DNA of 64,000 nt from Nocardioides sambongensis. Lineage in GTDB: Bacteria; Actinomycetota; Actinomycetes; Propionibacteriales; Nocardioidaceae. Under the pieces are notes generated by a model that did no database searches, was not told the DNA's origin, and saw nothing but the letters and a program-made list of their open reading frames with translations. The position numbers and the translations under genes are program-made. The DNA is taken from NCBI RefSeq assembly GCF_006494815.1, contig NZ_CP041091.1, positions 434,001 to 498,000 of the forward strand, read 5' to 3'. Shown here piece after piece: positions 1 through 64,000 of this stretch (its first letter is position 1; each line of letters opens with the position of its first letter).

Positions 1-201
1 GAGGTGCCGGGGGAGCGGGCCGTGCTGGAGCGCGTGCGGCGCTGGTTGGACCTGACCGGGCTCGACCCGGTCGACCATCTCGACCGCGTGGTGCTGACCC
101 CGGCGTGCGGCCTGGCCGGCTCCTCGGGCGCGCACGCCCGTCGGGCGATCCAGGTCGCCCTCGGGGCAACCCGGGCGCTGCTCGACGCGTCCCACCAGTA
201 G
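1..201 (+). CDS. C-terminal end of a MetE/UroD-like (cobalamin-independent methionine synthase family) protein, 5' truncated by window
   Basis: Only the last 66 or so residues are present; the frame is open at base 1, so the start lies outside the window. The segment VVLTPACGLAGSS followed by a helical tail is typical of the C-terminus of the vitamin-B12-independent methionine synthase-like family; the Cys is a likely zinc-ligand position in that family. Family identity also rests on context: in mycobacteria a MetE-like protein (Rv3015c) sits just before ligA. Whether this protein makes methionine or only shares the fold cannot be told from this fragment. Confidence 0.7.
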   Translation, partial: EVPGERAVLERVRRWLDLTGLDPVDHLDRVVLTPACGLAGSSGAHARRAIQVALGATRALLDASHQ

Positions 202-230
202 CCAGGACCCGAGAGGGCCCCGCAGGCCGG

Positions 231-266
231 TTGGACCAGTTGGGCCAGTGGGATCAGGTGGGCCAG
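231..266. repeat. Four degenerate 9-bp tandem units
   Basis: Four consecutive 9-mers of the form TTGGACCAG, TTGGGCCAG, TGGGATCAG, GTGGGCCAG lie between the MetE-like gene and the next start codon. They are seen directly in the sequence. No function is evident; they lie in the 5' leader of the small exported protein gene. Confidence 0.6.
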
Positions 267-301
267 GCGGAGTCCGAACGCCCGTGGAGAAGGAGAACCG
301 G

Positions 302-889
302 ATGTCGCGTCGTGTCACCGCCCTGGTCGCGGTCCTCGCGCTGGTGCTGGTCGGCGGTGCTGCCTGGTGGCTGCTGCGTCCCGGGGACGACGCGGTCGCC
401 GCGACCGAGGAGTCGATCGCGGCGGTCACCGTGGAGGTGCTCGACATCGAGCCGACGTCGTACGAGCCGGAGCCGCGGGCCGACGAGCCGGAGCCGCTGG
501 GGGTGGTGATCCGGTGGAGGCCGGACCCGGGCCGCGACTCCCACTACCTCCAGGTGGACGTGCACGAGCAGGCGGCGGGTGAGGATCTCGGGGGCTGCTC
601 GGAGTACTACACCTGCGACGAGTGGGAGGGCGAGGACGGCACCTTCCACCTGTCCTGGCAGGAGGAGACTCCGGAGGAGGACCCGGGGATCCTGGTGTTC
701 TCCTACGTCACCGACGGCGAGGTTCGCCAGGTGGTGTATGCCGGGGAGCCGCTGACCGGGGACCCGCGGGACCAGGACCTGCCGCGCAGCATCGACGACT
801 TCGAGCGGCTATTGACCGACGACCGGTTCTCCACCACCACGACCCAGGAGATGATCGACACCGAGCTGCCGGGGTGGCCGGAGTCCTAG
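302..889 (+). CDS. Small membrane-anchored or secreted hypothetical protein
   Basis: 195 residues. The N-terminus has the pattern of a signal anchor: MSRR followed by a hydrophobic run at residues 5-22, then an acidic exported domain rich in Glu and Asp with two Cys in a CSEYYTC context that could form a disulfide. The ATG at 302 is chosen because GGAGAAGGAG lies just upstream; a longer in-frame start at 248 has no such site. No known family was recognised. It is probably a lineage-specific exported protein; the neighbours give no functional hint. Confidence 0.7.
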   Translation: MSRRVTALVAVLALVLVGGAAWWLLRPGDDAVAATEESIAAVTVEVLDIEPTSYEPEPRADEPEPLGVVIRWRPDPGRDSHYLQVDVHEQAAGEDLGGCSEYYTCDEWEGEDGTFHLSWQEETPEEDPGILVFSYVTDGEVRQVVYAGEPLTGDPRDQDLPRSIDDFERLLTDDRFSTTTTQEMIDTELPGWPES

Positions 890-908
890 CGTCCCGCTGA
901 CGCGACGC

Positions 909-947
909 CGAACGGCGGCCACCCCGGACCGGGGCGACCGCCGTTCG
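909..947. terminator. Strong stem-loop between convergent genes
   Basis: A 10-bp stem (909-918 with 938-947) encloses a second stem (922-927 with 929-934). It sits between the convergent ends of the small exported protein and the MFS gene and could stop transcription from both sides. There is no U-tract, as is common in high-GC actinobacteria. Confidence 0.6.
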
Positions 948-964
948 AGCTGGGGCCGGGCGGG

Positions 965-2605
965 TCAGCCGACGTGCACGCCCTCCGGGCCGTCGGTGGC
1001 CAGCTCGGTGTGCTTGACGTCGAGGAACAGCCAGATCACCGCGGACGCGGCCAGCATCATGATCGAGCCGACCAGGAACGCGTGGGTGGCGCCCTCGGTG
1101 AAGCTGCCCTGGAACACCGCTGCCTCCAGGAACGAGAGGTCGGTGCCGGGGACGGTGGCGGTCGGGTCGCCGCCGTTGGCGGTCAGGCCCTGGGTGAGCG
1201 GTCCGGCGATCTCCTCGGCGCGACCGTTGGTGAAGTGCAGCGCCACGGTGCTCAGCATGGCCAGTCCGAGCGCGCCACCGACCTGCTGCATCGTGTTCAG
1301 CACCCCGGAGCCGATCCCGGTGTCCTCCGGACGCAGGTGGTGGACGGCGGTCAGGGTGAGCGGCACGAAGGTCAGGCCCATGCCGATCGACATGGTCAGC
1401 ACGAACGGGAAGATGTGCGCCCAGTAGTTCAGGTCGGCGCCGATCATGTCCCCGCCGGTGAGGGCGGTGAGCACCGCCTGCGGGGAGTCGTCGACGGTGA
1501 TCCGCGAGAACATGAAGAGGGAGAACGCGGCGATCAGGGTGCCGGTGCCGGCCAGGAACCGCGGGTCCACGCGGTTGATCAGGTTGGAGGCGCTGCCGGC
1601 ACCGATCACCATGCCGACGGCGAACGGCAGGAAGGCGAACCCGGCGCGCAGCGGCTCGTAACCGACGATCTGCTGCACGAAGAGGCTGAGGTAGAAGAAC
1701 ATCGCGAACATCGCGGCCGGTGCGATCATCATCGCCACGAAGCTGGTGGCGCGGGTGCGGTTGGCGAAGACCCGGACCGGGAGCAGCGGGTGCGCGACGC
1801 GCGACTCGATGACCGCGAAGACGGCCAGCAGGGCGACACCGGCGACCAGTGCGACGATGGTCTGCGGGTGGTCCCAGCCGTAGGCCTCCTCGCCGGCCCG
1901 GGACAGGCCGAAGACGATCCCGAGCAGGCCCAGCGTGCCGGTGATCGCGCCGGGCACGTCCATCTGGCCCGGGTGCGTCTCGGACTCGGGCAGCAGCCGG
2001 GGGGTCACCGCCGCGGCGACGAGACCGATCGGCACGTTGATCAGGAAGGTCAGCCGCCAGCCGTCCACGTCGACGCCGAGGACCGAGTCGAGGCCGGTCA
2101 GCCAGCCGCCCAGGATCAGGCCGACGGCGGCGCCGACCCCGGACATCATCGCGTAGACCGCGAACGCCCGGCTACGGCGCGGGCCGGCCGGGAAGGTGGT
2201 GGTGATCAGGGCGAGGGCGGAGGGAGCCGCGAGCGCGGCGCCCAGACCCTGCAGTGCGCGCGAGCCGATCAGCAGCGCCTCGCTCGTGGCGAGGCCGCCG
2301 AGCAGTGACGCGACGGCGAAGACGACCAGGCCGGTCATGAAGACCCGGCGACGGCCGTACAGGTCGCCGAGGCGACCGCCGAGCAGCAGCAGCCCGCCGA
2401 AGGCGAGCGCGTAGCCGGTGACGATCCAGGTCAGGTTGGCCTGGGAGATGCCCAGGTCGGCGCCGATGAACGGCAGCGCGATGTTGGTGATGGTGCCGTC
2501 GAGGACGACCATCAGCTGTGCCGTGCAGATGAGCACGAGCGCCCACCCGAGGCGGGTGCTGTCACCCGCCGCGGGGCGCGGCGCGGTGGTGTCGAGATCT
2601 GTCAT
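965..2605 (-). CDS. MFS drug exporter, DHA2 (EmrB/QacA) family, 14 membrane segments
   Basis: 546 residues, the usual size for 14-helix DHA2 proton-driven multidrug exporters. The N-terminal loop carries the MFS motif A (GGRLGDLYGRRR) between helices 2 and 3, and the NVPIG segment after helix 6 is typical of the family. Hydrophobic segments continue to the end, with a short hydrophilic tail. The start ATG has GAGAAGAAG upstream. It is transcribed behind the TetR gene with a 58-bp gap, so the pair is probably one operon in which the drug substrate releases the repressor. The substrate cannot be predicted from sequence. Confidence 0.9.
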   Translation of the reverse strand: MTDLDTTAPRPAAGDSTRLGWALVLICTAQLMVVLDGTITNIALPFIGADLGISQANLTWIVTGYALAFGGLLLLGGRLGDLYGRRRVFMTGLVVFAVASLLGGLATSEALLIGSRALQGLGAALAAPSALALITTTFPAGPRRSRAFAVYAMMSGVGAAVGLILGGWLTGLDSVLGVDVDGWRLTFLINVPIGLVAAAVTPRLLPESETHPGQMDVPGAITGTLGLLGIVFGLSRAGEEAYGWDHPQTIVALVAGVALLAVFAVIESRVAHPLLPVRVFANRTRATSFVAMMIAPAAMFAMFFYLSLFVQQIVGYEPLRAGFAFLPFAVGMVIGAGSASNLINRVDPRFLAGTGTLIAAFSLFMFSRITVDDSPQAVLTALTGGDMIGADLNYWAHIFPFVLTMSIGMGLTFVPLTLTAVHHLRPEDTGIGSGVLNTMQQVGGALGLAMLSTVALHFTNGRAEEIAGPLTQGLTANGGDPTATVPGTDLSFLEAAVFQGSFTEGATHAFLVGSIMMLAASAVIWLFLDVKHTELATDGPEGVHVG

Positions 2606-2663
2606 CTTCTTCTCTCAGGAGCGGAGGGGTGCGCTGGCGCGCGGGGAGTGGGGCCGTGACGCG

Positions 2664-5592
<2,929 letters not shown>

Positions 5593-5636
5593 GCCATGGC
5601 TGAGCCGGGACCGAGCGAGGGTGCCGACCGGCCCGG

Positions 5637-6818
5637 TCAGGACTCGCGGGCCTGGCCACCCAGGATGACGTCCAGGGTCCCGCCCTCGCACCAGGACGAC
5701 ACGCCCCCGAACTTCCCGGTGGTGGTCTCGGTGTAGCACTCCTCGGGCGGAGCCTGCGGCAGCGTCACCTGCTGCTCGGTGCAGTCACCGCTGCCGGGGT
5801 CGCAGGAGACCATCCGGCCGTCGTCGGTGACCGTGAACAGGTCGCTGCCCGCGGTCCAGCTCCACCCCCAGCCGTCGGCGGTGACCTCGACCGCGCTGCC
5901 GGTGTCGACGTCGAACACCTGGGAGGTCGACGGTCCCTCGCCACCGGTCGCGTCCATCGCCGACTCGTCGACGATCAGCACGTGCCGCCCGTCCGGTGAG
6001 AGCGAGCCGTAGCCGGCGACCTCGGCGGTCCACAGCACCTCGCCGGTGGCGGTGTCCACCACGGCCGGCGCCCCGTCGCGCGTGGTCGCCACCCGCTGCT
6101 CGGAGACCTCCCAGGCGGTGCCGACGTCGCTGCGCTCGGCCGTGCCGGACCGCCAGTCGACCCGGTAGGTGCTGCCGAAGCCGTCCTGCACCCAGACGGC
6201 CTCACCGTCCAGCGAGACCGGGAACCAGTCCTCGGAGGTCGGCCCGACGGTGACCCGGGCAGCCTCCGCGTCGGCCGCCACGTCGTACACGACCACCTGG
6301 AGCTCGCCGTCCACCGCCTCCGCGTAGGCCACGTAGGGCTGGTCGGGATCGCTGGCGTGGACCGTGCCCTCGGTCTCCAGCGCCAGCGGGTGCACCGCGC
6401 CCGAGCCGTCGACCAGCGAGAAGCGCTGCGGGCCCCCGCCGTCGCTGAAGGCGTTGTCCCCGTGCCGGACCACCAGACCCGCGGAGGTGTAGTAGAGCGA
6501 CTTGATCGCCGTGTCGTCAATGGTCGCGGTGCGCTCGTCGGCCGGGAAGTAGACCGTCCGGCCGACGGCGTAGACCGGGCCCTCGGGGCCGGTGCCGCCC
6601 GAGGGGTCCGGCGCCGTCTCGGTGGCGCCGATCCCGCCGCCGACCGCCACCGCGAGGACGGCGACCACCGCGACCGCTCCGGCACCCGCCGCGGCGACGC
6701 CGGTACGACGCCGGGCCCGCGTCCGGCGGGCCCGCTCCAAGATCGCGCCGGTGGGCGGGGCCGGGGTCTCCAGCGCCGAGGCCTCGTCGTGCAGGAGCTG
6801 GGTGAGTCGTTCAGTCAT
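5637..6818 (-). CDS. Membrane-anchored beta-propeller-like protein, partner of the SigE-type sigma factor
   Basis: 393 residues. A cytoplasmic N-terminus of about 40 residues, ending in an Arg-rich stretch, is followed by one transmembrane helix (about residues 39-60). A large extracytoplasmic part has repeated Asp/Gly-rich strands (WVQDGFG, DGRHVLIVDES, WSWTAGSDLFTVTDDGR) that look like PD40/WD40-type propeller blades, with Cys residues near the C-terminus (CDPGSGDC, ECYTET, SSWCEGG). Its start overlaps the end of the sigma gene by 8 bp, so the two are translationally coupled. This is the position of an anti-sigma factor, but the zinc anti-sigma HxxxCxxC motif is absent. An anti-sigma role is inference from position and topology only. 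Confidence 0.75.
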   Translation of the reverse strand: MTERLTQLLHDEASALETPAPPTGAILERARRTRARRRTGVAAAGAGAVAVVAVLAVAVGGGIGATETAPDPSGGTGPEGPVYAVGRTVYFPADERTATIDDTAIKSLYYTSAGLVVRHGDNAFSDGGGPQRFSLVDGSGAVHPLALETEGTVHASDPDQPYVAYAEAVDGELQVVVYDVAADAEAARVTVGPTSEDWFPVSLDGEAVWVQDGFGSTYRVDWRSGTAERSDVGTAWEVSEQRVATTRDGAPAVVDTATGEVLWTAEVAGYGSLSPDGRHVLIVDESAMDATGGEGPSTSQVFDVDTGSAVEVTADGWGWSWTAGSDLFTVTDDGRMVSCDPGSGDCTEQQVTLPQAPPEECYTETTTGKFGGVSSWCEGGTLDVILGGQARES

Positions 6819-7323
6819 GGTGGGCTCCCTGGGGAAGGACGGACTCTCCGAGCACGGCGCGCAGCTTGGTCAGCGCCTCGGAGGTCTGGCTCTTGACGGT
6901 GCCGTCGGAGACCGCGAGGGCGCGGGCGACCTGGGCGACGCTCAGGTCCTCGTAGAAGCGCAGCACCACGACGGCGCGTTGCCGCGGCGGCAGGGTGGCC
7001 AGGGCGCCCATCAGCGTGGTGCGGTCCGTCCAGTCCGGCTCGCTCCCGTGCTCGGGCAGCACCTCGGTGGGACGCTCGTTGCGCCACCCCTTCTTGCGGA
7101 ACCACGACGCTGCCGTGTTCACCAGCGTGGTGCGGGCATAGCCGGGCGCCGCCTCCAGGGTGCGCACCCGACGCCAGCTCGCGTAGGTCTTGGCGAGGGC
7201 GGTCTGCACCAGGTCCTCGGCCTCGCACGCGTCGCCCAGCATCAGGTAGGCGGTCCGGTAGAGGCTGGGCCAGCAGGCCTGGACCAGCTCGGTGAAGTCC
7301 TCGTCGGTCGGTGCGCGTGACAT
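6811..7323 (-). CDS. SigE-family (actinobacterial) RNA polymerase ECF-type sigma factor
   Basis: 170 residues, typical of the short actinobacterial SigE-type sigma-70 family. Region 2 lies in the first half ([22 protein letters not shown], then AEDLVQTAL) and region 4 near the end ([26 protein letters not shown] followed by the recognition helix [14 protein letters not shown]). The ATG at 7323 is preferred over an in-frame start at 7344 because GAAGGG lies seven bases before it. The gene overlaps the membrane-anchored propeller gene and is divergent from gatC. It probably directs a small envelope- or stress-related regulon, but no target promoter could be defined here. Confidence 0.92.
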
Positions 7324-7473
7324 CCGGTTCCCTTCGTCGGTCACCGGTCCAGATGCGGCGGCCGCCGGGTTCGGTTGGGTCGGGTGGGGTCAGTATCGCC
7401 CGGTGCGGACCGCTCGGCGCGCTGCCCGGCCTCGGGCGGGAGCACCGACGACCGGGTCGTCGTCCCGGCTCCC

Positions 7474-7479
7474 TAGGAT
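7474..7479 (+). promoter_or_regulatory. -10 element of a likely leaderless gatC promoter
   Basis: TAGGAT ends seven bases before the gatC ATG, so transcription would begin at or next to the start codon. No convincing -35 was seen. The same arrangement recurs at several genes in this window. Confidence 0.45.
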
Positions 7480-7486
7480 GGACCTC

Positions 7487-7801
7487 ATGCCTGAGACCGC
7501 ACGCGCCGAGATCTCGCGCGAGGAAGTGGCCCACCTGGCCGACCTCGCCCGGATCGACCTCGACGACGCCGAGCTGGACCACCTGGCACCGCAGCTCGCG
7601 GTGATCCTGGAGTCGGTGGCCGCCATCCGTGGCGTGGCCGGCGACGACGTCCCGCCGACGTCCCACCCGATCCCGCTGACCAACGTCTTCCGGGAGGACG
7701 TGGTCCGTCCCGGACTGAGCGCCGAGGAGGCCCTGGCGGGCGCGCCCGCGGCCGAGGACCAGCGGTTCTCCGTCCCGCGGATCCTGGGGGAGGAGCAGTG
7801 A
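7487..7801 (+). CDS. gatC: Asp-tRNA(Asn)/Glu-tRNA(Gln) amidotransferase subunit C
   Basis: 104 residues, the normal size of GatC. This small subunit wraps around GatA and GatB and stabilises the amidotransferase that converts misacylated Glu-tRNA(Gln) or Asp-tRNA(Asn) to the correct species. The family pattern is clear: [23 protein letters not shown] at the N-terminus, then the [17 protein letters not shown] region and the PRIL ending. The ATG at 7487 gives the canonical N-terminus and sits just behind a -10-like TAGGAT, so the mRNA may be leaderless. It overlaps gatA by the 4-bp GTGA. Confidence 0.95.
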
Positions 7802-9315
7802 CCGGCATCAGGAGCACCGCCGCCGAGATGGCCGCCGCGCTGGCCTCCGGCGAGACCAGCTCGGTCGCGCTGACCCAGGCCCACCTGGACCGGATCGCCG
7901 CGGTCGACGGCGACGCCGACTCCGGCGTCCACGCCTTCCTGCACGTCGACGCCGAGGGCGCCCTCGCCCAGGCCAGGACCTCCGACGAGCGCCGCGCCGC
8001 CGGCAACGCCCGGCACGCGCTGGACGGGGTGCCGATCGCGGTCAAGGACGTGCTCACCACCACCGGCCTGCCGACCACCTGCGGATCGAAGATCCTCGAG
8101 GGCTGGATCCCGCCCTACGACGCGACCGTGGTCCGCCGGATCAAGGACGCCGGCCTGCCGATCCTCGGCAAGACCAACATGGACGAGTTCGCGATGGGCT
8201 CCTCGACGGAGCACTCGGCCTACGGACCGACCCGGAACCCGTGGGACCAGACCCGGATCCCCGGCGGCTCCGGCGGCGGCTCGGCGGCCGCGGTCGCCGC
8301 GTTCGAGGCACCGCTGGCGCTCGGCACCGACACCGGCGGCTCGATCCGCCAGCCCGGCGCGGTCACCGGCACCGTCGGCGTGAAGCCGACCTACGGCGGC
8401 GTCTCCCGCTACGGCCTGGTCGCGATGGCCAACAGCCTCGACCAGGTCGGTCCGGTCACCCGGACCGTGCTGGACTCCGCGCTGCTGCACGACCTGATCG
8501 GTGGGCACGACCCGCTCGACTCCACCTCGGTCGACACCCCCGTCGGTGGCCTCGTCGCGGCCGCGGAGCAGGGAGCTGCCGGCGACCTCACCGGACTCCG
8601 GGTCGGCGTGATCACCGAGCTGTCGGGGGAGGGCTGGCAGCCCGGCGTGATGGCCCGGTTCAACGAGACCGTCGAGCTGCTCACCCGGGCCGGCGCCGAG
8701 GTCGTCGAGGTCTCCTGCCCGAACTTCGTGCACGCGCTCGCGGCCTACTACCTGCTGATGCCGGCCGAGGCCTCCTCCAACCTCGCCAAGTTCGACGCGA
8801 TGCGCTACGGACTGCGGGTGACGCCGGAGGGCTCGCCGAGCGCCGAGGACGTGATGAAGGCGACCCGCGACGCCGGCTTCGGCGACGAGGTCAAGCGGCG
8901 GATCATCATCGGCACCTACGCGCTGTCCAGCGGCTACTACGACGCCTACTACGGACAGGCCCAGAAGGTGCGGACGCTGATCAGCCGGGACTTCGCCGCC
9001 GCCTACGAGCAGGTCGACGTGCTGGTCTCGCCGACCTCGCCCACCACCGCCTTCCCGCTCGGGGAGAAGCTCGACGACCCGCTGGCGATGTACCTCAACG
9101 ACCTCGCCACGATCCCGGCCAACCTCGCCGGCGTCCCCGGCATCTCGGTGCCCGCCGGCCTCGCCGACGAGGACGGGCTCCCGGTGGGCTTCCAGGCGCT
9201 GGCCCCGGCGCTCGCCGACGACCGGCTCTACCGCGTGGGGGCCGCCGCGGAGGCGGCCGTCACCGCCGCCCTGGGCGGACCCATCCTGAACGAACTGCCG
9301 GAGGTGCTGGCGTGA
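7798..9315 (+). CDS. gatA: Asp-tRNA(Asn)/Glu-tRNA(Gln) amidotransferase subunit A
   Basis: 505 residues. GatA is the glutaminase/amidase subunit that releases ammonia from glutamine and channels it to GatB. The amidase-signature triad is visible as Lys83 (GVPIAVKDV), the cis-Ser158 in the glycine-rich GGSGGGS loop, and the nucleophile Ser182 in DTGGSIRQP; the spacing equals that of known GatA proteins. GTG start inside the GTGA overlap with gatC, and a second GTGA overlap joins it to gatB, so the three genes are translationally coupled. Confidence 0.97.
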
Positions 9316-10811
9316 GCGCGAACGACATCCTGGTCGACTTCGACGAGGTCGTGGCGTCGTACGACCCGGCGCTGGGGCTCGAGGTCCACGTCGAGCTCAG
9401 CACCGCCACGAAGATGTTCTGCGGCTGCCCGACGACCTTCGGCGGCGAGCCGAACACCCAGGTCTGCCCGACCTGCCTGGGGCTGCCCGGCGCGATGCCC
9501 GTGGTCAACGGGAAGGCCGTGGAGGCCGCGATCCGGATCGGCCTCGCACTCAACTGCGAGATCGCCGAGTGGTGCCGCTTCGCCCGGAAGAACTACTTCT
9601 ACCCGGACATGCCGAAGAACTTCCAGACCTCCCAGTACGACGAGCCGATCGCCTTCGAGGGCTACCTCGACGTCGATGTCGACGGCGAGACCTTCCGGGT
9701 CGGCATCGAGCGGGCGCACATGGAGGAGGACACCGGCAAGTCCACCCACGTCGGCGGCGCCACCGGCCGGATCCACGGCGCGGAGTACTCGCTGGTCGAC
9801 TACAACCGTGCCGGCATCCCCCTGATCGAGATCGTCACCAAGCCGATCGTCGGTGCCGGGGCGAAGGCGCCCGCGGTGGCCCGTGCCTACGTCTCCCAGC
9901 TGCGGGACCTGATCGTCGCGCTCGGTGTCTCCGACGCCCGGATGGACCAGGGCTCGATCCGCGCCGACGTGAACCTCTCGCTGGCGCCGAAGGGCTCGGA
10001 CGTGCTCGGCACCCGCACCGAGACCAAGAACGTGAACTCGCTGCGCTCGGTGGAGCGGGCGGTGCGCTTCGAGATGTCGCGTCACGCGGGCGTGCTCGAC
10101 GCCGGGCAGAAGATCTTCCAGGAGACCCGTCACTTCCACGAGGCCGACGGGACCACCTCCTCCGGACGGGCGAAGTCCGACGCCGAGGACTACCGCTACT
10201 TCCCCGAGCCCGACCTGGTGCCGGTGGCGCCGAGTCGCGCGTGGGTCGAGGAGCTGCGCGGCACGCTGCCGGAGAACCCCGCCCAGAAGCGCTCCCGGCT
10301 GCAGGCCGAGTGGGGCTACTCGGACCTGGAGATGCGGGACACCGTCGGGGCCGGCGCGCTCGACCTGGTGGCGGAGACCGTCGCCGCCGGTGCCAGCCCG
10401 CAGGCGGCCCGCAAGTGGTGGCTCTCCGAGCTCGCCCGGCGCGCCAACGACGCCGGTGTGGAGCTCACCGAGGTCGGTGTGTCGCCGGCCCAGGTCGCCG
10501 CGGTGCAGCAGCTCGTCGACGCCAAGACGATCAACGACAAGCTGGCTCGGCAGGTCTTCGACGGCCTGGTCGCCGGCGAGGGCACCCCGGAGGAGATCGT
10601 CGCCGCCCGCGGGCTGGCCGTGGTCTCCGACGACGGGGCCCTCTCCGCGGCCGTGGACAAGGCGATCGCGGACAACCCGGACGTCGCCGAGAAGATCCGC
10701 GGCGGCAAGGCGGCCGCGGCCGGTGCCCTGATCGGCGCGGTGATGAAGGAGATGCGCGGCCAGGCCGATGCCGGCCGGGTGCGCGAGCTGATCATCGAGA
10801 AGCTGAGCTGA
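9312..10811 (+). CDS. gatB: Asp-tRNA(Asn)/Glu-tRNA(Gln) amidotransferase subunit B
   Basis: 499 residues. GatB binds the misacylated tRNA, phosphorylates the acyl carboxylate with ATP and amidates it. The N-terminal signature LGLEVHVEL, the zinc-type cluster CGCP ... [15 protein letters not shown], the segments [14 protein letters not shown] and [14 protein letters not shown], and the C-terminal helical plus YqeY-like tail ([22 protein letters not shown]) are all present. GTG start overlaps the gatA stop. The presence of GatCAB implies that Gln-tRNA, and probably Asn-tRNA, is made by the indirect route. Confidence 0.97.
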
Positions 10812-10857
10812 GCCTGGACCCGGGCTGAGCCTGGACCGGGGCTGAGCCTGGACCCGG
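10807..10857. repeat. Three tandem 17-bp units at the end of gatB
   Basis: Three head-to-tail copies of GCTGAGCCTGGACCCGG (the middle copy with one change) start inside the last codons of gatB and run into the spacer. Each unit contains TGA, so the gatB stop is repeated in the same context. This is probably a slippage-derived repeat; no regulatory role is evident. The rest of the spacer up to the riboswitch (10858-10984) shows nothing recognisable. Confidence 0.75.
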
Positions 10858-10984
10858 GCGGACGAGGTGAGCGTGGGGCGGTGCGGCCCCGGGGGTCGCC
10901 ACGGCGACCACCTGTGACGCACCGCATCGCCCCCGACCACCCGTGCACCCCCGCCGTGGCGGCGATCCGGCCGATGGCGGCGTA

Positions 10985-11110
10985 GGATGCGCCCCGAATC
11001 ATTCATCACGCCCGTGGTGGGGGAAGCCGGTCCGAGTCCGGCGCTGACCCGCAACCGTAGGCCGCTGGAGAGCGGCGAGCCGGAGCACCTGTCACGGGAC
11101 GTCCTGACGC
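10985..11110 (+). promoter_or_regulatory. Cobalamin (AdoCbl) riboswitch aptamer
   Basis: The conserved core is plain: GGGAAGCCGGT ... GAGTCCGGCGCTGACCCGC followed by AACCGTA, and then the B12 box AGCCGGAGCACCTGTC at 11078-11093. These are the hallmarks of the AdoCbl-type riboswitch. It lies in the 5' leader of the five-gene ECF transporter unit and should lower its expression when coenzyme B12 is plentiful. The outer boundaries are estimates. Confidence 0.92.
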
Positions 11111-11146
11111 AGACGCTGTCGTGGAACGCAGCGGGTCGGCCCGGTG

Positions 11147-11172
11147 CCTCCCGCCGTATCGCAGCGGGAAGG
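11147..11172 (+). promoter_or_regulatory. Ribosome-binding-site sequestering hairpin of the riboswitch
   Basis: CCTCCCGC at 11147-11154 can pair with GCGGGAAGG at 11164-11172 (one bulged A, nine-base loop). The right arm contains the Shine-Dalgarno GGAAGGA of the gene starting at 11178. Closing this hairpin would block translation, so the riboswitch probably acts at translation initiation. The pairing is read directly; the ligand-dependent switch is inferred. Confidence 0.6.
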
Positions 11173-11177
11173 AACCC

Positions 11178-12317
11178 ATGCCATCGAACCGGACCCGTCG
11201 TGCCGGAGCGCTCGGGGTCGCCGCCGTCGCCCTGCTCGGCGCGCTGACCGCCTGCGGCGACGACGCCGACAGCGGCAGCGCCGACCCGGCCGACGCCAGC
11301 ACCTCCGCCGACGCCACCACCGACCTCGGAGGCGACGCGGCGCTGGCCGCGGCCGACTGGTTCGCCGGGCAGCTCGAGGACGGCCTCCTGGTCAACGAGG
11401 AGTACTCGACGGCCGACTACGGCGGCACCGTCGACGCGATCTACTCGTTCGAGGAGGTCGGCGCCGATGCCGACGACGTCACCGCGATGACCGACGCGGT
11501 CCTCGCCGCGGGCAAGGAGTACGTCGCGCCCGGCAAGGACATCTGGGCCGGCAACGCCGGCAAGCTGGTCAGCCTGGCCGTCGACCACGACGCCGATCCG
11601 ACCGACCTCGACGGCTTCGACGCGCTGGGCACCCTGGAGGACCGGGTGGACGAGTCCGGGCGCACCAGCGACAAGAGCTCCTACGGCGACTTCGCCAACT
11701 CACTGGGCCAGGCCTGGGCCGTACGCGGGCTGGACGCCGCCGGCTCCACCGAGCGCGACGCCGCCCTCGACTTCCTGCTGCTGCAGCAGTGCTCGGACGG
11801 GTACTTCCGGCAGGACTTCTCGCCGGCGAAGGCGAAGGACCAGTCCTGCGACACGGGCAAGGGTGAGCCGTCGGTCGACGCGACCGCGCTGGCCGTGGTG
11901 CTGCTCAGCGATCTGGCCGAGCCGACCGCCGACCTGACCGGGGCACTGGAGCGGGCGAGCGCCTACCTGGTCCAGGAGCAGGCCGAGGACGGGTCCCTGA
12001 TCGGCAGCGCCGAGCTGCCCGCCAACGCCAACAGCACCGGGCTCGCCGCCCGGGCCCTGCTCGTCGCGGGCGAGGACGAGGCCGCGGCGAACGCGGCCGC
12101 CTGGGTCTACGCCCACCAGCTCCCCGACGGCTGCGACGGTGACCTGGCCGCCGCCGCCGGTGCGATCGGGTACGACGACGCGGCACTCACCCTCGCCGGG
12201 ACGGACGGGATCACCGCCAAGACCTCCTACCAGTGGCGGCTGGCCACCGCGCAGGCGCTGCCCGCGCTGGCCACCACCCCGGAGGGCACCGAGCCCGCCG
12301 CCTGCCCTGCGGGCTGA
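11178..12317 (+). CDS. Lipoprotein with alpha/alpha-barrel (prenyltransferase/squalene-oxidase-like) repeats, putative cobalamin-capture protein
   Basis: 379 residues. Lipoprotein signal with lipobox LTAC (Cys26), then a Ser/Thr/Asp-rich linker and an all-helical domain with repeats resembling the alpha/alpha-barrel of prenyltransferase/squalene-oxidase proteins: paired helices with inner motifs such as AADWFAGQLEDG, DFLLLQQCSDGYF, AYLVQEQAEDGSL and AAWVYAHQLPDG (the Q..DG turn is typical). The same fold forms the alpha domain of mammalian intrinsic factor and transcobalamin. It is the first gene behind a B12 riboswitch and is followed by a DUF4430-like protein and an ECF transporter. This arrangement matches the Streptomyces SCO2321-SCO2325 type locus. 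A role as a surface B12 binder is inferred, not proven. Confidence 0.82.
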   Translation: MPSNRTRRAGALGVAAVALLGALTACGDDADSGSADPADASTSADATTDLGGDAALAAADWFAGQLEDGLLVNEEYSTADYGGTVDAIYSFEEVGADADDVTAMTDAVLAAGKEYVAPGKDIWAGNAGKLVSLAVDHDADPTDLDGFDALGTLEDRVDESGRTSDKSSYGDFANSLGQAWAVRGLDAAGSTERDAALDFLLLQQCSDGYFRQDFSPAKAKDQSCDTGKGEPSVDATALAVVLLSDLAEPTADLTGALERASAYLVQEQAEDGSLIGSAELPANANSTGLAARALLVAGEDEAAANAAAWVYAHQLPDGCDGDLAAAAGAIGYDDAALTLAGTDGITAKTSYQWRLATAQALPALATTPEGTEPAACPAG

Positions 12318-12321
12318 GCCC

Positions 12322-13047
12322 ATGGCCGGAGTCCGCTCCGTCTCCCGGGGCAGCCGCGCGGTGGTGGTCCTGCTGACCGGGCTGCTGCTGGTCGGCACCG
12401 GCGCCACGGCGGCCCCGGCCGGGGCGACCTCGACCTCGACCTCGAGCGCGTCCGCTCCGCTCTGCGACGGGGTCGCGGTCCTGGTCGACGCGGGCGGGCT
12501 GGGCGGCGCGGACACGGTGGCCTGCGTGGCCGAGACCGGTGCTGCGGCCGCCTTCGACGCCGCCGGCGTGGGCCTGGAGTTCCTGCCGCAGCAGCCGGGC
12601 TTCGTGTGCCGGGTCGCCGGGCGCCCCGCCGAGGGGCCCTGCTTCGACGGTGACGCGTACTGGAGCCTGTGGTGGTCCGACGGGAGTCACGGGTGGACCT
12701 ATGCGACGCTCGGGGTGACCGCGCTGGAGATCCCGGCCGGGGGAGCGGTGGCCTTCGCCTGGCACCAGGGTGAGGGCAGCGCCTCGGCACCGGACCTGGC
12801 GGTCCCGGAGCTGCGTGAGAGCGCGGGCACGACCCCCGGCACCGGCGCCAGCACCGGCGCCGGTGAGGCCGAAGGCGCTGGTGCCGCGGACGGCTCCGCC
12901 GAGGTCACGGCCTCCGCGTCGTCCTCCCCGGACGACACGGCCGCGGCCGCCGACGGCAGCGGCCTCTCCGTCTGGGTGGTCGCGCTGCTCGTCGGCCTGG
13001 TGCTGCTCGCCGCACTGGTGCCGATCGTGCGCAGGCGGAGCGGATGA
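12322..13047 (+). CDS. SCO2322-family membrane-anchored protein with DUF4430/transcobalamin-C-like domain
   Basis: 241 residues. N-terminal signal peptide (hydrophobic run about residues 13-30), an extracytoplasmic domain, a low-complexity Gly/Ala/Ser/Thr linker (about 165-210) and one C-terminal transmembrane helix followed by RRRSG, so it is anchored to the membrane from outside. The domain reads like a DUF4430 fold: VLVDAGG, a FDAAGVGLEF helix, GFVCRVAGRPAEG, then YWSLWWSDGSHGWTYA and a final strand pair ending VAFAWHQG; four Cys could make two disulfides. DUF4430 is the beta domain of transcobalamin/intrinsic factor. Stop four bases before the preceding reading frame's neighbour start, and a 4-bp ATGA overlap with the T component. 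Confidence 0.78.
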   Translation: MAGVRSVSRGSRAVVVLLTGLLLVGTGATAAPAGATSTSTSSASAPLCDGVAVLVDAGGLGGADTVACVAETGAAAAFDAAGVGLEFLPQQPGFVCRVAGRPAEGPCFDGDAYWSLWWSDGSHGWTYATLGVTALEIPAGGAVAFAWHQGEGSASAPDLAVPELRESAGTTPGTGASTGAGEAEGAGAADGSAEVTASASSSPDDTAAAADGSGLSVWVVALLVGLVLLAALVPIVRRRSG

Positions 13048-14179
13048 GGGTGCCGCGCGACCTGCACCCCGTCGCCTGGTGGATCTGGGCAGTCGGGCTG
13101 GCCGTGGGTGCCTCCAGCACCACCAACCCGATCCTGCTCGGCATCCTGATCGGAGCGGCCTGCCTGACCGTCTCCACCTGCCGCTCCGACCAGCCCTGGG
13201 CACGCTCGTTCCGCCTCTACCTGGCGCTCGCCGCGGTGGTCGTCGTGGTCCGCGTGCTCTTCCGGATCCTGCTCGGCGGCGACGTCCCGGGCGAGGTGAT
13301 CCTGGAGCTGCCGACCATCGGCCTGCCGGCCGCCGTCGCCGGCATCGACCTGCTCGGCCCGTTCACCCGGGAGGAGCTGCTGGCCGCCCTCTACGAGGGA
13401 CTGCGGCTGGCCACCCTGCTGATCGCGGTCGGTGCCGCCAACGCGCTGGCCAACCCCAAGCGGCTGATGAAGTCGCTGCCGCCGGCCCTCTACGAGATCG
13501 GCACCGCGATGACGGTGGCGATCTGCATCGTGCCCCAGCTGGCCGACAGCGCCCGCCGGGTGCGGGCGGCACAGCTGCTGCGCGGCGGCCCGAGCGGCCG
13601 GTTCCGCCGGGTGCGTGGGCTGCGCCGGCTGTTGGTGCCCGTGCTCGAGGACGCCTTCGACCGGTCGCTGGCGCTCGCCGCCGGGATGGACGCTCGTGGC
13701 TACGGGCGGGTCGGCGACGTCGACCCGCGGCGTCGGCGTACCACCGGCGCGCTGATGATCGTCGGCCTGATCGGGGTCTGCGTCGGGGTCTACGGGTTGC
13801 TGGACCACACCGCACCGCGCCTGCTGACCCTGCCGATGCTGTCGGCCGGGCTGGTGGCGGCCGGTGCCGGCTTCCTCAGCGCGGGTGGCCGGGTGCGGCG
13901 TACCCGTTACCGGCCCGACCGCTGGGAGCTGCCCGAGCTGCTCGTCGCCACCTCCGGCGTGGTCAGCGGCGCCGGGCTGTGGGCCGTCCAGCGCTGGCAG
14001 CCGCTGGTGGCCGATCCCGGCGTCCTGGCACCCCCGACGGTCAGTCTCGGCGCTCTGGTCACCGCCCTGGTCGCGGTCGCGCCGGTCTGGTGCGCGCCGC
14101 CGCCGCTGCGCGCGGTAGACCCGGTCCCGCCCCGACCCAGGACCGCGACGCGGAGCGGCCGAAGGTGGGGGCCCGATGA
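13044..14179 (+). CDS. ECF transporter transmembrane component T (CbiQ-like), apparent frameshift at its 3' end
   Basis: About 378 residues if corrected. The energy-coupling T subunit links the ATPases to the substrate-binding S component. Several membrane helices are followed by the T-family cytoplasmic region: the RAAQLLRG motif after a long amphipathic helix, and AAGMDARGYG, which matches the second Ala-Arg-Gly coupling motif of CbiQ/EcfT proteins. The start ATG overlaps the previous gene by ATGA. As written the frame does not stop before the ATPase gene; adding one G to the GGGGG run at 14165-14169 gives a stop at 14177-14179 that overlaps the next ATG by ATGA. The break is therefore probably an assembly error. 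Confidence 0.85.
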
Positions 14180-15796
14180 TCGAGCTGCGCGACATCACCT
14201 TCTGCTACGCCGACGCCGGCACGCCGGTGCTGGCCGACGTCGACCTCACCATCGAGCCGGGGGAGCTGATGGTGCTGGCCGGACCCACCGGCGTCGGCAA
14301 GTCCACCCTGCTCGGCGTGGTCGCCGGCCTGGTGCCGACCTTCAGCGGCGGCACCCTGCGCGGCGACGTGCTGTTCGACGGGCGCAGCGTGATCGACCTG
14401 CCGGCGCGCGAGCGCGCCGACGTGGTCGGCTACGTGGGGCAGAACCCGCCGTCGTGGTTCGTCACCGACACCGTCGAGGAGGAGCTCGCGTTCGGGATGG
14501 AGCAGCTCGGCCTGCCGCCGGCCACCATGCGCCGCCGGGTGGAGGAGACGCTCGACCTGCTCGGCATCGCCGACCTGCGCCACCGCGACCTGCGCACCCT
14601 CTCCGGCGGCCAGCAGCAGCGGGTGGCGATCGGCTCGGTGCTGACCGCCCACCCCCGCCTGCTGGTCCTCGACGAGCCGACCTCCGCACTGGACCCGACG
14701 GCCGCCGAGGACGTGCTGGCCACCATCACCCGGCTGGTGCACGACGTCGGCCTCTCGGTCCTGGTCGCCGAGCACCGGCTGGAGCGGGTGGTCCCGTTCG
14801 CGGACCGGATGGCGTTGCTCACCGCCGCCGACGGAGCGGGACGGCTCCGGGTCGGGGACCCGGCCGAGGTGCTCCGCGACGCGCCGATCGCACCACCCCT
14901 GGTGGAGCTCGGCCGGCTCGCCGGCTGGCAGCCGCTGCCGCTCTCGGTCCGCGACGCCCGCCGGCGCGCCGGGACGCTCAAGGAGCGCCTGGGGGCGGCG
15001 CCCGCGCCCGCCGCACCGCCCGCGACCACCCCGTCGTCGAGGTACGACGCCTCGCGGTCACCCACGGCCGGACCGCCGCACTGCGCGACGTCGACCTCAC
15101 CCTGTCCCGGGCACGGTCACCGCGCTGATGGGCCGCAACGGCGCCGGCAAGTCGACCCTGATGTGGACCATCCAGGGCCGTCACCCGGCGGCGGTCGGCT
15201 CGGTCCGGGTCGCCGGCCGGGACCCGGCGGGGCAACGTCCCGAAGCCCGCCGGCGGCAGGTCGGCCTGGTGCCGCAGAGCCCGGCGGACCTGCTCTACCT
15301 GGAGACCGTCGCCGAGGAGTGTGCGGCCGCCGACCTCTCCGCGGAGGCCGCGGCGGGCACCTGTCGTGCCCTGCTGGAGCGGTTGGCGCCGGCCATCGAC
15401 GACGAGCAGCACCCGCGTGACCTCAGCGAGGGCCAGCGGCTGGCGCTGGCGGTGGCGATCGTGCTCACCGCCCGCCCGCCGGTGCTGCTGCTGGACGAGC
15501 CGACCCGCGGCCTGGACTATCCGGCCAAGCACGCCCTGGCCGAGGTGCTGCGCGACCTGGCCGCCGAGCCGGGTGCGGAGCGGGCCGTGCTGGTGGCCAC
15601 CCACGACGTCGAGTTCGTCGCCCAGGTCGCCGACCGGTTGGTGGTGGTCGCCGACGGCGAGGTCGTCTCGGACGCACCGGTGGCACGCGGGGTGACCGAG
15701 TCCCCGGCCTTCGCCCCGCAGGTCACCAAGGTGCTCGGCTCCGGCTGGCTGACCGTGGCCCAGGTGGCGGCGGCGCTGCCGCCGGGTGCGCCGTGA
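14176..15796 (+). CDS. ECF transporter double ATPase (two ABC domains), two apparent frameshifts
   Basis: About 540 residues if corrected. Two ABC domains drive the ECF importer. Domain 1: Walker A AGPTGVGKST, signature LSGGQQQR, Walker B LLVLDEPTSALD. Domain 2: Walker A GRNGAGKST, signature LSEGQRLA, Walker B VLLLDEPTRGLD. The frame breaks twice: one C appears to be missing in the run at 15029-15032 (restores ATTPVVEVRRLAV) and one C at 15106-15108 (restores TLSPGTVTALMGRNG). Both repairs give an uninterrupted fused ATPase, so I call it one gene with two sequence errors. A real split gene is possible but less likely, since domain 2 would lack its start. Confidence 0.85.
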
Positions 15797-16608
15797 ACGG
15801 CGAGCGGCGGGTCGCCGTACCAGTGGGCCTGCGGTCGGCGGCCGTGCTGGGGCTGGCGTCGGTCACCGGCCTGGTGATGATCTTCTGGCCGCTGCTGCTC
15901 GAGGTGGATCCGGTCGGCGACCAGCGGGTCGACCCGCCGTTCCTGTTCCTGCTGCTGCTCCCGGTGATCCTGGCCGTCGTGCTCGCCGAGCTCGGCGAGG
16001 GCGGGATGGATGCCCGGGTGCTGGCGGTGCTGGGCGTGCTCTCCGCCATCAACGCGGTGCTCCGGCTGGTCAGCGCGGGCACCGCCGGGCTGGAGCTGGT
16101 CTTCTTCCTGCTGATCCTCGGCGGTCGGGTGTTCGGAGCGGGGTTCGGCTTCGTGCTGGGCTGCACCTCCCTGTTCGCCTCGGCGCTGCTGACCGCGGGG
16201 GTCGGCCCGTGGCTGCCGTTCCAGATGCTGGTGGCGGCCTGGGTGGGGATGGGGGCGGGACTGTTGCCGCGCTCGGTGCGCGGACGGCGTGAGATCGTGA
16301 TGCTCGTCGTCTACGGGATCCTCGCCGCCTACGGCTACGGCCTGCTGATGAACATGTGGGGCTGGCCGTTCATCGCCGGGATCGCGGTGCCCGGCCAGGA
16401 CACCTCCGAGCTCGCCTACGTCCCCGGCGCCCCGGTGGCGGAGAACCTGCACCACTTCCTGATCTACACCCTGCTCACCTCGACCGCCGGGTGGGACACC
16501 GGGCGGGCGCTGACCAACGCGCTGGCGATCGCCGTGCTCGGCCCGGCGGTGCTCACCACGCTGCGTCGCGCGGCCCGCAAGGCCCGGGTGGTGCGCACCC
16601 AGGCGTGA
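15793..16608 (+). CDS. ECF transporter S component, putative cobalamin-specific
   Basis: 271 residues, with about six hydrophobic helices and a short Arg/Lys-rich C-terminus, as expected for an ECF substrate-specific subunit. The first helices contain VTGLVMIFWPLLLEVD, and later ones the small-residue packing GGRVFGAGFGFVLG and LLTAGVGPWLPFQML, which resemble the Ala/Gly-rich faces where S components meet the T subunit. GTG start in a GTGA overlap with the ATPase gene. B12 specificity is inferred from the upstream riboswitch and the intrinsic-factor-like partner proteins; S-component substrates cannot be read directly from sequence. Confidence 0.85.
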   Translation: MNGERRVAVPVGLRSAAVLGLASVTGLVMIFWPLLLEVDPVGDQRVDPPFLFLLLLPVILAVVLAELGEGGMDARVLAVLGVLSAINAVLRLVSAGTAGLELVFFLLILGGRVFGAGFGFVLGCTSLFASALLTAGVGPWLPFQMLVAAWVGMGAGLLPRSVRGRREIVMLVVYGILAAYGYGLLMNMWGWPFIAGIAVPGQDTSELAYVPGAPVAENLHHFLIYTLLTSTAGWDTGRALTNALAIAVLGPAVLTTLRRAARKARVVRTQA

Positions 16609-16619
16609 CCCAGCGGTGA

Positions 16620-16651
16620 CCGGCGCGCGACCGGCACGCGGTCGGCGCCGG
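16620..16651. terminator. Stem-loop between the ECF operon and a convergent gene
   Basis: CCGGCGCGCGACCG (16620-16633) pairs with CGGTCGGCGCCGG (16639-16651) with one bulge and a five-base loop. It lies between convergent stops and could serve both transcripts. Confidence 0.55.
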
Positions 16652-16655
16652 CGGA

Positions 16656-17813
16656 TCAGGGCTCGACCAGCAGGATCCGGTCGTCCTCCGGGCCCGGCTC
16701 GCCGCGGCCGTCGGTGTTGCTCGTGGCCAGCCAGAGGCGGCCGTCCGGGGCCAGCGCGACCGTCCGCAGCCGTCCGTACTCGCCACCGCGCCGACCGGCG
16801 AAGTACGGCGTCGGGTCGCTGGCCACGCCGTCGGCGACCCTCACCCGCCAGAGCCGCTCTCCGCGGAGCGCCGCCATCCACAGATAGCCGCCGACGAAGG
16901 CCAGACCGGACGGCGACGCGGCCGCCGGCGACCAGGCCAGGGCGGGCTGCTCCAGCGTCGGCGGTCCGGCGCGCCCCTCCGCCATCGGCCAGCCGTAGTT
17001 GCCGCCCGGGACGATCCGGTTGAGCTCGTCGGCCACGTCGTCGCCGAGCTCGGAGGCCCACAGCTGACCGGCTCCGTCGAAGGCGAGGCCCTGCACGTTG
17101 CGGTGCCCCCTGGACCACACCGGGGTGCCGAACGGGTTCCCGGGCGCCGGATCGCCCTCGGTGGTGATCCGCAGGATCTTGCCGGCCAGGGAGCCCTTGT
17201 CCTGGGCGAGGTCGCCGGCGCCGGTCTCGCCGGTGGACACGTAGAGGTGGCCGTCCGGGCCGAACTCCAGGCGTCCGCCGTCGTGCAGCGCGCCGGCAGG
17301 GATGCCGGTCAGCACCGGCTTCGGCGCGGTCATCCGGTCCTCGGCCACCGTCACCCGCACCACGCGGTTGTCCGTGCGGGAGGTCAGGTAGAGGTAGAGC
17401 CGGGCGTCGGTGCCGAAGGTCGGCGAGACCGCGACGCCGAGCAACCCGCCCTCCCCGCGGGGTGCCACCCCGGGGACGGTGCCGAGCTCGGTGACCGTGG
17501 CCTCGGCCTCGGAGCCCGGCTCGGCCGGCGCCACCAGCAGCACCCGCGCGGTCTCGCGCTCGGTCACCACCGCTCGCCCGTCGGGCAGGAAGTCCAGGCC
17601 CCACGGGGTGTCCAGCCCGGAGACGACCGTGCCGACCACGTCGGGGATGCCGTCGAAGGTGAACATCCCCTCCGACCCGTCCTCGGCTGACGGGACGGCG
17701 GTCAGGTCCTCGGAGACGGTGACCGTGCTCTCGTTGCCGCCCTGGCCGCACCCGGCGGCCAGCACCGCGGTGCCGAGCAGCAGTGCCAGCGACCGTCGGG
17801 CGGGTCGCCGCAT
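16656..17813 (-). CDS. PQQ-type glucose/sorbosone dehydrogenase-like lipoprotein
   Basis: 385 residues. Lipobox LAAGC (Cys22) marks an exported lipoprotein. The rest is a six-bladed propeller of the soluble glucose/sorbosone dehydrogenase (GSDH) family: LDTPWGLDFLPDGRAVVTER, GEGGLLGVAVSP, the YLTSRTDNRVVR strand, LHDGGRLEFGPDGHLYVSTGE, KILRI, GHRNVQGLAFD and ELNRIVPGGNYGWP are all family landmarks. Members oxidise sugars or aldoses at the cell surface using PQQ, but many actinobacterial members have no tested activity. The ATG overlaps the upstream hydrolase stop (TGATG), so the two are coupled. Confidence 0.88.
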   Translation of the reverse strand: MRRPARRSLALLLGTAVLAAGCGQGGNESTVTVSEDLTAVPSAEDGSEGMFTFDGIPDVVGTVVSGLDTPWGLDFLPDGRAVVTERETARVLLVAPAEPGSEAEATVTELGTVPGVAPRGEGGLLGVAVSPTFGTDARLYLYLTSRTDNRVVRVTVAEDRMTAPKPVLTGIPAGALHDGGRLEFGPDGHLYVSTGETGAGDLAQDKGSLAGKILRITTEGDPAPGNPFGTPVWSRGHRNVQGLAFDGAGQLWASELGDDVADELNRIVPGGNYGWPMAEGRAGPPTLEQPALAWSPAAASPSGLAFVGGYLWMAALRGERLWRVRVADGVASDPTPYFAGRRGGEYGRLRTVALAPDGRLWLATSNTDGRGEPGPEDDRILLVEP

Positions 17814-18724
17814 CAGCCCACCTTCGCCAGGAAGTCCAGGAGCAGGTCGTGCACCTCGTCGGGGCGCTCGAGCTGGAGGAAGTGGCTGCCGCGCAGCTCG
17901 ACGAAGTCGGCGTCGGCCATCCGGGCCGCGGCCGTCGCCATGTCCCGGGCGCCGGCCAGCACGTCGTACCGGGCCGCGACGAAGCGGGCGGGCACGGTCA
18001 GCGAGCTGAGCGAGACCCGGGCGTGCCGCGACGTGCTCAGCGCGAGGTGGGCGTACCAGTCCACCGGGGTGGTCAGGAACTCCCCGATCCCGCGGATCGC
18101 GGCCTCGCGCTCGAGCGGGCCGAACATGAACCCGGTGCGTCCCAGCGCACCGATCAGCCGCGGGCCGACGGGCACCCGGCGGGTCACCGGGGTCAGCGCC
18201 CGGCCGACGTACTTGCCGGCGCGGCACACGTTGACGGTCAGGCTGCGGGCCACCGGGCGGGGGAGGCGCAACGGAGCGAGCATCGTGGCGAAGGTGTCGC
18301 CGGGCACCCCGCACATCGCGAAGAGACCGGCCACCCGCTCGGGGTTGCGGTAGGTGAGCTCGAACATCGTGTTGACGCCCATCGACCAGCCCATCAGCAC
18401 CGCCCGGTCGATGCCGAAGTGGTCCATCACCGAGAGAGCGTCCTCGACGAAGTGCTCGATCTGCACGTGGCGTCGGTCCCGCGGACGGTCCGAGCCGCCC
18501 ACGCCGCGGTGGTTCCAGGAGATCACCCGGACGCCGCACCCGGGCTCGAGCAGCCGTGGCCACAGGTGGTGGTTGGTGCCGAGGCCGTTGCACAGCACCA
18601 CGGTCGGCCCGTCGATCAGGCCGTCCGGGTCGTTGGTCCAGGCCCGCACCGTGGTGCCGTCGTCGGAGAGGATGTCGTGGAAGGAGACCGCGGTGGACTC
18701 GCTCTCGCGGGCTGAGGTCGACAT
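17813..18724 (-). CDS. Alpha/beta hydrolase
   Basis: 303 residues. The alpha/beta-hydrolase core is clear: VVLCNGLGTNHHLW (oxyanion region), VISWNHRGVGGSD, the nucleophile elbow GWSMGVN, a late Asp in FVAARYDVLAGARD, and a catalytic His in LRGSHFLQLERPDEV. The ATG at 18724 gives a normal N-terminus and lies seven bases behind a CACAAT -10-like element. A longer GTG or ATG start is possible. It is translationally coupled to the sugar dehydrogenase gene. Substrate unknown; an esterase or a hydrolase acting on small lipids would fit. Confidence 0.85.
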   Translation of the reverse strand: MSTSARESESTAVSFHDILSDDGTTVRAWTNDPDGLIDGPTVVLCNGLGTNHHLWPRLLEPGCGVRVISWNHRGVGGSDRPRDRRHVQIEHFVEDALSVMDHFGIDRAVLMGWSMGVNTMFELTYRNPERVAGLFAMCGVPGDTFATMLAPLRLPRPVARSLTVNVCRAGKYVGRALTPVTRRVPVGPRLIGALGRTGFMFGPLEREAAIRGIGEFLTTPVDWYAHLALSTSRHARVSLSSLTVPARFVAARYDVLAGARDMATAAARMADADFVELRGSHFLQLERPDEVHDLLLDFLAKVG

Positions 18725-18855
18725 GGCGCCGATTGTGCCCGAGCCGTCGCCGCGTCGTGCCGGCATCTCGCGACCTCGCGCGACACACCGGGGGCACCCG
18801 GACAGCGATCTGCCGGACGCGGATCGCTAGCGTGCTCGTCCATGAGGCACCCGTC

Positions 18856-21846
18856 GTGAGCACGCGGTGGGGAGCGGTCGTGCGTGGCCTGCGCTACCGG
18901 CGCGGCCAGACGGTGGTCACCCTGCTGGTGATCGCGGTGCTGGCCGCGATCGCCGCGTCGGCGCCCTGGTACGCCCGGATGACCCGCGACCAGACGACGG
19001 TGCGAGCCTTCGACGTCGGTGCTCCGGCGTCGACCCTGCGCATCGACTCGAGTGCCACGTCCGTGCCCGACGACCTGGTGCCCGACGACCCGATGATCAT
19101 CGATCCGGTGCCCAGCCGCGAGGCGGCGGTGGTCTGGGCTCCGCCCGACATCGCCAAGCCCGGCGAGGGACTGCTGCTGAGCCGTGCCGGGGTCTGTGAC
19201 CACCTGCGCTTCGTCGACGGCGGCTGCCCGGCCGGAGCCGGCGAGATCGCCGTGTCCAGCGCCGATCAGGCGCAGTGGGGCCTCGACGTCGGCGCCGCGG
19301 TGCCGTTCGCCCCCTCCACCGGCTCCGGGGCCGGGGGGTCGCTGGAGGTCGTCGGCATCTACCAGGTGGTCGACGGCGAGGATCCCTACTGGTACGGCCT
19401 GGTCCCCGACGGCCGCTCCGGCTGGCGCGACCTGGAGATCCCGGTCGCGGACAAGTTCGTCACCGACCCGGCCACCTGGCGCGACCTCCCCGACATCGGC
19501 GCGCAGAGCCACCTCGACCTTCGCGTCGACGCCACCCGCATCGACTCCGACGACCTGCCACACCTCCAGCAGCTGTACGACGACCTCGACGCCGCCGTGG
19601 TCAGCTCGGGCGAGGAGTCGCTGACCAGCGCGATCCCCGACACCATCGACGAGCTCGAGCACGGTTTCGACGTCGCGGGCCGCGGGATCGCCCTCACGGT
19701 CGGTCAGCTCATCGCGGTCGGGCTGGTCAGCCTGGTGCTCGCCGCGCTGCTCGGCGTGCGCGCGCTGCGCCGCGAGCTCGGGCTGCGGCGGCTGCGTGGC
19801 AGCTCACCGGCCCGGCTCGGCCGCGCCGCCGGTCTGGAGTGGCTCGTCGTCGCGGTGCCCGGCACGCTGGCGGGCTTCCTCGGGGCCGCCGTGTTCGCGC
19901 TCTCCGTGCGCGCCACCTGGCTGGACCAGGCGCGGGTGCTCTGGCCGCCCTGGGGGGCAGTGGCGGCCGCGGCCGCCGTCCCGGTCGTGGGCGTCCTGCT
20001 CGTCGCCCTCCTCACCGACCGGGCGGCCCGAGCCCCGATCCCGAGCCTGCTGCGGGCCACCGACGCACGCGCGTCGACCGGCCGCGTCGGCCTGCTGGTG
20101 CTCGACGTACTGCTCCTGGTCGTCGTCGGCTGCTCGATCCTGGTCGCGCTGACCTCCACCGAGTCCACCCCCATCGTGCTGCTCGCGCCGGCCCTGCTGG
20201 CGGTCGGTGGGGGCGTGCTGGTGTGCCGGGTGCTGGTGCTGCTGATCGGTCGGCTCGGCCCGCACCGGCTGGTCCGCCGGCCCGCGCTCGGCCTCGGTCT
20301 GCTCGAGATCGCCCGCGGGGACGGGCTGCGGGGGATCGTCGTCGTCTCGGCCGTGGCCACCGCGCTCCTGGTGCTGACCACGCAGGCCGCCCTGATCGGC
20401 AACGACAACCGCAACCACCGTGCCGACGTCGAGACCGGCGCGGCCACCGTCTACCGCACCACCGCCGACGCCGGCCAGGTGCAGCGGGTGCTCGACGAGA
20501 TCGACCCGGAGCGCCGGCGGGCCACCGCGGTGGCCACCGTCGGCCGCCCCGCCGACAGCTACCGCATCCTCTACGTCGAGCCGGACGCCTTCCGCCGCAT
20601 CGCCTACGGCGCCACCGAGGCCGCCGACGCCGCCCAGTGGGCGGCGATCACCGCCCCCGCGGGCCGCCCGACCACGCTCACCGGCGACCGGCTACGGGTG
20701 CGGATGACCGGACCGGTCGAGGCGGACGCGTCGATGCAGGTCGGCGTCACCGTGCTCGACGCGACCGGGGAGGCCGAGTCGCTGGTGGTCGGGCAGGCGC
20801 GACCCGGCGTACCGGGCACCCAGGCGCTGGAGACGGCGATCGACTGCGCCGAGGAGTGTCGCCTGGTGTCGATCCGGCTCGACCCCGAGGGGGACACGAC
20901 GTTCCGCGGCTCGCTCGCGGTCGACGCGGGCGCGGGCGGCGAGTGGACCCCGGTCGGCCTCGACCCCGACGGGTGGCGGGCGACGGGCGTCGACTTCGAC
21001 GGCTACCGGCTCGGGATCACCGCCGGTCAGCCGGTCGGAGTGCTCGACCTCGACCTGGCGACCGGTGGTTTGCCGGTCGCGGTGCAGTCGACCTACCTGG
21101 CCTCCAGCCTGCCGGTCCTCGTCTCGGAGCGGATGCAGGCAACGGTGGAGGACGGCCGCGAGGTGCACACCCCCGGCACGGCGCTGCTTCCGGTCGAGGT
21201 GCGCGGGAGCCTGCACGACGCGACGCCGCGACTCCTGGAGGACGCGCTGTTGAGCGACCTCGCGACCGCGACCCGGTACGGCGACGCCCGCACCGACTCG
21301 ACCTCCGAGGTCTCGCTCTGGTTCGCCGCAGGTGCCGACGACGACGCGTTCGTCGCGGAGCTGGAACGGCGCGGTGTGCGGCTGACCGAGCTGGGTGACG
21401 CCGCCGAGGCGCGGTCGGTCTACGCGGACTCCTCCGAGGCGCTGGCCAATCGGCTGAACCCGGTCGCCGCGGTGCTCGTGGCGCTGCTGGCGGCCGCTGC
21501 CCTCGGGCTCACCCTGGCCGGTGGCTGGCGCCGTCGCCGCGACGACGCGGAGGCGCTCGACCTGGCCGGCGTGCCGCGCCGGGTGTGGCTGCGCGCCAGC
21601 AGGGTCGCGCTGCTGCTCCCGGTCCTCGCCGGGGTGGCCGTCGGCGCCGTGGCCGGCGCGGTCGGGACGTCGTTCGCCGTGCGCCGGGTGCCGATCTTCG
21701 CCACGGCCGAGCCGGCGGTCCACCTGCAGCTGGACCTGCACCGGGCCGCGCTCGTCGCCGCCGTCGCGGTCGCGCTGCTGGTGCTGCTGGGCGTGGCCGC
21801 GGCCGCGGGACGATCCATCGCCGCCGGGCGGAGGGGGGAGCGATGA
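18856..21846 (+). CDS. FtsX-type ABC transporter permease (MacB-like topology, large extracytoplasmic domains)
   Basis: 996 residues. A first transmembrane helix (about residues 17-38) leads into an extracytoplasmic domain, then a block of helices (about 275-480) with an FtsX-like core, a second large extracytoplasmic domain (about 490-850), and three final helices (about 870-980, starting LNPVAAVLVALLAAAA). This is the double FtsX architecture of mechanotransmission-type ABC systems. The GTG at 18856 has GAGG upstream. The gene overlaps the first ATPase gene by ATGA, so permease and both ATPases form one operon. Substrate unknown; lipoprotein, peptide or signal transduction roles are all possible. 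Confidence 0.85.
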   Translation: MSTRWGAVVRGLRYRRGQTVVTLLVIAVLAAIAASAPWYARMTRDQTTVRAFDVGAPASTLRIDSSATSVPDDLVPDDPMIIDPVPSREAAVVWAPPDIAKPGEGLLLSRAGVCDHLRFVDGGCPAGAGEIAVSSADQAQWGLDVGAAVPFAPSTGSGAGGSLEVVGIYQVVDGEDPYWYGLVPDGRSGWRDLEIPVADKFVTDPATWRDLPDIGAQSHLDLRVDATRIDSDDLPHLQQLYDDLDAAVVSSGEESLTSAIPDTIDELEHGFDVAGRGIALTVGQLIAVGLVSLVLAALLGVRALRRELGLRRLRGSSPARLGRAAGLEWLVVAVPGTLAGFLGAAVFALSVRATWLDQARVLWPPWGAVAAAAAVPVVGVLLVALLTDRAARAPIPSLLRATDARASTGRVGLLVLDVLLLVVVGCSILVALTSTESTPIVLLAPALLAVGGGVLVCRVLVLLIGRLGPHRLVRRPALGLGLLEIARGDGLRGIVVVSAVATALLVLTTQAALIGNDNRNHRADVETGAATVYRTTADAGQVQRVLDEIDPERRRATAVATVGRPADSYRILYVEPDAFRRIAYGATEAADAAQWAAITAPAGRPTTLTGDRLRVRMTGPVEADASMQVGVTVLDATGEAESLVVGQARPGVPGTQALETAIDCAEECRLVSIRLDPEGDTTFRGSLAVDAGAGGEWTPVGLDPDGWRATGVDFDGYRLGITAGQPVGVLDLDLATGGLPVAVQSTYLASSLPVLVSERMQATVEDGREVHTPGTALLPVEVRGSLHDATPRLLEDALLSDLATATRYGDARTDSTSEVSLWFAAGADDDAFVAELERRGVRLTELGDAAEARSVYADSSEALANRLNPVAAVLVALLAAAALGLTLAGGWRRRRDDAEALDLAGVPRRVWLRASRVALLLPVLAGVAVGAVAGAVGTSFAVRRVPIFATAEPAVHLQLDLHRAALVAAVAVALLVLLGVAAAAGRSIAAGRRGER

Positions 21847-22709
21847 GCGGTCCGACCGTCGAGCACGGCGGTGGCGAGCACCCCGGGGTCGCCGTCGCGG
21901 CGCACGCCGTCGTCCACATCTACCGCACCGAGGGCCACGACGTGGCGGCACTGTCCGGCGTGACGCTGACGGTGCCGGCGGGAGAGGTGGTGGCGCTGCT
22001 GGGCCCGTCGGGCTCCGGGAAGTCGACCCTGCTGCAGCTGTGTGCCGGTCTGCTCCGCCCGGCCGCCGGCCGGCTCACCGTCGGTGGCGAGGACCTGGCC
22101 CGCCTCTCGCCCGCCGAGCTCGACGAGTTCCGCCGGGTCACGCTGGGCATGGTGCTGCAGGGTGCCGACACCAACGTCGTGCCGTACCTGACCTGCGCCG
22201 ACAACGTGCGATTCGCCCGTCCCGGGCTGAGCGCGACGCAGGTCTCCGAGGCGCTCGCCCTGGTGGGTCTGGCCGGGTACGACGACCGGGAGGTGACCAC
22301 CTTCGGCCCCGGTGACCTGCAGCTGCTCGCCCTCGCCGGGGCCGTCGCCCACCGGCCCCGGCTGCTGCTCGCCGACGAGCCGACCAGCAAGCTCGACCAC
22401 GCCTCGCGCGACATCGTGACGGAGGCGATCTTCCGGATCAACGCCGAGCTCGGCACCACCGTGCTGCTGGTGACCCACGACCCGGTGGTCGCCGCCCGGA
22501 TGCCTCGCACGGTGACCATCCGCGACGGCCGGATCGGTGCGGAGGGCCGCTCCGGTGAGGAGTTCGCCGTGGTCAGCGCCGACGGCTCCCTGCCGCTGCC
22601 GCCGGACCTGCTGGCCGACCTGCCGCCGGGCACCCTGCTGCGGGTGCTGCCCGAACCCGACGGGGTGCGACTCGTCAGAGCGGAGGACGACGATGCTGCG
22701 ACTGACTGA
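21843..22709 (+). CDS. ABC ATPase with intact Walker motifs but degenerate signature
   Basis: 288 residues. Walker A GPSGSGKST (about residue 54), Walker B LLLADEPTSKLD with the catalytic Glu (about 175) and the H-loop THDP are normal. The signature LSGGQ is replaced by FGPGD (about 153). A C-terminal extension of about 50 residues follows the ABC core. It overlaps the permease gene and the second ATPase gene. The second ATPase shows the complementary defect, so the two probably form a heterodimer with one working and one degenerate nucleotide site. Confidence 0.88.
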   Translation: MSGPTVEHGGGEHPGVAVAAHAVVHIYRTEGHDVAALSGVTLTVPAGEVVALLGPSGSGKSTLLQLCAGLLRPAAGRLTVGGEDLARLSPAELDEFRRVTLGMVLQGADTNVVPYLTCADNVRFARPGLSATQVSEALALVGLAGYDDREVTTFGPGDLQLLALAGAVAHRPRLLLADEPTSKLDHASRDIVTEAIFRINAELGTTVLLVTHDPVVAARMPRTVTIRDGRIGAEGRSGEEFAVVSADGSLPLPPDLLADLPPGTLLRVLPEPDGVRLVRAEDDDAATD

Positions 22710-23307
22710 TCTCGCCGTCAGCCACGGCGGCCGGGCCGCGCTCGCGCCGCTGTCGCTGGAGGTGCCGTCGGGGCGGCTGGTCGCCGTCACCGGGCCCTCG
22801 GGGTCGGGCAAGACCTCGTTGCTGCTCGCCATCGCGGGGCGGATCCCGGCCCGCGGCGAGGTCACCCTGGACGGCCGGCCGCTGCGACCGAGCGACGTCG
22901 CGCTGGTGCCGCAGGGCAACCACCTTGCCCGGGTGCTCACCGCGCTGGAGAACATCGCGCTGCCGCTGGCGGCGACCGGAGGCGCCGACCCGGTCGGGCT
23001 CGCCGACGCGGCCCTGCACACCGTGGGGCTCGGTGAGAGCGGCAACCACCTGGTCGAGGAGCTCTCCGGCGGCCAGCAGCAACGGGTGGCCGTGGCGCGA
23101 GCGCTCGCCCGCTCTGCCGACGTACTGTTGGCCGACGACTGCACCAGCGACCTCGACGGCGCGAACCGGGAGAAGGTGCTGGCCGCGCTGCGCGCCGAGG
23201 CCCGCCGCGGCGCGCACGTGCTGTGCGCGACCAACGACCTCGACGCCGCCGACGAGTGCGACGAGCACCTGGCGCTCGACGAGGGCGTGGTCAGCCGGGT
23301 GCGCTGA
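22693..23307 (+). CDS. ABC ATPase with intact signature but altered Walker B
   Basis: 204 residues, a compact LolD/MacB-size ATPase. Walker A GPSGSGKTS (about residue 33), a normal LSGGQQQRVAVARAL signature (about 123), and a Walker B that reads VLLADDCTSDLDG, in which the catalytic Glu is an Asp and the following Pro is Cys. The position of the H-loop His is occupied by Asn in CATNDLD. The ATG at 22693 overlaps the previous gene by 17 bases. These changes fit a partner that gives its signature to the active site formed with the first ATPase. Confidence 0.87.
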   Translation: MLRLTDLAVSHGGRAALAPLSLEVPSGRLVAVTGPSGSGKTSLLLAIAGRIPARGEVTLDGRPLRPSDVALVPQGNHLARVLTALENIALPLAATGGADPVGLADAALHTVGLGESGNHLVEELSGGQQQRVAVARALARSADVLLADDCTSDLDGANREKVLAALRAEARRGAHVLCATNDLDAADECDEHLALDEGVVSRVR

Positions 23308-23330
23308 CCCGCCCGTCGGTTGGTCCAGTC

Positions 23331-24221
23331 TCAGGTCGGCGGGATCTCCGCCTGCACCGGCTGCCGGGTGGCACGGGTCGCGCCGATGCTCGCCACCACC
23401 ACGCAGCCGATCGCGGCCCACTGCAGACCGTGCAGCTCCTCGCCGACGACGATCAGCCCGGCGAGGGCCGCCGCGGCCGGCTCCAGGCTCATCAGCACGC
23501 CGAAGGTGGCCGGCGGCAGCCGGCGCAGAGCGACCAGCTCGGCGCTGTAGGGCACCACCGAGCTGAGCAGGCCGACGGCGGCGCCGACCAGCAGGATCCG
23601 GGGGTCGATGAGCTCCCCGGTGTCGGTCAGCGCCAACCCGGGCGAGAGCAGGCAGACCGCCACCAGGCTGGCGACCGCGAGGCCGTCGAGCCCCTCCCAC
23701 CGGCGTCCGGTGTGCGCGCTGAGCAGGATGTAGCCGGCCCAGGCGGCGCCGGCGAGCAGCGCGAAGGCGACGCCGACGGGGTCGAGGGTGCTGCGCTCCG
23801 CGCCCAGCAGGACCACGCCGAGCGCGGCCAGGCCCACCCAGGCGAGGTCCCGGGCCCGGCGGAAGCCGACGGCGGCGAGCAGCAGCGGTCCGATGAACTC
23901 GATGGTCACCGCGACGCCGATCGGGATCCGGGAGAAGGACTGGTAGATGGCCCAGTTCATCAGGCCGAGGGTGGCGCCGAAGCCGATCGCGGTGAGCCAG
24001 TCGGCGCGGCTGCGGCCCCGCCAGCGTGGCCGAGCGATCAGCAGTAGCACGACGGTGCTGGTCGCCAGCCGCAGCCACACGATGCCGGTCGGTGAGACCT
24101 CGTCGAAGAGCGTCTTCGCGAATCCCGCGCCGAGCTGCACCGACGCGATCCCGACCATCACCAGCGCCACAGCCACGCCGAGCGAGGGGACGCCGTGGCG
24201 CTGCTCGGTGGGGACGTGCAC
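23331..24221 (-). CDS. EamA-family (DMT superfamily) exporter, RhtA-like
   Basis: 296 residues with ten hydrophobic helices in two EamA repeats. The start of each half shows the family pattern (VQLGAGFAKTLFDEVSPTGIVWLRL; and VVPYSAELVALRRLPPATFGVLMSLEPAAAALAGLIVVGE). The second segment is characteristic of the RhtA-type amino acid or nucleoside exporters of actinobacteria. The GTG start is six bases behind TAGATT, which suggests a leaderless mRNA. It is convergent with the ABC operon. Substrate not predictable, though export of amino acids such as threonine or homoserine is known in the family. Confidence 0.88.
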   Translation of the reverse strand: MHVPTEQRHGVPSLGVAVALVMVGIASVQLGAGFAKTLFDEVSPTGIVWLRLATSTVVLLLIARPRWRGRSRADWLTAIGFGATLGLMNWAIYQSFSRIPIGVAVTIEFIGPLLLAAVGFRRARDLAWVGLAALGVVLLGAERSTLDPVGVAFALLAGAAWAGYILLSAHTGRRWEGLDGLAVASLVAVCLLSPGLALTDTGELIDPRILLVGAAVGLLSSVVPYSAELVALRRLPPATFGVLMSLEPAAAALAGLIVVGEELHGLQWAAIGCVVVASIGATRATRQPVQAEIPPT

Positions 24222-24338
24222 CGGATCAATCTAGAAGGCGGGCGATGAGTTCGGGTCGCCGCGTCGGTCGATACCGGTCAGGGACTACCTGTGCGAGTCT
24301 GGGCCCACCGCAGCGCCCGGAGGAAAAGAGGCAGAGCG

Positions 24339-25433
24339 ATGACCACCATCCTCATGGTCGGCACCCGCAAGGGGTTGTGGATCGGACGGTCCGAGGACCG
24401 GGAGACCTGGGACTTCACCGGGCCCCACCACGACATGGAGGAGGTCTACTCCTGCCTGGTCGACACCCGACCGACCGCCTCAGGAGGACCGCCCCGGCTG
24501 CTCGCCGGGGCCTCGTCGAGCTGGCTCGGCCCGCAGGTGCGCTGGTCCGACGACCTGGGCGCGACCTGGCAGGAGACCCCGGGCGGCGGCATCCGCTTCC
24601 CGGACGGTGCCGGCGCCACCGTCGAGCGGGTCTGGCAGCTGGTGCCCGGTGTCGAGGACGGCGTGGTCTGGGCCGGCACCGAGCCGGGCGCGGTCTGGCG
24701 CTCCGCCGACGGCGGTGCCAGCTTCGCCCTGGTCGAGGGCCTGTGGAACCACCCGCACCGCGCCGAGTGGGGCGCGGGCTTCGGTGGCCAGGCGTTCCAC
24801 ACCATCCTCCCGCACCCCGACGCCCCGGAGTCGATGACGGTCGCGATCTCCACCGGCGGCGTCTACCGGACCACCGACGGCGGGGCGTCCTGGTCGCCGC
24901 GCAACGCTGGCATCCGCGCCGACTTCCTGCCCGAGGACCAGCAGTACCCCGAGTTCGGGCAGTGCGTGCACAAGGTCGCCCGGCACCCGGCGCGACCGGC
25001 GCGCCTCTTCGCCCAGAACCACGGCGGCGTCTACCGCTCCGACGACGAGGGTGGTGCGTGGACCTCGATCGGCGACACCCTGCCCAGCGACTTCGGGTTC
25101 CCCGTGGTTGTCCACCCGCACCGGCCCGACACCCTCTACGTCTTCCCGCTGGCCGGTGGTGGGGAGGGCCGGTACCCACCCGAGGGCCGGGCCCGGGTGT
25201 GGTCCTCCGACGACGCCGGCGCCTCCTGGACGTCGTACGACGCCGGGCTGCCCGAGTCGTTCTTCGTCGGCGTGATGCGCGACGGGATGTGCATCGACGC
25301 GGACGATCCGGCAGGGGTGTACCTCGGCGCCCGCAACGGCACGGTCTGGGCCTCGGCCGACGACGGACGCAGCTGGCGCCAGGTCGTGGCGAACCTCCCG
25401 GACGTGATGGCGCTGAAGGTGGGCAGCTACTGA
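24339..25433 (+). CDS. BNR/sialidase-type beta-propeller repeat protein
   Basis: 364 residues. Four or five blades carry Asp-box-like motifs ([49 protein letters not shown]), which mark BNR/YCF48-type propellers. There is no signal peptide, so it is probably cytoplasmic. The ATG at 24339 follows CGGAGGAAAAGAG. A sialidase activity is not supported: the catalytic Arg triad could not be identified. It lies 61 bases ahead of ilvD; co-transcription is possible but ilvD has its own -10 element. Similar proteins are often annotated as glycosyl hydrolase without evidence. Confidence 0.85.
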
Positions 25434-25494
25434 CCGCGCCGGGACCGGTCCGGCACCCCTGCCGAGGAGAGGCGCCGCGGCTACGCTGGCCGGC

Positions 25495-27177
25495 ATGAGC
25501 GACAGCCCCGAGATCGACATCAAGCCCCGCTCGCGCGACGTCACCGACGGACTGGAACGGGCCGCCGCCCGCGGGATGCTGCGCGCGGTCGGGATGGGGG
25601 ACGACGACTTCGCCAAGCCGCAGATCGGGGTCGCCTCCAGCTGGAACGAGATCACCCCGTGCAACCTCTCCCTCGACCGGCTGGCCAAGGCCGTCAAGAA
25701 CGGGGTGCACGCCGCCGGCGGCTATCCGTTGGAGTTCGGCACGATCTCGGTCTCCGACGGGATCTCGATGGGTCACGAGGGGATGCACTTCTCGCTGGTC
25801 TCCCGCGAGGTGATCGCGGACTCGGTGGAGGTCGTGATGAACGCCGAGCGGCTGGACGGCTCGGTGCTGCTGGCCGGCTGCGACAAGTCGCTGCCCGGGA
25901 TGATGATGGCGGCCGCCCGCCTCGACCTGGCCAGCGTCTTCCTCTACGCCGGCTCGATCATGCCGGGCAACGTGGACGGCCGCGACGTCACGATCATCGA
26001 CGCCTTCGAGGCGGTCGGTGCCTGCCTCGCGGGTCGGATCAGCCGCGACGAGGTCGACCGCATCGAGCGGGCCATCTGCCCCGGCGAGGGCGCCTGCGGC
26101 GGCATGTACACCGCGAACACGATGGCCGCCGTGGGGGAGGCGCTGGGCATGTCGCTGCCCGGCTCGGCGGCCCCGCCCGCCGTCGACCGGCGCCGTGACG
26201 GGTTCGCGCACAAGTCCGGCGAGGCCGTGGTCGAGATGCTCCGCCGGGGCATCACCGCGCGCCAGATCATGACCAAGGAGGCGTTCGAGAACGCGATCAC
26301 CGTGGTGATGGCGCTCGGCGGCTCCACCAACGCCGTGCTGCACCTGCTGGCGATCGCCCGCGAGGCCGAGGTCGACCTCACCCTGGACGACTTCAACCGG
26401 ATCGGTGACCGGGTGCCGCACCTGGCCGACCTCAAGCCGTTCGGCAAGTACGTGATGAACGACGTCGACAAGATCGGCGGCATCCCGGTGGTGATGAAGG
26501 CCCTCCTCGACGCGGGCCTGTTGCACGGCGACTGCCTCACCGTCACCGGACGGACCATGGCCGAGAACCTCGCCGAGATCGCTCCACCCGACCTCGACGA
26601 CGACGTGATCCACAAGCTCGACCGGCCGATCCACGCCACCGGCGGCCTCACCATCCTCAAGGGCTCTCTCGCGCCGGAGGGCGCGGTGGTGAAGTCGGCC
26701 GGCTTCGACGAGTCGGTCTTCCGTGGCACCGCCCGGGTCTTCGACGGCGAGCGGGCCGCGATGGACGCGCTCGAGGCCGGCGGGATCGGTGCCGGCGACG
26801 TGGTGGTCATCCGGTACGAGGGCCCCAAGGGTGGGCCCGGGATGCGGGAGATGCTGGCCATCACCGGGGCGATCAAGGGCGCCGGCCTGGGCAAGGACGT
26901 GCTGCTCGTCACCGACGGGCGGTTCTCCGGCGGCACCACCGGCCTGTGCGTGGGGCACATCGCCCCGGAGGCGGTCGACGGCGGGCCGATCGCTTTCGTC
27001 CGGGACGGCGACCCGATCGTGCTGGACGTGCAGAACCGGACGCTCGACGTGGAGATGGACGACCTGGAGGAGCGCCGGACCGGCTGGTCGCCGCGGCCGC
27101 CGAAGTACACCCGGGGCGTCCTCGGCAAGTACGCGGCCACCGTCGGGTCGGCCGCGCACGGCGCCGTCACCGGCTGA
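25495..27177 (+). CDS. ilvD: Dihydroxy-acid dehydratase, short (mycobacterial-type) form
   Basis: 560 residues. It dehydrates dihydroxyisovalerate and dihydroxy-methylvalerate in valine and isoleucine synthesis. Iron-sulfur Cys are visible in [21 protein letters not shown] and [15 protein letters not shown], the pattern of the [2Fe-2S] type as in M. tuberculosis IlvD. The active-site region GRFSGGTTG lies near the C-terminus (about residue 480). The ATG follows TACGCT by seven bases, a leaderless-type start. A second, longer dehydratase gene of another subclass follows at 27267. Confidence 0.95.
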
Positions 27178-27266
27178 TCCGGGGCCGCTGCGGGACCGTT
27201 CCGGTCGAGGTGTCCAGCGCGGGGCCGACGGCGGGCGGAGGCCCCGCGCGGGCGTAGCCTTGCGTC

Positions 27267-29113
27267 ATGCCCATCCTTCGTTCTGCGACGTCCACCCAGG
27301 GGCGCAACATGGCGGGCGCTCGGGCCCTGTGGCGCGCGACCGGCATGACCGACTCCGACTTCGGCAAGCCGATCGTGGCGGTCGCCAACTCCTTCACCGA
27401 GTTCGTGCCCGGCCATGTGCACCTGCGCAACATGGGCAAGCTCGTCGCCGACTCCGTCAAGGACGCCGGCGGCGTCGCCAAGGAGTTCAACACGATCGCC
27501 GTCGACGACGGCATCGCGATGGGCCACGGCGGGATGCTCTACTCGCTGCCCAGCCGCGAGCTGATCGCCGACGCGGTGGAGTACATGGTCAACGCGCACT
27601 GCGCCGACGCCCTGGTCTGCATCTCCAACTGCGACAAGATCACCCCCGGGATGCTGATCGCCGCGCTGCGGCTCAACATCCCCACCGTCTTCGTCTCCGG
27701 CGGCCCGATGGAGGCCGGCAAGACCGTCGCCATCGAGGGCATCGTGCACGAGAAGCTCGACCTGGTCGACGCGATGGTCGCCTCCGCCAACGAGGCCGTC
27801 ACCGACGAGCAGCTCGACACCATCGAGCGCTCTGCCTGCCCCACCTGCGGCTCCTGCTCGGGCATGTTCACCGCCAACTCGATGAACTGCCTCACCGAGG
27901 CGATCGGGCTCTCCCTGCCCGGCAACGGCTCCACGCTGGCCACCCACGCCGCCCGCAAGGACCTCTTCCTCGAGGCCGGTCGGCTGATCGTCCAGATCGC
28001 GAAGGAGTACTACGAGAACGACGACAGCTCGGTCCTGCCTCGGGAGATCGCCAATCGCTCCGCCTTCGAGAACGCGGTCGCCCTCGACGTCGCCATGGGT
28101 GGCTCGACCAACACCGTGCTGCACCTGCTGGCCGCCGCCCGCGAGGCCGAGCTCGAGTTCAGCGTGCACGACATCGATGCCATCTCGCGTCGCGTGCCCT
28201 GCCTGTCCAAGGTCGCGCCGAACAGCCCGAAGTACCACATGGAGGACGTGCACCGCGCCGGCGGCATCCCCGCCCTGCTGGGCGAGCTGCACCGCGGCGG
28301 CGTGCTCAAGACCGACGTCCGTGCCGTCCATGCCCCCGACCTCGACACCTGGCTGGGGAGTGGGACATCCGCGCCGCGGCCCCGAGCGCGGCGGCGCAGC
28401 AGCTCTTCCACGCCGCCCCCGGGGGCGTGCGTACGACGGAGGCGTTCTCCACCGACAACCTCTGGGCCAGCCTGGACACCGACGCCGCCGAGGGCTGCAT
28501 CCGCGACCTCGAGCACGCCTACTCCGCCGACGGCGGACTGGCCATCCTGAGCGGCAACATCGCTCCCGACGGCTGCGTGGTGAAGACCGCGGGCGTCCCG
28601 GACGAGTGCCTGACCTTCCGGGGCGAGGCGATCGTCTTCGAGTCCCAGGACGACGCGGTCCAGGGCATCCTGGACAAGAGTGTCGGCGAGAGACACGTCG
28701 TGGTGATCCGCTACGAGGGCCCCAAGGGAGGCCCCGGCATGCAGGAGATGCTCTACCCGACCTCGTTCCTCAAGGGCCGTGGGCTGGGGCAGAAGTGCGC
28801 GCTGATCACCGACGGCCGGTTCTCCGGCGGCACCAGCGGACTCTCCATCGGGCACATCTCGCCCGAAGCCGCCGGCGGTGGCCTGATCGCGCTGATCGAG
28901 GACGGCGACCCGATCTGGATCGACATCCCCAACCGGCGGATCGAGCTCGAGGTCGATGACATGGTGCTCGACGAGCGCCGGGTCGCCCAGGAGAAGCGCG
29001 AGCGGCCGTTCACCCCGGTCGACCGGCAGCGCCCGGTCTCCGCGGCGCTGCGCGCGTACGCCTCGATGGCCACCGCGGCCTCCGACGGCGCCTACCGTCG
29101 CGTGCCCGAGTGA
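27267..29113 (+). CDS. ilvD: Second dihydroxy-acid dehydratase, long (E. coli-type) form, one apparent frameshift
   Basis: 615 residues if corrected, the length of E. coli IlvD. Cys motifs [10 protein letters not shown] and [19 protein letters not shown] fit the [4Fe-4S] type; the C-terminal [14 protein letters not shown] is intact. The frame breaks at the GGGG run at 28355-28358: adding one G restores [14 protein letters not shown]. Because the repaired protein has the full family length, I treat this as a sequence error. A -10-like TAGCCT lies six bases before the ATG. Either dehydratase could serve the ilvBNC pathway; sugar-acid dehydratase activity for one of them cannot be excluded. Confidence 0.9.
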
Positions 29114-30156
29114 CCCCGCGCGCCCGAGGGGTGGACGGCCCCACCGGCGCGTTCCTGGCCTACCTCACCATCCTCGCGGTGGTGCTGGTGGCGTTCGGCG
29201 CGCGGCTCTCCGACGCCCGCGAGCCCGGTACGACGACCGCCGCGGACGTCGTACCGCAGGTGGCGGTGAGCGTGGTCCCCAGCGTGGTCGGCGCGGTCGC
29301 GACCGACCCCGCCGAGACGACCGGTGCGCAGCGGGAGCGGACCGAGGGCCGCCGGGCCGAGCAGGCCGAGCGGGCCCCACGCTGGCAGCGGGAGCCGGTG
29401 TTCACCCCACGCCGGATGCTGGTCGCCTACTACGGGACCGCCGGGAGCGGCGCGCTCGGCGTGCTGGGCGAGGGGACCCCGGAGCGGGCGCACCGGCGGC
29501 TGGCGCGTGCTGCCGCGGCCTTCGAACGGGGCGGGCAGGAGGTCCAGCCGGTCTACGAGCTGATCGTCACGGTGGCCGACGCGCACCCCGGCCGGGACGG
29601 CGACTACAACCACGACATCGCCCGAGCCGACGTCGCCCGCTACCTCGCCGCCGCGCGGCGACAGGGCGCCCGGGTGGTGCTGGACCTGCAGACCGGCCGG
29701 GCCGACTTCGGCGACGTCGCCCGGCGCTGGGAGTGGGCGCTGCGCCGGCCGCACGTGGACCTGGCACTCGACCCGGAGTGGCGGATGGGGCCCCGGGAGG
29801 TGCCCGGCCAGGTGGTCGGTGCGGTGCGTGCCGCCGAGGTCAACCGGGTCTCGGACTGGCTCTCCGCGCTCGTGGTCCGCCACGACCTGCCCGAGAAGCT
29901 CCTCGTGGTGCACCAGTTCCGGACCACCATGCTGCCGGACATCGAGAAGATCCGGGACCGCGACGGGCTCGCCCTGGTGCAGCACGTCGACGGGTTCGGC
30001 ACGCCGGGTCAGAAGCGGGCCACCTTCGACGCGGTCGCCCACCCGCGCACGTTCCGGATGGGGTTCAAGCTGTTCTACGACGAGGACGTGCGGCTGATGG
30101 GCCCCCGCGCGGTGCACGCGATCGACCCGAGGGTCCGGTTCGTCTCCTACCAGTGA
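29110..30156 (+). CDS. Membrane-anchored hypothetical protein with possible TIM-barrel fold
   Basis: 348 residues. One N-terminal transmembrane helix (about residues 13-30) acts as an uncleaved anchor or signal, then an Arg/Glu-rich linker to about residue 95, then a globular domain with strands and motifs [45 protein letters not shown] and LLVVHQF. These read like successive beta-alpha units of a TIM barrel and recur in unnamed actinobacterial proteins. Asp and Glu in LDPEWR are candidate catalytic residues. GTG start within a GTGA overlap with the second ilvD, and a 10-bp convergent overlap with ggt. Function unknown. Confidence 0.75.
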
Positions 30157-32069
30157 TGTCCGCGGCGGGAGACCACCCCGGCCGCGCCGCCGCCACGCCG
30201 GGTCGGCTCGGCGACCGCCGTCATCCGCCCGTGCCGGCCGAACTCGATCCCGGTCGCGGCGCCGATCTCGGCGGCGGAGGTGAAGGCGTCGCCGGCCGGC
30301 ACCAGGGTGTGGCCGTAGCCCGACAGCGCGTCCTCCCAGGCGTCGATGAACGCCGGCTCACTGGTCACCGCGGCGGTGTTGCGCTGGCTGGCGCGCGGCG
30401 CGGCGAGCGCCTCGCTGATCGGCATGCCCAGGTCGATCCGGTTGACCAGTGTCTGCAGCACCGTGGTGATGATCGTGGAACCGCCCGGCGAGCCGAGGGC
30501 GAGGAACGGCTCGCCGTCCTCGAGCACGATCGTCGGTGACATCGACGACCGCGGCCGCTTGCCCGCCTCGGGCGCGTTGGGGTCGGCGGCCGACCAGGTG
30601 GCGGAGAAGTCGGTGAGCTCGTTGTTGAGCAGGAAGCCGCGGCCGGGGACCACGATGCCGGAGCCGCCGGTCTGCTCGATGGTCAGCGTGTAGGAGACCA
30701 CGTTGCCCCATCGGTCGGCGGTGGTGAGGTGGGTGGTGGAGACCCCGTTGTCCTCCCAGGCGCGGGCGTCGCCGGCACCGTCGTCGCAGACGCCGTCGTA
30801 GTCGGTCACGTCGCCGGCCGGCACCGGCTTGGTGAGCGCGGCACCCGGGTCGATCCGGCAGGCCCGCTCCGCGGCGAAGGTGTCGCTGAGCAGGTCGTCG
30901 GTGGGTACGTCGACGTACGCCGGGTCGCCCACGTAGGCCCCGCGGTCGGCGAAGGCGAGCGCGGAGGCCTCCAGGTAGTGGTGCAGCACGTCGACCTCGT
31001 CCATCGTCGAGGTGTCGGACTGCTCGAGGATGTTCAGCGCCTCGCCGACCGTGGTGCCGCCGGAGGAGGAGGGTGCCATCCCGTAGACCTCGTAGCCCCG
31101 GTAGCCGACCCGGGTCGGCGCGCGGTCGATCGTCCGGTAGCCGGCGAGGTCCGCGGTGGTCATCGTGCCCGGCGGCACCGGGAGCTCGTTCTCGGCGGTG
31201 GTGGGCGGGTCGGTGACCGCGTCGACGATGTCCTCGGCCACCGGGCCCGTGTAGAGCGCGCCGACGCCTCGGCGCGCGAGCAGGCGGTAGGTGGCGGCGA
31301 GGTCGGGCTGGCGGAACCGGGTGCCGACCTGCGGTGCGTCTCCGTCGGGCAGGAACTGCTCGCTGGTCGAGGTGAACGCGGCGAACCGCTCGGCGTTGTC
31401 CAGCGTCTGGCTGCGGAAGGTCTCGTCGACCACGAAGCCGCGCTGCGCCAGCCGGGTGCCGGGGCGCAGCGCGGAGCGCAGCCCGATGCTGCCCCAGCGC
31501 CGCAGCGCGCGGTCCCAGGTGGCGGCGGTGCCGGGCACCCCGACAGCGACCCCACTGGTCACCCGCTCGGGGGAGAACGGGTACGGCGCGCCGGTCTCCT
31601 GATCGATGAACGAGTCCCGCTGGAAGCCGGCCGGCGCCGTCTCGCGGCCGTCGATCGTCGCGACCCGGCCGGTCCGGGAGGAGTAGTGCACGAAGTAGCC
31701 ACCCCCGCCGACCCCGGCGGAGTAGGGCTCGGTGACGCCGAGCGCGGCGGCGGCCGCGACCGCGGCGTCCGTGGCGTTGCCGCCCCGGCGCAGCACCTCC
31801 AGGCCGGCGGCCGTGGCGTCGGCGTCCACCGTGCTGACCGCGCCGCCGTACCCGACCGCGACGGGCTGTTTCGCCGGCGTGCCCCCGTGACCGCCGCCCG
31901 GATGTCCGTGACCGCCGCCCGGATGTCCGTGGCCGCCGCCCGGATGTCCGTGGTGGCCGCCGGGGTGTCCTCGCTCGCCGGCGTGGGCCGGCGGCGCCGC
32001 CGGCGCGACCAGCCCGGCGAGGAGAAGACCCGTGGCCGCGAGGCCGGTCAGACGGAGTCGAGTGTGCAT
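30147..32069 (-). CDS. ggt: Gamma-glutamyltransferase, secreted, with His-rich N-terminal repeat
   Basis: 640 residues. A signal peptide (about residues 1-30) is followed by a His/Gly/Pro repeat (about 34-62) and then the GGT core. The proenzyme is cleaved before the nucleophile Thr in NGVSTTHLTTADRWGN; the small-subunit motifs (SSMSPTIV, LGSPGGS) follow. GGT removes gamma-glutamyl groups from glutathione-like substrates or transfers them to amino acids. Since actinobacteria mostly use mycothiol, poly-gamma-glutamate or peptides are possible substrates. GGGAGG is the ribosome site; start at 32069. Confidence 0.93.
   Translation of the reverse strand: MHTRLRLTGLAATGLLLAGLVAPAAPPAHAGERGHPGGHHGHPGGGHGHPGGGHGHPGGGHGGTPAKQPVAVGYGGAVSTVDADATAAGLEVLRRGGNATDAAVAAAAALGVTEPYSAGVGGGGYFVHYSSRTGRVATIDGRETAPAGFQRDSFIDQETGAPYPFSPERVTSGVAVGVPGTAATWDRALRRWGSIGLRSALRPGTRLAQRGFVVDETFRSQTLDNAERFAAFTSTSEQFLPDGDAPQVGTRFRQPDLAATYRLLARRGVGALYTGPVAEDIVDAVTDPPTTAENELPVPPGTMTTADLAGYRTIDRAPTRVGYRGYEVYGMAPSSSGGTTVGEALNILEQSDTSTMDEVDVLHHYLEASALAFADRGAYVGDPAYVDVPTDDLLSDTFAAERACRIDPGAALTKPVPAGDVTDYDGVCDDGAGDARAWEDNGVSTTHLTTADRWGNVVSYTLTIEQTGGSGIVVPGRGFLLNNELTDFSATWSAADPNAPEAGKRPRSSMSPTIVLEDGEPFLALGSPGGSTIITTVLQTLVNRIDLGMPISEALAAPRASQRNTAAVTSEPAFIDAWEDALSGYGHTLVPAGDAFTSAAEIGAATGIEFGRHGRMTAVAEPTRRGGGAAGVVSRRGHHW
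31880..31975. repeat. His-Pro-Gly-Gly-rich tandem repeat within ggt
   Basis: Repeated units of CCGCCCGGATGTCCGTG with small spacers encode (on the minus strand) HGHPGGG-type motifs directly after the signal peptide of gamma-glutamyltransferase. Four near-identical units are visible. The histidines could bind metal; the copy number is likely to vary between strains. Confidence 0.8.
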
Positions 32070-32142
32070 GTGAACCTCCCGAGACGACTCGCTCCCCACC
32101 CTGCACCCGTCGACGGCCGATGTCGAGGCTAGGTTGAGCGAC

Positions 32143-32856
32143 GTGGTGGGAGAGGCTTCGGCGCAGGGCGCACCGACGGGACCGGTGGTGCCCGGTTGGG
32201 AGCCGCGGCCGGCGCCCGAGCCGGTCACCCTGCGCGGCGAGCACGTCGCGGTGGTCCCGCTCACCTCGGCCCGGTACGCCGACCTCTTCGCCACGACCTG
32301 CGACCCCGACGGCCCGGACCTGTGGACCTACCGCCCGGTCGAGCGGCCCCGCACCCTGCCGGAGCTGTGGATGCTTCTCGCCGCCGTGGCCGAGGCCGAT
32401 CCGACCTTCGCCCTGGTGCCGGCCGAGGGGCCGAGCGCGGGCCGTGCCGCCGGCATCGCCTCGCTCGCCCGGGTGGAGCCCGCGCACGGCCAGGTCGAGG
32501 TCGCCGGTGTGCTGCTCGGCACCGGGCTGGCCCGCACCACCGCCGCCACCGAGGCGATCCACCTGCTGATGGCGTACGCCCTCGACGACCTGGGGTATCG
32601 CCGGTTCGAGTGGAAGTGCGACAGCCTCAACGAACCGTCCCGGCGGGCCGCGGTCCGGCTCGGCTTCACCTACGAGGGGCGGTTCCGCCAGCACCTCGTG
32701 GTCAAGGGCCGCAACCGCGACACCGACTGGTTCTCGGTGACCGACGCGGAGTGGCCGCGGGTGGGTGCCGCGCACCGGGCCTGGCTGGCTGCGGAGAACC
32801 GCGACGCCGACGGGCGGCAGCGACGCTCGCTCGGCTCCTTCCTCGCGGACGCCTGA
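32143..32856 (+). CDS. GNAT family N-acetyltransferase (RimJ/RimL-like)
   Basis: About 237 residues. The fold is RimJ/RimL-like: an N-terminal VTLRGEHVAVVPL strand, a central AGIASLARV strand, GQVEVAGVLLG then an acetyl-CoA loop region LARTTAATEAIHLLMAYALDDLGYRRFEWKCDSLNEPSRRAAVRLGFTYEGRFRQHL, which is the C-terminal GNAT signature (N-x-x-S-x-x-x-A-x-x-L-G-F-x-x-E-G). The GTG at 32143 is chosen because a -10-like TAGGTT ends seven bases before it; a TTG at 32134 would lie inside that element but is possible. Protein or small-amine acetylation; substrate unknown. Confidence 0.88.
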   Translation: MVGEASAQGAPTGPVVPGWEPRPAPEPVTLRGEHVAVVPLTSARYADLFATTCDPDGPDLWTYRPVERPRTLPELWMLLAAVAEADPTFALVPAEGPSAGRAAGIASLARVEPAHGQVEVAGVLLGTGLARTTAATEAIHLLMAYALDDLGYRRFEWKCDSLNEPSRRAAVRLGFTYEGRFRQHLVVKGRNRDTDWFSVTDAEWPRVGAAHRAWLAAENRDADGRQRRSLGSFLADA

Positions 32857-32928
32857 GCGCCCCGGCCCGGCACCCGGATGGAGGCCGGAGGTCCGGCCCC
32901 TGTCGGAGCGGTGTGCCACGGTGGCTCC

Positions 32929-33351
32929 ATGGACCCGCGGATCAGCTTCGTCACCCTCGCCGTCGCCGACCTCGAGCGGACCCGGCGCTTCTACGTCGAC
33001 GGGCTGGGGTGGAGCCCCGAGGTGGACGTGCCGGGGGAGGTGCTGATGATCCGTGCCGGGGAGAGGCTGGTGCTCTCGCTCTGGGACCGCGGGCACTTCG
33101 AGGCCGAGGTCGGCGCGCGTGCCGCCACCGACGGCGTGCCGCCGCTGACCCTGGCCCACAACGTGGCCACCCCGGATCAGGTCGACGCCGTCCTCGCCGA
33201 GGCCCGGACCGCCGGCGCCCGGGAGGTCGCCGACGGGCGAGCACGCGAGTGGGGCGGTTACACCGGCTACTTCGCCGACCCGGACGGCTTCCGCTGGGAG
33301 GTCGCGCACAACCCCGGCCCGATCGGCCTCTCCGTCCTTCCGGAGGGCTGA
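32929..33351 (+). CDS. VOC (glyoxalase/bleomycin-resistance-like) family protein
   Basis: 140 residues with two beta-alpha-beta-beta-beta modules: ISFVTLAVADLERTRRFYVDGLGW in the first and the YTGYFADPDGFRWEVAHN ending of the second. Metal ligand positions in VOC proteins correspond to His/Glu at strand 1 and strand 8; here the first is Thr (FVTLAV) and the last is Glu (WEVAHN), so the usual metal site seems incomplete. The ATG at 32929 gives the canonical start; an upstream ATG at 32878 adds 17 unconserved residues. Function unknown; often detoxification or an antibiotic-binding protein. Confidence 0.85.
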   Translation: MDPRISFVTLAVADLERTRRFYVDGLGWSPEVDVPGEVLMIRAGERLVLSLWDRGHFEAEVGARAATDGVPPLTLAHNVATPDQVDAVLAEARTAGAREVADGRAREWGGYTGYFADPDGFRWEVAHNPGPIGLSVLPEG

Positions 33352-33409
33352 TCGGCGTGCCAGTGTCACAGTGGAGACGATCCCGACGACCCACCAGGAG
33401 GTCCTGACG

Positions 33410-34087
33410 ATGAGTGACCCGAAGCAGCCCCTCACCGAGTCGGAGGTCCGCGCGGCGGACCTGGCGGACTGGCGCCAGATCCTCGGCCGGATCCGGGCGC
33501 GGTTCCGCACCGGCGACTTCGCCACCGGCCTCGCCCTGGTGGACCGGATCGGGGCGTCGGCCGAGGCCGCCGACCACCACCCGGACGTGACGCTCACCTA
33601 CCCCGAGGTGATCGTGACGCTCTCCAGCCACGACGTGCACGGCATCACCAGTCGCGACGTCGATCTCGCCCGGGAGATCAGCGCGCACGCCGCCGACCTC
33701 GGGGTGAGCGCCGACGTCTCCGGGCTGACCCAGCTCGAGCTCGGCCTGGACACCACCGCGGGGGAGCGGCTCGCGCCGTTCTACACCGCCCTGCTCGGCA
33801 GCGAGGTGCAGCAGGGCGAGCCGGTGGATCCCAGCGGCCAGGTGCCCACGGTGTGGTGGCAGCAGCCCGGCGAGGCCGGAGACGACGGGCCCGCCCTGCC
33901 CGCCCCCGAAGTCGAGCAGCGCTGGCACTTCGACGTCTGGGTGCCGCACGACGAGGCGGAGCGGCGGCTGCAGGCGGTCCTCGACGCGGGCGGCACGCTG
34001 ATCAGCGACGCCGCCGCGCCGTCGTACTGGGTGGTGGCGGACGCGGACGGCAACCGGAGCTGCATCTGCACCTCGGCGGGTCGCTGA
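33410..34087 (+). CDS. Fusion of pterin-4a-carbinolamine dehydratase (PCD/DCoH) and VOC-like domain
   Basis: 225 residues. Residues about 1-100 are a PCD domain: LTESEVRAADLADWRQ, FATGLALVDRIGASAEAADHHPDVTLTYPEVIVTLSSHDVHGITSRDVDLA, which contains the dehydratase motif (His-His-Pro and the later DVHGIT). Residues about 110-225 form a VOC-like half: LELGLDTTAGERLAPFYTALLG, then RWHFDVWVPHDEAERRLQAVLDAGG and ADADGNRSCIC. PCD recycles tetrahydrobiopterin-type cofactors after aromatic hydroxylation. AGGAGG lies nine bases before the ATG. The fused partner has no obvious metal site. No aromatic hydroxylase is nearby. Confidence 0.85.
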   Translation: MSDPKQPLTESEVRAADLADWRQILGRIRARFRTGDFATGLALVDRIGASAEAADHHPDVTLTYPEVIVTLSSHDVHGITSRDVDLAREISAHAADLGVSADVSGLTQLELGLDTTAGERLAPFYTALLGSEVQQGEPVDPSGQVPTVWWQQPGEAGDDGPALPAPEVEQRWHFDVWVPHDEAERRLQAVLDAGGTLISDAAAPSYWVVADADGNRSCICTSAGR

Positions 34088-34155
34088 CCCGCCCCGCGGG
34101 AGCGGCCACATCGTGGGACTGGCGTACCAGCATTTGGGACGGCTGGCACACTGTG

Positions 34156-34184
34156 CTGACGGGCAACGTACGACCGCGTACGGT
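34156..34184 (+). promoter_or_regulatory. Promoter of the ilvBNC leader
   Basis: A -35-like CTGACG (34156-34161) and a -10-like TACGGT (34179-34184) are separated by 17 bases. The -10 ends six bases before the ATG of the leader peptide, which would therefore be translated from a leaderless mRNA. Confidence 0.6.
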
Positions 34185-34190
34185 GACGCT

Positions 34191-34229
34191 ATGCGCCACC
34201 TTCTCGTACGCACCGGACGCGCCGACTGA
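34191..34229 (+). CDS. ilvBNC attenuation leader peptide
   Basis: A 12-residue ORF, MRHLLVRTGRAD, carries three consecutive branched-chain residues (Leu-Leu-Val) coded by CTT, CTC and GTA; CTT and GTA are rare in this genome. It ends 17 bases before a U-tract terminator and about 100 bases before ilvB. Stalling of the ribosome at these codons when leucine or valine is short would favour read-through. Short hairpin GACTG/CAGTC (34223-34236) covers the leader stop and may take part in the switch. The leader and terminator are seen; the switch is inferred. Confidence 0.8.
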   Translation: MRHLLVRTGRAD

Positions 34230-34246
34230 CCCCAGTCGCGCGTCCA

Positions 34247-34278
34247 CCCCTCGTTGCCTCGCAACCGAGGGGTTTTTT
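34247..34278 (+). terminator. Rho-independent attenuator before ilvB
   Basis: CCCCTCGTTGC (34247-34257) pairs with GCAACCGAGGGG (34261-34272) with one bulged C and a three-base loop, followed directly by six T (34273-34278). This is the clearest intrinsic terminator in the window. It lies between the leader peptide and ilvB and can only make sense as a transcription attenuator. Confidence 0.9.
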
Positions 34279-34325
34279 GTTGAGTACGACGACCACACCC
34301 ACGCAAGATCAGAAGGACAATGCGG

Positions 34326-36080
34326 ATGAGTGAGCAGCACGGCGGGACGATCACCGGGGCGCAGAGCCTGGTGCGGTCGCTGGAGGCGGCCGGAGTCACC
34401 GACATCTTCGGCATCCCGGGCGGCGCGATCCTCCCGGCCTACGACCCGCTGATGGACTCCTCCATCCGCCACATCCTGGTCCGCCACGAGCAGGGCGCCG
34501 GCCACGCCGCGCAGGGCTACGCCGCGGCCACCGGCAAGGTCGGCGTCTGCATGGCGACCTCCGGCCCGGGCGCGACCAACCTGGTCACCCCGCTGGCCGA
34601 CGCGCACATGGACTCGGTGCCGATGGTCGCGGTGACCGGACAGGTCGCGGCCTCGCTGATCGGCACCGACGGCTTCCAGGAGGCCGACATCCGCGGCATC
34701 ACCATGCCGATCACCAAGCACAACTTCCTGGTGACCGACCCCGCGGACATCCCGGCGCGGATCGCCGAGGCCTTCCACATCGCCTCCACCGGCCGTCCCG
34801 GACCGGTCCTGGTCGACGTCACCAAGTCGGCGCTGCAGGCGATGACCGACTTCCGCTGGCCGAACGAGATCGTGCTGCCCGGCTACCGCCCGGTGACCCG
34901 ACCGCACGCCAAGCAGATCAAGGAGGCCGCCCGGCTGATCCTCGACGCGCGCAAGCCGGTGCTCTACGTCGGCGGCGGCACCATCCGCGCCGGCGCGCAC
35001 CGCGAGCTGCTCGCCCTCGCCGAGCTGACCGGCATCCCGGTGGTCACCACGCTGATGGCCCGGGGCGCGTTCCCCGACAGCCACCCGCAGCACCTCGGCA
35101 TGCCCGGGATGCACGGCACCGTGGCCGCCGTCGCGGGTCTGCAGAAGAGCGACCTGATCATCAGCCTCGGCGCCCGGTTCGACGACCGGGTCACCGGCAA
35201 CCTGGACTCCTTCGCTCCCGGTGCGAAGGTGATCCACGCCGACATCGACCCCGCCGAGATCGGCAAGAACCGCCACGCCGACGTCCCGATCGTCGGGGAC
35301 GTCCGCGAGGTGCTGGTCGACCTGATCACCACGCTGCGCACCGAGGCCGACGCCGGCAACACCGGCGACTACGAGGGCTGGGTGGCGTTCTGTGCCGGGG
35401 TGAAGGCCAGGTACGCCCTGGGGTACGAGAAGCCGGCCGACGGCGGGCTCGCCCCGCAGTACGTCCTGGAGCGGCTCGGGGCGATCAGCGGTCCGGACAC
35501 CATCTTCACCGCCGGCGTCGGGCAGCACCAGATGTGGGCCGCGCAGTTCATCGGCTACGAGAAGCCCAACACCTGGCTCAACTCCGGAGGGCTCGGCACC
35601 ATGGGCTACTCCGTCCCCGCGGCGATGGGTGCCCAGGTCGGCATGCCGGACTCGACCGTCTGGGCGGTCGACGGCGACGGCTGCTTCCAGATGACCAACC
35701 AGGAGCTGGCCACCTGCGCGATCAACAACATCCCGATCAAGGTCGCGGTGATCAACAACGAGTCGCTCGGGATGGTCCGCCAGTGGCAGACCCTCTTCTA
35801 CAACGAGCGCTACTCCAACACCGACCTGCACTCCAAGCGGATCCCGGACTTCGTGAAGCTGGCCGAGGCCTACGGTTGCGTCGGCCTGGCCTGCGAGTCG
35901 CCCGACGACGTCGACGCCACCATCGCCAAGGCGATGGAGATCAACGACGTCCCGGTGGTGGTCGACTTCCGGGTGCACCGCGACGCCATGGTGTGGCCGA
36001 TGGTCGCCGCCGGCACCAGCAACGACGAGATCAAGTACGCGCGCGACCTCGCGCCGCAGTTCGACGAAGACGACCTCTGA
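34326..36080 (+). CDS. ilvB: Acetolactate synthase large (catalytic) subunit
   Basis: 584 residues. First common step of valine, leucine and isoleucine synthesis, using ThDP, FAD and Mg. N-terminal ThDP domain with the catalytic Glu (about 55) in [19 protein letters not shown]; central FAD-related region ([30 protein letters not shown]); C-terminal ThDP-binding motif [17 protein letters not shown] ... [13 protein letters not shown]. The ATG at 34326 is preferred to that at 34320 because AGAAGG lies nine bases upstream. Expression is controlled by the attenuator in its leader. ilvN follows after an 11-base gap. Confidence 0.97.
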
Positions 36081-36091
36081 GGGGCGACGAC

Positions 36092-36631
36092 ATGGCACAG
36101 CACACCCTCTCGGTCCTGGTCGAGGACAAGCCCGGCGTCCTGACCCGGATCGCCGCGCTGTTCAGCCGGCGCGGCTTCAACATCACCTCGCTCGCGGTCG
36201 GTCCGACCGAGCACGACGAGGTGTCCCGGATGACGATCGTGGTCGACGTGGCCTCCTCGCCGCTCGAGCAGGTCACCAAGCAGCTCAACAAGCTGGTCGA
36301 GGTGATCAAGATCGTCGAGCTCGAGCAGTCCGGCTCGGTCCACCGCGAGCTGGTCCTGGTCAAGGTCGCCGCGACCGCGGAGAACCGCGGCCAGGTGCTC
36401 GACCTGGTGCAGCTCTTCCGGGCCAAGGTGGTCGACATCGCCACCGACGCGGTCACCATCCAGATCGTCGGCAACGCCGACAAGATCGCCGACTTCCTCC
36501 GGATCGTCGAGCCCTTCGGCGTCCGCGAGCTGGTCCAGAGCGGCATGGTCGCCATCGGCCGTGGCGCACGCTCGATCTCCGAGCGCGGCAAGCCCGTCGC
36601 CGTACCGGTCCCGCCGGCGGCGAACGCCTGA
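36092..36631 (+). CDS. ilvN: Acetolactate synthase small (regulatory) subunit
   Basis: 179 residues. An N-terminal ACT domain (HTLSVLVEDKPGVLTRIAALFSRRGFNITSLAVGPTE) binds the feedback inhibitor valine; the C-terminal half (ELVLVKVAATAENRGQVLDLVQLFRAKVVDI ... FGVRELVQSGMVAIGRG) is the family's activation domain. It lies between ilvB and ilvC in the same order as in other actinobacteria. Start ATG follows GAGGGGCGAC. No break or oddity was seen. Confidence 0.96.
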   Translation: MAQHTLSVLVEDKPGVLTRIAALFSRRGFNITSLAVGPTEHDEVSRMTIVVDVASSPLEQVTKQLNKLVEVIKIVELEQSGSVHRELVLVKVAATAENRGQVLDLVQLFRAKVVDIATDAVTIQIVGNADKIADFLRIVEPFGVRELVQSGMVAIGRGARSISERGKPVAVPVPPAANA

Positions 36632-36712
36632 CCCGCGCTCGCGCGCACCAACCCCCAGCGCGGCACCGGCCCCCGGGCGTCGCGGCACCCAACACCGAAG
36701 GAGAAGCCAGAA

Positions 36713-37737
36713 GTGGCTGAGATGTTCTACGAGGACGACGCCGACCTGTCCCTGATCCAGGGCAAGAACGTCGCCGTCATCGGCTACGGCAGCCAGGGTC
36801 ACGCCCACGCCCTGAACCTGCGGGACTCCGGCGTCGACGTCCGGATCGGGCTCGCCGAGGGCTCCCGGAGCCGGGCCAAGGCGGAGGAGGAGGGCCTGCG
36901 GGTCCTCACCGTCGCCGAGGCGGTCGAGGAGGCCGACGTCGTCGTCATCCTCACCCCCGACCAGGTGCAGCGCACCGTCTACGCCGAGTCGATCGCCCCC
37001 ACCTCGCGGCCGGCGACACCCTGGTCTTCAGCCACGGCTTCAACGTGCGGTTCGGCTACATCCAGGCGCCCGAGGGCGTCGACGTCATCCTGGTGGCCCC
37101 GAAGGCCCCGGGCCACACCGTGCGCCGCGAGTACGTCGCCGGCCGCGGCATCCCGGACATCATCGCCGTCGAGCAGGACGCCTCGGGGCAGGCCTGGGAG
37201 CTCGCCAAGTCCTACGCCAAGGGCATCGGCGGCACCCGCGCCGGCGTCATCAAGACCACCTTCACCGAGGAGACCGAGACCGACCTGTTCGGCGAGCAGG
37301 CCGTCCTGTGCGGTGGCGTCTCCCACCTGGTGCAGGCCGGCTTCGAGACCCTCACCGAGGCGGGCTACCAGCCCGAGATCGCCTACTTCGAGGTGCTCCA
37401 CGAGCTCAAGCTGATCGTCGACCTGATGTGGGAGGGCGGCATCGCCAAGCAGCGCTGGAGCTGCTCGGACACCGCCGAGTACGGCGACTACGTCTCCGGC
37501 CCGCGCATCATCGACGCCGGCGTGAAGGAGCGGATGAAGGGCGTGCTGGCCGACATCCAGGACGGCACCTTCGCCAAGCGCTTCATCGACGACCAGGACG
37601 CCGGTGCTCCGGAGTTCACCGCTCTGCGCGAGAAGGAGGCCGGCCACCCGATCGAGGCGACCGGCAAGACCCTGCGGGCGCACTTCGCCTGGCAGAGCAG
37701 CGACGCCGACTACACCGAGGGCTCGGCCGCGCGCTGA
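36713..37737 (+). CDS. ilvC: Ketol-acid reductoisomerase, one apparent frameshift
   Basis: 341 residues if corrected, the usual class I length. NADPH- and Mg-dependent conversion of acetolactate to dihydroxyisovalerate. N-terminal [17 protein letters not shown] nucleotide motif; C-terminal all-helical domain with [31 protein letters not shown] and ISCTAE-like [12 protein letters not shown]. The frame breaks at the C run 36996-37000: adding one C restores [24 protein letters not shown]. An essential gene broken this way is unlikely, so this is very probably an assembly error. GTG start preceded by GAAGGAG. Confidence 0.93.
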
Positions 37738-37756
37738 TCCCGGACCGGCTCGTACC

Positions 37757-37792
37757 CGACGCCCCGCCCACCGAGAGGTGTGCGGGGCGTCG
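37757..37792 (+). terminator. Terminator stem-loop after ilvC
   Basis: CGACGCCCCGC (37757-37767) pairs perfectly with GCGGGGCGTCG (37782-37792) around a 14-base loop. It lies 20 bases after the ilvC stop and has no T-tract. Confidence 0.7.
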
Positions 37793-37855
37793 TGCTGTCC
37801 GCCGGATCCGCGCGCGGGTCTGTCGCCCGCGGTCGACCCGTGGTTCGCTGGAGCC

Positions 37856-38656
37856 ATGCCCGAATCGACCCTGACCGGCCACGCCGGCGACCTGCACGTG
37901 CAGTCCTGGGAGCCCGGTGACCCGCCCCGCTACCTGGCGGTCCTGGTCCACGGCTACGGCGAGCACATCGGCCGCTACGAGCACGTCGCGCTGCGCCTGG
38001 TGGCCGACGGAGCGGCCGTCTACGGGCTGGACCACCTGGGTCACGGCCGCAGCTCCGGCGAGCGGGTGCTGATCCCCGACTTCGAGCCGGTGGTCGGCGA
38101 CCTGCACGCCCTGGTCGAGCACGCCCGTGGCACCCACCCCGGCCTCCCGGTGGTGATGATCGGGCACTCGATGGGCGGCATGATCGCCGCCCGCTACGCC
38201 CAGCGGTACGGCGAGGGCCTGGCCTGCGTCGTCCTCTCCGGCCCGGTGCTGGGCCGGTGGGACGCGGTGGACGCGCTGCTCGCCGCCGAGGAGATCCCCG
38301 ACGTGCCGATCGACCCGTCCACGCTCTCCCGGGATCCGTCCGTCGGGCAGGCCTACGTCGCCGACGACCTGGTCTGGCACGGCCCGTTCAAGCGACCCAC
38401 GCTGGAGGGGCTCAGCGCCACCATCGCGACGATCGAGGCCGCCGGCGCGATCACCCGGCCGGTGCTGTGGCTGCACGGCGAGGAGGACCAGCTGGTGCCG
38501 ATCGAGGGCAGCCGGGTCGGCTGGCAGGCGATCCGCGGACCCGAGGCGGAGCAGCGCTCCTACTCCGGGGCCCGGCACGAGATCTTCAACGAGACCAACC
38601 AGGACGAGGTGCTCGACGACGTCCTGGAGTTCGTGCACCGCCGGCTCAGCCGCTGA
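37856..38656 (+). CDS. Alpha/beta hydrolase, monoacylglycerol lipase-like
   Basis: 266 residues. Motifs of the monoglyceride lipase family are all present: VLVHGYGEHIGRYEHVA (oxyanion HGYGEH), GLDHLGHGRSSG, the nucleophile elbow GHSMGG, a catalytic Asp in LHGEEDQLVP and a catalytic His in SGARHEIFNE. No signal peptide, so it is cytoplasmic and may release glycerol from lipid monoesters. Convergent with the small EamA gene; the ends overlap by 11 bases. Confidence 0.9.
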   Translation: MPESTLTGHAGDLHVQSWEPGDPPRYLAVLVHGYGEHIGRYEHVALRLVADGAAVYGLDHLGHGRSSGERVLIPDFEPVVGDLHALVEHARGTHPGLPVVMIGHSMGGMIAARYAQRYGEGLACVVLSGPVLGRWDAVDALLAAEEIPDVPIDPSTLSRDPSVGQAYVADDLVWHGPFKRPTLEGLSATIATIEAAGAITRPVLWLHGEEDQLVPIEGSRVGWQAIRGPEAEQRSYSGARHEIFNETNQDEVLDDVLEFVHRRLSR

Positions 38657-39080
38657 TCGCGAGCACCACCGCCCCGACGCCGACCATCGAGATGCCGACC
38701 CACTGCAGGCCGGTGAGGCGCTCGCCGAGCAGGGTGACCCCGAACAGCGCCACCAGCACCACGCTGAGCTTGTCCACCGGCGCCACCAGCGAGGCGTCGC
38801 CGACCTTCAGCGCCCGGAAGTAGCAGATCCACGACGCACCGGTGGCCAGGCCGGAGAGCACCAGGAAGACCCAGGTGCGCGCGGAGACGTCGCCCGGTGC
38901 CTGGAACTTGCCCAGGGCCAGCAGGATCAGCCCCAGCGTCACCAGGATCACGACCGTGCGGATGAAGGTGGCCACGTCCGAGTCGATCCCGGCCACGCCG
39001 ACCTTCGCGAAGATCGCGGTCAGCGCCGCGAACACCGCCGAGAGCAACGCCCAGAACCACCACGCCTCGCCGAGCTCCAT
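38646..39080 (-). CDS. Half-size EamA/DMT-family transporter
   Basis: 144 residues with five hydrophobic helices and a single EamA repeat (WWFWALLSAVFAALTAIFAKVGV at the start; APVDKLSVVLVALFGVTLLGERLTGLQWVGISMVGVGAVVLA at the end). Single-repeat members are known and are thought to work as dimers. The ATG at 39080 is the natural start. Substrate unknown. The C-terminal codons overlap the convergent lipase gene. Confidence 0.85.
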   Translation of the reverse strand: MELGEAWWFWALLSAVFAALTAIFAKVGVAGIDSDVATFIRTVVILVTLGLILLALGKFQAPGDVSARTWVFLVLSGLATGASWICYFRALKVGDASLVAPVDKLSVVLVALFGVTLLGERLTGLQWVGISMVGVGAVVLAISG

Positions 39081-39182
39081 GGCTGGCCCTTTCGTCGTAC
39101 CGGCGGGGACGGTCGCCCTCCTGGACAGGACGCTAGTGCCGATTGCCGGGATCGGGCACCCGTGGCGTGGGAACATCATCGG

Positions 39183-40028
39183 ATGACGATCGGGTTCGTG
39201 CTCGGCGGAGGGGGCGTCCGCGGCGCCGTGCACGTGGGCATGCTGAAGGCGCTGTTCGAGTCCGGGGTCCGCCCCGACCTGGTGGTGGGCACCTCGATCG
39301 GTGCGATCACCGGCGCGGCCGTCGCCGCCGACCCGGACCCGAGGGTGGTGGAGCGGCTCACCGCGGCCTGGTCCTCCCCGGCGGCCGGGAGGGTCTACGG
39401 CGAGCCGTGGTACCACCAGCTGCGCCGGTTCGCCCGGAGCCGGATCAACCTCTACGACCCCGCCCCGCTGCGCGACCTGATCACCGAGGCCGCGGACGGA
39501 CGGGAGACGTTCGAGGAGCTCGCGGTGCCGCTGGTCGTCTCCGCGGCCTGCATCGAGACGTCCTCGGAGGAGTGGTTCGACAGCGGCCCGCTGGTCCAGG
39601 CGGTGCTCGCGTCGTCGTCGGTTCCCGGAGCCCTGCCGCCGACGCCGGTAGGGGACCGCCACTACCTGGACGGCGGGCTGGTGAACTCGATCCCGCTCGG
39701 GGAGGCGATCCGGCGTGGCGCCACCACGGTCTACGTGCTCCAGGTCGGCCGGATCGAGGAGCCGCTGACGGCGCCGCACAACGCCGCCGACGTGGCCCGG
39801 GTGGCCTTCGAGATCGCGCGGCGCCACCGTTTCTTCCGGGAGCTGGAGAACGCGCCGGACGACGTCACCGTGCACGTGCTGCCCACCGGCGGCTCGCTGC
39901 CCGGCGACGACAGGCTGAACGCGTTCAAGCGCCTGGACACCACGCAGCACCGGATCGAGCAGGCCTACACCCACACCCGCGACTACCTGGCCCGGGTCGG
40001 GGGCCCCGACCGCGGTGCCGGCACGTGA
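39183..40028 (+). CDS. Patatin-like phospholipase
   Basis: 281 residues. The three family blocks are visible: oxyanion loop GGGGVRGAVHVG at residues 8-19, nucleophile elbow GTSIG with Ser38, and the catalytic Asp163 in YLDGGLVNSIP. These form a Ser-Asp dyad that cleaves acyl esters of lipids. No signal peptide is seen. It overlaps the following acyltransferase gene by GTGA, so one enzyme that removes acyl chains and one that adds them are made together. Confidence 0.92.
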   Translation: MTIGFVLGGGGVRGAVHVGMLKALFESGVRPDLVVGTSIGAITGAAVAADPDPRVVERLTAAWSSPAAGRVYGEPWYHQLRRFARSRINLYDPAPLRDLITEAADGRETFEELAVPLVVSAACIETSSEEWFDSGPLVQAVLASSSVPGALPPTPVGDRHYLDGGLVNSIPLGEAIRRGATTVYVLQVGRIEEPLTAPHNAADVARVAFEIARRHRFFRELENAPDDVTVHVLPTGGSLPGDDRLNAFKRLDTTQHRIEQAYTHTRDYLARVGGPDRGAGT

Positions 40029-41070
40029 TCGCCCCGCCTCCGCGGCTGGTACGACGCCTGGTGCTGGCCCCGGCCGTCGTGCTGCTGGCGCTGCTGCTGG
40101 TCCCCACCACGGCGATGCTCGCGCTGGTCGTCGGCGCGGCGCTGACCTGGGTGCTCCCGGGGCGGCTGCGGGTGGTGCGGGTGCTGTGGATGGCGGCGTT
40201 CTACGTCATCTGGGACGCGCTCGCGGTGGTGCTGCTGTTCGGTCTGTGGGTGGCCTCGGGCTTCGGCATCGGCCTGCACCGGCCGTGGTGCCGGCGGGCG
40301 CACGTGCAGCTGGCCCGTCGGATGCTCGACCTGCTGTTCTGGCAGGCGGCGTGGACGTTGCGGCTGACCATCAAGGTCGAGGTCGAGGACCTGGCGCTGC
40401 CCGACGTGCCGTTGCTGGTGGTCAGCCGGCACGCCGGTCCGGGGGACTCGTTCATCCTGGTGCACAAGCTGCTCAGCCGGGCACGGCGCGGACCGGCGAT
40501 CGTGCTCAAGGACACCCTGCAGTGGGACCCGGCGGTCGACGTGATGCTCAACCGGCTGCCGTCGGCCTTCGTCACCCCGCGGGTCGTCGGCGTCCGGGCC
40601 AGCCCTCCACCCGCGGCACCATCGCCCGGATCGCCGGCGAGCTGGAGCGGGACGAGGCGCTGGTGCTGTTCCCCGAGGGCGGCAACGTGACGGCCTCGCG
40701 CCGCGCCCGCCGGATCGACTCGCTGCGGGAGTCGGGCCTGGACGACCTCGCCGACCGGGCCGCGGCGATGCCGCACGTGATGGCGCCGCACGCCGGTGGG
40801 TTCGCCACCGCGCTGGAGGCGCTGGAGTCCCGGGGCCGGGCCGGTGCCGTGCTGGTCGTGGCCCACACCGGCTTGGAGCGCCTGGTCACCGTGCGCGACA
40901 TCTGGCGTGAGCTGCCGATGGACAAGACGATCGTGCTCGGCGGTTGGGTCACCCCGATCGCCGACCTGCCCCCCGACCCCGAGCAGCGCGCCGGCTGGCT
41001 GTTCGACCAGTGGGGTCTGGTCGACGCGTGGATCCAGCAGCGCACCCCGGCCGATCCGACCACCCGTTGA
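40025..41070 (+). CDS. Lysophospholipid/1-acyl-glycerol-3-phosphate acyltransferase-like membrane protein, one apparent frameshift
   Basis: About 348 residues if corrected. Two or three N-terminal membrane helices precede a PlsC-type domain with the acceptor motif His-x4-Asp (SRHAGPGDSFIL) and, after the break, FPEGG with the neighbouring Asn/Arg pattern. The frame breaks at the C run 40603-40605: one extra C restores GVRASPSTRGTIARI. The GTG start overlaps the patatin gene stop. It probably reacylates lysophospholipids or builds phosphatidic acid; the partner hydrolase suggests lipid remodelling. Confidence 0.87.
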
Positions 41071-41077
41071 ATCATCC

Positions 41078-41117
41078 GTTCGGACCCGTCGAGTCCGCAG
41101 TTCGGACCCGTCGAGTC
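41078..41117. repeat. 18-bp direct repeat
   Basis: GTTCGGACCCGTCGAGTC occurs at 41078-41095 and again at 41100-41117, downstream of the acyltransferase stop and before the terminator hairpin. No flanking mobile element is visible. Probably a small tandem duplication. Confidence 0.8.
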
Positions 41118-41135
41118 GTCCGGCAGGACACGCGA

Positions 41136-41166
41136 CGACGCCCCGCGGGTGTCCCGCGGGGCGTCG
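41136..41166. terminator. Perfect 14-bp stem-loop terminator
   Basis: CGACGCCCCGCGGG (41136-41149) pairs perfectly with CCCGCGGGGCGTCG (41153-41166), loop TGT. It lies between the acyltransferase gene and the convergent small ORF/ABC operon and can stop both. Confidence 0.8.
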
Positions 41167-41176
41167 CTGTGCCCGT

Positions 41177-41299
41177 TCAGCGCTGGTACGGCGGTGGGGG
41201 TGCCGTCCGCAGCAGCCGCATCCGGGCGAGAGCCACCTCGGCCCGGTGCCTGCGCCGGGAGCGGACGACCCGCTCGGCTCCGGGGAGGGGGCGCGTCAT
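41177..41299 (-). CDS. 40-residue basic protein coupled to ABC-2 permease
   Basis: An ORF of 40 codons begins at an ATG whose first base is shared with the permease stop (TGATG). The product, starting MTRPLPGAERVV, has ten Arg in its middle third and ends PPPPYQR. Codon use is as GC3-rich as in the neighbours. It ends just before the terminator hairpin. No family was recognised; the overlap and position are the only support. Confidence 0.45.
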   Translation of the reverse strand: MTRPLPGAERVVRSRRRHRAEVALARMRLLRTAPPPPYQR

Positions 41300-42137
41300 C
41301 ACTTGACCTCGGAGCGCAGCACCGCCCAGACGCCCACCACCATGGGCAGCACCAGCCAGATCGCGGCGGTCGCCCCGAGCTGGGCCCACTGCTCGCTGGT
41401 CAGCGCGGTGTCGTAGAGCGGGTACGTCGCCATGTTCAGGTCGAACCAGGCACCGTGGTCGGCCCACCACTGCTGGCTGCTGGCCAGCGCGGAGGAGACG
41501 CCGGGCAGGACCAGGGCGTAGACGAAGTAGCCCACGATGCCGGCCGCGGAGCTGCGCAGCAGCACGCCGAGCGTGAAGCCGATCAGCATGCCGATCGAGT
41601 TCGCCAGCACGATCTGGCCGAACTCGCGGGCGGAGATGTTCCAGACCACGTCGGCCCCGGCGATCGAGGAGCCGACCAGGTTGCCCAGGGCGCCGACACC
41701 GAGCGCGACGGCCATGCCGGCGACGCCGACCAGGACGGTGAGCAGCCACTTGGCGGCGATCACCCGGCTCCTGCTGGGCACCATGGTGAAGGTGGCCAGG
41801 CCGGTGCGCTGACTCCACTCCCCGGTCACCGAGAGGATCGCGATCATCGGCAGGATGACCGACATCGGGATGCCGATCGCGGAGGCGAACGTCTCGAAGT
41901 CGAGGTCGGACGCGGGGGCGAAGACGATCGTCGCGGCGGTCGCCACCACGGAGAGGATGACGATGCTGGCCATCAGCCAGAAGCCGGACCGGGTGTCGAA
42001 CATCTTGCGGAGCTCGACGTCGAGCACCCGGGTGAACGGGATCGGGGCGACCTCGCCCCGCTGACGACGTACGGCGGGCGCGGGGGCGGTGGCCGGTGCG
42101 GTCACCGCGGTGCGGGTGGCGGTGCTGGGGCGGTCAT
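41299..42137 (-). CDS. ABC-2 type transporter permease, apparent frameshift near start
   Basis: About 279 residues if corrected. Six hydrophobic helices typical of ABC-2 permeases: FWLMASIVILSVVATAATIVF, SVILPMIAILSVTGEWSQRTGLATFTMVPSR (the conserved E-x-x-x-x-T region after helix 2), WLLTVLVGVAGMAVALGVGALG and others. As written, the best start would be GTG at 42105. An ATG at 42137 overlaps the ATPase stop by ATGA; adding one G in the run 42127-42130 joins that start in frame (MTAPSTATRTAV). I prefer this start. Paired with the ATPase gene upstream. Substrate unknown. Confidence 0.85.
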
Positions 42138-43033
42138 GCTGCGACTCCTTCGCGCTGGGTCTGGGCGGTGAGCTCGAGGAAGATCTCCTCCAGTCCGGCG
42201 CCGTCGGCGGCGCGGAGCTCGGTGACGGGGATGCCGGCCGCGAACGCGGCGCGGCCGACGGTGGTGAGGTCGCTCTCGGCGCGCAGGCCGTCGCTGCCGG
42301 AGGGGTGGACGGTGATGCCGGCGCCGGTCAGCGCCGCGGCCAGGGCGACGGAGTCGTCGGCGCGCACCAGGGTGCCGGCGGTGGCGAGCAGCTCCTCCTT
42401 GGTGCCGCCGGCGACGATCTCGCCGTTGCCGATGACGACGATGTCGTCGGCGATCACCTCGATCTCGTGCAGCAGGTGGGAGGAGAGCAGCACCGTGCCG
42501 CCGTCGTCGGCGAAGCGCCGCAGCAGGTCGCGCATCCAGCGGATGCCCGCCGGGTCGAGCCCGTTGGCCGGCTCGTCGAGGATCAGCACCTCGGGGTCGC
42601 CGATCAGGGCCGCGGCGATGCCGAGACGCTGCCGCATGCCGAGGGAGTAGTTGCGGACCCGGCGGCCCGCCTCCTCCTCGGTCAGGCTGACCAGGTCGAG
42701 CATCTCGCCGACCCGGCTCCTCGGCATCCCGATGGTGCGGGCGGCCAGGGCGAGGATCTCCCGTCCGGTCCGGCCGGCGTGCTGCGCGGACGCGTCCAGC
42801 AGCACGCCGACCTCGCGACCGGGGTTGGGCAGGTCGGCGAAGCGGCGGCCGAGCACGGTCGCCGATCCGGAGGTCGGCTCGGTCAGGCCGACCATGACAC
42901 GCATGGAGGTGGACTTGCCGGCACCGTTCGGTCCGAGGAAGCCGGTCACCCGACCCGCCTCGGCGGTGAAGCTGATGTGGTCGACGGCGGTGTAGCCGCC
43001 GTACCGCTTGGTCAGGGCATCGATCGTGATCAT
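42134..43033 (-). CDS. ABC-2 type transporter ATPase
   Basis: 299 residues. Walker A GPNGAGKST, signature YSLGMRQR (the LSGGQ variant typical of this ABC-2 class), Walker B VLILDEPANGLDP and the H-loop SSHLLHE are all intact, followed by a C-terminal domain of about 90 residues. Members of this class export antibiotics, lipids or signals, or give self-resistance. It overlaps the permease start by ATGA and is divergent from the FrnE-like gene. Confidence 0.93.
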   Translation of the reverse strand: MITIDALTKRYGGYTAVDHISFTAEAGRVTGFLGPNGAGKSTSMRVMVGLTEPTSGSATVLGRRFADLPNPGREVGVLLDASAQHAGRTGREILALAARTIGMPRSRVGEMLDLVSLTEEEAGRRVRNYSLGMRQRLGIAAALIGDPEVLILDEPANGLDPAGIRWMRDLLRRFADDGGTVLLSSHLLHEIEVIADDIVVIGNGEIVAGGTKEELLATAGTLVRADDSVALAAALTGAGITVHPSGSDGLRAESDLTTVGRAAFAAGIPVTELRAADGAGLEEIFLELTAQTQREGVAA

Positions 43034-43180
43034 GTCCCGAAGCCTCGCTGCGCGCGGCCCTCTCGCGCGTCGGGTGGAGCCCTGGGTCGCTCCCCGGTCG
43101 CACCCTGACTCCGGGATCAGGGTCGACCCCGAGATCACCCGACGCGGGAAGGTACGGCGCCCGGTCGGTGTTGTCCCGGC

Positions 43181-43894
43181 ATGCGCATCGACATCTGGTC
43201 CGACGTGGCCTGCCCGTGGTGCTCGATCGGCAAGAAGCGCCTGGATCGCGCGCTGGCCGACTTCGAGCACGCCGACGAGGTGGAGGTGGTCTACCACTCC
43301 TACCAGCTCGACCCCTCGGCGCCGGCCGAACCGACCGAGCGCGCCCGCGACATGCTCGCGCGCAAGTACCGGATGTCGGCGGCACAGGCCGCGCAGGCAC
43401 AGGACCGGGTCACCGCGCTGGCCGCGGAGGAGGGCATGTTCTGGCGGCACGACGAGACCTGGCACGTCAGCACCGCCGACGCGCACCGGCTGCTGCACCT
43501 GGCCCTGGCCGAGTCCGGGCCGCAGACGCAGGCGCGGCTGAAGGAGGCGCTGTGGCAGGCGCACTTCGGCGAGGCCCGCAACGTCGCCGACCCGGCGGTC
43601 CTCACCGAGCTGGCGCTCGGAGTCGGTCTGGACGCGGACCGCGTCGCCGCGGTGCTGGGCTCGAACGAGTTCGCCGACGCCGTCGAGGACGACATCCGTC
43701 GGGCCGCCTCGCTCGGCGCGACCGGCGTCCCCTTCTTCGTGGTGGACGAGAAGTTCGGGATCTCGGGAGCCCAGCCGGTCGAGCTCTTCGCCCAAGCGCT
43801 GGAGCGCGCCTGGGCGGAGCGGACGCCGCTGCAGATGGTGGCGGCCGACGCGGGCGAGGACGCCGCCTGCGGCCCGGACGGCTGCGCGATCTGA
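43181..43894 (+). CDS. DsbA-family oxidoreductase, FrnE-like
   Basis: 237 residues. Thioredoxin-like fold with active-site Cys-Pro-Trp-Cys (Cys11 and Cys14) in IWSDVACPWCSIGKKR, a helical insertion in the middle, and the cis-Pro region GVPFFVVDEKFGISGAQP. The C-terminal tail has two more Cys (CGPDGC) that could serve as a metal or redox pair. No signal peptide, so it is cytoplasmic, as FrnE proteins are (thiol-disulfide chemistry in polyketide synthesis or stress tolerance). A second start was not needed. Confidence 0.92.
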   Translation: MRIDIWSDVACPWCSIGKKRLDRALADFEHADEVEVVYHSYQLDPSAPAEPTERARDMLARKYRMSAAQAAQAQDRVTALAAEEGMFWRHDETWHVSTADAHRLLHLALAESGPQTQARLKEALWQAHFGEARNVADPAVLTELALGVGLDADRVAAVLGSNEFADAVEDDIRRAASLGATGVPFFVVDEKFGISGAQPVELFAQALERAWAERTPLQMVAADAGEDAACGPDGCAI

Positions 43895-43924
43895 CCGCAC
43901 CCGGCCACGGGTGAGCGAGACCAC

Positions 43925-43955
43925 TTAGGCAAGCCTGCACTTGCAGGCGTAGCAT
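43925..43955 (+). promoter_or_regulatory. Promoter with candidate iron-box for efeU
   Basis: TTAGGCAAGCCTGCACTTG (43925-43943) resembles the IdeR/DmdR/DtxR iron box (TTAGGTTAGGCTAACCTAA, 11 of 19 matches). A perfect inverted repeat GCCTGCA/TGCAGGC overlaps it at 43933-43948. The -10-like TAGCAT (43950-43955) ends eight bases before the GTG start, so the mRNA is probably leaderless and a bound repressor would cover the promoter. Confidence 0.5.
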
Positions 43956-43963
43956 CGCGGTTC

Positions 43964-44824
43964 GTGTTCGCGAACTTCCTGATCGGCCTGCGTGAGGGCC
44001 TCGAGGCGGCCCTGGTGGTCAGCATCCTGGTCGCCTACCTGGTCAAGACGGATCGTCGCGAGCTGCTGCCCCGGATCTGGGGCGGTGTGGCGCTCGCCGT
44101 CGCGATCTCGCTCGCCTTCGGTGCCGCGCTGACCTTCGGGCCGCGCGGGCTGACGTTCGAGGCCCAGGAGGCGATCGGCGGCACGCTGTCGATCGTCGCG
44201 GTCGCCTTCGTGACCTGGATGATCTTCTGGATGGCGACGGCGGCCCGCGGCCTGGGCGCCGAGCTGCGCGGCCAGATCGACGCAGCCGCCGACGGCGGCC
44301 GCTGGTCGCTGGCGATCGTCGCCCTGCTCGCGGTGGGTCGCGAGGGGCTGGAGACCGCACTCTTCCTGTGGGCGGCGACCCAGGCCGCCACCCGCGACGC
44401 GGCCGGATCGCTCACCCCGACCTGGGAGCCGCTGGTGGGTGCCGCGCTCGGGATCGCCGTCGCGGTGGTGCTCGGCTACCTGATCTACCGCGGTGCGGTC
44501 TCGATCAACCTGACCCACTTCTTCACCTGGACCGGGGCGTTCCTGATCCTGGTCGCCGGTGGCGTGCTGGCCTACGGCGTCCACGACCTCCAGGAGGCCG
44601 GCATCCTCCCGGGCCTGCACAACCTCGCCTTCGACGTCTCCGAGCAGATCCCGCCGTCGTCCTGGTACGGCACCCTGCTCAAGGGGATCTTCAACTTCTC
44701 CCCGGCCACCACCAAGCTGGAGCTGGCCGCCTGGCTCTGCTACGTGATCCCGGTCGGGACCCTCTTCCTGATCCGCGTCCGCGCCAACCGCAAGCCGCGC
44801 CCCGTCGCCGCTCCGGTGCCCTGA
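43964..44824 (+). CDS. efeU: Iron permease EfeU (FTR1 family)
   Basis: 286 residues with seven hydrophobic helices. Two iron-binding REGLE motifs, RREGLEA near residue 9 and GREGLET near residue 126, identify the FTR1/EfeU family, which imports iron together with EfeO and EfeB. Start GTG at 43964. It begins the efeUOB operon behind an iron-box candidate. The 73-base spacer to efeO is unusually C-rich but holds the ribosome site of efeO. Confidence 0.95.
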   Translation: MFANFLIGLREGLEAALVVSILVAYLVKTDRRELLPRIWGGVALAVAISLAFGAALTFGPRGLTFEAQEAIGGTLSIVAVAFVTWMIFWMATAARGLGAELRGQIDAAADGGRWSLAIVALLAVGREGLETALFLWAATQAATRDAAGSLTPTWEPLVGAALGIAVAVVLGYLIYRGAVSINLTHFFTWTGAFLILVAGGVLAYGVHDLQEAGILPGLHNLAFDVSEQIPPSSWYGTLLKGIFNFSPATTKLELAAWLCYVIPVGTLFLIRVRANRKPRPVAAPVP

Positions 44825-44896
44825 CGCCCACCCCGCACACCCCGCACATCTCAGCCCCATCCCGCTCTCACCCGCCCCATCCCGACTGGAGACCCG

Positions 44897-46090
44897 ATGC
44901 GCAAGACCCTGCTCGCCCCGGCCGCCGTGCTCGCCCTGCTGCCGGCGCTGGCCGCCTGCACCGACAACGCCGACAGCGGGGACTCCGCCGACGGCGACGT
45001 CCGGGCGCTGACGGTCGCCTCCGGCGACGACGCCTGCGAGGTCTCCGCGGGCTCCGCCCCGGCCGGCACGCTGACCTTCGACGTGACCAACACCGGATCG
45101 GACGTCACCGAGTTCTACCTGCTCGGCGAGGACGGCCTGCGGATCGTCGGCGAGGTCGAGAACATCGGGCCCAACCTGACCAAGACGCTGACCGTCAACG
45201 CCCCCGAGGGCGACTACTTCACCGCCTGCAAGCCGGGGATGGTCGGCGAGGGCATCCGGACCGGGTTCGCGGTCACCGCCTCCGACGACGACGTCGAGGT
45301 GAGTGCGTCGGACCAGGAGCTGATCGACACCGCGGAGGCCAACTACCGCGCCTACGTCCAGGACCAGTCGGCCCAGCTGCTGGAGAAGACCCAGGAGTTC
45401 GTCGACCTCTACGAGGCCGGTGACGACGACGAGGCCCGCGCCCTCTACCCGGTGGCCCGGACGAACTGGGAGCGGATCGAGACCGTCGCGGAGTCCTTCG
45501 GCGACCTCGACCCGAAGATGGACGCCCGCGAGGCGGACGTCGACTTCGCAGCCGGCGAGAAGTGGACCGGCTGGCACCTGATCGAGAAGGACCTCTGGCC
45601 CGAGGACGCCGAGAAGGGCTACCAGCCGCTGACCGCCCGGCAGCGCGTCACCTACGCCGACGACCTGATGGCCAACACCACCGACCTGAACGACCGGATC
45701 CAGGCGACCGGCGCCGACGCGCTGGAGTATCCGATCGACGCCATCGCCAACGGCTCGATCGGACTGCTCGAGGAGGTCGCGAACGGCAAGATCACCGGCG
45801 AGGAGGAGGCCTGGTCGCACACCGACCTGTGGGACTTCCAGGCCAACGTGGACGGCGCGCGCGTCGCCTACGAGGGCGTCCAGGAGCTGCTCGAGACCAA
45901 GGACCCCGAGCTGGCCACCGAGCTGACCGAGAAGTTCGACGCGCTGCAGGCCCTGCTCGACGAGCAGCGCGAGGGTGACGGCTTCGTCCTCTACACCGAC
46001 CTGACCCAGGACGAGGTCCGGGAGCTCTCGGCGGCGGTCGACGCGCTGGCCGAGCCGCTCTCCCAGCTCACCGCGACGCTCACCGCCTGA
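44897..46090 (+). CDS. efeO: EfeO: iron-binding lipoprotein of the EfeUOB system
   Basis: 397 residues. Lipobox LAAC with Cys21 anchors it to the outer face of the membrane. N-terminal cupredoxin-like domain (residues about 35-135; AGTLTFDVTNTGSDVTEFYLLGEDGLRIVGEVENIGPN) and C-terminal imelysin/M75-like helical domain with the HxxE motif (GWHLIEKDLW). Known role: bind ferrous or ferric iron for EfeU. Gene order efeU-efeO-efeB is the standard operon. Confidence 0.95.
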   Translation: MRKTLLAPAAVLALLPALAACTDNADSGDSADGDVRALTVASGDDACEVSAGSAPAGTLTFDVTNTGSDVTEFYLLGEDGLRIVGEVENIGPNLTKTLTVNAPEGDYFTACKPGMVGEGIRTGFAVTASDDDVEVSASDQELIDTAEANYRAYVQDQSAQLLEKTQEFVDLYEAGDDDEARALYPVARTNWERIETVAESFGDLDPKMDAREADVDFAAGEKWTGWHLIEKDLWPEDAEKGYQPLTARQRVTYADDLMANTTDLNDRIQATGADALEYPIDAIANGSIGLLEEVANGKITGEEEAWSHTDLWDFQANVDGARVAYEGVQELLETKDPELATELTEKFDALQALLDEQREGDGFVLYTDLTQDEVRELSAAVDALAEPLSQLTATLTA

Positions 46091-46123
46091 GCGCGACGAC
46101 CGGCAGGCAGGAGCCACGACCGA

Positions 46124-47407
46124 GTGACCGACGACGAGACGACGCAGCGGCGTCCCCGGCTGAGCAGGCGCGGCCTGATCGGCGGGGGAGCCGCGGCCGC
46201 CGGCGTCGTCGGTGCCTTCGCGGTGGGCCGCGCCAGCGCCGAGGACGGTACGACGACCGCCGCCGTGGCGTCGACGTACCCCTTACACGGGGAGCACCAG
46301 GCCGGGATCATCACCCCGGCCCAGGACCGGCTGCACTTCGTGGCGCTCGACGTGACCACCGAGGAGCGCGAGGAGCTCGTCGACCTGCTGCGCCGCTGGA
46401 CCGACGCGGCCGCGCGGATGACGCAGGGGGAGCCGGCGGGTCCGCTGGGGCCGGTCGAGGGACCGGCCGCGGCTCCGCCGGACGACACCGGCGAGGCGAT
46501 CGGCCTGCCGGCCAGCGGGCTGACCATCACCTTCGGCTTCGGTCCGTCCCTGTTCCGCGACGCTCGCGGGCGCGACCGGTTCGGCCTGGCCGAGCGGCGC
46601 CCCGCCGCGCTGGAGGAGCTGCCCCGGTTCTCCGCCGACGTGCTGGATCCCGGTCGGACCGGCGGTGACCTGTGCATCCAGGCGTGCGCCCACGACCCGC
46701 AGGTGGCGGTGCACGCCATCCGGAACCTGGTCCGGATGGGTTTCGGCACGACCACGGTGCGCTGGTCCCAGCTCGGCTTCGGACGCACCTCCACCACGTC
46801 GACCAGCCAGTCCACCCCGCGCAACCTGTTCGGCTTCAAGGACGGCACCGCCAACGTCAAGGCCGAGGAGTCCGACGCCCTGGACGAGCACGTCTGGGTC
46901 GGCGAGGGCGACGACCCGGCGGGGGACTGGCTCGCCGGAGGGTCCTACCTGGTGGCCCGGCGGATCAACATGACGATCGAGGTGTGGGACCGGCAGTCGC
47001 TGGAGTCCCAGGAGAACATCGTGGGCCGCACCAAGGGCACCGGCGCCCCCCTCTCGGGCGGTGCGGAGTTCACCGAGCCGGACTTCGAGATGGCCGGGAG
47101 CGCGGGGCCGCTGATCCCGGTCGACGCCCACGTCCGGGTGGTCCACCCCGATCAGCTCGACGGCGCCCGGATGCTGCGCCGCGGCTACAACTTCGTGGAC
47201 GGCAGCAACGACCTCGGCGGCCTCGACGCCGGCCTCTTCTTCCTCGCCTACGTGCGCGACCCCCGCACCCACTTCATCCCGGCGCAGCGCGCGATGGCCG
47301 CCTCCGACGCCCTGATGGAGTACCTGCGCTTCACCGGCCAGGCCGTCTTCGCCGTACCGGCGGGGGTGGCCGACGGGGAGTACGTCGGGCAGGCGCTCTT
47401 CTCCTGA
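46124..47407 (+). CDS. efeB: EfeB: Tat-exported DyP-type peroxidase
   Basis: 427 residues. A twin-arginine signal (LSRRGLIGGG followed by a hydrophobic Ala/Gly run) exports the folded heme protein. The DyP-peroxidase core shows the GFKDGT motif, with the catalytic Asp, and the proximal heme His likely in DAHVRVVHP. EfeB oxidises ferrous iron or deferrochelates heme in EfeUOB systems. GTG start 33 bases after efeO. It ends the operon. Confidence 0.95.
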   Translation: MTDDETTQRRPRLSRRGLIGGGAAAAGVVGAFAVGRASAEDGTTTAAVASTYPLHGEHQAGIITPAQDRLHFVALDVTTEEREELVDLLRRWTDAAARMTQGEPAGPLGPVEGPAAAPPDDTGEAIGLPASGLTITFGFGPSLFRDARGRDRFGLAERRPAALEELPRFSADVLDPGRTGGDLCIQACAHDPQVAVHAIRNLVRMGFGTTTVRWSQLGFGRTSTTSTSQSTPRNLFGFKDGTANVKAEESDALDEHVWVGEGDDPAGDWLAGGSYLVARRINMTIEVWDRQSLESQENIVGRTKGTGAPLSGGAEFTEPDFEMAGSAGPLIPVDAHVRVVHPDQLDGARMLRRGYNFVDGSNDLGGLDAGLFFLAYVRDPRTHFIPAQRAMAASDALMEYLRFTGQAVFAVPAGVADGEYVGQALFS

Positions 47408-47427
47408 GCGACCGCCGGACCGACGGC

Positions 47428-47458
47428 CCGAACGAGGGTCCGAACGAGGGTCCGAACG
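47428..47458. repeat. 12-bp tandem repeat, 2.5 copies
   Basis: CCGAACGAGGGT occurs at 47428-47439 and 47440-47451, followed by a partial copy to 47458, in the spacer between efeB and serA. Probably a slippage product. Confidence 0.7.
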
Positions 47459-47503
47459 GCTGGGCGCGGTCGACGGGTGACCGCGGGTGTCTGTCTCCCG
47501 GTC

Positions 47504-47537
47504 ACATGTTCGTAACACGTCGGTTCTCCGCTAATGT
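47504..47537 (+). promoter_or_regulatory. serA promoter region with palindrome
   Basis: A 17-bp near-palindrome ACATGTTCGTAACACGT (47504-47520) overlaps the expected -35 of a -10-like TAATGT (47532-47537). It could be an operator, or simply part of the promoter. serA starts 83 bases downstream. Confidence 0.4.
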
Positions 47538-47620
47538 GAACGTCAGCACAGCGTCGTGCCGACTCCCCAACTGCACGCACCAACCAGGCCCCGCCCGGGC
47601 CGACGCGAAGGAATCCCGCT

Positions 47621-49213
47621 GTGACTGATCGTCCCGTCGTCCTCATCGCCGAAGAGCTGAGCCCCGCCACCGTCGAGGCGCTCGGCCCGGACTTCGAGAT
47701 CCGCACCTGCAACGGTGCCGACCGTGCCGAGCTGCTGCCGGCGATCGCCGATGTCGACGCCATCCTGGTCCGTTCCGCCACCAAGGTCGACGCCGAGGCA
47801 CTGGCCGCGGCGTCCCGGCTGAAGGTGGTCGCCCGTGCCGGCGTCGGCCTCGACAACGTCGACGTCAAGGCGGCGACGCAGAACGGCGTCATGGTCGTGA
47901 ACGCCCCGACCTCCAACATCGTCTCGGCCGCCGAGCTGGCCGTCGCGCTGATGCTGGCCGCCGCCCGGAACGTGTCGCCGGCCCACGCCGCGCTGCGCAA
48001 CGGCGAGTGGAAGCGGTCGAAGTACACCGGCATCGAGCTGTACGAGAAGACCGTCGGCATCGTCGGCCTCGGACGGATCGGCGTGCTGGTCGCGCAGCGC
48101 CTCTCCGCCTTCGGCATGAAGGTGATCGCCTACGACCCCTACGTGCAGGCCGGCCGCGCCGCGCAGATGGGTGTCCGCCTGGTCGACCTCGACGCGCTGA
48201 TGGCCGAGTCGGACTTCATGTCGGTGCACCTGCCCAAGACGCCGGAGACCGTCGGCCTGATCGGTGCCGACCAGCTCGCGAAGGCCAAGTCCTCGCTGGT
48301 GCTGGTCAACGCCGCCCGTGGCGGCATCGTCGACGAGGCCGCCCTCTACGACGCGCTGAAGACCGGCCGCATCGCCGGCGCGGGTCTCGACGTGTTCGCC
48401 AAGGAGCCCTGCACCGACAGCCCCCTCTTCGAGCTGGAGACCGTGGTCGCCACCCCGCACCTGGGTGCCTCCACCGACGAGGCCCAGGAGAAGGCGGGCA
48501 TCGCCGTGGCCAAGTCGGTCCGCCTCGCGCTCTCCGGCGAGCTCGTCCCTGACGCGGTCAACGTCCAGGGCGGCGTGATCGCCGAGGACGTCCGCCCCGG
48601 CATCCCGCTGACCGAGAAGCTCGGCCAGATCTTCACCGGCGTCGCCGGCGAGGTCGCCCAGCAGCTCGACGTCGAGGTCCGCGGCGAGATCACCTCCCAG
48701 GACGTGAAGGTGCTGGAGCTGGCCGCCCTCAAGGGCGTCTTCTCCAGCGTCGTGGAGGAGTCGGTCTCCTACGTCAACGCCCCGCTGCTGGCCGCCGAGC
48801 GCGGCACCGCGGTGCGCCTGGTGACTGACCCGGAGAGCCCCGACCACCGCAACCTGATCACCCTGCGCGGCACCCTCGCGGACGGCGCGCAGGTCTCGGT
48901 CAGCGGCACGCTGGTCGGCCTCCAGCAGCGGGAGCGGCTGGTCGAGGTCAACGGCTACGACCTGGACATCGAGCCCACTGAGCACCTGGCCTTCTTCACC
49001 TACACCGACCGCCCCGGCATGGTCGGCACCGTCGGCCAGATCCTCGGCCAGGCGGAGGTGAACATCGCCGGCATGCAGGTCGCCCGCGACGCCAAGGGCG
49101 GCCAGGCGCTGGTCGCCCTCTCGGTCGACTCCGCGATCCCCGCCGAGACCCTCGGTGAGATCTCGGCCGCGATCGACGCGACCACGATCCGCGCTGTCGA
49201 CCTGACCGACTGA
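47621..49213 (+). CDS. serA: D-3-phosphoglycerate dehydrogenase, long (ASB plus ACT domain) form
   Basis: 530 residues, the mycobacterial-type length. First step of serine synthesis, NAD-dependent. Substrate and Rossmann domains: RSATKV, GVGLDNVD, the nucleotide loop VGIVGLGRIGVLVAQRL, NAARGGIVDE with the catalytic Arg, DVFAKEP, and the catalytic His in TPHLGAST. Then the allosteric substrate-binding (ASB) domain and a C-terminal ACT domain (LAFFTYTDRPGMVGTVGQILGQAEVNIAGMQVARD) that binds serine. GTG start with AAGGAA eight bases upstream. Confidence 0.96.
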   Translation: MTDRPVVLIAEELSPATVEALGPDFEIRTCNGADRAELLPAIADVDAILVRSATKVDAEALAAASRLKVVARAGVGLDNVDVKAATQNGVMVVNAPTSNIVSAAELAVALMLAAARNVSPAHAALRNGEWKRSKYTGIELYEKTVGIVGLGRIGVLVAQRLSAFGMKVIAYDPYVQAGRAAQMGVRLVDLDALMAESDFMSVHLPKTPETVGLIGADQLAKAKSSLVLVNAARGGIVDEAALYDALKTGRIAGAGLDVFAKEPCTDSPLFELETVVATPHLGASTDEAQEKAGIAVAKSVRLALSGELVPDAVNVQGGVIAEDVRPGIPLTEKLGQIFTGVAGEVAQQLDVEVRGEITSQDVKVLELAALKGVFSSVVEESVSYVNAPLLAAERGTAVRLVTDPESPDHRNLITLRGTLADGAQVSVSGTLVGLQQRERLVEVNGYDLDIEPTEHLAFFTYTDRPGMVGTVGQILGQAEVNIAGMQVARDAKGGQALVALSVDSAIPAETLGEISAAIDATTIRAVDLTD

Positions 49214-49273
49214 GCCCGGCTGCGGGTAGGCCGACCGGTTCCTCGAGCGGTCTCCCCGGGCGGTTCCGGACCG

Positions 49274-50770
49274 TCAGCCGACGAGTCCGGAACCCCGGGG
49301 GAGTCCCGTCACCGCCGCCAGCAGGTCGGCGCGGGTGGGGCCTGCGACGGGGTAACGTCGGCCGCCGATGTACGGGCCGAGGCGGGCGGCGACGACCGGG
49401 TCGGCGAGCGCCTCGGGCGGGGCGGCGAGCAGTCCGGCGATCCGAGCGGCCGCGCGCGCCAGCAACGCGTCCTCCGCGGCACCGGCCAGCAGCGCCGTCG
49501 TCACCGCCCAGGTCGGGTCCTCGGTCAGGTACGGCGCCCCGGCCACGTCCGCGGTGAGCTCGCCGAGCCGATGGCGGTCGAACCGGGTCGTGGCCGCCAC
49601 CCACGGGGACACCCGCAGGTCGGTGGCCTCGGCGAAGGCGGTGACCAGCTCCTCCGGGTCGTCCGAGGCCGCCGCGAGGGTGTCGCGCAGCGTGCAGGCG
49701 TGGATCGCCCCGATCGCGGCGCCCCGGCCCAGCGAGGGGTTGGTGGCCGCGGCGCTGTCGCCGACCGCCACGATCCCGGTCGCCACCGGGACCCCGTCGC
49801 GCACATAGCTGCGCCGTACGTCCGCGAGGCCGGCGAGGGGCAGCACGTCCGTGATCGGCTCCCCGGCGGCGATCCAGGCGGCCGAGGTCGGCGCGCACCG
49901 GGCCACCGCGGTCCAGGCGGCTGGGTCGCGCAGCGGCCGTAGCGCGCGGTCGTTCGCGGCCGCCACCAGCACGACGCAGAAGACGTCGTGGTCGCAGGGC
50001 AGCGTCAGCACCGACAGCGACGGGTGGTGGGTCAGCACCGGTCCGTGTCCCCGCGGCGACGCTCCGTGGGCCCGGAAGTAGCGGCTGTAGTAGACGAACC
50101 CGCACGGATCCCGCTCCTCGACCGGCGTCGTGCCGCCGAGCCCGCCGAGGCCGCTGACCCAGGCCGGCAGCGGCGTACGACGACCGGCGGCGTCGACGAC
50201 CAGGTCGGCCGGCACCCGTCCGTCGGCGGTGCGCACCCCGCGGACCCGCGGCCGTCCCGGTCCGTGGTCGACGACCAGCCCGGTCACCCGGGCGCCGCGG
50301 CGCACGGTCAGCCCCGGCTGCGACTGTGCGAGCCGGGCGAGCGCCGCCTCCAGGACGGGACGGCGGGCGGTCACGGTGTCGAACTGCTCGTCGCCGGGCT
50401 GCCAGCCGTGCGTGGCGGCGTCCGGCTGCAGGTGGAGCAGGTTGACCCGGACGGCTCCGTGGGCGAGGAGGTCCGCGCACAGCTCGGGCAGCTCCCGCTC
50501 GATCTCGTGGCGCCAGCGCGGCAGCATCAGGTGGGGCTGGCGGAACTGGCTGACGCCGGGTCGCTGCCATTCCTCCCAGGCGGCCTCGGCGTCGGCCCGC
50601 GGGGTCGGAGCCTGCGCGGGAGGCGGCGCGGGGTCGCGGTCGAGCACGGTCACCCGGTGGCCGTCGCGGGCCAGCAGGAGGGCGGCCGTGAGGCCGGTCA
50701 GTCCGGCGCCGACGACGGCGACGGTCCGGGGGCGCCGGACGCTCCGGGGCGGGGGTTCGAAGGTTCGCAT
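49274..50770 (-). CDS. FAD-dependent monooxygenase-like flavoprotein
   Basis: 498 residues. N-terminal FAD Rossmann motif VAVVGAGLTGLTAALLLARDGHRVTVLDRD, a mid-protein LVVDAAGRRTPLPAW (the DG/GR motif of group A flavoproteins), and the second FAD contact GIVAVGDSAAATNPSLGRGAAIG, typical of this class of monooxygenases and halogenases. The halogenase WxWxIP motif is not visible. Ribosome site GAGGAG. It is transcribed after the ATPase/HTH regulator gene, which may control it. Substrate unknown; no further biosynthetic genes are adjacent. Confidence 0.88.
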   Translation of the reverse strand: MRTFEPPPRSVRRPRTVAVVGAGLTGLTAALLLARDGHRVTVLDRDPAPPPAQAPTPRADAEAAWEEWQRPGVSQFRQPHLMLPRWRHEIERELPELCADLLAHGAVRVNLLHLQPDAATHGWQPGDEQFDTVTARRPVLEAALARLAQSQPGLTVRRGARVTGLVVDHGPGRPRVRGVRTADGRVPADLVVDAAGRRTPLPAWVSGLGGLGGTTPVEERDPCGFVYYSRYFRAHGASPRGHGPVLTHHPSLSVLTLPCDHDVFCVVLVAAANDRALRPLRDPAAWTAVARCAPTSAAWIAAGEPITDVLPLAGLADVRRSYVRDGVPVATGIVAVGDSAAATNPSLGRGAAIGAIHACTLRDTLAAASDDPEELVTAFAEATDLRVSPWVAATTRFDRHRLGELTADVAGAPYLTEDPTWAVTTALLAGAAEDALLARAAARIAGLLAAPPEALADPVVAARLGPYIGGRRYPVAGPTRADLLAAVTGLPRGSGLVG

Positions 50771-50835
50771 CGCTCTGTCTCCTCGTGCGGTGGGTGGGCG
50801 ACCAACCTCGCGCCGCCCACTGTCCACCGACCAGG

Positions 50836-52895
50836 TCAGAGGCTGCTCAGTTCCTGACCATCGTCGTGCGGCAGCCGTCGTACGCCGATCTCGACCGCCC
50901 ACAGCAGCTCGACGAGCCGCTCCTGGGCGCGGGCCAGGTGGCGGCGGTAGGTGCTGAACGGCAGGTCCAGCACCTCGGCGGCGGCCTCCTGGGTCGGCGC
51001 GCCCTTGAGGTAGGTCCGCTCGAGGACGGCGCGGTGGTCGGCGCCGCGCGGCTCGACCCGGAGCTCGGCGACGGTGTCGACCAGGACCTGCCGGAGCCGC
51101 TGCACCCGGTCCGGGGCGTCGACGTCGGCGAGCGCGGTGCCGATCAGCGGGGAGTCGGCCAGCCGGTCGGGCCGTGCGAGGTGCGGCAGCGCCGCGCGCA
51201 CCGCGGCGGCGAAGGCGGCCTGGCCCAACGGCGCCGGGCGCAGCATCGACTCCGGCGGCGGCCCCGTCGCCCCGCTGAGCTCGCGGCGCGCCATGAGCTC
51301 GAACAGTGCGGGCGGCGGGAAGCGTCGCCGGTCCCAGCCGTAGCCGTCCACGTCGACGCCGTGGTGGTCGACCGAGAACATCGGGCACATCCCGAGGTAC
51401 TCGAAGTAGGGCCCGTAGAGCTCCGGCGCGAGGGTGGCGATGAACGTCCACGCCGCGGGTTCGAGCGACCACTCCAGGATGCAGGAGACGCCGTTGACGA
51501 GCAGGACCAGCGGGTCGCCCTGGTAGGCGCCGGAGGCCCCGGAGAACCGGTTCATGTTGATCCGCTCGCCGGGCCGCAGCGGCGCGGTGCCGGCGACCGC
51601 GCGCAGGGCGGCGGCGGCCACCGGGTCGTCCGTGGCCATCGGGTCGCCCGGGGCGAGGTAGACCTGGACCGCGAAGCCGACCACCCCGGCCTCCGACCGC
51701 GCCCGATAGAGGCTGCGCGGCTGCTCCTGGAGCCAGCGGCCCGCAAGCGCCGCGGACGCGGGGCCCTCCGCCTGCTCGATCAGGTGCAGGACCTCCGCGT
51801 GGTCCTCGCGTCCGGCCCGCGTGATCGGCAGCAGGCCGCCCTCCCGCAGCCCCGCCGTCTGGTCGGAGAGCGGGCCGCGGCGGTGGAGCAGCAGGATCTC
51901 GGCCGCCGCGCGGTCGGGGTGCACCTCGTGCGGGTCGACGATCCGCTGCAGGAAGTGGTCCCGCACCCGGCGGTGCAGGTCCGCGAAGGCAGCCGGCGCG
52001 CGTTGCGCGAACTCCGCCTCGAACACCTCCCGCACCACCTCGTGCAGATACAGCCCGACCGAGCCCCGGCGTACGTAGGCACGGGACTCCAGCCAGCCCC
52101 ACACCTCCTCGGAGCGGCCCCCGACGGTGTGCTCGAGCAGGTCGTAGGTCATCCGGGTCGCGTGGGCGCAGGTGGCCAGGCCGGCGCGATGGGCGGCGTC
52201 GGGCACGTCGTCGACGACCAGCCGGCACAGCCGTCCGACCAGGTCGGGGGCGTCGGCCAGCTGCTCGGGGACGGCCCCGGCGGCGGCCGCCTCCGCCAGC
52301 ATCGCCAGGGCCAGGGGATGGCCTCGTCCGATGCGGGCCAGCTGGTCGCGATCGAGCTCCGGTACACCGAGCCGGGCGAGCAGGTCGACGCTCTGGGCCG
52401 GGCCGAGGCCGCTCAGCTCGTGCACGCGGACCAGCTGGTGCCAGCCCGGGTCGAGCAGCCACCCGCGCGGGGGTTCGGTGCGGCCGGCCAGGACGGTCAC
52501 GGCGTCGGCGGTCAGGGACGGCAGCAGCCGCTCCCGGAACCAGCCGTCGAGGGCCGGAGCACCTCGTAGCCGTCGACCAGGAGGACGTCGGGGGTGTCCT
52601 CGCCGATCGCGGCGGTGACGGCCTCAGCCGTGCAGGACAGCTCCCGGGCGTCCAGGTAGGCGATCGTGCGACCACCCTCGGTCGCCCGGCGCGCCATCGC
52701 GTCGAGCAGGGTGGTCTTGCCGATCCCACCCGGTCCGTGCACGAGGTGCAGCCGTACGTCGCTCGCGCCTCGCACCGAGTCCGCGAAGGCCGCGAGCTGC
52801 TCCTCGCGACCGACGAACCCGCGGTCCCGGGCCCCGTCGAGCAGCGCGCCCAGCCGCCCCCGGTCCGGGGGAGGCGGTGGCTCGACGACGGCCAT
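50836..52895 (-). CDS. STAND-type ATP-binding transcriptional regulator, one apparent frameshift
   Basis: About 686 residues if corrected. N-terminal P-loop HGPGGIGKTTLLD, Walker B-like VLLVDGYEVL, then a long helical signal-sensing part (arm-like helices, a GNAT-like or cupin-like beta segment in the middle is possible around YLAPGDPM and MNRFSGASG), and a C-terminal sigma-70 region-4-like helix-turn-helix: LERTYLKGAPTQEAAAEVLDLPFSTYRRHLARAQERLVELLW. The frame breaks at the C run (minus strand) 52551-52553; adding one base restores EVLRPLDGWFRERLLP. It probably regulates the following flavoprotein gene in response to an unknown signal. Confidence 0.82.
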
Positions 52896-52952
52896 CGTCC
52901 GAGCCTAGTCCGTGCGCTGCCGGTGGTCCGGGGCCCGCGGACCGGGCAACCC

Positions 52953-53402
52953 TCACGGCACCACTGCGAGGATCGCCCGCATCTTGTAGCGGGAGTCTCC
53001 GTTCGCCACGACCAGGTCGCGGGTCCGGTCCTCGCAGTCGACCCCGCGGCTGTCGATCGTCAGCCACGCTCCGCCGAGAACCTCCACCTGCAGCGAGATC
53101 CGCGTCTCGTCGCTGAAGGTCTCGGTCCCGTCGCTCAGCGTGTTGCGTCGCTGGCCGACGGTGTAGGAGCGGGTCCGGGTGGTCGTGTTGCCCAGCCGGG
53201 CCCGGAGCTGGTCGGTGCCGGTGGCGTCGTGCTGGAGGTTGACCGCCTTGGTGGAGACCAGCCGCAGGGTGCAGGTCGCCACGGCGGCCGCCCGAGGTGG
53301 TGCGGCGGACGCGCCGGCGGCGGCCGTGGTGGTGAGTGCGGTGAGGCCGAGCCCGCCGACGGCGGTGGCGAGCGCGGAGGTGATGACGAGACTTCTGTTC
53401 AT
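52953..53402 (-). CDS. Secreted hypothetical protein
   Basis: 149 residues. A clear signal peptide (about residues 1-33, ending near AGASAAP) is followed by a small beta-rich domain with two Cys (CTLRLVST ... DCEDRT) that could form a disulfide. The TLRLVSTKAVNLQHDATGTDQLRARLGN region looks like a jelly-roll or Ig-like strand set. No known family recognised. It is divergent from a VOC-family gene; the spacer of about 217 bases should hold both promoters. Confidence 0.75.
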   Translation of the reverse strand: MNRSLVITSALATAVGGLGLTALTTTAAAGASAAPPRAAAVATCTLRLVSTKAVNLQHDATGTDQLRARLGNTTTRTRSYTVGQRRNTLSDGTETFSDETRISLQVEVLGGAWLTIDSRGVDCEDRTRDLVVANGDSRYKMRAILAVVP

Positions 53403-53619
53403 GGTGATGCCTCTCGGTGCGCACCGGGTGCTCCCGGTGCTCGACGACCGGTCCTGGTGACCGGTTCCTGTGGAGTCACCGTGCCGAGGGCGGCTGTCCG
53501 GATGACAGGCCACCGACTGCTCACTTCCTGTCCGCCGGGTCCCCGGCGTGTGCGTGCCCTGGGATCGCCGTCGCGCTCCGTTGGGGGCGCGGACCCGGCG
53601 CACTCGTTATCGTCGAGGC

Positions 53620-54069
53620 ATGCCCATCAAGCTCGAGAACGTCGGCATCGCCGTCCGCGACCTGGAGGCGACGATCGCCTTCTTCACCGATCTCGGGCTC
53701 TCCGTCCTCGGCCGCGACACGGTGAGCGGGGAGTGGACCGACACCGCCGTCGGCCTGGATGGCAACCACGCGAGGATCGCGATGCTCCAGACGCCGGACG
53801 GCACCGGCCGGATCGAGCTCTTCGAGTACCTGCATCCCGACGCGATCGAGACCGAGCCGACGCTCCCCAACGAGATCGGCATGCACCGCGTGGCCTTCTC
53901 GGTGGACGACCTCGACGAGGCGCTCGCCATCGCCGCACGCCACGGCTGCCACCCGTTGCGGGGCGTGGCGAGATACCAGGACGTCTATCGGCTGACCTAC
54001 CTCCGCGGTCCCAGCGGCATCATCGTGATGCTGGCCGAGGAGCTCGGCACGGCGGGCGAGAGCAGGTAG
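53620..54069 (+). CDS. VOC (glyoxalase-like) family protein
   Basis: 149 residues. First module IKLENVGIAVRDLEATIAFFTDLGLSVLG, second module GMHRVAFSVDDLDEALAIAARHGC, and a final strand GPSGIIVMLAEE. Metal-ligand positions: His in GMHRVAF and Glu in IELFEYL and MLAEE. ATG at 53620; a -10-like TATCGT lies six bases upstream, suggesting a leaderless mRNA. Function unknown; methylmalonyl-CoA epimerase-like or resistance-like proteins share the fold. Confidence 0.85.
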   Translation: MPIKLENVGIAVRDLEATIAFFTDLGLSVLGRDTVSGEWTDTAVGLDGNHARIAMLQTPDGTGRIELFEYLHPDAIETEPTLPNEIGMHRVAFSVDDLDEALAIAARHGCHPLRGVARYQDVYRLTYLRGPSGIIVMLAEELGTAGESR

Positions 54070-54136
54070 CGCGCTGCCCGCCGATCCGGACGGCCGACGG
54101 CGTCGGTCCCACCGGCGGCCCGCGACGGCCCACCGA

Positions 54137-55620
54137 CTACGCCACCAGCACCGGCCCCGCCGTCGTACGACGAGGGGCCGGTGTGGCACGTCCGGCCCCC
54201 TCCTCGAGCACTCGCCGGGCCCGGGCCAGGCGCACCACCGCCTCGGTGAGCTCGGGCGCCGGGAGCGTGTAGACCAGACGCAGGTAGCGGTTCAGCCCGC
54301 CGGCCGGCGCGAAGACGGGTCCGGCGGCGAGCAGGACGTCGTGGCGCGCCGCCTCCTTGACCAGGGCGGTGGAGTCGCCCGCGGGCCCGGCGGGGAGGTG
54401 GCACCACAGCGCCATCCCGCCGGCCGGCAACCGGAACTCCCAGTCCGGGAGGTGCTCGGCGAGCGCGCTGACCAGGGCGTCGCGCTGGGTGCGCAGCCGT
54501 TGTCGGTTGGCCGCCACGATCGTTTCGGCGTCGGTGGCCAGCACCCGCGCCAGCACCGCCTGCTCGAGCACGGCCGCGCCCAGGTCGAGCCCGATCCGCG
54601 CCTGGGTCAGTCGGTCGACCAGCTGGTGCGGGGCCCGGATCCAGCCGAGCCGCAGGCCGCCCCAGATGCTCTTGCTGGCCGACCCGAGGGTGACGGTGCC
54701 GGGGTGGTGCACCGCGAAGGGCGGCTGCTCGCCGCCGCCGTCACCTTCGTCGTCGCCGTCGAGGAGGAGCTCGTGGTGCGCCTCGTCGACCACCGGGGTG
54801 CAGTCGTGCCGCGCCAGCGCCGCGGCGAGCCGCTCCCGGTCGGCCGCGCCCATGCTCAGCCCTGTCGGGTTGTGCAGGTCCGGCATCAGATACGCCGCCC
54901 GCGGGCGGTGCCGGGTCAGCAGCGTGGCGGTGGCGTCCAGGTCCCACCCGGTCGGTTCGAGCGGGGACACGGCGAGCCGGGCGCCGCCGGTGCGCACCGC
55001 CTGCGCCGCATTGGGGTAGGTGGGGGAGTCGATGAGCACCTTGTCCCGGGGCCGGTGAGAGCGGCGGAGACCACCGCGGTCGCGGCCAGGGCACCCGGCG
55101 TGACGATGATCTGCTCGGGGCGGGTGGCCAGCCCGCGGGCGGCGTACCGGTCCGCGATCGCGGCCTGCAGGTCGGGGAGCCCGGCCGGGTAGTACCCGTT
55201 GCCGCCGAGGTGGGCGGGGAGCTCCGCGACGGCGGCGGCGTAGTGCGCGGCGACGCCGGGGGGAGCGGTGGCGGCCGCGCAGACCAGGTCCAGGAGGCCG
55301 GGTCGCGGCACCCCGGGGTTGAGCGCCCGGTCGTGCGCCCGCACGGGACCGCCGGGCAGGCGGGTGTAGGTGCCCGATCCCTGGCGTGCCTCGGCGTAGG
55401 CGGTCTCCCGCAGGGAGGCGTAGGCGCGGGTGACGGTGGTCCGTGAGACTCCCAGCGCCCCGGTCAGGTCGCGCTCGCTGGGCAGCCGGGCGCCGTACGC
55501 GATGCGGCCGTCGCCGACGAGCTCGCGGATCGCGTCCGCCAGGCCCAGGTAGGCCGGGCTGCGTTCGAAGTCGCCGACCAGGTCGGCGAGGCGTCGGGCC
55601 GAGATCGTGGCGCTGCTCAT
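54137..55620 (-). CDS. MocR-type GntR/aminotransferase regulator, one apparent frameshift
   Basis: About 494 residues if corrected. N-terminal GntR winged helix (residues about 20-85: LADAIRELVGDGRIAYGARLPSERDLTGALGVSRTTVTRAYASLRE) and a C-terminal fold-type I aminotransferase domain with the PLP Lys in LGSASKSIWGGLRLGW (Lys in SKSIW) and the Asn in DLHNPTG. The frame breaks at the G run (minus strand) 55045-55047; one extra G restores GPGDKVLIDSPTYPN. It is divergent from a YczE-like membrane protein gene, a common MocR partner. Ligand unknown (pyridoxal-related). Confidence 0.9.
54149..54183. terminator. Stem-loop at the end of the MocR gene
   Basis: CACCGGCCCC (54149-54158) pairs with GGGGCCGGTG (54174-54183); the loop itself contains the palindrome CGTCGTACGACG. 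It lies within the last codons of the MocR gene and between convergent genes. Confidence 0.55.
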
Positions 55621-55681
55621 GCGGTCCAGTGAACCACGATTGGCTATTTGTCAGCAGTCCAATGTCGCGGAGAGTGGTGGC
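55621..55681. promoter_or_regulatory. Divergent MocR/YczE control region
   Basis: The 61-bp spacer holds ATTGG and CCAAT as an inverted repeat, and GTCCAGTG and GTCCAATG as direct repeats. MocR regulators usually bind direct or inverted repeats in the spacer with their divergent partner. The exact operator is a suggestion. GGAGAG just before 55682 is the ribosome site of the yczE-like gene. Confidence 0.45.
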
Positions 55682-56392
55682 ATGAGCTGCTCGACCCCCG
55701 CCGTCTCCGCCGCGCCCGCTCCGCGCACCTCCCGCACCGCGTCCCTGGCCGATCTCGGGCCGCTGGCCCAGCTGCGCGCCGGCCGGCTGGCGCGCCGCGT
55801 GCCGCAGCTCCTGGTGGGCCTGGTCCTCTACGGCGTCAGCCTCGCCCTGATGGTGATCGGCGCGGTCGGCCTCTCGCCCTGGGACGTGCTGCACTCGGGG
55901 TTCATCCGGCACGTGCCGATCAGCCTCGGCCAGGCGGTGGTGCTGTTCAGCTTCCTGGTGCTGTTGCTCTGGATCCCGTTGCGCGAGAAGCCGGGCCTGG
56001 GCACCGTCGCCAACGCGTTCCTGGTCGGCATGGCCGCCGACGCCACCCTCGCCCTGCTCGACCCGCCCGAGGGCTGGGGAGCACGGTTCGCGCTGATGTT
56101 CGGCGGCGTGGTGCTCAACGCCGTGGCGACGGCGCTCTACATCGGCGCGCAGTTCGGCCGCGGACCGAGGGACGGCCTGATGACCGGTCTGCACCGTCGC
56201 ACCGGCCTCTCGCTGCGGGTGGTCCGGACCGGGCTGGAGGTCGTCGTCGTGGTGCTCGGCGTGCTGCTCGGCGGGGTGGTCGGTCTGGGCACCGTGGTCT
56301 ACGCGCTCGCGATCGGGCCGCTGGCCCAGTGGATGCTCCCGTGGTTCCTGGTGGATCTCCCGGCCCCGCCCCTGAGATCCACCCCGAACTGA
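55682..56392 (+). CDS. YczE/YyaS/YitT-family membrane protein
   Basis: 236 residues with five or six hydrophobic helices after a cytoplasmic tail of about 35 residues. The family landmarks VPQLLVGLVLYGVSLALMV, GLSPWDVLHSGF, FGRGPRDGLMTGLHRRTGLSLRVVRTGLEV and GTVVYALAIGPLAQWMLP are clear. YczE proteins are often next to MocR-type regulators, as here. Transport of a vitamin B6-related compound is suspected for the pair but not shown. Confidence 0.87.
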   Translation: MSCSTPAVSAAPAPRTSRTASLADLGPLAQLRAGRLARRVPQLLVGLVLYGVSLALMVIGAVGLSPWDVLHSGFIRHVPISLGQAVVLFSFLVLLLWIPLREKPGLGTVANAFLVGMAADATLALLDPPEGWGARFALMFGGVVLNAVATALYIGAQFGRGPRDGLMTGLHRRTGLSLRVVRTGLEVVVVVLGVLLGGVVGLGTVVYALAIGPLAQWMLPWFLVDLPAPPLRSTPN

Positions 56393-56440
56393 TCGCCCGA
56401 CCCTGGCATGAGTCGGGGGTTGACTGGATAGTCTCGGGGC

Positions 56441-57685
56441 ATGACGACCGACGGATCCGCTGCCGCCCCCGATCCCGCCGCCGCCCAGGCCGCGCCACTC
56501 GCGCCGCCCGACCCGGTCGTGACGCTGACCGCTCCCGAGGCCCCGGCCCCGGTGGTGGAGACCCAGGCGCCGAAGATGGCCCCGCAGGTGGCGACCGAGA
56601 TGGTTCCCGAGCTGGACGCCAAGGTCGACAACTTCCTCGCCAGCCTCGAGGGCGCGAAGATCGGCAGCCCGGAGTTCGCGGCCCAGGCGGAGAACGTGCG
56701 CACCATGGGCGACGCCGACATCCGCAAGGCCGCCGAGACCTCCAACCGGATGCTGGACAAGCCGGTGACCGCGCTCAAGGAGGGCGGGATCTCGGAGTCC
56801 TCCGACGTCGGCAAGTCGCTGCTCGCGCTGCGTCGTACCGTCGAGGACCTCGACCCCGGGCAGGCCAAGGGCGTGAAGCGGTGGTGGGACAAGCTGCCCT
56901 TCAACGACAAGGTCGAGGACTACTTCCGCAAGTACCAGTCCTCCCAGCAGCAGCTCAACGGCATCCTGCACAGCCTGCGCAGCGGCCAGGACGAGCTGAC
57001 CAAGGACAACGTCGCCCTCAACCTGGAGAAGACCAACCTCTGGGCCGTGATGGGCCGCCTCAACCAGTACATCTACGTCGCGGAGCGGCTCGACGCGAAG
57101 GTCTCGGCGAAGATCGCCCAGCTCGAGCTGAGCAACCCCGAGGAGGCGAAGACGCTCTCCCAGGACGTGCTCTTCTACGTCCGGCAGAAGCACCAGGACC
57201 TGCTCACCCAGCTGGCGGTCTCGATCCAGGCGTACCTGGCGATCGACATCATCATCAAGAACAACATCGAGCTCATCAAGGGTGTGGACCGGGCCAGCAC
57301 GACCACCATCTCGGCGCTGCGCACCGCGGTCATCGTGGCGCAGGCGCTGAACAACCAGAAGCTGGTCCTCGACCAGATCACGGCGCTGAACACCACCACC
57401 TCCTCGATGATCCAGCGGACCTCGGAGATGCTGCGGGAGAACTCCGCTGCGATCCAGGAGCAGGCCGCCTCCTCGACCATCGGCATGGAGCAGCTCCAGG
57501 CCGCCTTCAGCAACATCTACGCGACGATGGACTCCATCGACGAGTTCAAGCTCAAGGCGCTGGACAACATGGCGACCACCATCGGCGTGCTCGAGACCGA
57601 GGTGACCAAGTCCAAGTCGTACCTGGACCGGGTCCGGCAGCACGACGCCCGCAACGCCTCCGGCGCCCTCGACATCACCGGGTGA
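56441..57685 (+). CDS. TelA-family (toxic anion resistance) protein
   Basis: 414 residues. A low-complexity Ala/Pro N-terminus (about 1-45) is followed by the long all-helical TelA/KlaA-type domain: SLLALRRTVEDLDPG, KLPFNDKVEDYFRKYQSSQQQLNGILHSLRSGQDELTKDN, LEKTNLWAVMGRLNQYIYVAERLDAKV, ending EFKLKALDNMATTIGVLETEVTKSKSYLDRVR. The family name comes from tellurite resistance, but the normal role is unknown, and nothing here points to tellurite. A -10-like TAGTCT ends six bases before the ATG. It begins a seven-gene unit ending in pknG. Confidence 0.9.
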   Translation: MTTDGSAAAPDPAAAQAAPLAPPDPVVTLTAPEAPAPVVETQAPKMAPQVATEMVPELDAKVDNFLASLEGAKIGSPEFAAQAENVRTMGDADIRKAAETSNRMLDKPVTALKEGGISESSDVGKSLLALRRTVEDLDPGQAKGVKRWWDKLPFNDKVEDYFRKYQSSQQQLNGILHSLRSGQDELTKDNVALNLEKTNLWAVMGRLNQYIYVAERLDAKVSAKIAQLELSNPEEAKTLSQDVLFYVRQKHQDLLTQLAVSIQAYLAIDIIIKNNIELIKGVDRASTTTISALRTAVIVAQALNNQKLVLDQITALNTTTSSMIQRTSEMLRENSAAIQEQAASSTIGMEQLQAAFSNIYATMDSIDEFKLKALDNMATTIGVLETEVTKSKSYLDRVRQHDARNASGALDITG

Positions 57686-57734
57686 ACGACCGGAGGAGCG
57701 ACAGCACGCGCACGACGAGCAGGAACGAGGAGCG

Positions 57735-58250
57735 GTGGGACTGAAGGCGTGGTGGCGCCGGGTCCGCAGCGACGAGGCGGAGCAGGAGACCTTCGAGGTG
57801 CCCGCGCCCCCGACCGAGCAGGACGTGCTGGCGGCGCTGAACCAGGTCAACGCGACCCTGCGCGCCCAGAACGCGCCCCCCGTCGTGATCTCGCGGGTGG
57901 TGCGCATCGCGCGCTCGATCAACCAGACCCTGCCGCGGCTGCGTGAGTCGGGGCTGGGCAGCGAGGAGGGGTACGCCGTGGTCGCGACCGCCACCGACTA
58001 CCTCCCCGAGGCGATCCAGGGCTACCTGCGCCTGCCCCGCGAGTGGGCCGACACCCGCCCGATCGACGGTCGCAAGACCGCCCTGATGATCCTGATCGAG
58101 CAGCTCGAGCTGCTCGCCGCGACCATGGACAAGATCCTCGACGCCGCGAACCGGGCCGATGCGCAGGCGCTGATCGCGCACGGCCGGTTCCTGCAGGCCA
58201 AGTTCGGTCACGCCTCCGACGGCGGCGACCTCAGTCTGGAGACCCCGTGA
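57735..58250 (+). CDS. Small helical hypothetical protein of the telA-pknG locus
   Basis: 171 residues, GTG start. An amphipathic Trp/Arg-rich start (MGLKAWWRRVRSDEAEQ) is followed by a helical domain (EQDVLAALNQVNATLRAQNAPPVVISRVVRIARSINQTLPRL and a second half with LMILIEQLELLAATMDKILDAANRADAQALIAHGRFLQAKFG). No named family recognised; similar small proteins accompany TelA genes in other genomes. It overlaps the AAA gene by GTGA. The first residues could dock it to the membrane. Confidence 0.75.
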   Translation: MGLKAWWRRVRSDEAEQETFEVPAPPTEQDVLAALNQVNATLRAQNAPPVVISRVVRIARSINQTLPRLRESGLGSEEGYAVVATATDYLPEAIQGYLRLPREWADTRPIDGRKTALMILIEQLELLAATMDKILDAANRADAQALIAHGRFLQAKFGHASDGGDLSLETP

Positions 58251-59935
58251 CCGATCCCTCCACCTCCGGTACGACGCTGACCTCCGCGTTGGACGCGCTG
58301 GTCGCGGTCGCCCGCCGCAGCGGCGTCGACCCCGGCGCAGCGCTCCGCGAGGGCGAGTCCCTCGCCGCGACCGTGGCCGAGCCCAACAAGGGGGCCTTCG
58401 TGGAGTGGGCCGAGCAGACCGGCCGCGCGGTCGCGGACGGCGGCGCGGAGGCGTTCTTCGACGCGGCCGTCGCCGGACGCCGGTTCCGCGCCGGCCCGAC
58501 GCCGTCGATGTCGTTGCTGAGCCTGGAACGCTCCCCGCACGCGCCCGACTACGCCCGCGCGCTCGGCGAGGTCGCGCTCGCCGCCAGCGCCCTCGGCACG
58601 GTCGACCCGCGAGCCGTCGGCAACGCAGCGATGGCGACGTCCGCGCAGTTGGGGGAGCCGACGGCGTCAGCGTCCCCGGCCGGCCCCGGGCAGGGTGCGT
58701 TCGACCTCGGCCCGGACCCGCAGCGACAGCAGGTGCCGGGCGTGGGTGACCACGTCCTCGACCAGCTCCGCACCGCGGGCAACGAGGTGCAGCAGCGGAT
58801 CCGGGACCTGGCGGTCACCCGGGGGACGTCCGGCACCTCCGGGCTGTCCGGGGGGCCCGTGCCCACCGATGGCCCGGCGCCCACCGATGGCCCAGCGTCA
58901 CGTGGCACGCCCCCGGACCGGGCGGACCCGGCGGGCGCGACCGAGACCGCCGGCGACGAGCCGGAGGACGCTCCGGATCAGACGCCCGAGCCGGAGGAGG
59001 AGCCGAAGTCGGTCGAGGAGCTGCTGGCCGAGCTGGACGCGCTGATCGGCCTGAAGACCGTGAAGGGCGAGATCCACCGCCAGGCCGCGGTGCTGCGCGT
59101 CGAAGGACTGCGCCAGCAGGCCGGCCTGGAGACCCCGACGATCACCCGGCACCTGGTCTTCAACGGCAACCCCGGCACCGGCAAGACCACCGTGGCCCGG
59201 CTGGTCGCCGGGATCTACCGGGCGTTGGGCCTGCTCTCCAAGGGCCAGCTGGTCGAGGTGGACCGCTCCGAGCTGGTCGCCGGCTACCTCGGCCAGACCG
59301 CCGCCAAGACCGCCGAGGTGGTCGGCTCCGCCGAGGGCGGCGTGCTCTTCATCGACGAGGCCTACGCGCTCTCCGGCGACCAGTACGGCAAGGAGGCCAT
59401 CGACACCCTGGTCAAGGAGATGGAGGACAAGCGCAACGACCTGGTCGTCATCGTCGCCGGCTATCCGCTGCCGATGGCCGTCTTCATCTCCGAGAACCCG
59501 GGGCTGGAGAGCCGGTTCCGCACCACCATCGACTTCGTCGACTACACCGACGACGAGCTGGTCGACATCTTCGCCTCGATGGTCACCGGCGCCGACTACG
59601 ACGCCGGTGAGGAGGTCCTCGAGCGCCTCCGCGAGATCCTCGGCGACGTGGTGCGCGGTCCGTCCTTCGGCAACGCCCGGTTCGTGCGCAACCTGCTCGA
59701 GGCGGCGATCGGCCACCACGCCTGGCGGCTGCGCGAGGTCGCGGAGCCGACACTGGAGCAGTTGCGCACGCTGGAGCCCGACGACCTCGTCGTCGACCCG
59801 AACACCGACCCCGGTGCCGAGGCGGACGCCGCGCCGGTCGGCCACGCCACGGAGCTGGTGCCGCCGGTCGACGTCGTCGACCCGACGCCGGTGGAGCCGT
59901 TCGAGGCCCCGGCCGAGTCAGGAGAGGGATCGTGA
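58247..59935 (+). CDS. CbxX/CfqX-type AAA+ ATPase with N-terminal regulatory extension
   Basis: 562 residues. An N-terminal helical part (about 1-150) and a Pro/Gly/Thr-rich linker (about 165-245) precede the AAA domain: an EELLAELDALIGLKTVKGEI start, Walker A NPGTGKTT (Lys near 313), Walker B GGVLFIDEAYAL (about 365-376), sensor 1 VIVAGY, and the Arg finger region LESRFRTTI. This is the CbxX/CfqX (Rubisco activase-like, SpoVK-like) AAA family that remodels protein complexes. The C-terminal tail is acidic. It overlaps genes on both sides by 4 bp. Client protein unknown; TelA or PknG are candidates by position. Confidence 0.9.
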   Translation: MTDPSTSGTTLTSALDALVAVARRSGVDPGAALREGESLAATVAEPNKGAFVEWAEQTGRAVADGGAEAFFDAAVAGRRFRAGPTPSMSLLSLERSPHAPDYARALGEVALAASALGTVDPRAVGNAAMATSAQLGEPTASASPAGPGQGAFDLGPDPQRQQVPGVGDHVLDQLRTAGNEVQQRIRDLAVTRGTSGTSGLSGGPVPTDGPAPTDGPASRGTPPDRADPAGATETAGDEPEDAPDQTPEPEEEPKSVEELLAELDALIGLKTVKGEIHRQAAVLRVEGLRQQAGLETPTITRHLVFNGNPGTGKTTVARLVAGIYRALGLLSKGQLVEVDRSELVAGYLGQTAAKTAEVVGSAEGGVLFIDEAYALSGDQYGKEAIDTLVKEMEDKRNDLVVIVAGYPLPMAVFISENPGLESRFRTTIDFVDYTDDELVDIFASMVTGADYDAGEEVLERLREILGDVVRGPSFGNARFVRNLLEAAIGHHAWRLREVAEPTLEQLRTLEPDDLVVDPNTDPGAEADAAPVGHATELVPPVDVVDPTPVEPFEAPAESGEGS

Positions 59936-61212
59936 GCCAACCAGCCCCCGTCGCCGCCCCGCCAGCCGCGGCCTCCGCGCCACCGGCGGGCGCCGGTGCG
60001 TCGGCCGCTCCGGCGCCGGAGCCGGCGTACGTCGACACACCCGCACTGCTCAACCGGTGGCAGCTGATCGGGATGAGCGTCGCCATCGTCTTCGGCCTGC
60101 TCTCCGCGCTGATCCAGTTCACCTCCTGGCAGTCCGACGGCCGTGCCGCCGACGACGCCGAGCAGCTGACCCGGGTCCAGGAGATCCAGTCCTCGCTGCT
60201 GCACGCCGACGCGCTGGCCACCACCTCCTTCCTGGCCGCCGGCATCGTGGACACCGGCGACCAGCAGCAGGCCTACGAGGAGGCGATCGACGACGTCCTC
60301 GACCAGATCGTCGACGCCGCCGAGGCCCAGCCCGCCGACCGCGAGGCACTGGCTGCCCTCAACCAGCAGGTCAACGACTACGACGCGGCGGTCGCGGTCG
60401 GCCGCGCCTACAACCGGCAGGGCTACCCGGTCGGCGCGGAGTACCTGAGTGGGGCCAGCGAACAGCTGCGGGACGAGGCGCGGCCGATTCTCACCAACCT
60501 CGTCGACGCCAACACCGAGCGCGCGGAGAACGCGCTCGGGGGCCAGCACCCCTGGTGGCTGCTCGCGGTCGGACTGCTCGCGCTGGCCGGGCTGTTCTGG
60601 GTCAACCAGCAGATCGCCCGGACCTTCCGCCGGCGCATCAACAAGGGGCTGGCGATCGCCGGTGCGGTGGTCCTGGTGACCACGCTGGTCGCGGCGCTCG
60701 CCGCCTTCGTCGCCGCGGGCGGCAACGGTGACCTGCGCGACGGCGAGCTGACCCGGGCCACCGACCAGGCGACGGCCCGGACCGCGGCCAACGACGCCAA
60801 GGTGTACGAGAACCTCCGCCTGATCAAGCGCGGCTCCGGCGACACCTACGAGGACCCGTGGAAGGAGGCCGCCGCCGTCGTCGAGCAGCGCAGCGACGAC
60901 GACCTCCTCGGCGACTGGGAGACCTACACCGAACGCCACGGCCAGATCGTCGAGCGCGACGAGGACGACCTGTGGCGTGCGGCCGTCCGGATCGCCGTCG
61001 ACCCCGGCGCGACCGGCTCGACAGCGCCGCTGGAGGCGTTCGACACGTCCTCCCAGGAGCTGGTCGACGAGCTCACCGGCACCGTCGTGGACGACCTCCG
61101 TGCCGGCCGCTCCTTCGCCCTGGCCGGCAGCCTGATCACGCTGCTGCTCGGCGTCGCGGCGGCGATCGCCGTGGCCCGCGGTGTCGGTGAACGACGCAAG
61201 GAGTATGCATGA
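59932..61212 (+). CDS. glnX: GlnX-like four-helix membrane sensor
   Basis: 426 residues. After a low-complexity N-terminus come four transmembrane helices (about residues 46-66, 210-228, 243-264, 398-416). Two extracytoplasmic domains lie between helices 1-2 and 3-4, both helical like chemoreceptor sensor domains. In M. tuberculosis, GlnX pairs with the binding lipoprotein GlnH and signals to PknG. Gene order glnX-glnH-...-pknG here supports orthology; sequence similarity was judged only by architecture. It overlaps both neighbours by 4 bp. Confidence 0.82.
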   Translation: MSQPAPVAAPPAAASAPPAGAGASAAPAPEPAYVDTPALLNRWQLIGMSVAIVFGLLSALIQFTSWQSDGRAADDAEQLTRVQEIQSSLLHADALATTSFLAAGIVDTGDQQQAYEEAIDDVLDQIVDAAEAQPADREALAALNQQVNDYDAAVAVGRAYNRQGYPVGAEYLSGASEQLRDEARPILTNLVDANTERAENALGGQHPWWLLAVGLLALAGLFWVNQQIARTFRRRINKGLAIAGAVVLVTTLVAALAAFVAAGGNGDLRDGELTRATDQATARTAANDAKVYENLRLIKRGSGDTYEDPWKEAAAVVEQRSDDDLLGDWETYTERHGQIVERDEDDLWRAAVRIAVDPGATGSTAPLEAFDTSSQELVDELTGTVVDDLRAGRSFALAGSLITLLLGVAAAIAVARGVGERRKEYA

Positions 61213-62207
61213 GCACCCGTCCGCGCCGGCTCCGCACGGCCACCGCCACCGTCGTGGCCGCCCTCGCCGCGAGCGCCCTGGTCGGCTGCTCCTACGAGCC
61301 GACCGCCGTCCCCGAGCCCGCGGCGGAGACCACCGACGCGCCGGCCGCCTCGGAGGCCACCTGCACCACGGACGAGTCGACCCTCGCCTCCTACGCGCCG
61401 GACGACTCCGGCGGCGCCACGGTGCAACGGATCCGCGATCGCGGCCGGATCATCGTCGGGGTCTCCGCCGACACCTTCAAGATGGGCTCCCGCAATCCGG
61501 AGACCAACAAGATCGAGGGCTTCGACATCGACATCGTCCGCGCCGTCGCGCAGGCGATCTTCGGGGCGGACTTCGACGGAGGCGCCTCGATCCAGTTCCG
61601 GGTGATCACCGCCGCCGACCGGATCCCGCTGCTCGTCGACGGCGACGTCGACATGGTGGTGCGCAACATGACCGTCAACTGCGAGCGGTGGGAGGAGATC
61701 CGGTTCTCCCAGATCTACTACGAGGCCACCCAGAAGGTGCTGATCGGCAAGGAGACCGCCGACGAGCTCGAGGCGTCCGGCGAGGAGTTCGCTATCGCCG
61801 ACCTGGCCGGGCAGACCGTCTGCGCGCCCGAGGGGTCGACCAGCATCAACAACATCACCGAGGCCGAGCCGGACGCCGAGGTGGCCGCGGCGGCCAACCA
61901 CACCGGCTGCCTGGTCGACTTCCAGCAGGGCGAGGTCGACGCGATCACCGGCGACGACACCGTGCTGGCCGGCCTGGTCGCCCAGGACCCGCTCGCCGTG
62001 GTGCCCGAGCAGCAGCCGCTGACCACCGAGCCCTACGGGGTCGGTGTCGGCCCGGATGCCGCGGACCTCGCCGCCTTCGTCAACGCGGTGCTGGAGGACA
62101 TGCGCTCCGACGGACGCTGGCAGCGGTCCTACCGCAAGTGGCTGGCGCCGTACCTGGCCGAGGACGCGACCCAGCCGCAACCCGTCCAGCCCTACCGGAG
62201 CCGGTGA
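61209..62207 (+). CDS. glnH: GlnH-like amino acid-binding lipoprotein
   Basis: 332 residues. Lipobox LVGC with Cys27, a Pro/Ala/Glu linker, then a bacterial extracellular solute-binding (SBP family 3) domain: RGRIIVGVSADTFKMGSRNPETNKIEGFDIDIVRAVAQAIFG, RIPLLVDGDVDMVVRNMTVNCERWEEIRFSQIYYEATQKVLI, and GVGVGPDAADLAAFVNAVLEDM. No ABC permease or ATPase is nearby, so it is a sensor rather than part of an importer. In mycobacteria GlnH binds aspartate and glutamate. Two extra Cys (CERW, TVCAPEG) may be a disulfide. Confidence 0.9.
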   Translation: MSTRPRRLRTATATVVAALAASALVGCSYEPTAVPEPAAETTDAPAASEATCTTDESTLASYAPDDSGGATVQRIRDRGRIIVGVSADTFKMGSRNPETNKIEGFDIDIVRAVAQAIFGADFDGGASIQFRVITAADRIPLLVDGDVDMVVRNMTVNCERWEEIRFSQIYYEATQKVLIGKETADELEASGEEFAIADLAGQTVCAPEGSTSINNITEAEPDAEVAAAANHTGCLVDFQQGEVDAITGDDTVLAGLVAQDPLAVVPEQQPLTTEPYGVGVGPDAADLAAFVNAVLEDMRSDGRWQRSYRKWLAPYLAEDATQPQPVQPYRSR

Positions 62208-63322
62208 CGATGGCGGGAACCGTCGCGCCTTCGGCGCCCGGCAAGCTCGGCGACGCGCTGGAGCCCGCCGCGATCCAGACCTACCTGGGCGAGCTCGACG
62301 CCTGGCTGCGGGTACGACGCGACGAGCTCGACGAGCTCGACGCGGCCGCCCTCGGGGCCGGAAGGGGCGGGGAGCTGGCCGGCGACATGTCGCTGGCGCT
62401 GGCGCTGTGGAAGGCGACCAGCGACCGCTACCAGCTGGTCTTCGCCACCTGGGACGGCGGACGGGTGCTGCGCCAGGAGCGGGAGCGGATCTCCGCGCTG
62501 ATCTGGGGACGACTGGACGGGGCCACCGAGCTCCCCGGCGGGCTCGCCGTCTCGCTGCCCGAGGCCGGTCGGCTCTGCGACGCGCTCACCGGCCAGCTGC
62601 GCACCCGGCTCTCCCTCGTGCCCGGCGCGGACGAGCAGGCCGCCCGGATCCGCGACCTGCGCGCCCAGCTGGAGCGGATCCGCGACCAGGTCGCGCTGGA
62701 GCCGGCGAACCAGCGCGACGCCGCCGTGGCACGGCTCGCCGAGCTGATGTCGCGGTTGCAGGCGATCACCGCCAAGGCGGAGCGCGGCGGGGACGTCGGC
62801 GGGATGCTCGGACCGTTCGAGGTGGAGGCCACCACCTTCGAGCGGGACCTGATCGTGGGCAACGCCCGCCGCCGCGACGCCCGGGACCAGGTGCTCTCCG
62901 CCCGTGAGCTGCGCGCCGACCTGGAGCAGCGCGCCGCGGCCCTGGCCAAGCTCGCCGCCGCTTGCGTGGCCACCGTCGACCCAGCTCCGCGGTATGCGGT
63001 CCCCGACGTGGAAGCGCTCGGGCAGGTCCCGGTCACGCCCGACGAGATCGGCGGCTACCTGCACCGACTCGACCGGGTCTCGCAGGCGCTCGAGCTGGCC
63101 CAGCACGCCTACTCCGACGCGCTCGAGGAATACGCCCGGCTGGTCGGGCTGCTCGACGCGTTCGTGGCGAAGGCCCGTGCCGCCGGTGTCGCGGCCAACC
63201 CCGACCTGGTGGCCAGCGAGCAGCAGGCACGCGACCTGCTCGCCCGCCGCCCGGCGCCGATGGCGGTGGCCCGCCAGCTCGTCACCACCTACCAGACCTG
63301 GCTCGCGAAGGAGACTGCATGA
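62204..63322 (+). CDS. Coiled-coil hypothetical protein of the glnH-pknG operon
   Basis: 372 residues, GTG start in a GTGA overlap with glnH. Nearly all helical with long heptad-like stretches (about residues 125-175, IRDLRAQLERIRDQVALEPANQRDAAVARLAELMSRLQAI; and about 230-260, ELRADLEQRAAALAKLAAAC) and a C-terminal helix-rich part. No catalytic motif, membrane helix or signal peptide was found. It overlaps the pknG start by ATGA. Position suggests a scaffold or adaptor between GlnX and PknG, which is inference only. Confidence 0.75.
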   Translation: MTMAGTVAPSAPGKLGDALEPAAIQTYLGELDAWLRVRRDELDELDAAALGAGRGGELAGDMSLALALWKATSDRYQLVFATWDGGRVLRQERERISALIWGRLDGATELPGGLAVSLPEAGRLCDALTGQLRTRLSLVPGADEQAARIRDLRAQLERIRDQVALEPANQRDAAVARLAELMSRLQAITAKAERGGDVGGMLGPFEVEATTFERDLIVGNARRRDARDQVLSARELRADLEQRAAALAKLAAACVATVDPAPRYAVPDVEALGQVPVTPDEIGGYLHRLDRVSQALELAQHAYSDALEEYARLVGLLDAFVAKARAAGVAANPDLVASEQQARDLLARRPAPMAVARQLVTTYQTWLAKETA

Positions 63323-64000
63323 GCACCCCAGGCAGCTGCACCCAGCCGGGCTGCGGCGGACAGATCCTGGACGGCTACTGCGACGTGTGCGGGATGCCGG
63401 GCACGGGCGGCGCCTCCAGCGGCATCGACACCGCCACGGTGGCGCCCACCGCGGCCGCGGGGAGCGGCGTCTCCCGGGCCGACCACGCCGAGATCGGCAC
63501 CGTCCCGGTCGCGCCCTCGCGGGCGGTCAACGGCACGCCGTGCGGTCAACCCGGCTGCAGCGGCTCGATCCTGGACGGCTACTGCGACGTCTGCGGCACG
63601 CCGGCCACCTCCAACGCGGCGGTCGCCGAGGCCAGCGCGCTGGCCACCGCCGCGCACGTGGGGCCCAGTCCCGTCCGCTGGCCGACGCCGATGCCTCGGT
63701 GGCGACCTCGGCCAGCCGCGTGCAGTCCGCCGCGATCGGCTCGCGGCGGGCCGGCCGGGACGGGTCGAGCGCCACGCGTCGTACCCGGGTGGGCTCGCAG
63801 CGGATGCGGGCGGCCCGTCTGGGCGCCGGCCTCACCTCGGTGCCGCCGGCCCCACCGGTGGACGCGGCCAAGGCGATCATGGCCGACCCGCAGGTGCCGG
63901 AGAACCGCCGCAACTGCGCGAAGTGCGGCAACGCGGTCGGCCGCAGCATCGAGGACCAGCCCGGCCGTGCGGAGGGCTTCTGCCCGCAGTGCGGCACCCA
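63319..64000 (+). CDS. pknG: PknG-like serine/threonine kinase, N-terminal part only (cut by window end; one apparent frameshift)
   Basis: Only the N-terminal regulatory part is in view. Two near-identical zinc-ribbon-like units, CTQPGCGGQILDGYCDVCG and CGQPGCSGSILDGYCDVCG, are followed after a linker by the PknG rubredoxin-like motif CAKCGNAVGRS ... GFCPQCGT, preceded by the PknG-like segment MADPQVPENRRNC. The kinase and TPR domains would lie beyond base 64000. The frame breaks at the G run 63660-63663; one extra G restores HVGAQSRPLADADA. Known role of PknG: phosphorylates GarA-type FHA proteins and adjusts glutamate metabolism. Confidence 0.85.
   Translation, partial: MSTPGSCTQPGCGGQILDGYCDVCGMPGTGGASSGIDTATVAPTAAAGSGVSRADHAEIGTVPVAPSRAVNGTPCGQPGCSGSILDGYCDVCGTPATSNAAVAEASALATAAHVGPSPVRWPTPMPRWRPRPAACSPPRSARGGPAGTGRAPRVVPGWARSGCGRPVWAPASPRCRRPHRWTRPRRSWPTRRCRRTAATARSAATRSAAASRTSPAVRRASARSAAP

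Follow-up and report, generated by a model that had tools for sequence, protein, structure and literature searches.

In transcobalamin, cobalamin is sandwiched between a toroid domain and a beta domain. Bacterial transcobalamin-like SLBB proteins, encoded with a toroid in CbiO/CbiQ operons, were predicted to be B12 scavengers by Burroughs et al. (2007; PMC1796856), whose passages on these systems name low-GC Gram-positives, planctomycetes and some euryarchaea as hosts and describe toroid fusions in either order. In ECF importers, substrate binding is normally the task of the S component, and the passages on ECF-CbrT of Lactobacillus delbrueckii describe S components that share one ECF module, and no extracellular capture proteins (PMC5997447). 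BtuG of Bacteroides, which belongs to a Gram-negative system, is a surface lipoprotein that catches B12 ahead of the importer; it is a femtomolar B12 binder able to strip intrinsic factor (PMC6143338). Two families named by NCBI, SCO2321 (NCBIfam NF053823) and SCO2322 (NF040672), are widespread and uncharacterised.

The locus analyzed here lies in a stretch of 64,000 nucleotides (the window) of the soil-type bacterium Nocardioides sambongensis, and it comprises a riboswitch, a toroid gene, a beta-protein gene and then the genes of an ECF T component, ATPase and S component (Table 1). The two transcobalamin-type domains are encoded by two genes and not in one chain. Compared with transcobalamin, intrinsic factor and haptocorrin, two separate anchored bacterial proteins adjoin an ECF importer, the toroid is not specifically transcobalamin-like, and cobalamin binding is a predicted property. 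The locus shares a surface SLBB domain, a toroid, ECF genes and a predicted B12 role with the Burroughs systems, and the general idea of the capture system is already predicted there; the split actinomycete pair and its circular permutation are not mentioned in those passages (PMC1796856). The likeness to ECF-CbrT lies in ECF-type vitamin B12 import (PMC5997447), whereas the window has predicted capture proteins and an S component for which no PDB chain was found at E ≤ 1 by sequence. The likeness to BtuG (PMC6143338) is one of role. Searches of an open-access library listed no experimental description of such a bipartite capture device.

The locus is probably a cobalamin-repressed corrinoid-salvage operon in which the toroid and the beta protein together act as a matched capture device of two pieces that feeds a dedicated ECF transporter, a reading that draws on modelled folds, the riboswitch, gene order, conservation and a topology shared by both proteins in 53/53 loci. 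Cobalamin would repress the operon, and the lipid-anchored toroid and the membrane-anchored beta protein would pair outside the membrane as the capture device. For ligand binding, toroid–beta contact and hand-over, we infer that the corrinoid would most likely be sandwiched between the toroid mouth and the beta domain, as in transcobalamin, and would then be passed to the S component. If this is true, the ECF importers of actinomycetes are preceded by a transcobalamin in two parts, which would be the bacterial equivalent of the B12 carriers of animals, and the capture step is open to direct test.

The riboswitch-linked ECF operon

Table 1. Features of the operon (positions in the window)
Feature	Position	Strand	Details
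Cobalamin riboswitch aptamer, RF00174	10998..11110	+	40.1 bits (gathering score 31.5); 67 nt upstream of first gene
Extracellular alpha6/alpha6-toroid lipoprotein ('BAR')	11178..12317	+	Lipobox LTAC|G, cysteine at residue 26; unpermuted order
Membrane-anchored transcobalamin-beta-like (SLBB fold) protein	12322..13047	+	Domain about residues 46-154; C-terminal hydrophobic helix
ECF T component (CbiQ family)	13044..14179	+	PF02361, E 3.7e-14, 53.3 bits
ECF ATPase, two nucleotide-binding halves	14176..15796	+	PF00005 in both halves; frame changes twice
S component (substrate-binding membrane subunit)	15793..16608	+	Weak PF07155 (ECF-ribofla_trS), E 0.0032, below cut-off

The AdoCbl riboswitch recognised in the first-pass annotation was confirmed as a cobalamin riboswitch by the RF00174 match; no other Rfam match in the 64 kb reached its gathering score. 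Of 73 related loci counted, 41 carry a riboswitch of the cobalamin class 138–402 nt upstream of the first capture domain and in the same orientation, and in the other 32 none was found upstream at gathering score; the latter, which weigh against the reading above, include 5 of the 18 permuted-type loci (see below), both Streptomyces-like loci among them. Joining of all the genes by 4-bp overlaps had been described, and ATGA/GTGA overlaps of 4 bases were indeed present at three joins (beta protein/T, T/ATPase and ATPase/S), but the toroid and beta-protein genes are separated by 4 bases.

The T component, two ATPase halves and the S component are encoded together, as in a dedicated module, and a relative of the S component was found in 54 of 58 genomes. 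The "fused double ATPase" of the earlier description did not hold for the window: by tblastn with the intact protein of a relative, the pieces were located in three frames, with the first half at 14164-14994, the linker at 15030-15104 and the second half at 15107-15766. Of the 74 loci with scores for both halves, 71 have them in a single open frame; the window, L062 and L160 (which has no T or S, its matches being weak) do not. The frame changes may reflect either an error in sequencing or a genuine lesion, and they make the completeness of the importer doubtful for this particular sequence.

Substrate of the importer

Import of a corrinoid by the operon has good comparative support. No FecCD-type permease is present in the operon, whose membrane genes are of the CbiQ and S type, the FecCD matches of the genome lying elsewhere. 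As to the contrast with BtuF-based uptake drawn at first, the same genome has a second cobalamin riboswitch, with a FecCD (BtuC-type) permease 1.2 kb on. The genome also has CobJ, and with this second riboswitch-linked permease the two systems could share out corrinoids. Since riboswitches report cobalamin status and not substrate, the imported compound might be a corrinoid precursor, a degradation product or another cobalamin-related metabolite instead of cobalamin itself. This appears improbable given that six of nine CobJ-less relatives tested, which encode proteins with B12-binding domains and lack a lone BtuC-type permease, keep this ECF/capture system. The other three genomes do have a lone FecCD permease, which, like the CobJ and the second permease of the window's genome, counts against the salvage reading.

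Predicted folds of the toroid and beta proteins

The separately predicted structures support the proposal that the two domains of transcobalamin type occur here as distinct surface proteins. The toroid model (pLDDT 91) matched toroid folds in Foldseek and forms the alpha6/alpha6 toroid domain of the transcobalamin/intrinsic factor family, a fold which is not specific to transcobalamin. Class II terpene cyclases and enzymes acting on sugars were the nearest structures, and transcobalamin appeared only at ranks 34 and 48 (8ixu at rank 34, E 3.7e-4), and in a second structure comparison it was absent among the best 50 matches listed, although deeper ranks may hold one. As modelled, the toroid by itself is more like terpene cyclases than transcobalamin. 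Class II terpene cyclases carry the catalytic motif DxDD. At positions 232-235, D-x-D-D was found in 0/87 aligned toroids (Asp234 was conserved in 87/87), and because this motif is missing the toroid was not considered to be an active terpene cyclase.

The enzyme-like structure would fit a division of labor in which the ECF transporter receives cobalamin from the beta protein as sole receptor and the toroid has an accessory role, for example as a reservoir, in docking to the cell wall or as a processing enzyme, with no sandwich. We regard this as unlikely: besides the absence of the cyclase motif from all the aligned toroids, the toroid-then-beta gene order is the transcobalamin domain order given in the Burroughs passages (PMC1796856), and the distribution of the two proteins among loci, described in the next section, also bears on it.

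The beta protein has a signal peptide in addition to its C-terminal helix, and its model contains a transcobalamin-type beta domain with the element order E51-56, E65-69, H74-80, E85-87, E95-98, E113-119 and E142-148. In Foldseek, no match to this model was obtained at E 0.001 (best 7.9e-3). The label "DUF4430-like" is retained for likeness of fold, as predicted by the structure model, but not as a Pfam assignment: the protein did not match DUF4430 (PF14478) over the curated cut-off, nor any family at E ≤ 0.1, and the DUF4430 search gave no match in its own genome and a match in 1 of 58 genomes. A PDB sequence search with the beta family returned no true match and one chance match at E 0.63. 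Among the longer relatives of the toroid, fusions of toroid and beta domain were sought and rejected, there being no DUF4430 match in the ten scanned (six of 516-542 aa); their tails have no Pfam assignment and look Ig-like by eye.

Circular permutation and coupling of the two proteins

The statement that Streptomyces has the same gene set stands insofar as the SCO2321/SCO2322-type pair is homologous to the window pair and occupies the equivalent positions in the operon, ahead of T, A and S; however, both proteins of that pair are circularly permuted relative to those of the window. The window proteins score under the cut-offs of these families (37 bits against 300 for the toroid and the SCO2321 model), and no SCO2322 match over the cut-off was found in the window's own genome. 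NF053823 and NF040672 each matched the unpermuted proteins of three genomes (G070, G093 and G111) in two swapped pieces. Sub-profiles, which were partly trained on the loci they classify (genus loci and 13 SCO2321-type toroids), were applied to these 13 toroids, which had been chosen from the 16 in L125-L140 because both of their pieces were already located. The N-part profile matched at the C-terminal end of 13/13 (19.2-59.6 bits), and the C-part profile at their N-terminal end (37.2-74.5 bits). The off-register control, in which the N-part profile reached at most 10.2 bits in 31 unpermuted toroids, led us to reject internal repeats as the source of the swapped matches. When the order was undone in silico, one contiguous match was restored in 12/13 toroids, and the SCO2322 domains gave 10.4-35.6 bits compared with at most 7.0 bits in shuffles (288 listed of 300).

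Against all of these values, it is highly improbable that the double circular permutation is an artefact of toroid internal repeats and short beta-grasp motifs. Such an artefact would be in keeping with the toroid being a repeat fold with weak off-register matches (e.g., 17.8 bits in L127), with the L061 beta domain, which scored only 10.4 bits after the order was undone and below 2 bits for its native pieces, and with three loci (L131, L134 and L138) in which only one barrel half is secure. The second half scored only 19.2 and 17.2 bits in L131 and L134, that of L134 beginning within the first half, and both were called permuted from the N-terminal half together with an NF053823 match from model positions 2 and 3. 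L138, with a single barrel half found, was counted as beta-only, and a shortened second toroid in L044, called permuted by a weak 12.2-bit half, was left out of the counts.

Classification covered 73 of 77 loci, the four lacking T and S (L132, L135, L149 and L160) being left out. In every one of the 53 loci where both proteins were scored, the toroid and the beta protein were in the same permutation state and changed jointly, which argues against the beta protein acting as sole receptor. The same rewiring of both pieces in many relatives suggests that they work as a matched pair. On the side of the sole receptor, no toroid was recognised in the neighbourhood of the permuted beta protein, T and S in 17 loci (L162 at a contig edge), so that the toroid is not always required there, and toroid-like and DUF4430 proteins next to separate riboswitches are retained in the paralogous locus L063.

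The T+S tree contained 58 of the 73 classified loci, after 14 genus loci were thinned and L062 was dropped for its split S. Coupled change was represented by only two independent pairs on starred branches (four on all branches), and so the sign test cannot reach significance; the starred pairs agree in direction. On the best capture-domain tree, the permuted pairs did not form a single clade (2 changes), and they formed one in 14% of 200 bootstrap trees. Tentatively, and as something short of probable, the pair may be a two-piece extracellular cobalamin clamp in two circular topologies, both partners having been permuted in one lineage, probably on the same stretch of the tree, and the pair having since passed jointly among different ECF cores. 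Genomes outside the class were covered through 14 control genomes, used in the family searches, and through the protein database.

One idea is that the double permutation served to move both membrane anchors while the cleft was kept. The anchor tally is not yet in support of it: a C-terminal hydrophobic segment followed 8 of 15 permuted toroids and 6 of the 11 of the class that are unpermuted, so the type of anchor does not go with permutation. The coupled permutation itself would be an unusually clean evolutionary argument that the SCO2321 and SCO2322 families are partners, and a natural experiment in the joint rewiring of two interacting folds and its limits. The permuted order was seen in L132 and L135, outside the classified set.

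The operon in the window and its earlier prediction

The window was located at G000:C1:434001-498000 of its own 4.43-Mb single-contig genome (G000), and the closest named relatives of its proteins belong to Nocardioides. Its operon encodes an extracellular alpha6/alpha6-toroid lipoprotein (toroid), a membrane-anchored transcobalamin-beta-like protein (beta protein) and an ECF transporter core of T, ATPase and S components. The fused double ATPase of the first-pass annotation was recovered in the relatives, with both halves in a single frame at 71 of the 74 loci in which both were scored, but the window's own ATPase, recognised with an intact relative, is split over three frames. The other two exceptions were L062, in which the S component is split as well, and L160, which is without T or S.

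Features of the cobalamin-linked operon and its flanks in the window
Feature	Position	Remarks
Tandem repeat	10807-10859	17 bp, 3.1 copies; immediately upstream of the operon
Cobalamin riboswitch	10998-11110	40.1 bits vs gathering 31.5
Toroid lipoprotein gene	11178-12317	next after the riboswitch
Small anchored (beta) protein gene	12322-13047	
T component, CbiQ-type	13044-14179	
ECF ATPase region	14176-15796	pieces 14164-14994, 15030-15104, 15107-15766
S component	15793-16608	
Glucose/sorbosone dehydrogenase (PF07995) frame	16656-18863	minus strand; convergent with the operon

The SLBB superfamily was defined by Burroughs et al. 2007 (PMC1796856); according to the accessible portions of that paper, bacterial transcobalamin-like SLBB domains are fused to toroids in either order, the operons concerned include CbiO and CbiQ genes, and B12 scavenging was proposed. 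Neither the split actinomycete pair nor the permutation was found in those portions. The B12-linked uptake operon is already predicted in outline, and what is new here is that the putative capture device is split and its halves occur in two concerted circular topologies. No mention of SCO2322 was found in the open-access papers searched; for SCO2320, SCO2321, SCO2323, SCO2324 and SCO2325, the same search yielded a study in which the signal sequence of SCO2321 serves to deliver other cargo as a leader peptide.

Circular permutation of the two putative capture proteins

In the SCO2322 protein, which takes the beta place, the tryptophan-strand half comes first and the VxVxxD-strand/helix half last, the opposite order to that of the window's beta protein. 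The Nocardioides beta-domain profile matched 8/8 SCO2322-type proteins in two swapped pieces (model 72-109, then part of 3-64), both scoring below 2 bits in locus L061. When the order was undone, these proteins gave a single profile match of 10.4-35.6 bits, and shuffled controls reached at most 7.0 bits (288 shuffles reported of 300). SCO2321-type toroids open with the C-terminal two thirds and close with the N-terminal third; both pieces were detected in 13 of the 16 toroids (L125-L140), and 12 of these 13 gave a single contiguous match once the order was undone in silico. At the C-terminal end of the 13 toroids, the toroid N-part profile scored 19.2-59.6 bits, whereas its off-register scores in 31 unpermuted toroids did not exceed 10.2 bits; one off-register match (17.8 bits) was found in L127. 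Internal repeats as the source of the swapped pieces were ruled out by the clean off-register control. The independent NCBI models NF053823 and NF040672 each matched the unpermuted proteins of genomes G070, G093 and G111 in two swapped pieces.

Among 77 loci examined, 73 were classified, and four without T and S were left out. Both proteins were unpermuted in 38 loci and both permuted in 15, with the two barrel halves securely placed in 13 of the latter (the calls for L131 and L134 are less secure); in 18 the beta protein was permuted and no toroid was scored, in two neither capture protein was present, and none of the 73 showed a mixed state. Since this pattern is owed in part to shared ancestry, a 58-row tree was built from T and S together. 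A single clade of unpermuted loci was rejected (p-AU 0.0013), and the best tree needed four state changes, in which the toroid and beta protein switched together. Two independent pairs on well-supported branches, and four in all, were available for a sign test, placing significance out of reach. The permuted pair of L130 was carried on a core that grouped with four unpermuted loci (100/97). In the capture-domain tree (38 rows), a single 100/100 branch united all 15 permuted pairs with the unpermuted L143 and L145, and just 14% of bootstrap trees placed the permuted pairs in one clade. The simplest reading is a single origin for each permutation, close to the L143/L145 lineage, followed by exchange of the rewired pair, as one unit, among transporter cores; reversion to the unpermuted state may also have occurred. 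The strongest evidence here that the toroid and beta protein act together is that the pair is inherited as a unit of its own, independent of the core.

A tandem toroid-beta-toroid-beta arrangement was observed ahead of T, A and S in L142 (G152:C1:672000-683000); duplications of this sort could give rise to permuted genes.

A putative two-part clamp

The toroid and beta protein would most likely each supply one half of a clamp resembling transcobalamin, the toroid tethered by lipid and the beta protein by its C-terminal helix, and would load a corrinoid onto the S component. A lipobox-like pattern lay within the first 45 residues of 52/87 toroid relatives, and the C-terminal helix was present in 103/106 beta relatives. 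Permuting both chains may have allowed both anchors to move with the cleft unchanged; a C-terminal hydrophobic segment followed 8/15 permuted and 6/11 unpermuted class toroids, and its occurrence in the unpermuted ones weakens this idea. The existence of beta-only loci speaks for the beta protein as sole receptor, a reading that we consider improbable, and these loci show that in some lineages no neighbouring toroid is needed by the beta protein.

Distribution, riboswitches and B12 economy

The SCO2322 family exceeded its cut-off in 48 of 148 class genomes, and in 30 of them the SCO2321 model matched a toroid immediately upstream in the same orientation (hand count from the rows listed). All 40 class loci fetched were scanned for RNA families (16 + 16 + 8), and RF00174, RF01482 and RF01689 matches on the same strand were counted; these stood 138-402 nt upstream of the first capture domain, and the opposite-strand match of L151 was left out. 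Such a cobalamin-class riboswitch preceded 13/18 permuted-type loci (L125-L140, L163 and L164, with L132, L135 and L138 counted as permuted-type), 5/12 unpermuted class loci (L141-L151 and L161; L149 unclassified), 7/17 beta-only loci and 16/26 genus loci (window excluded), or 41/73 overall. None was found by the RNA family scan at the Streptomyces-like L139 and L140, which have full-score SCO models. The operon is a real, class-wide, B12-linked system, most likely for uptake.

Within the genus, 33 of the 36 other genomes encode the beta protein and 35 encode a relative of the S component; the same-genus search found neither in G035, and the only S component of G003 is a diverged one in an SCO2322-type operon (L061). 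CobJ exceeded its cut-off in 14 of 25 genomes tested, including the window's. All 11 CobJ-less genomes retained both the beta protein and the S component, and each encoded B12-binding-domain proteins. Adjacent FecCD permease pairs are found in siderophore importers. In the nine CobJ-less genomes covered by the FecCD search, six (G006, G012, G019, G020, G022 and G024) had an adjacent pair only or a weak partial match, and three (G002, G009 and G018) had a lone permease. The sole RF00174 match found in G024 (C1:210009-210135) precedes the toroid/beta/ECF operon. Two matches each were found in G006, G012, G020 and G022, one before this operon (below cut-off in G012 and G022) and the other before the ribonucleotide reductase large subunit; a second match was also present in G019, and a riboswitch lies ahead of a reductase in G009 (L168) as well.

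In the window's genome and G035, a riboswitch is followed by a FecCD gene ~1.1-1.2 kb downstream. The former case (G000:C1:3565929-3568283) comprises the genome's top-scoring cobalamin riboswitch and, 1.2 kb on, a BtuC-type FecCD permease, likely its second B12 importer; the window's bacterium therefore probably has both import routes. It probably also makes the corrin ring, and its operon would serve for salvage rather than as a lifeline.

Variant arrangements were observed in several relatives. In L156-L159 (f29, genomes of 1.4-2.2 Mb), a cobalamin-class riboswitch lies upstream and no toroid was recognised; the permuted beta proteins there extend just 9-13 residues past the domain and so have no C-terminal anchor. 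L036, L042, L047, L049 and L052 carry an additional toroid gene ahead of the riboswitch, and in L051 a second toroid is placed between the beta gene and T. A second cobalamin-linked system occupies about 1851-14728 of L063 (G014:C25, minus strand). It has three RF00174 matches and encodes a protein that combines a toroid-like part with Ig, a protein of 1354 residues in which a true DUF4430 domain is accompanied by FIVAR, fn3 and Ig domains, and a small protein with Ig and a part that is beta-like by eye; ATPase- and S-like genes follow.
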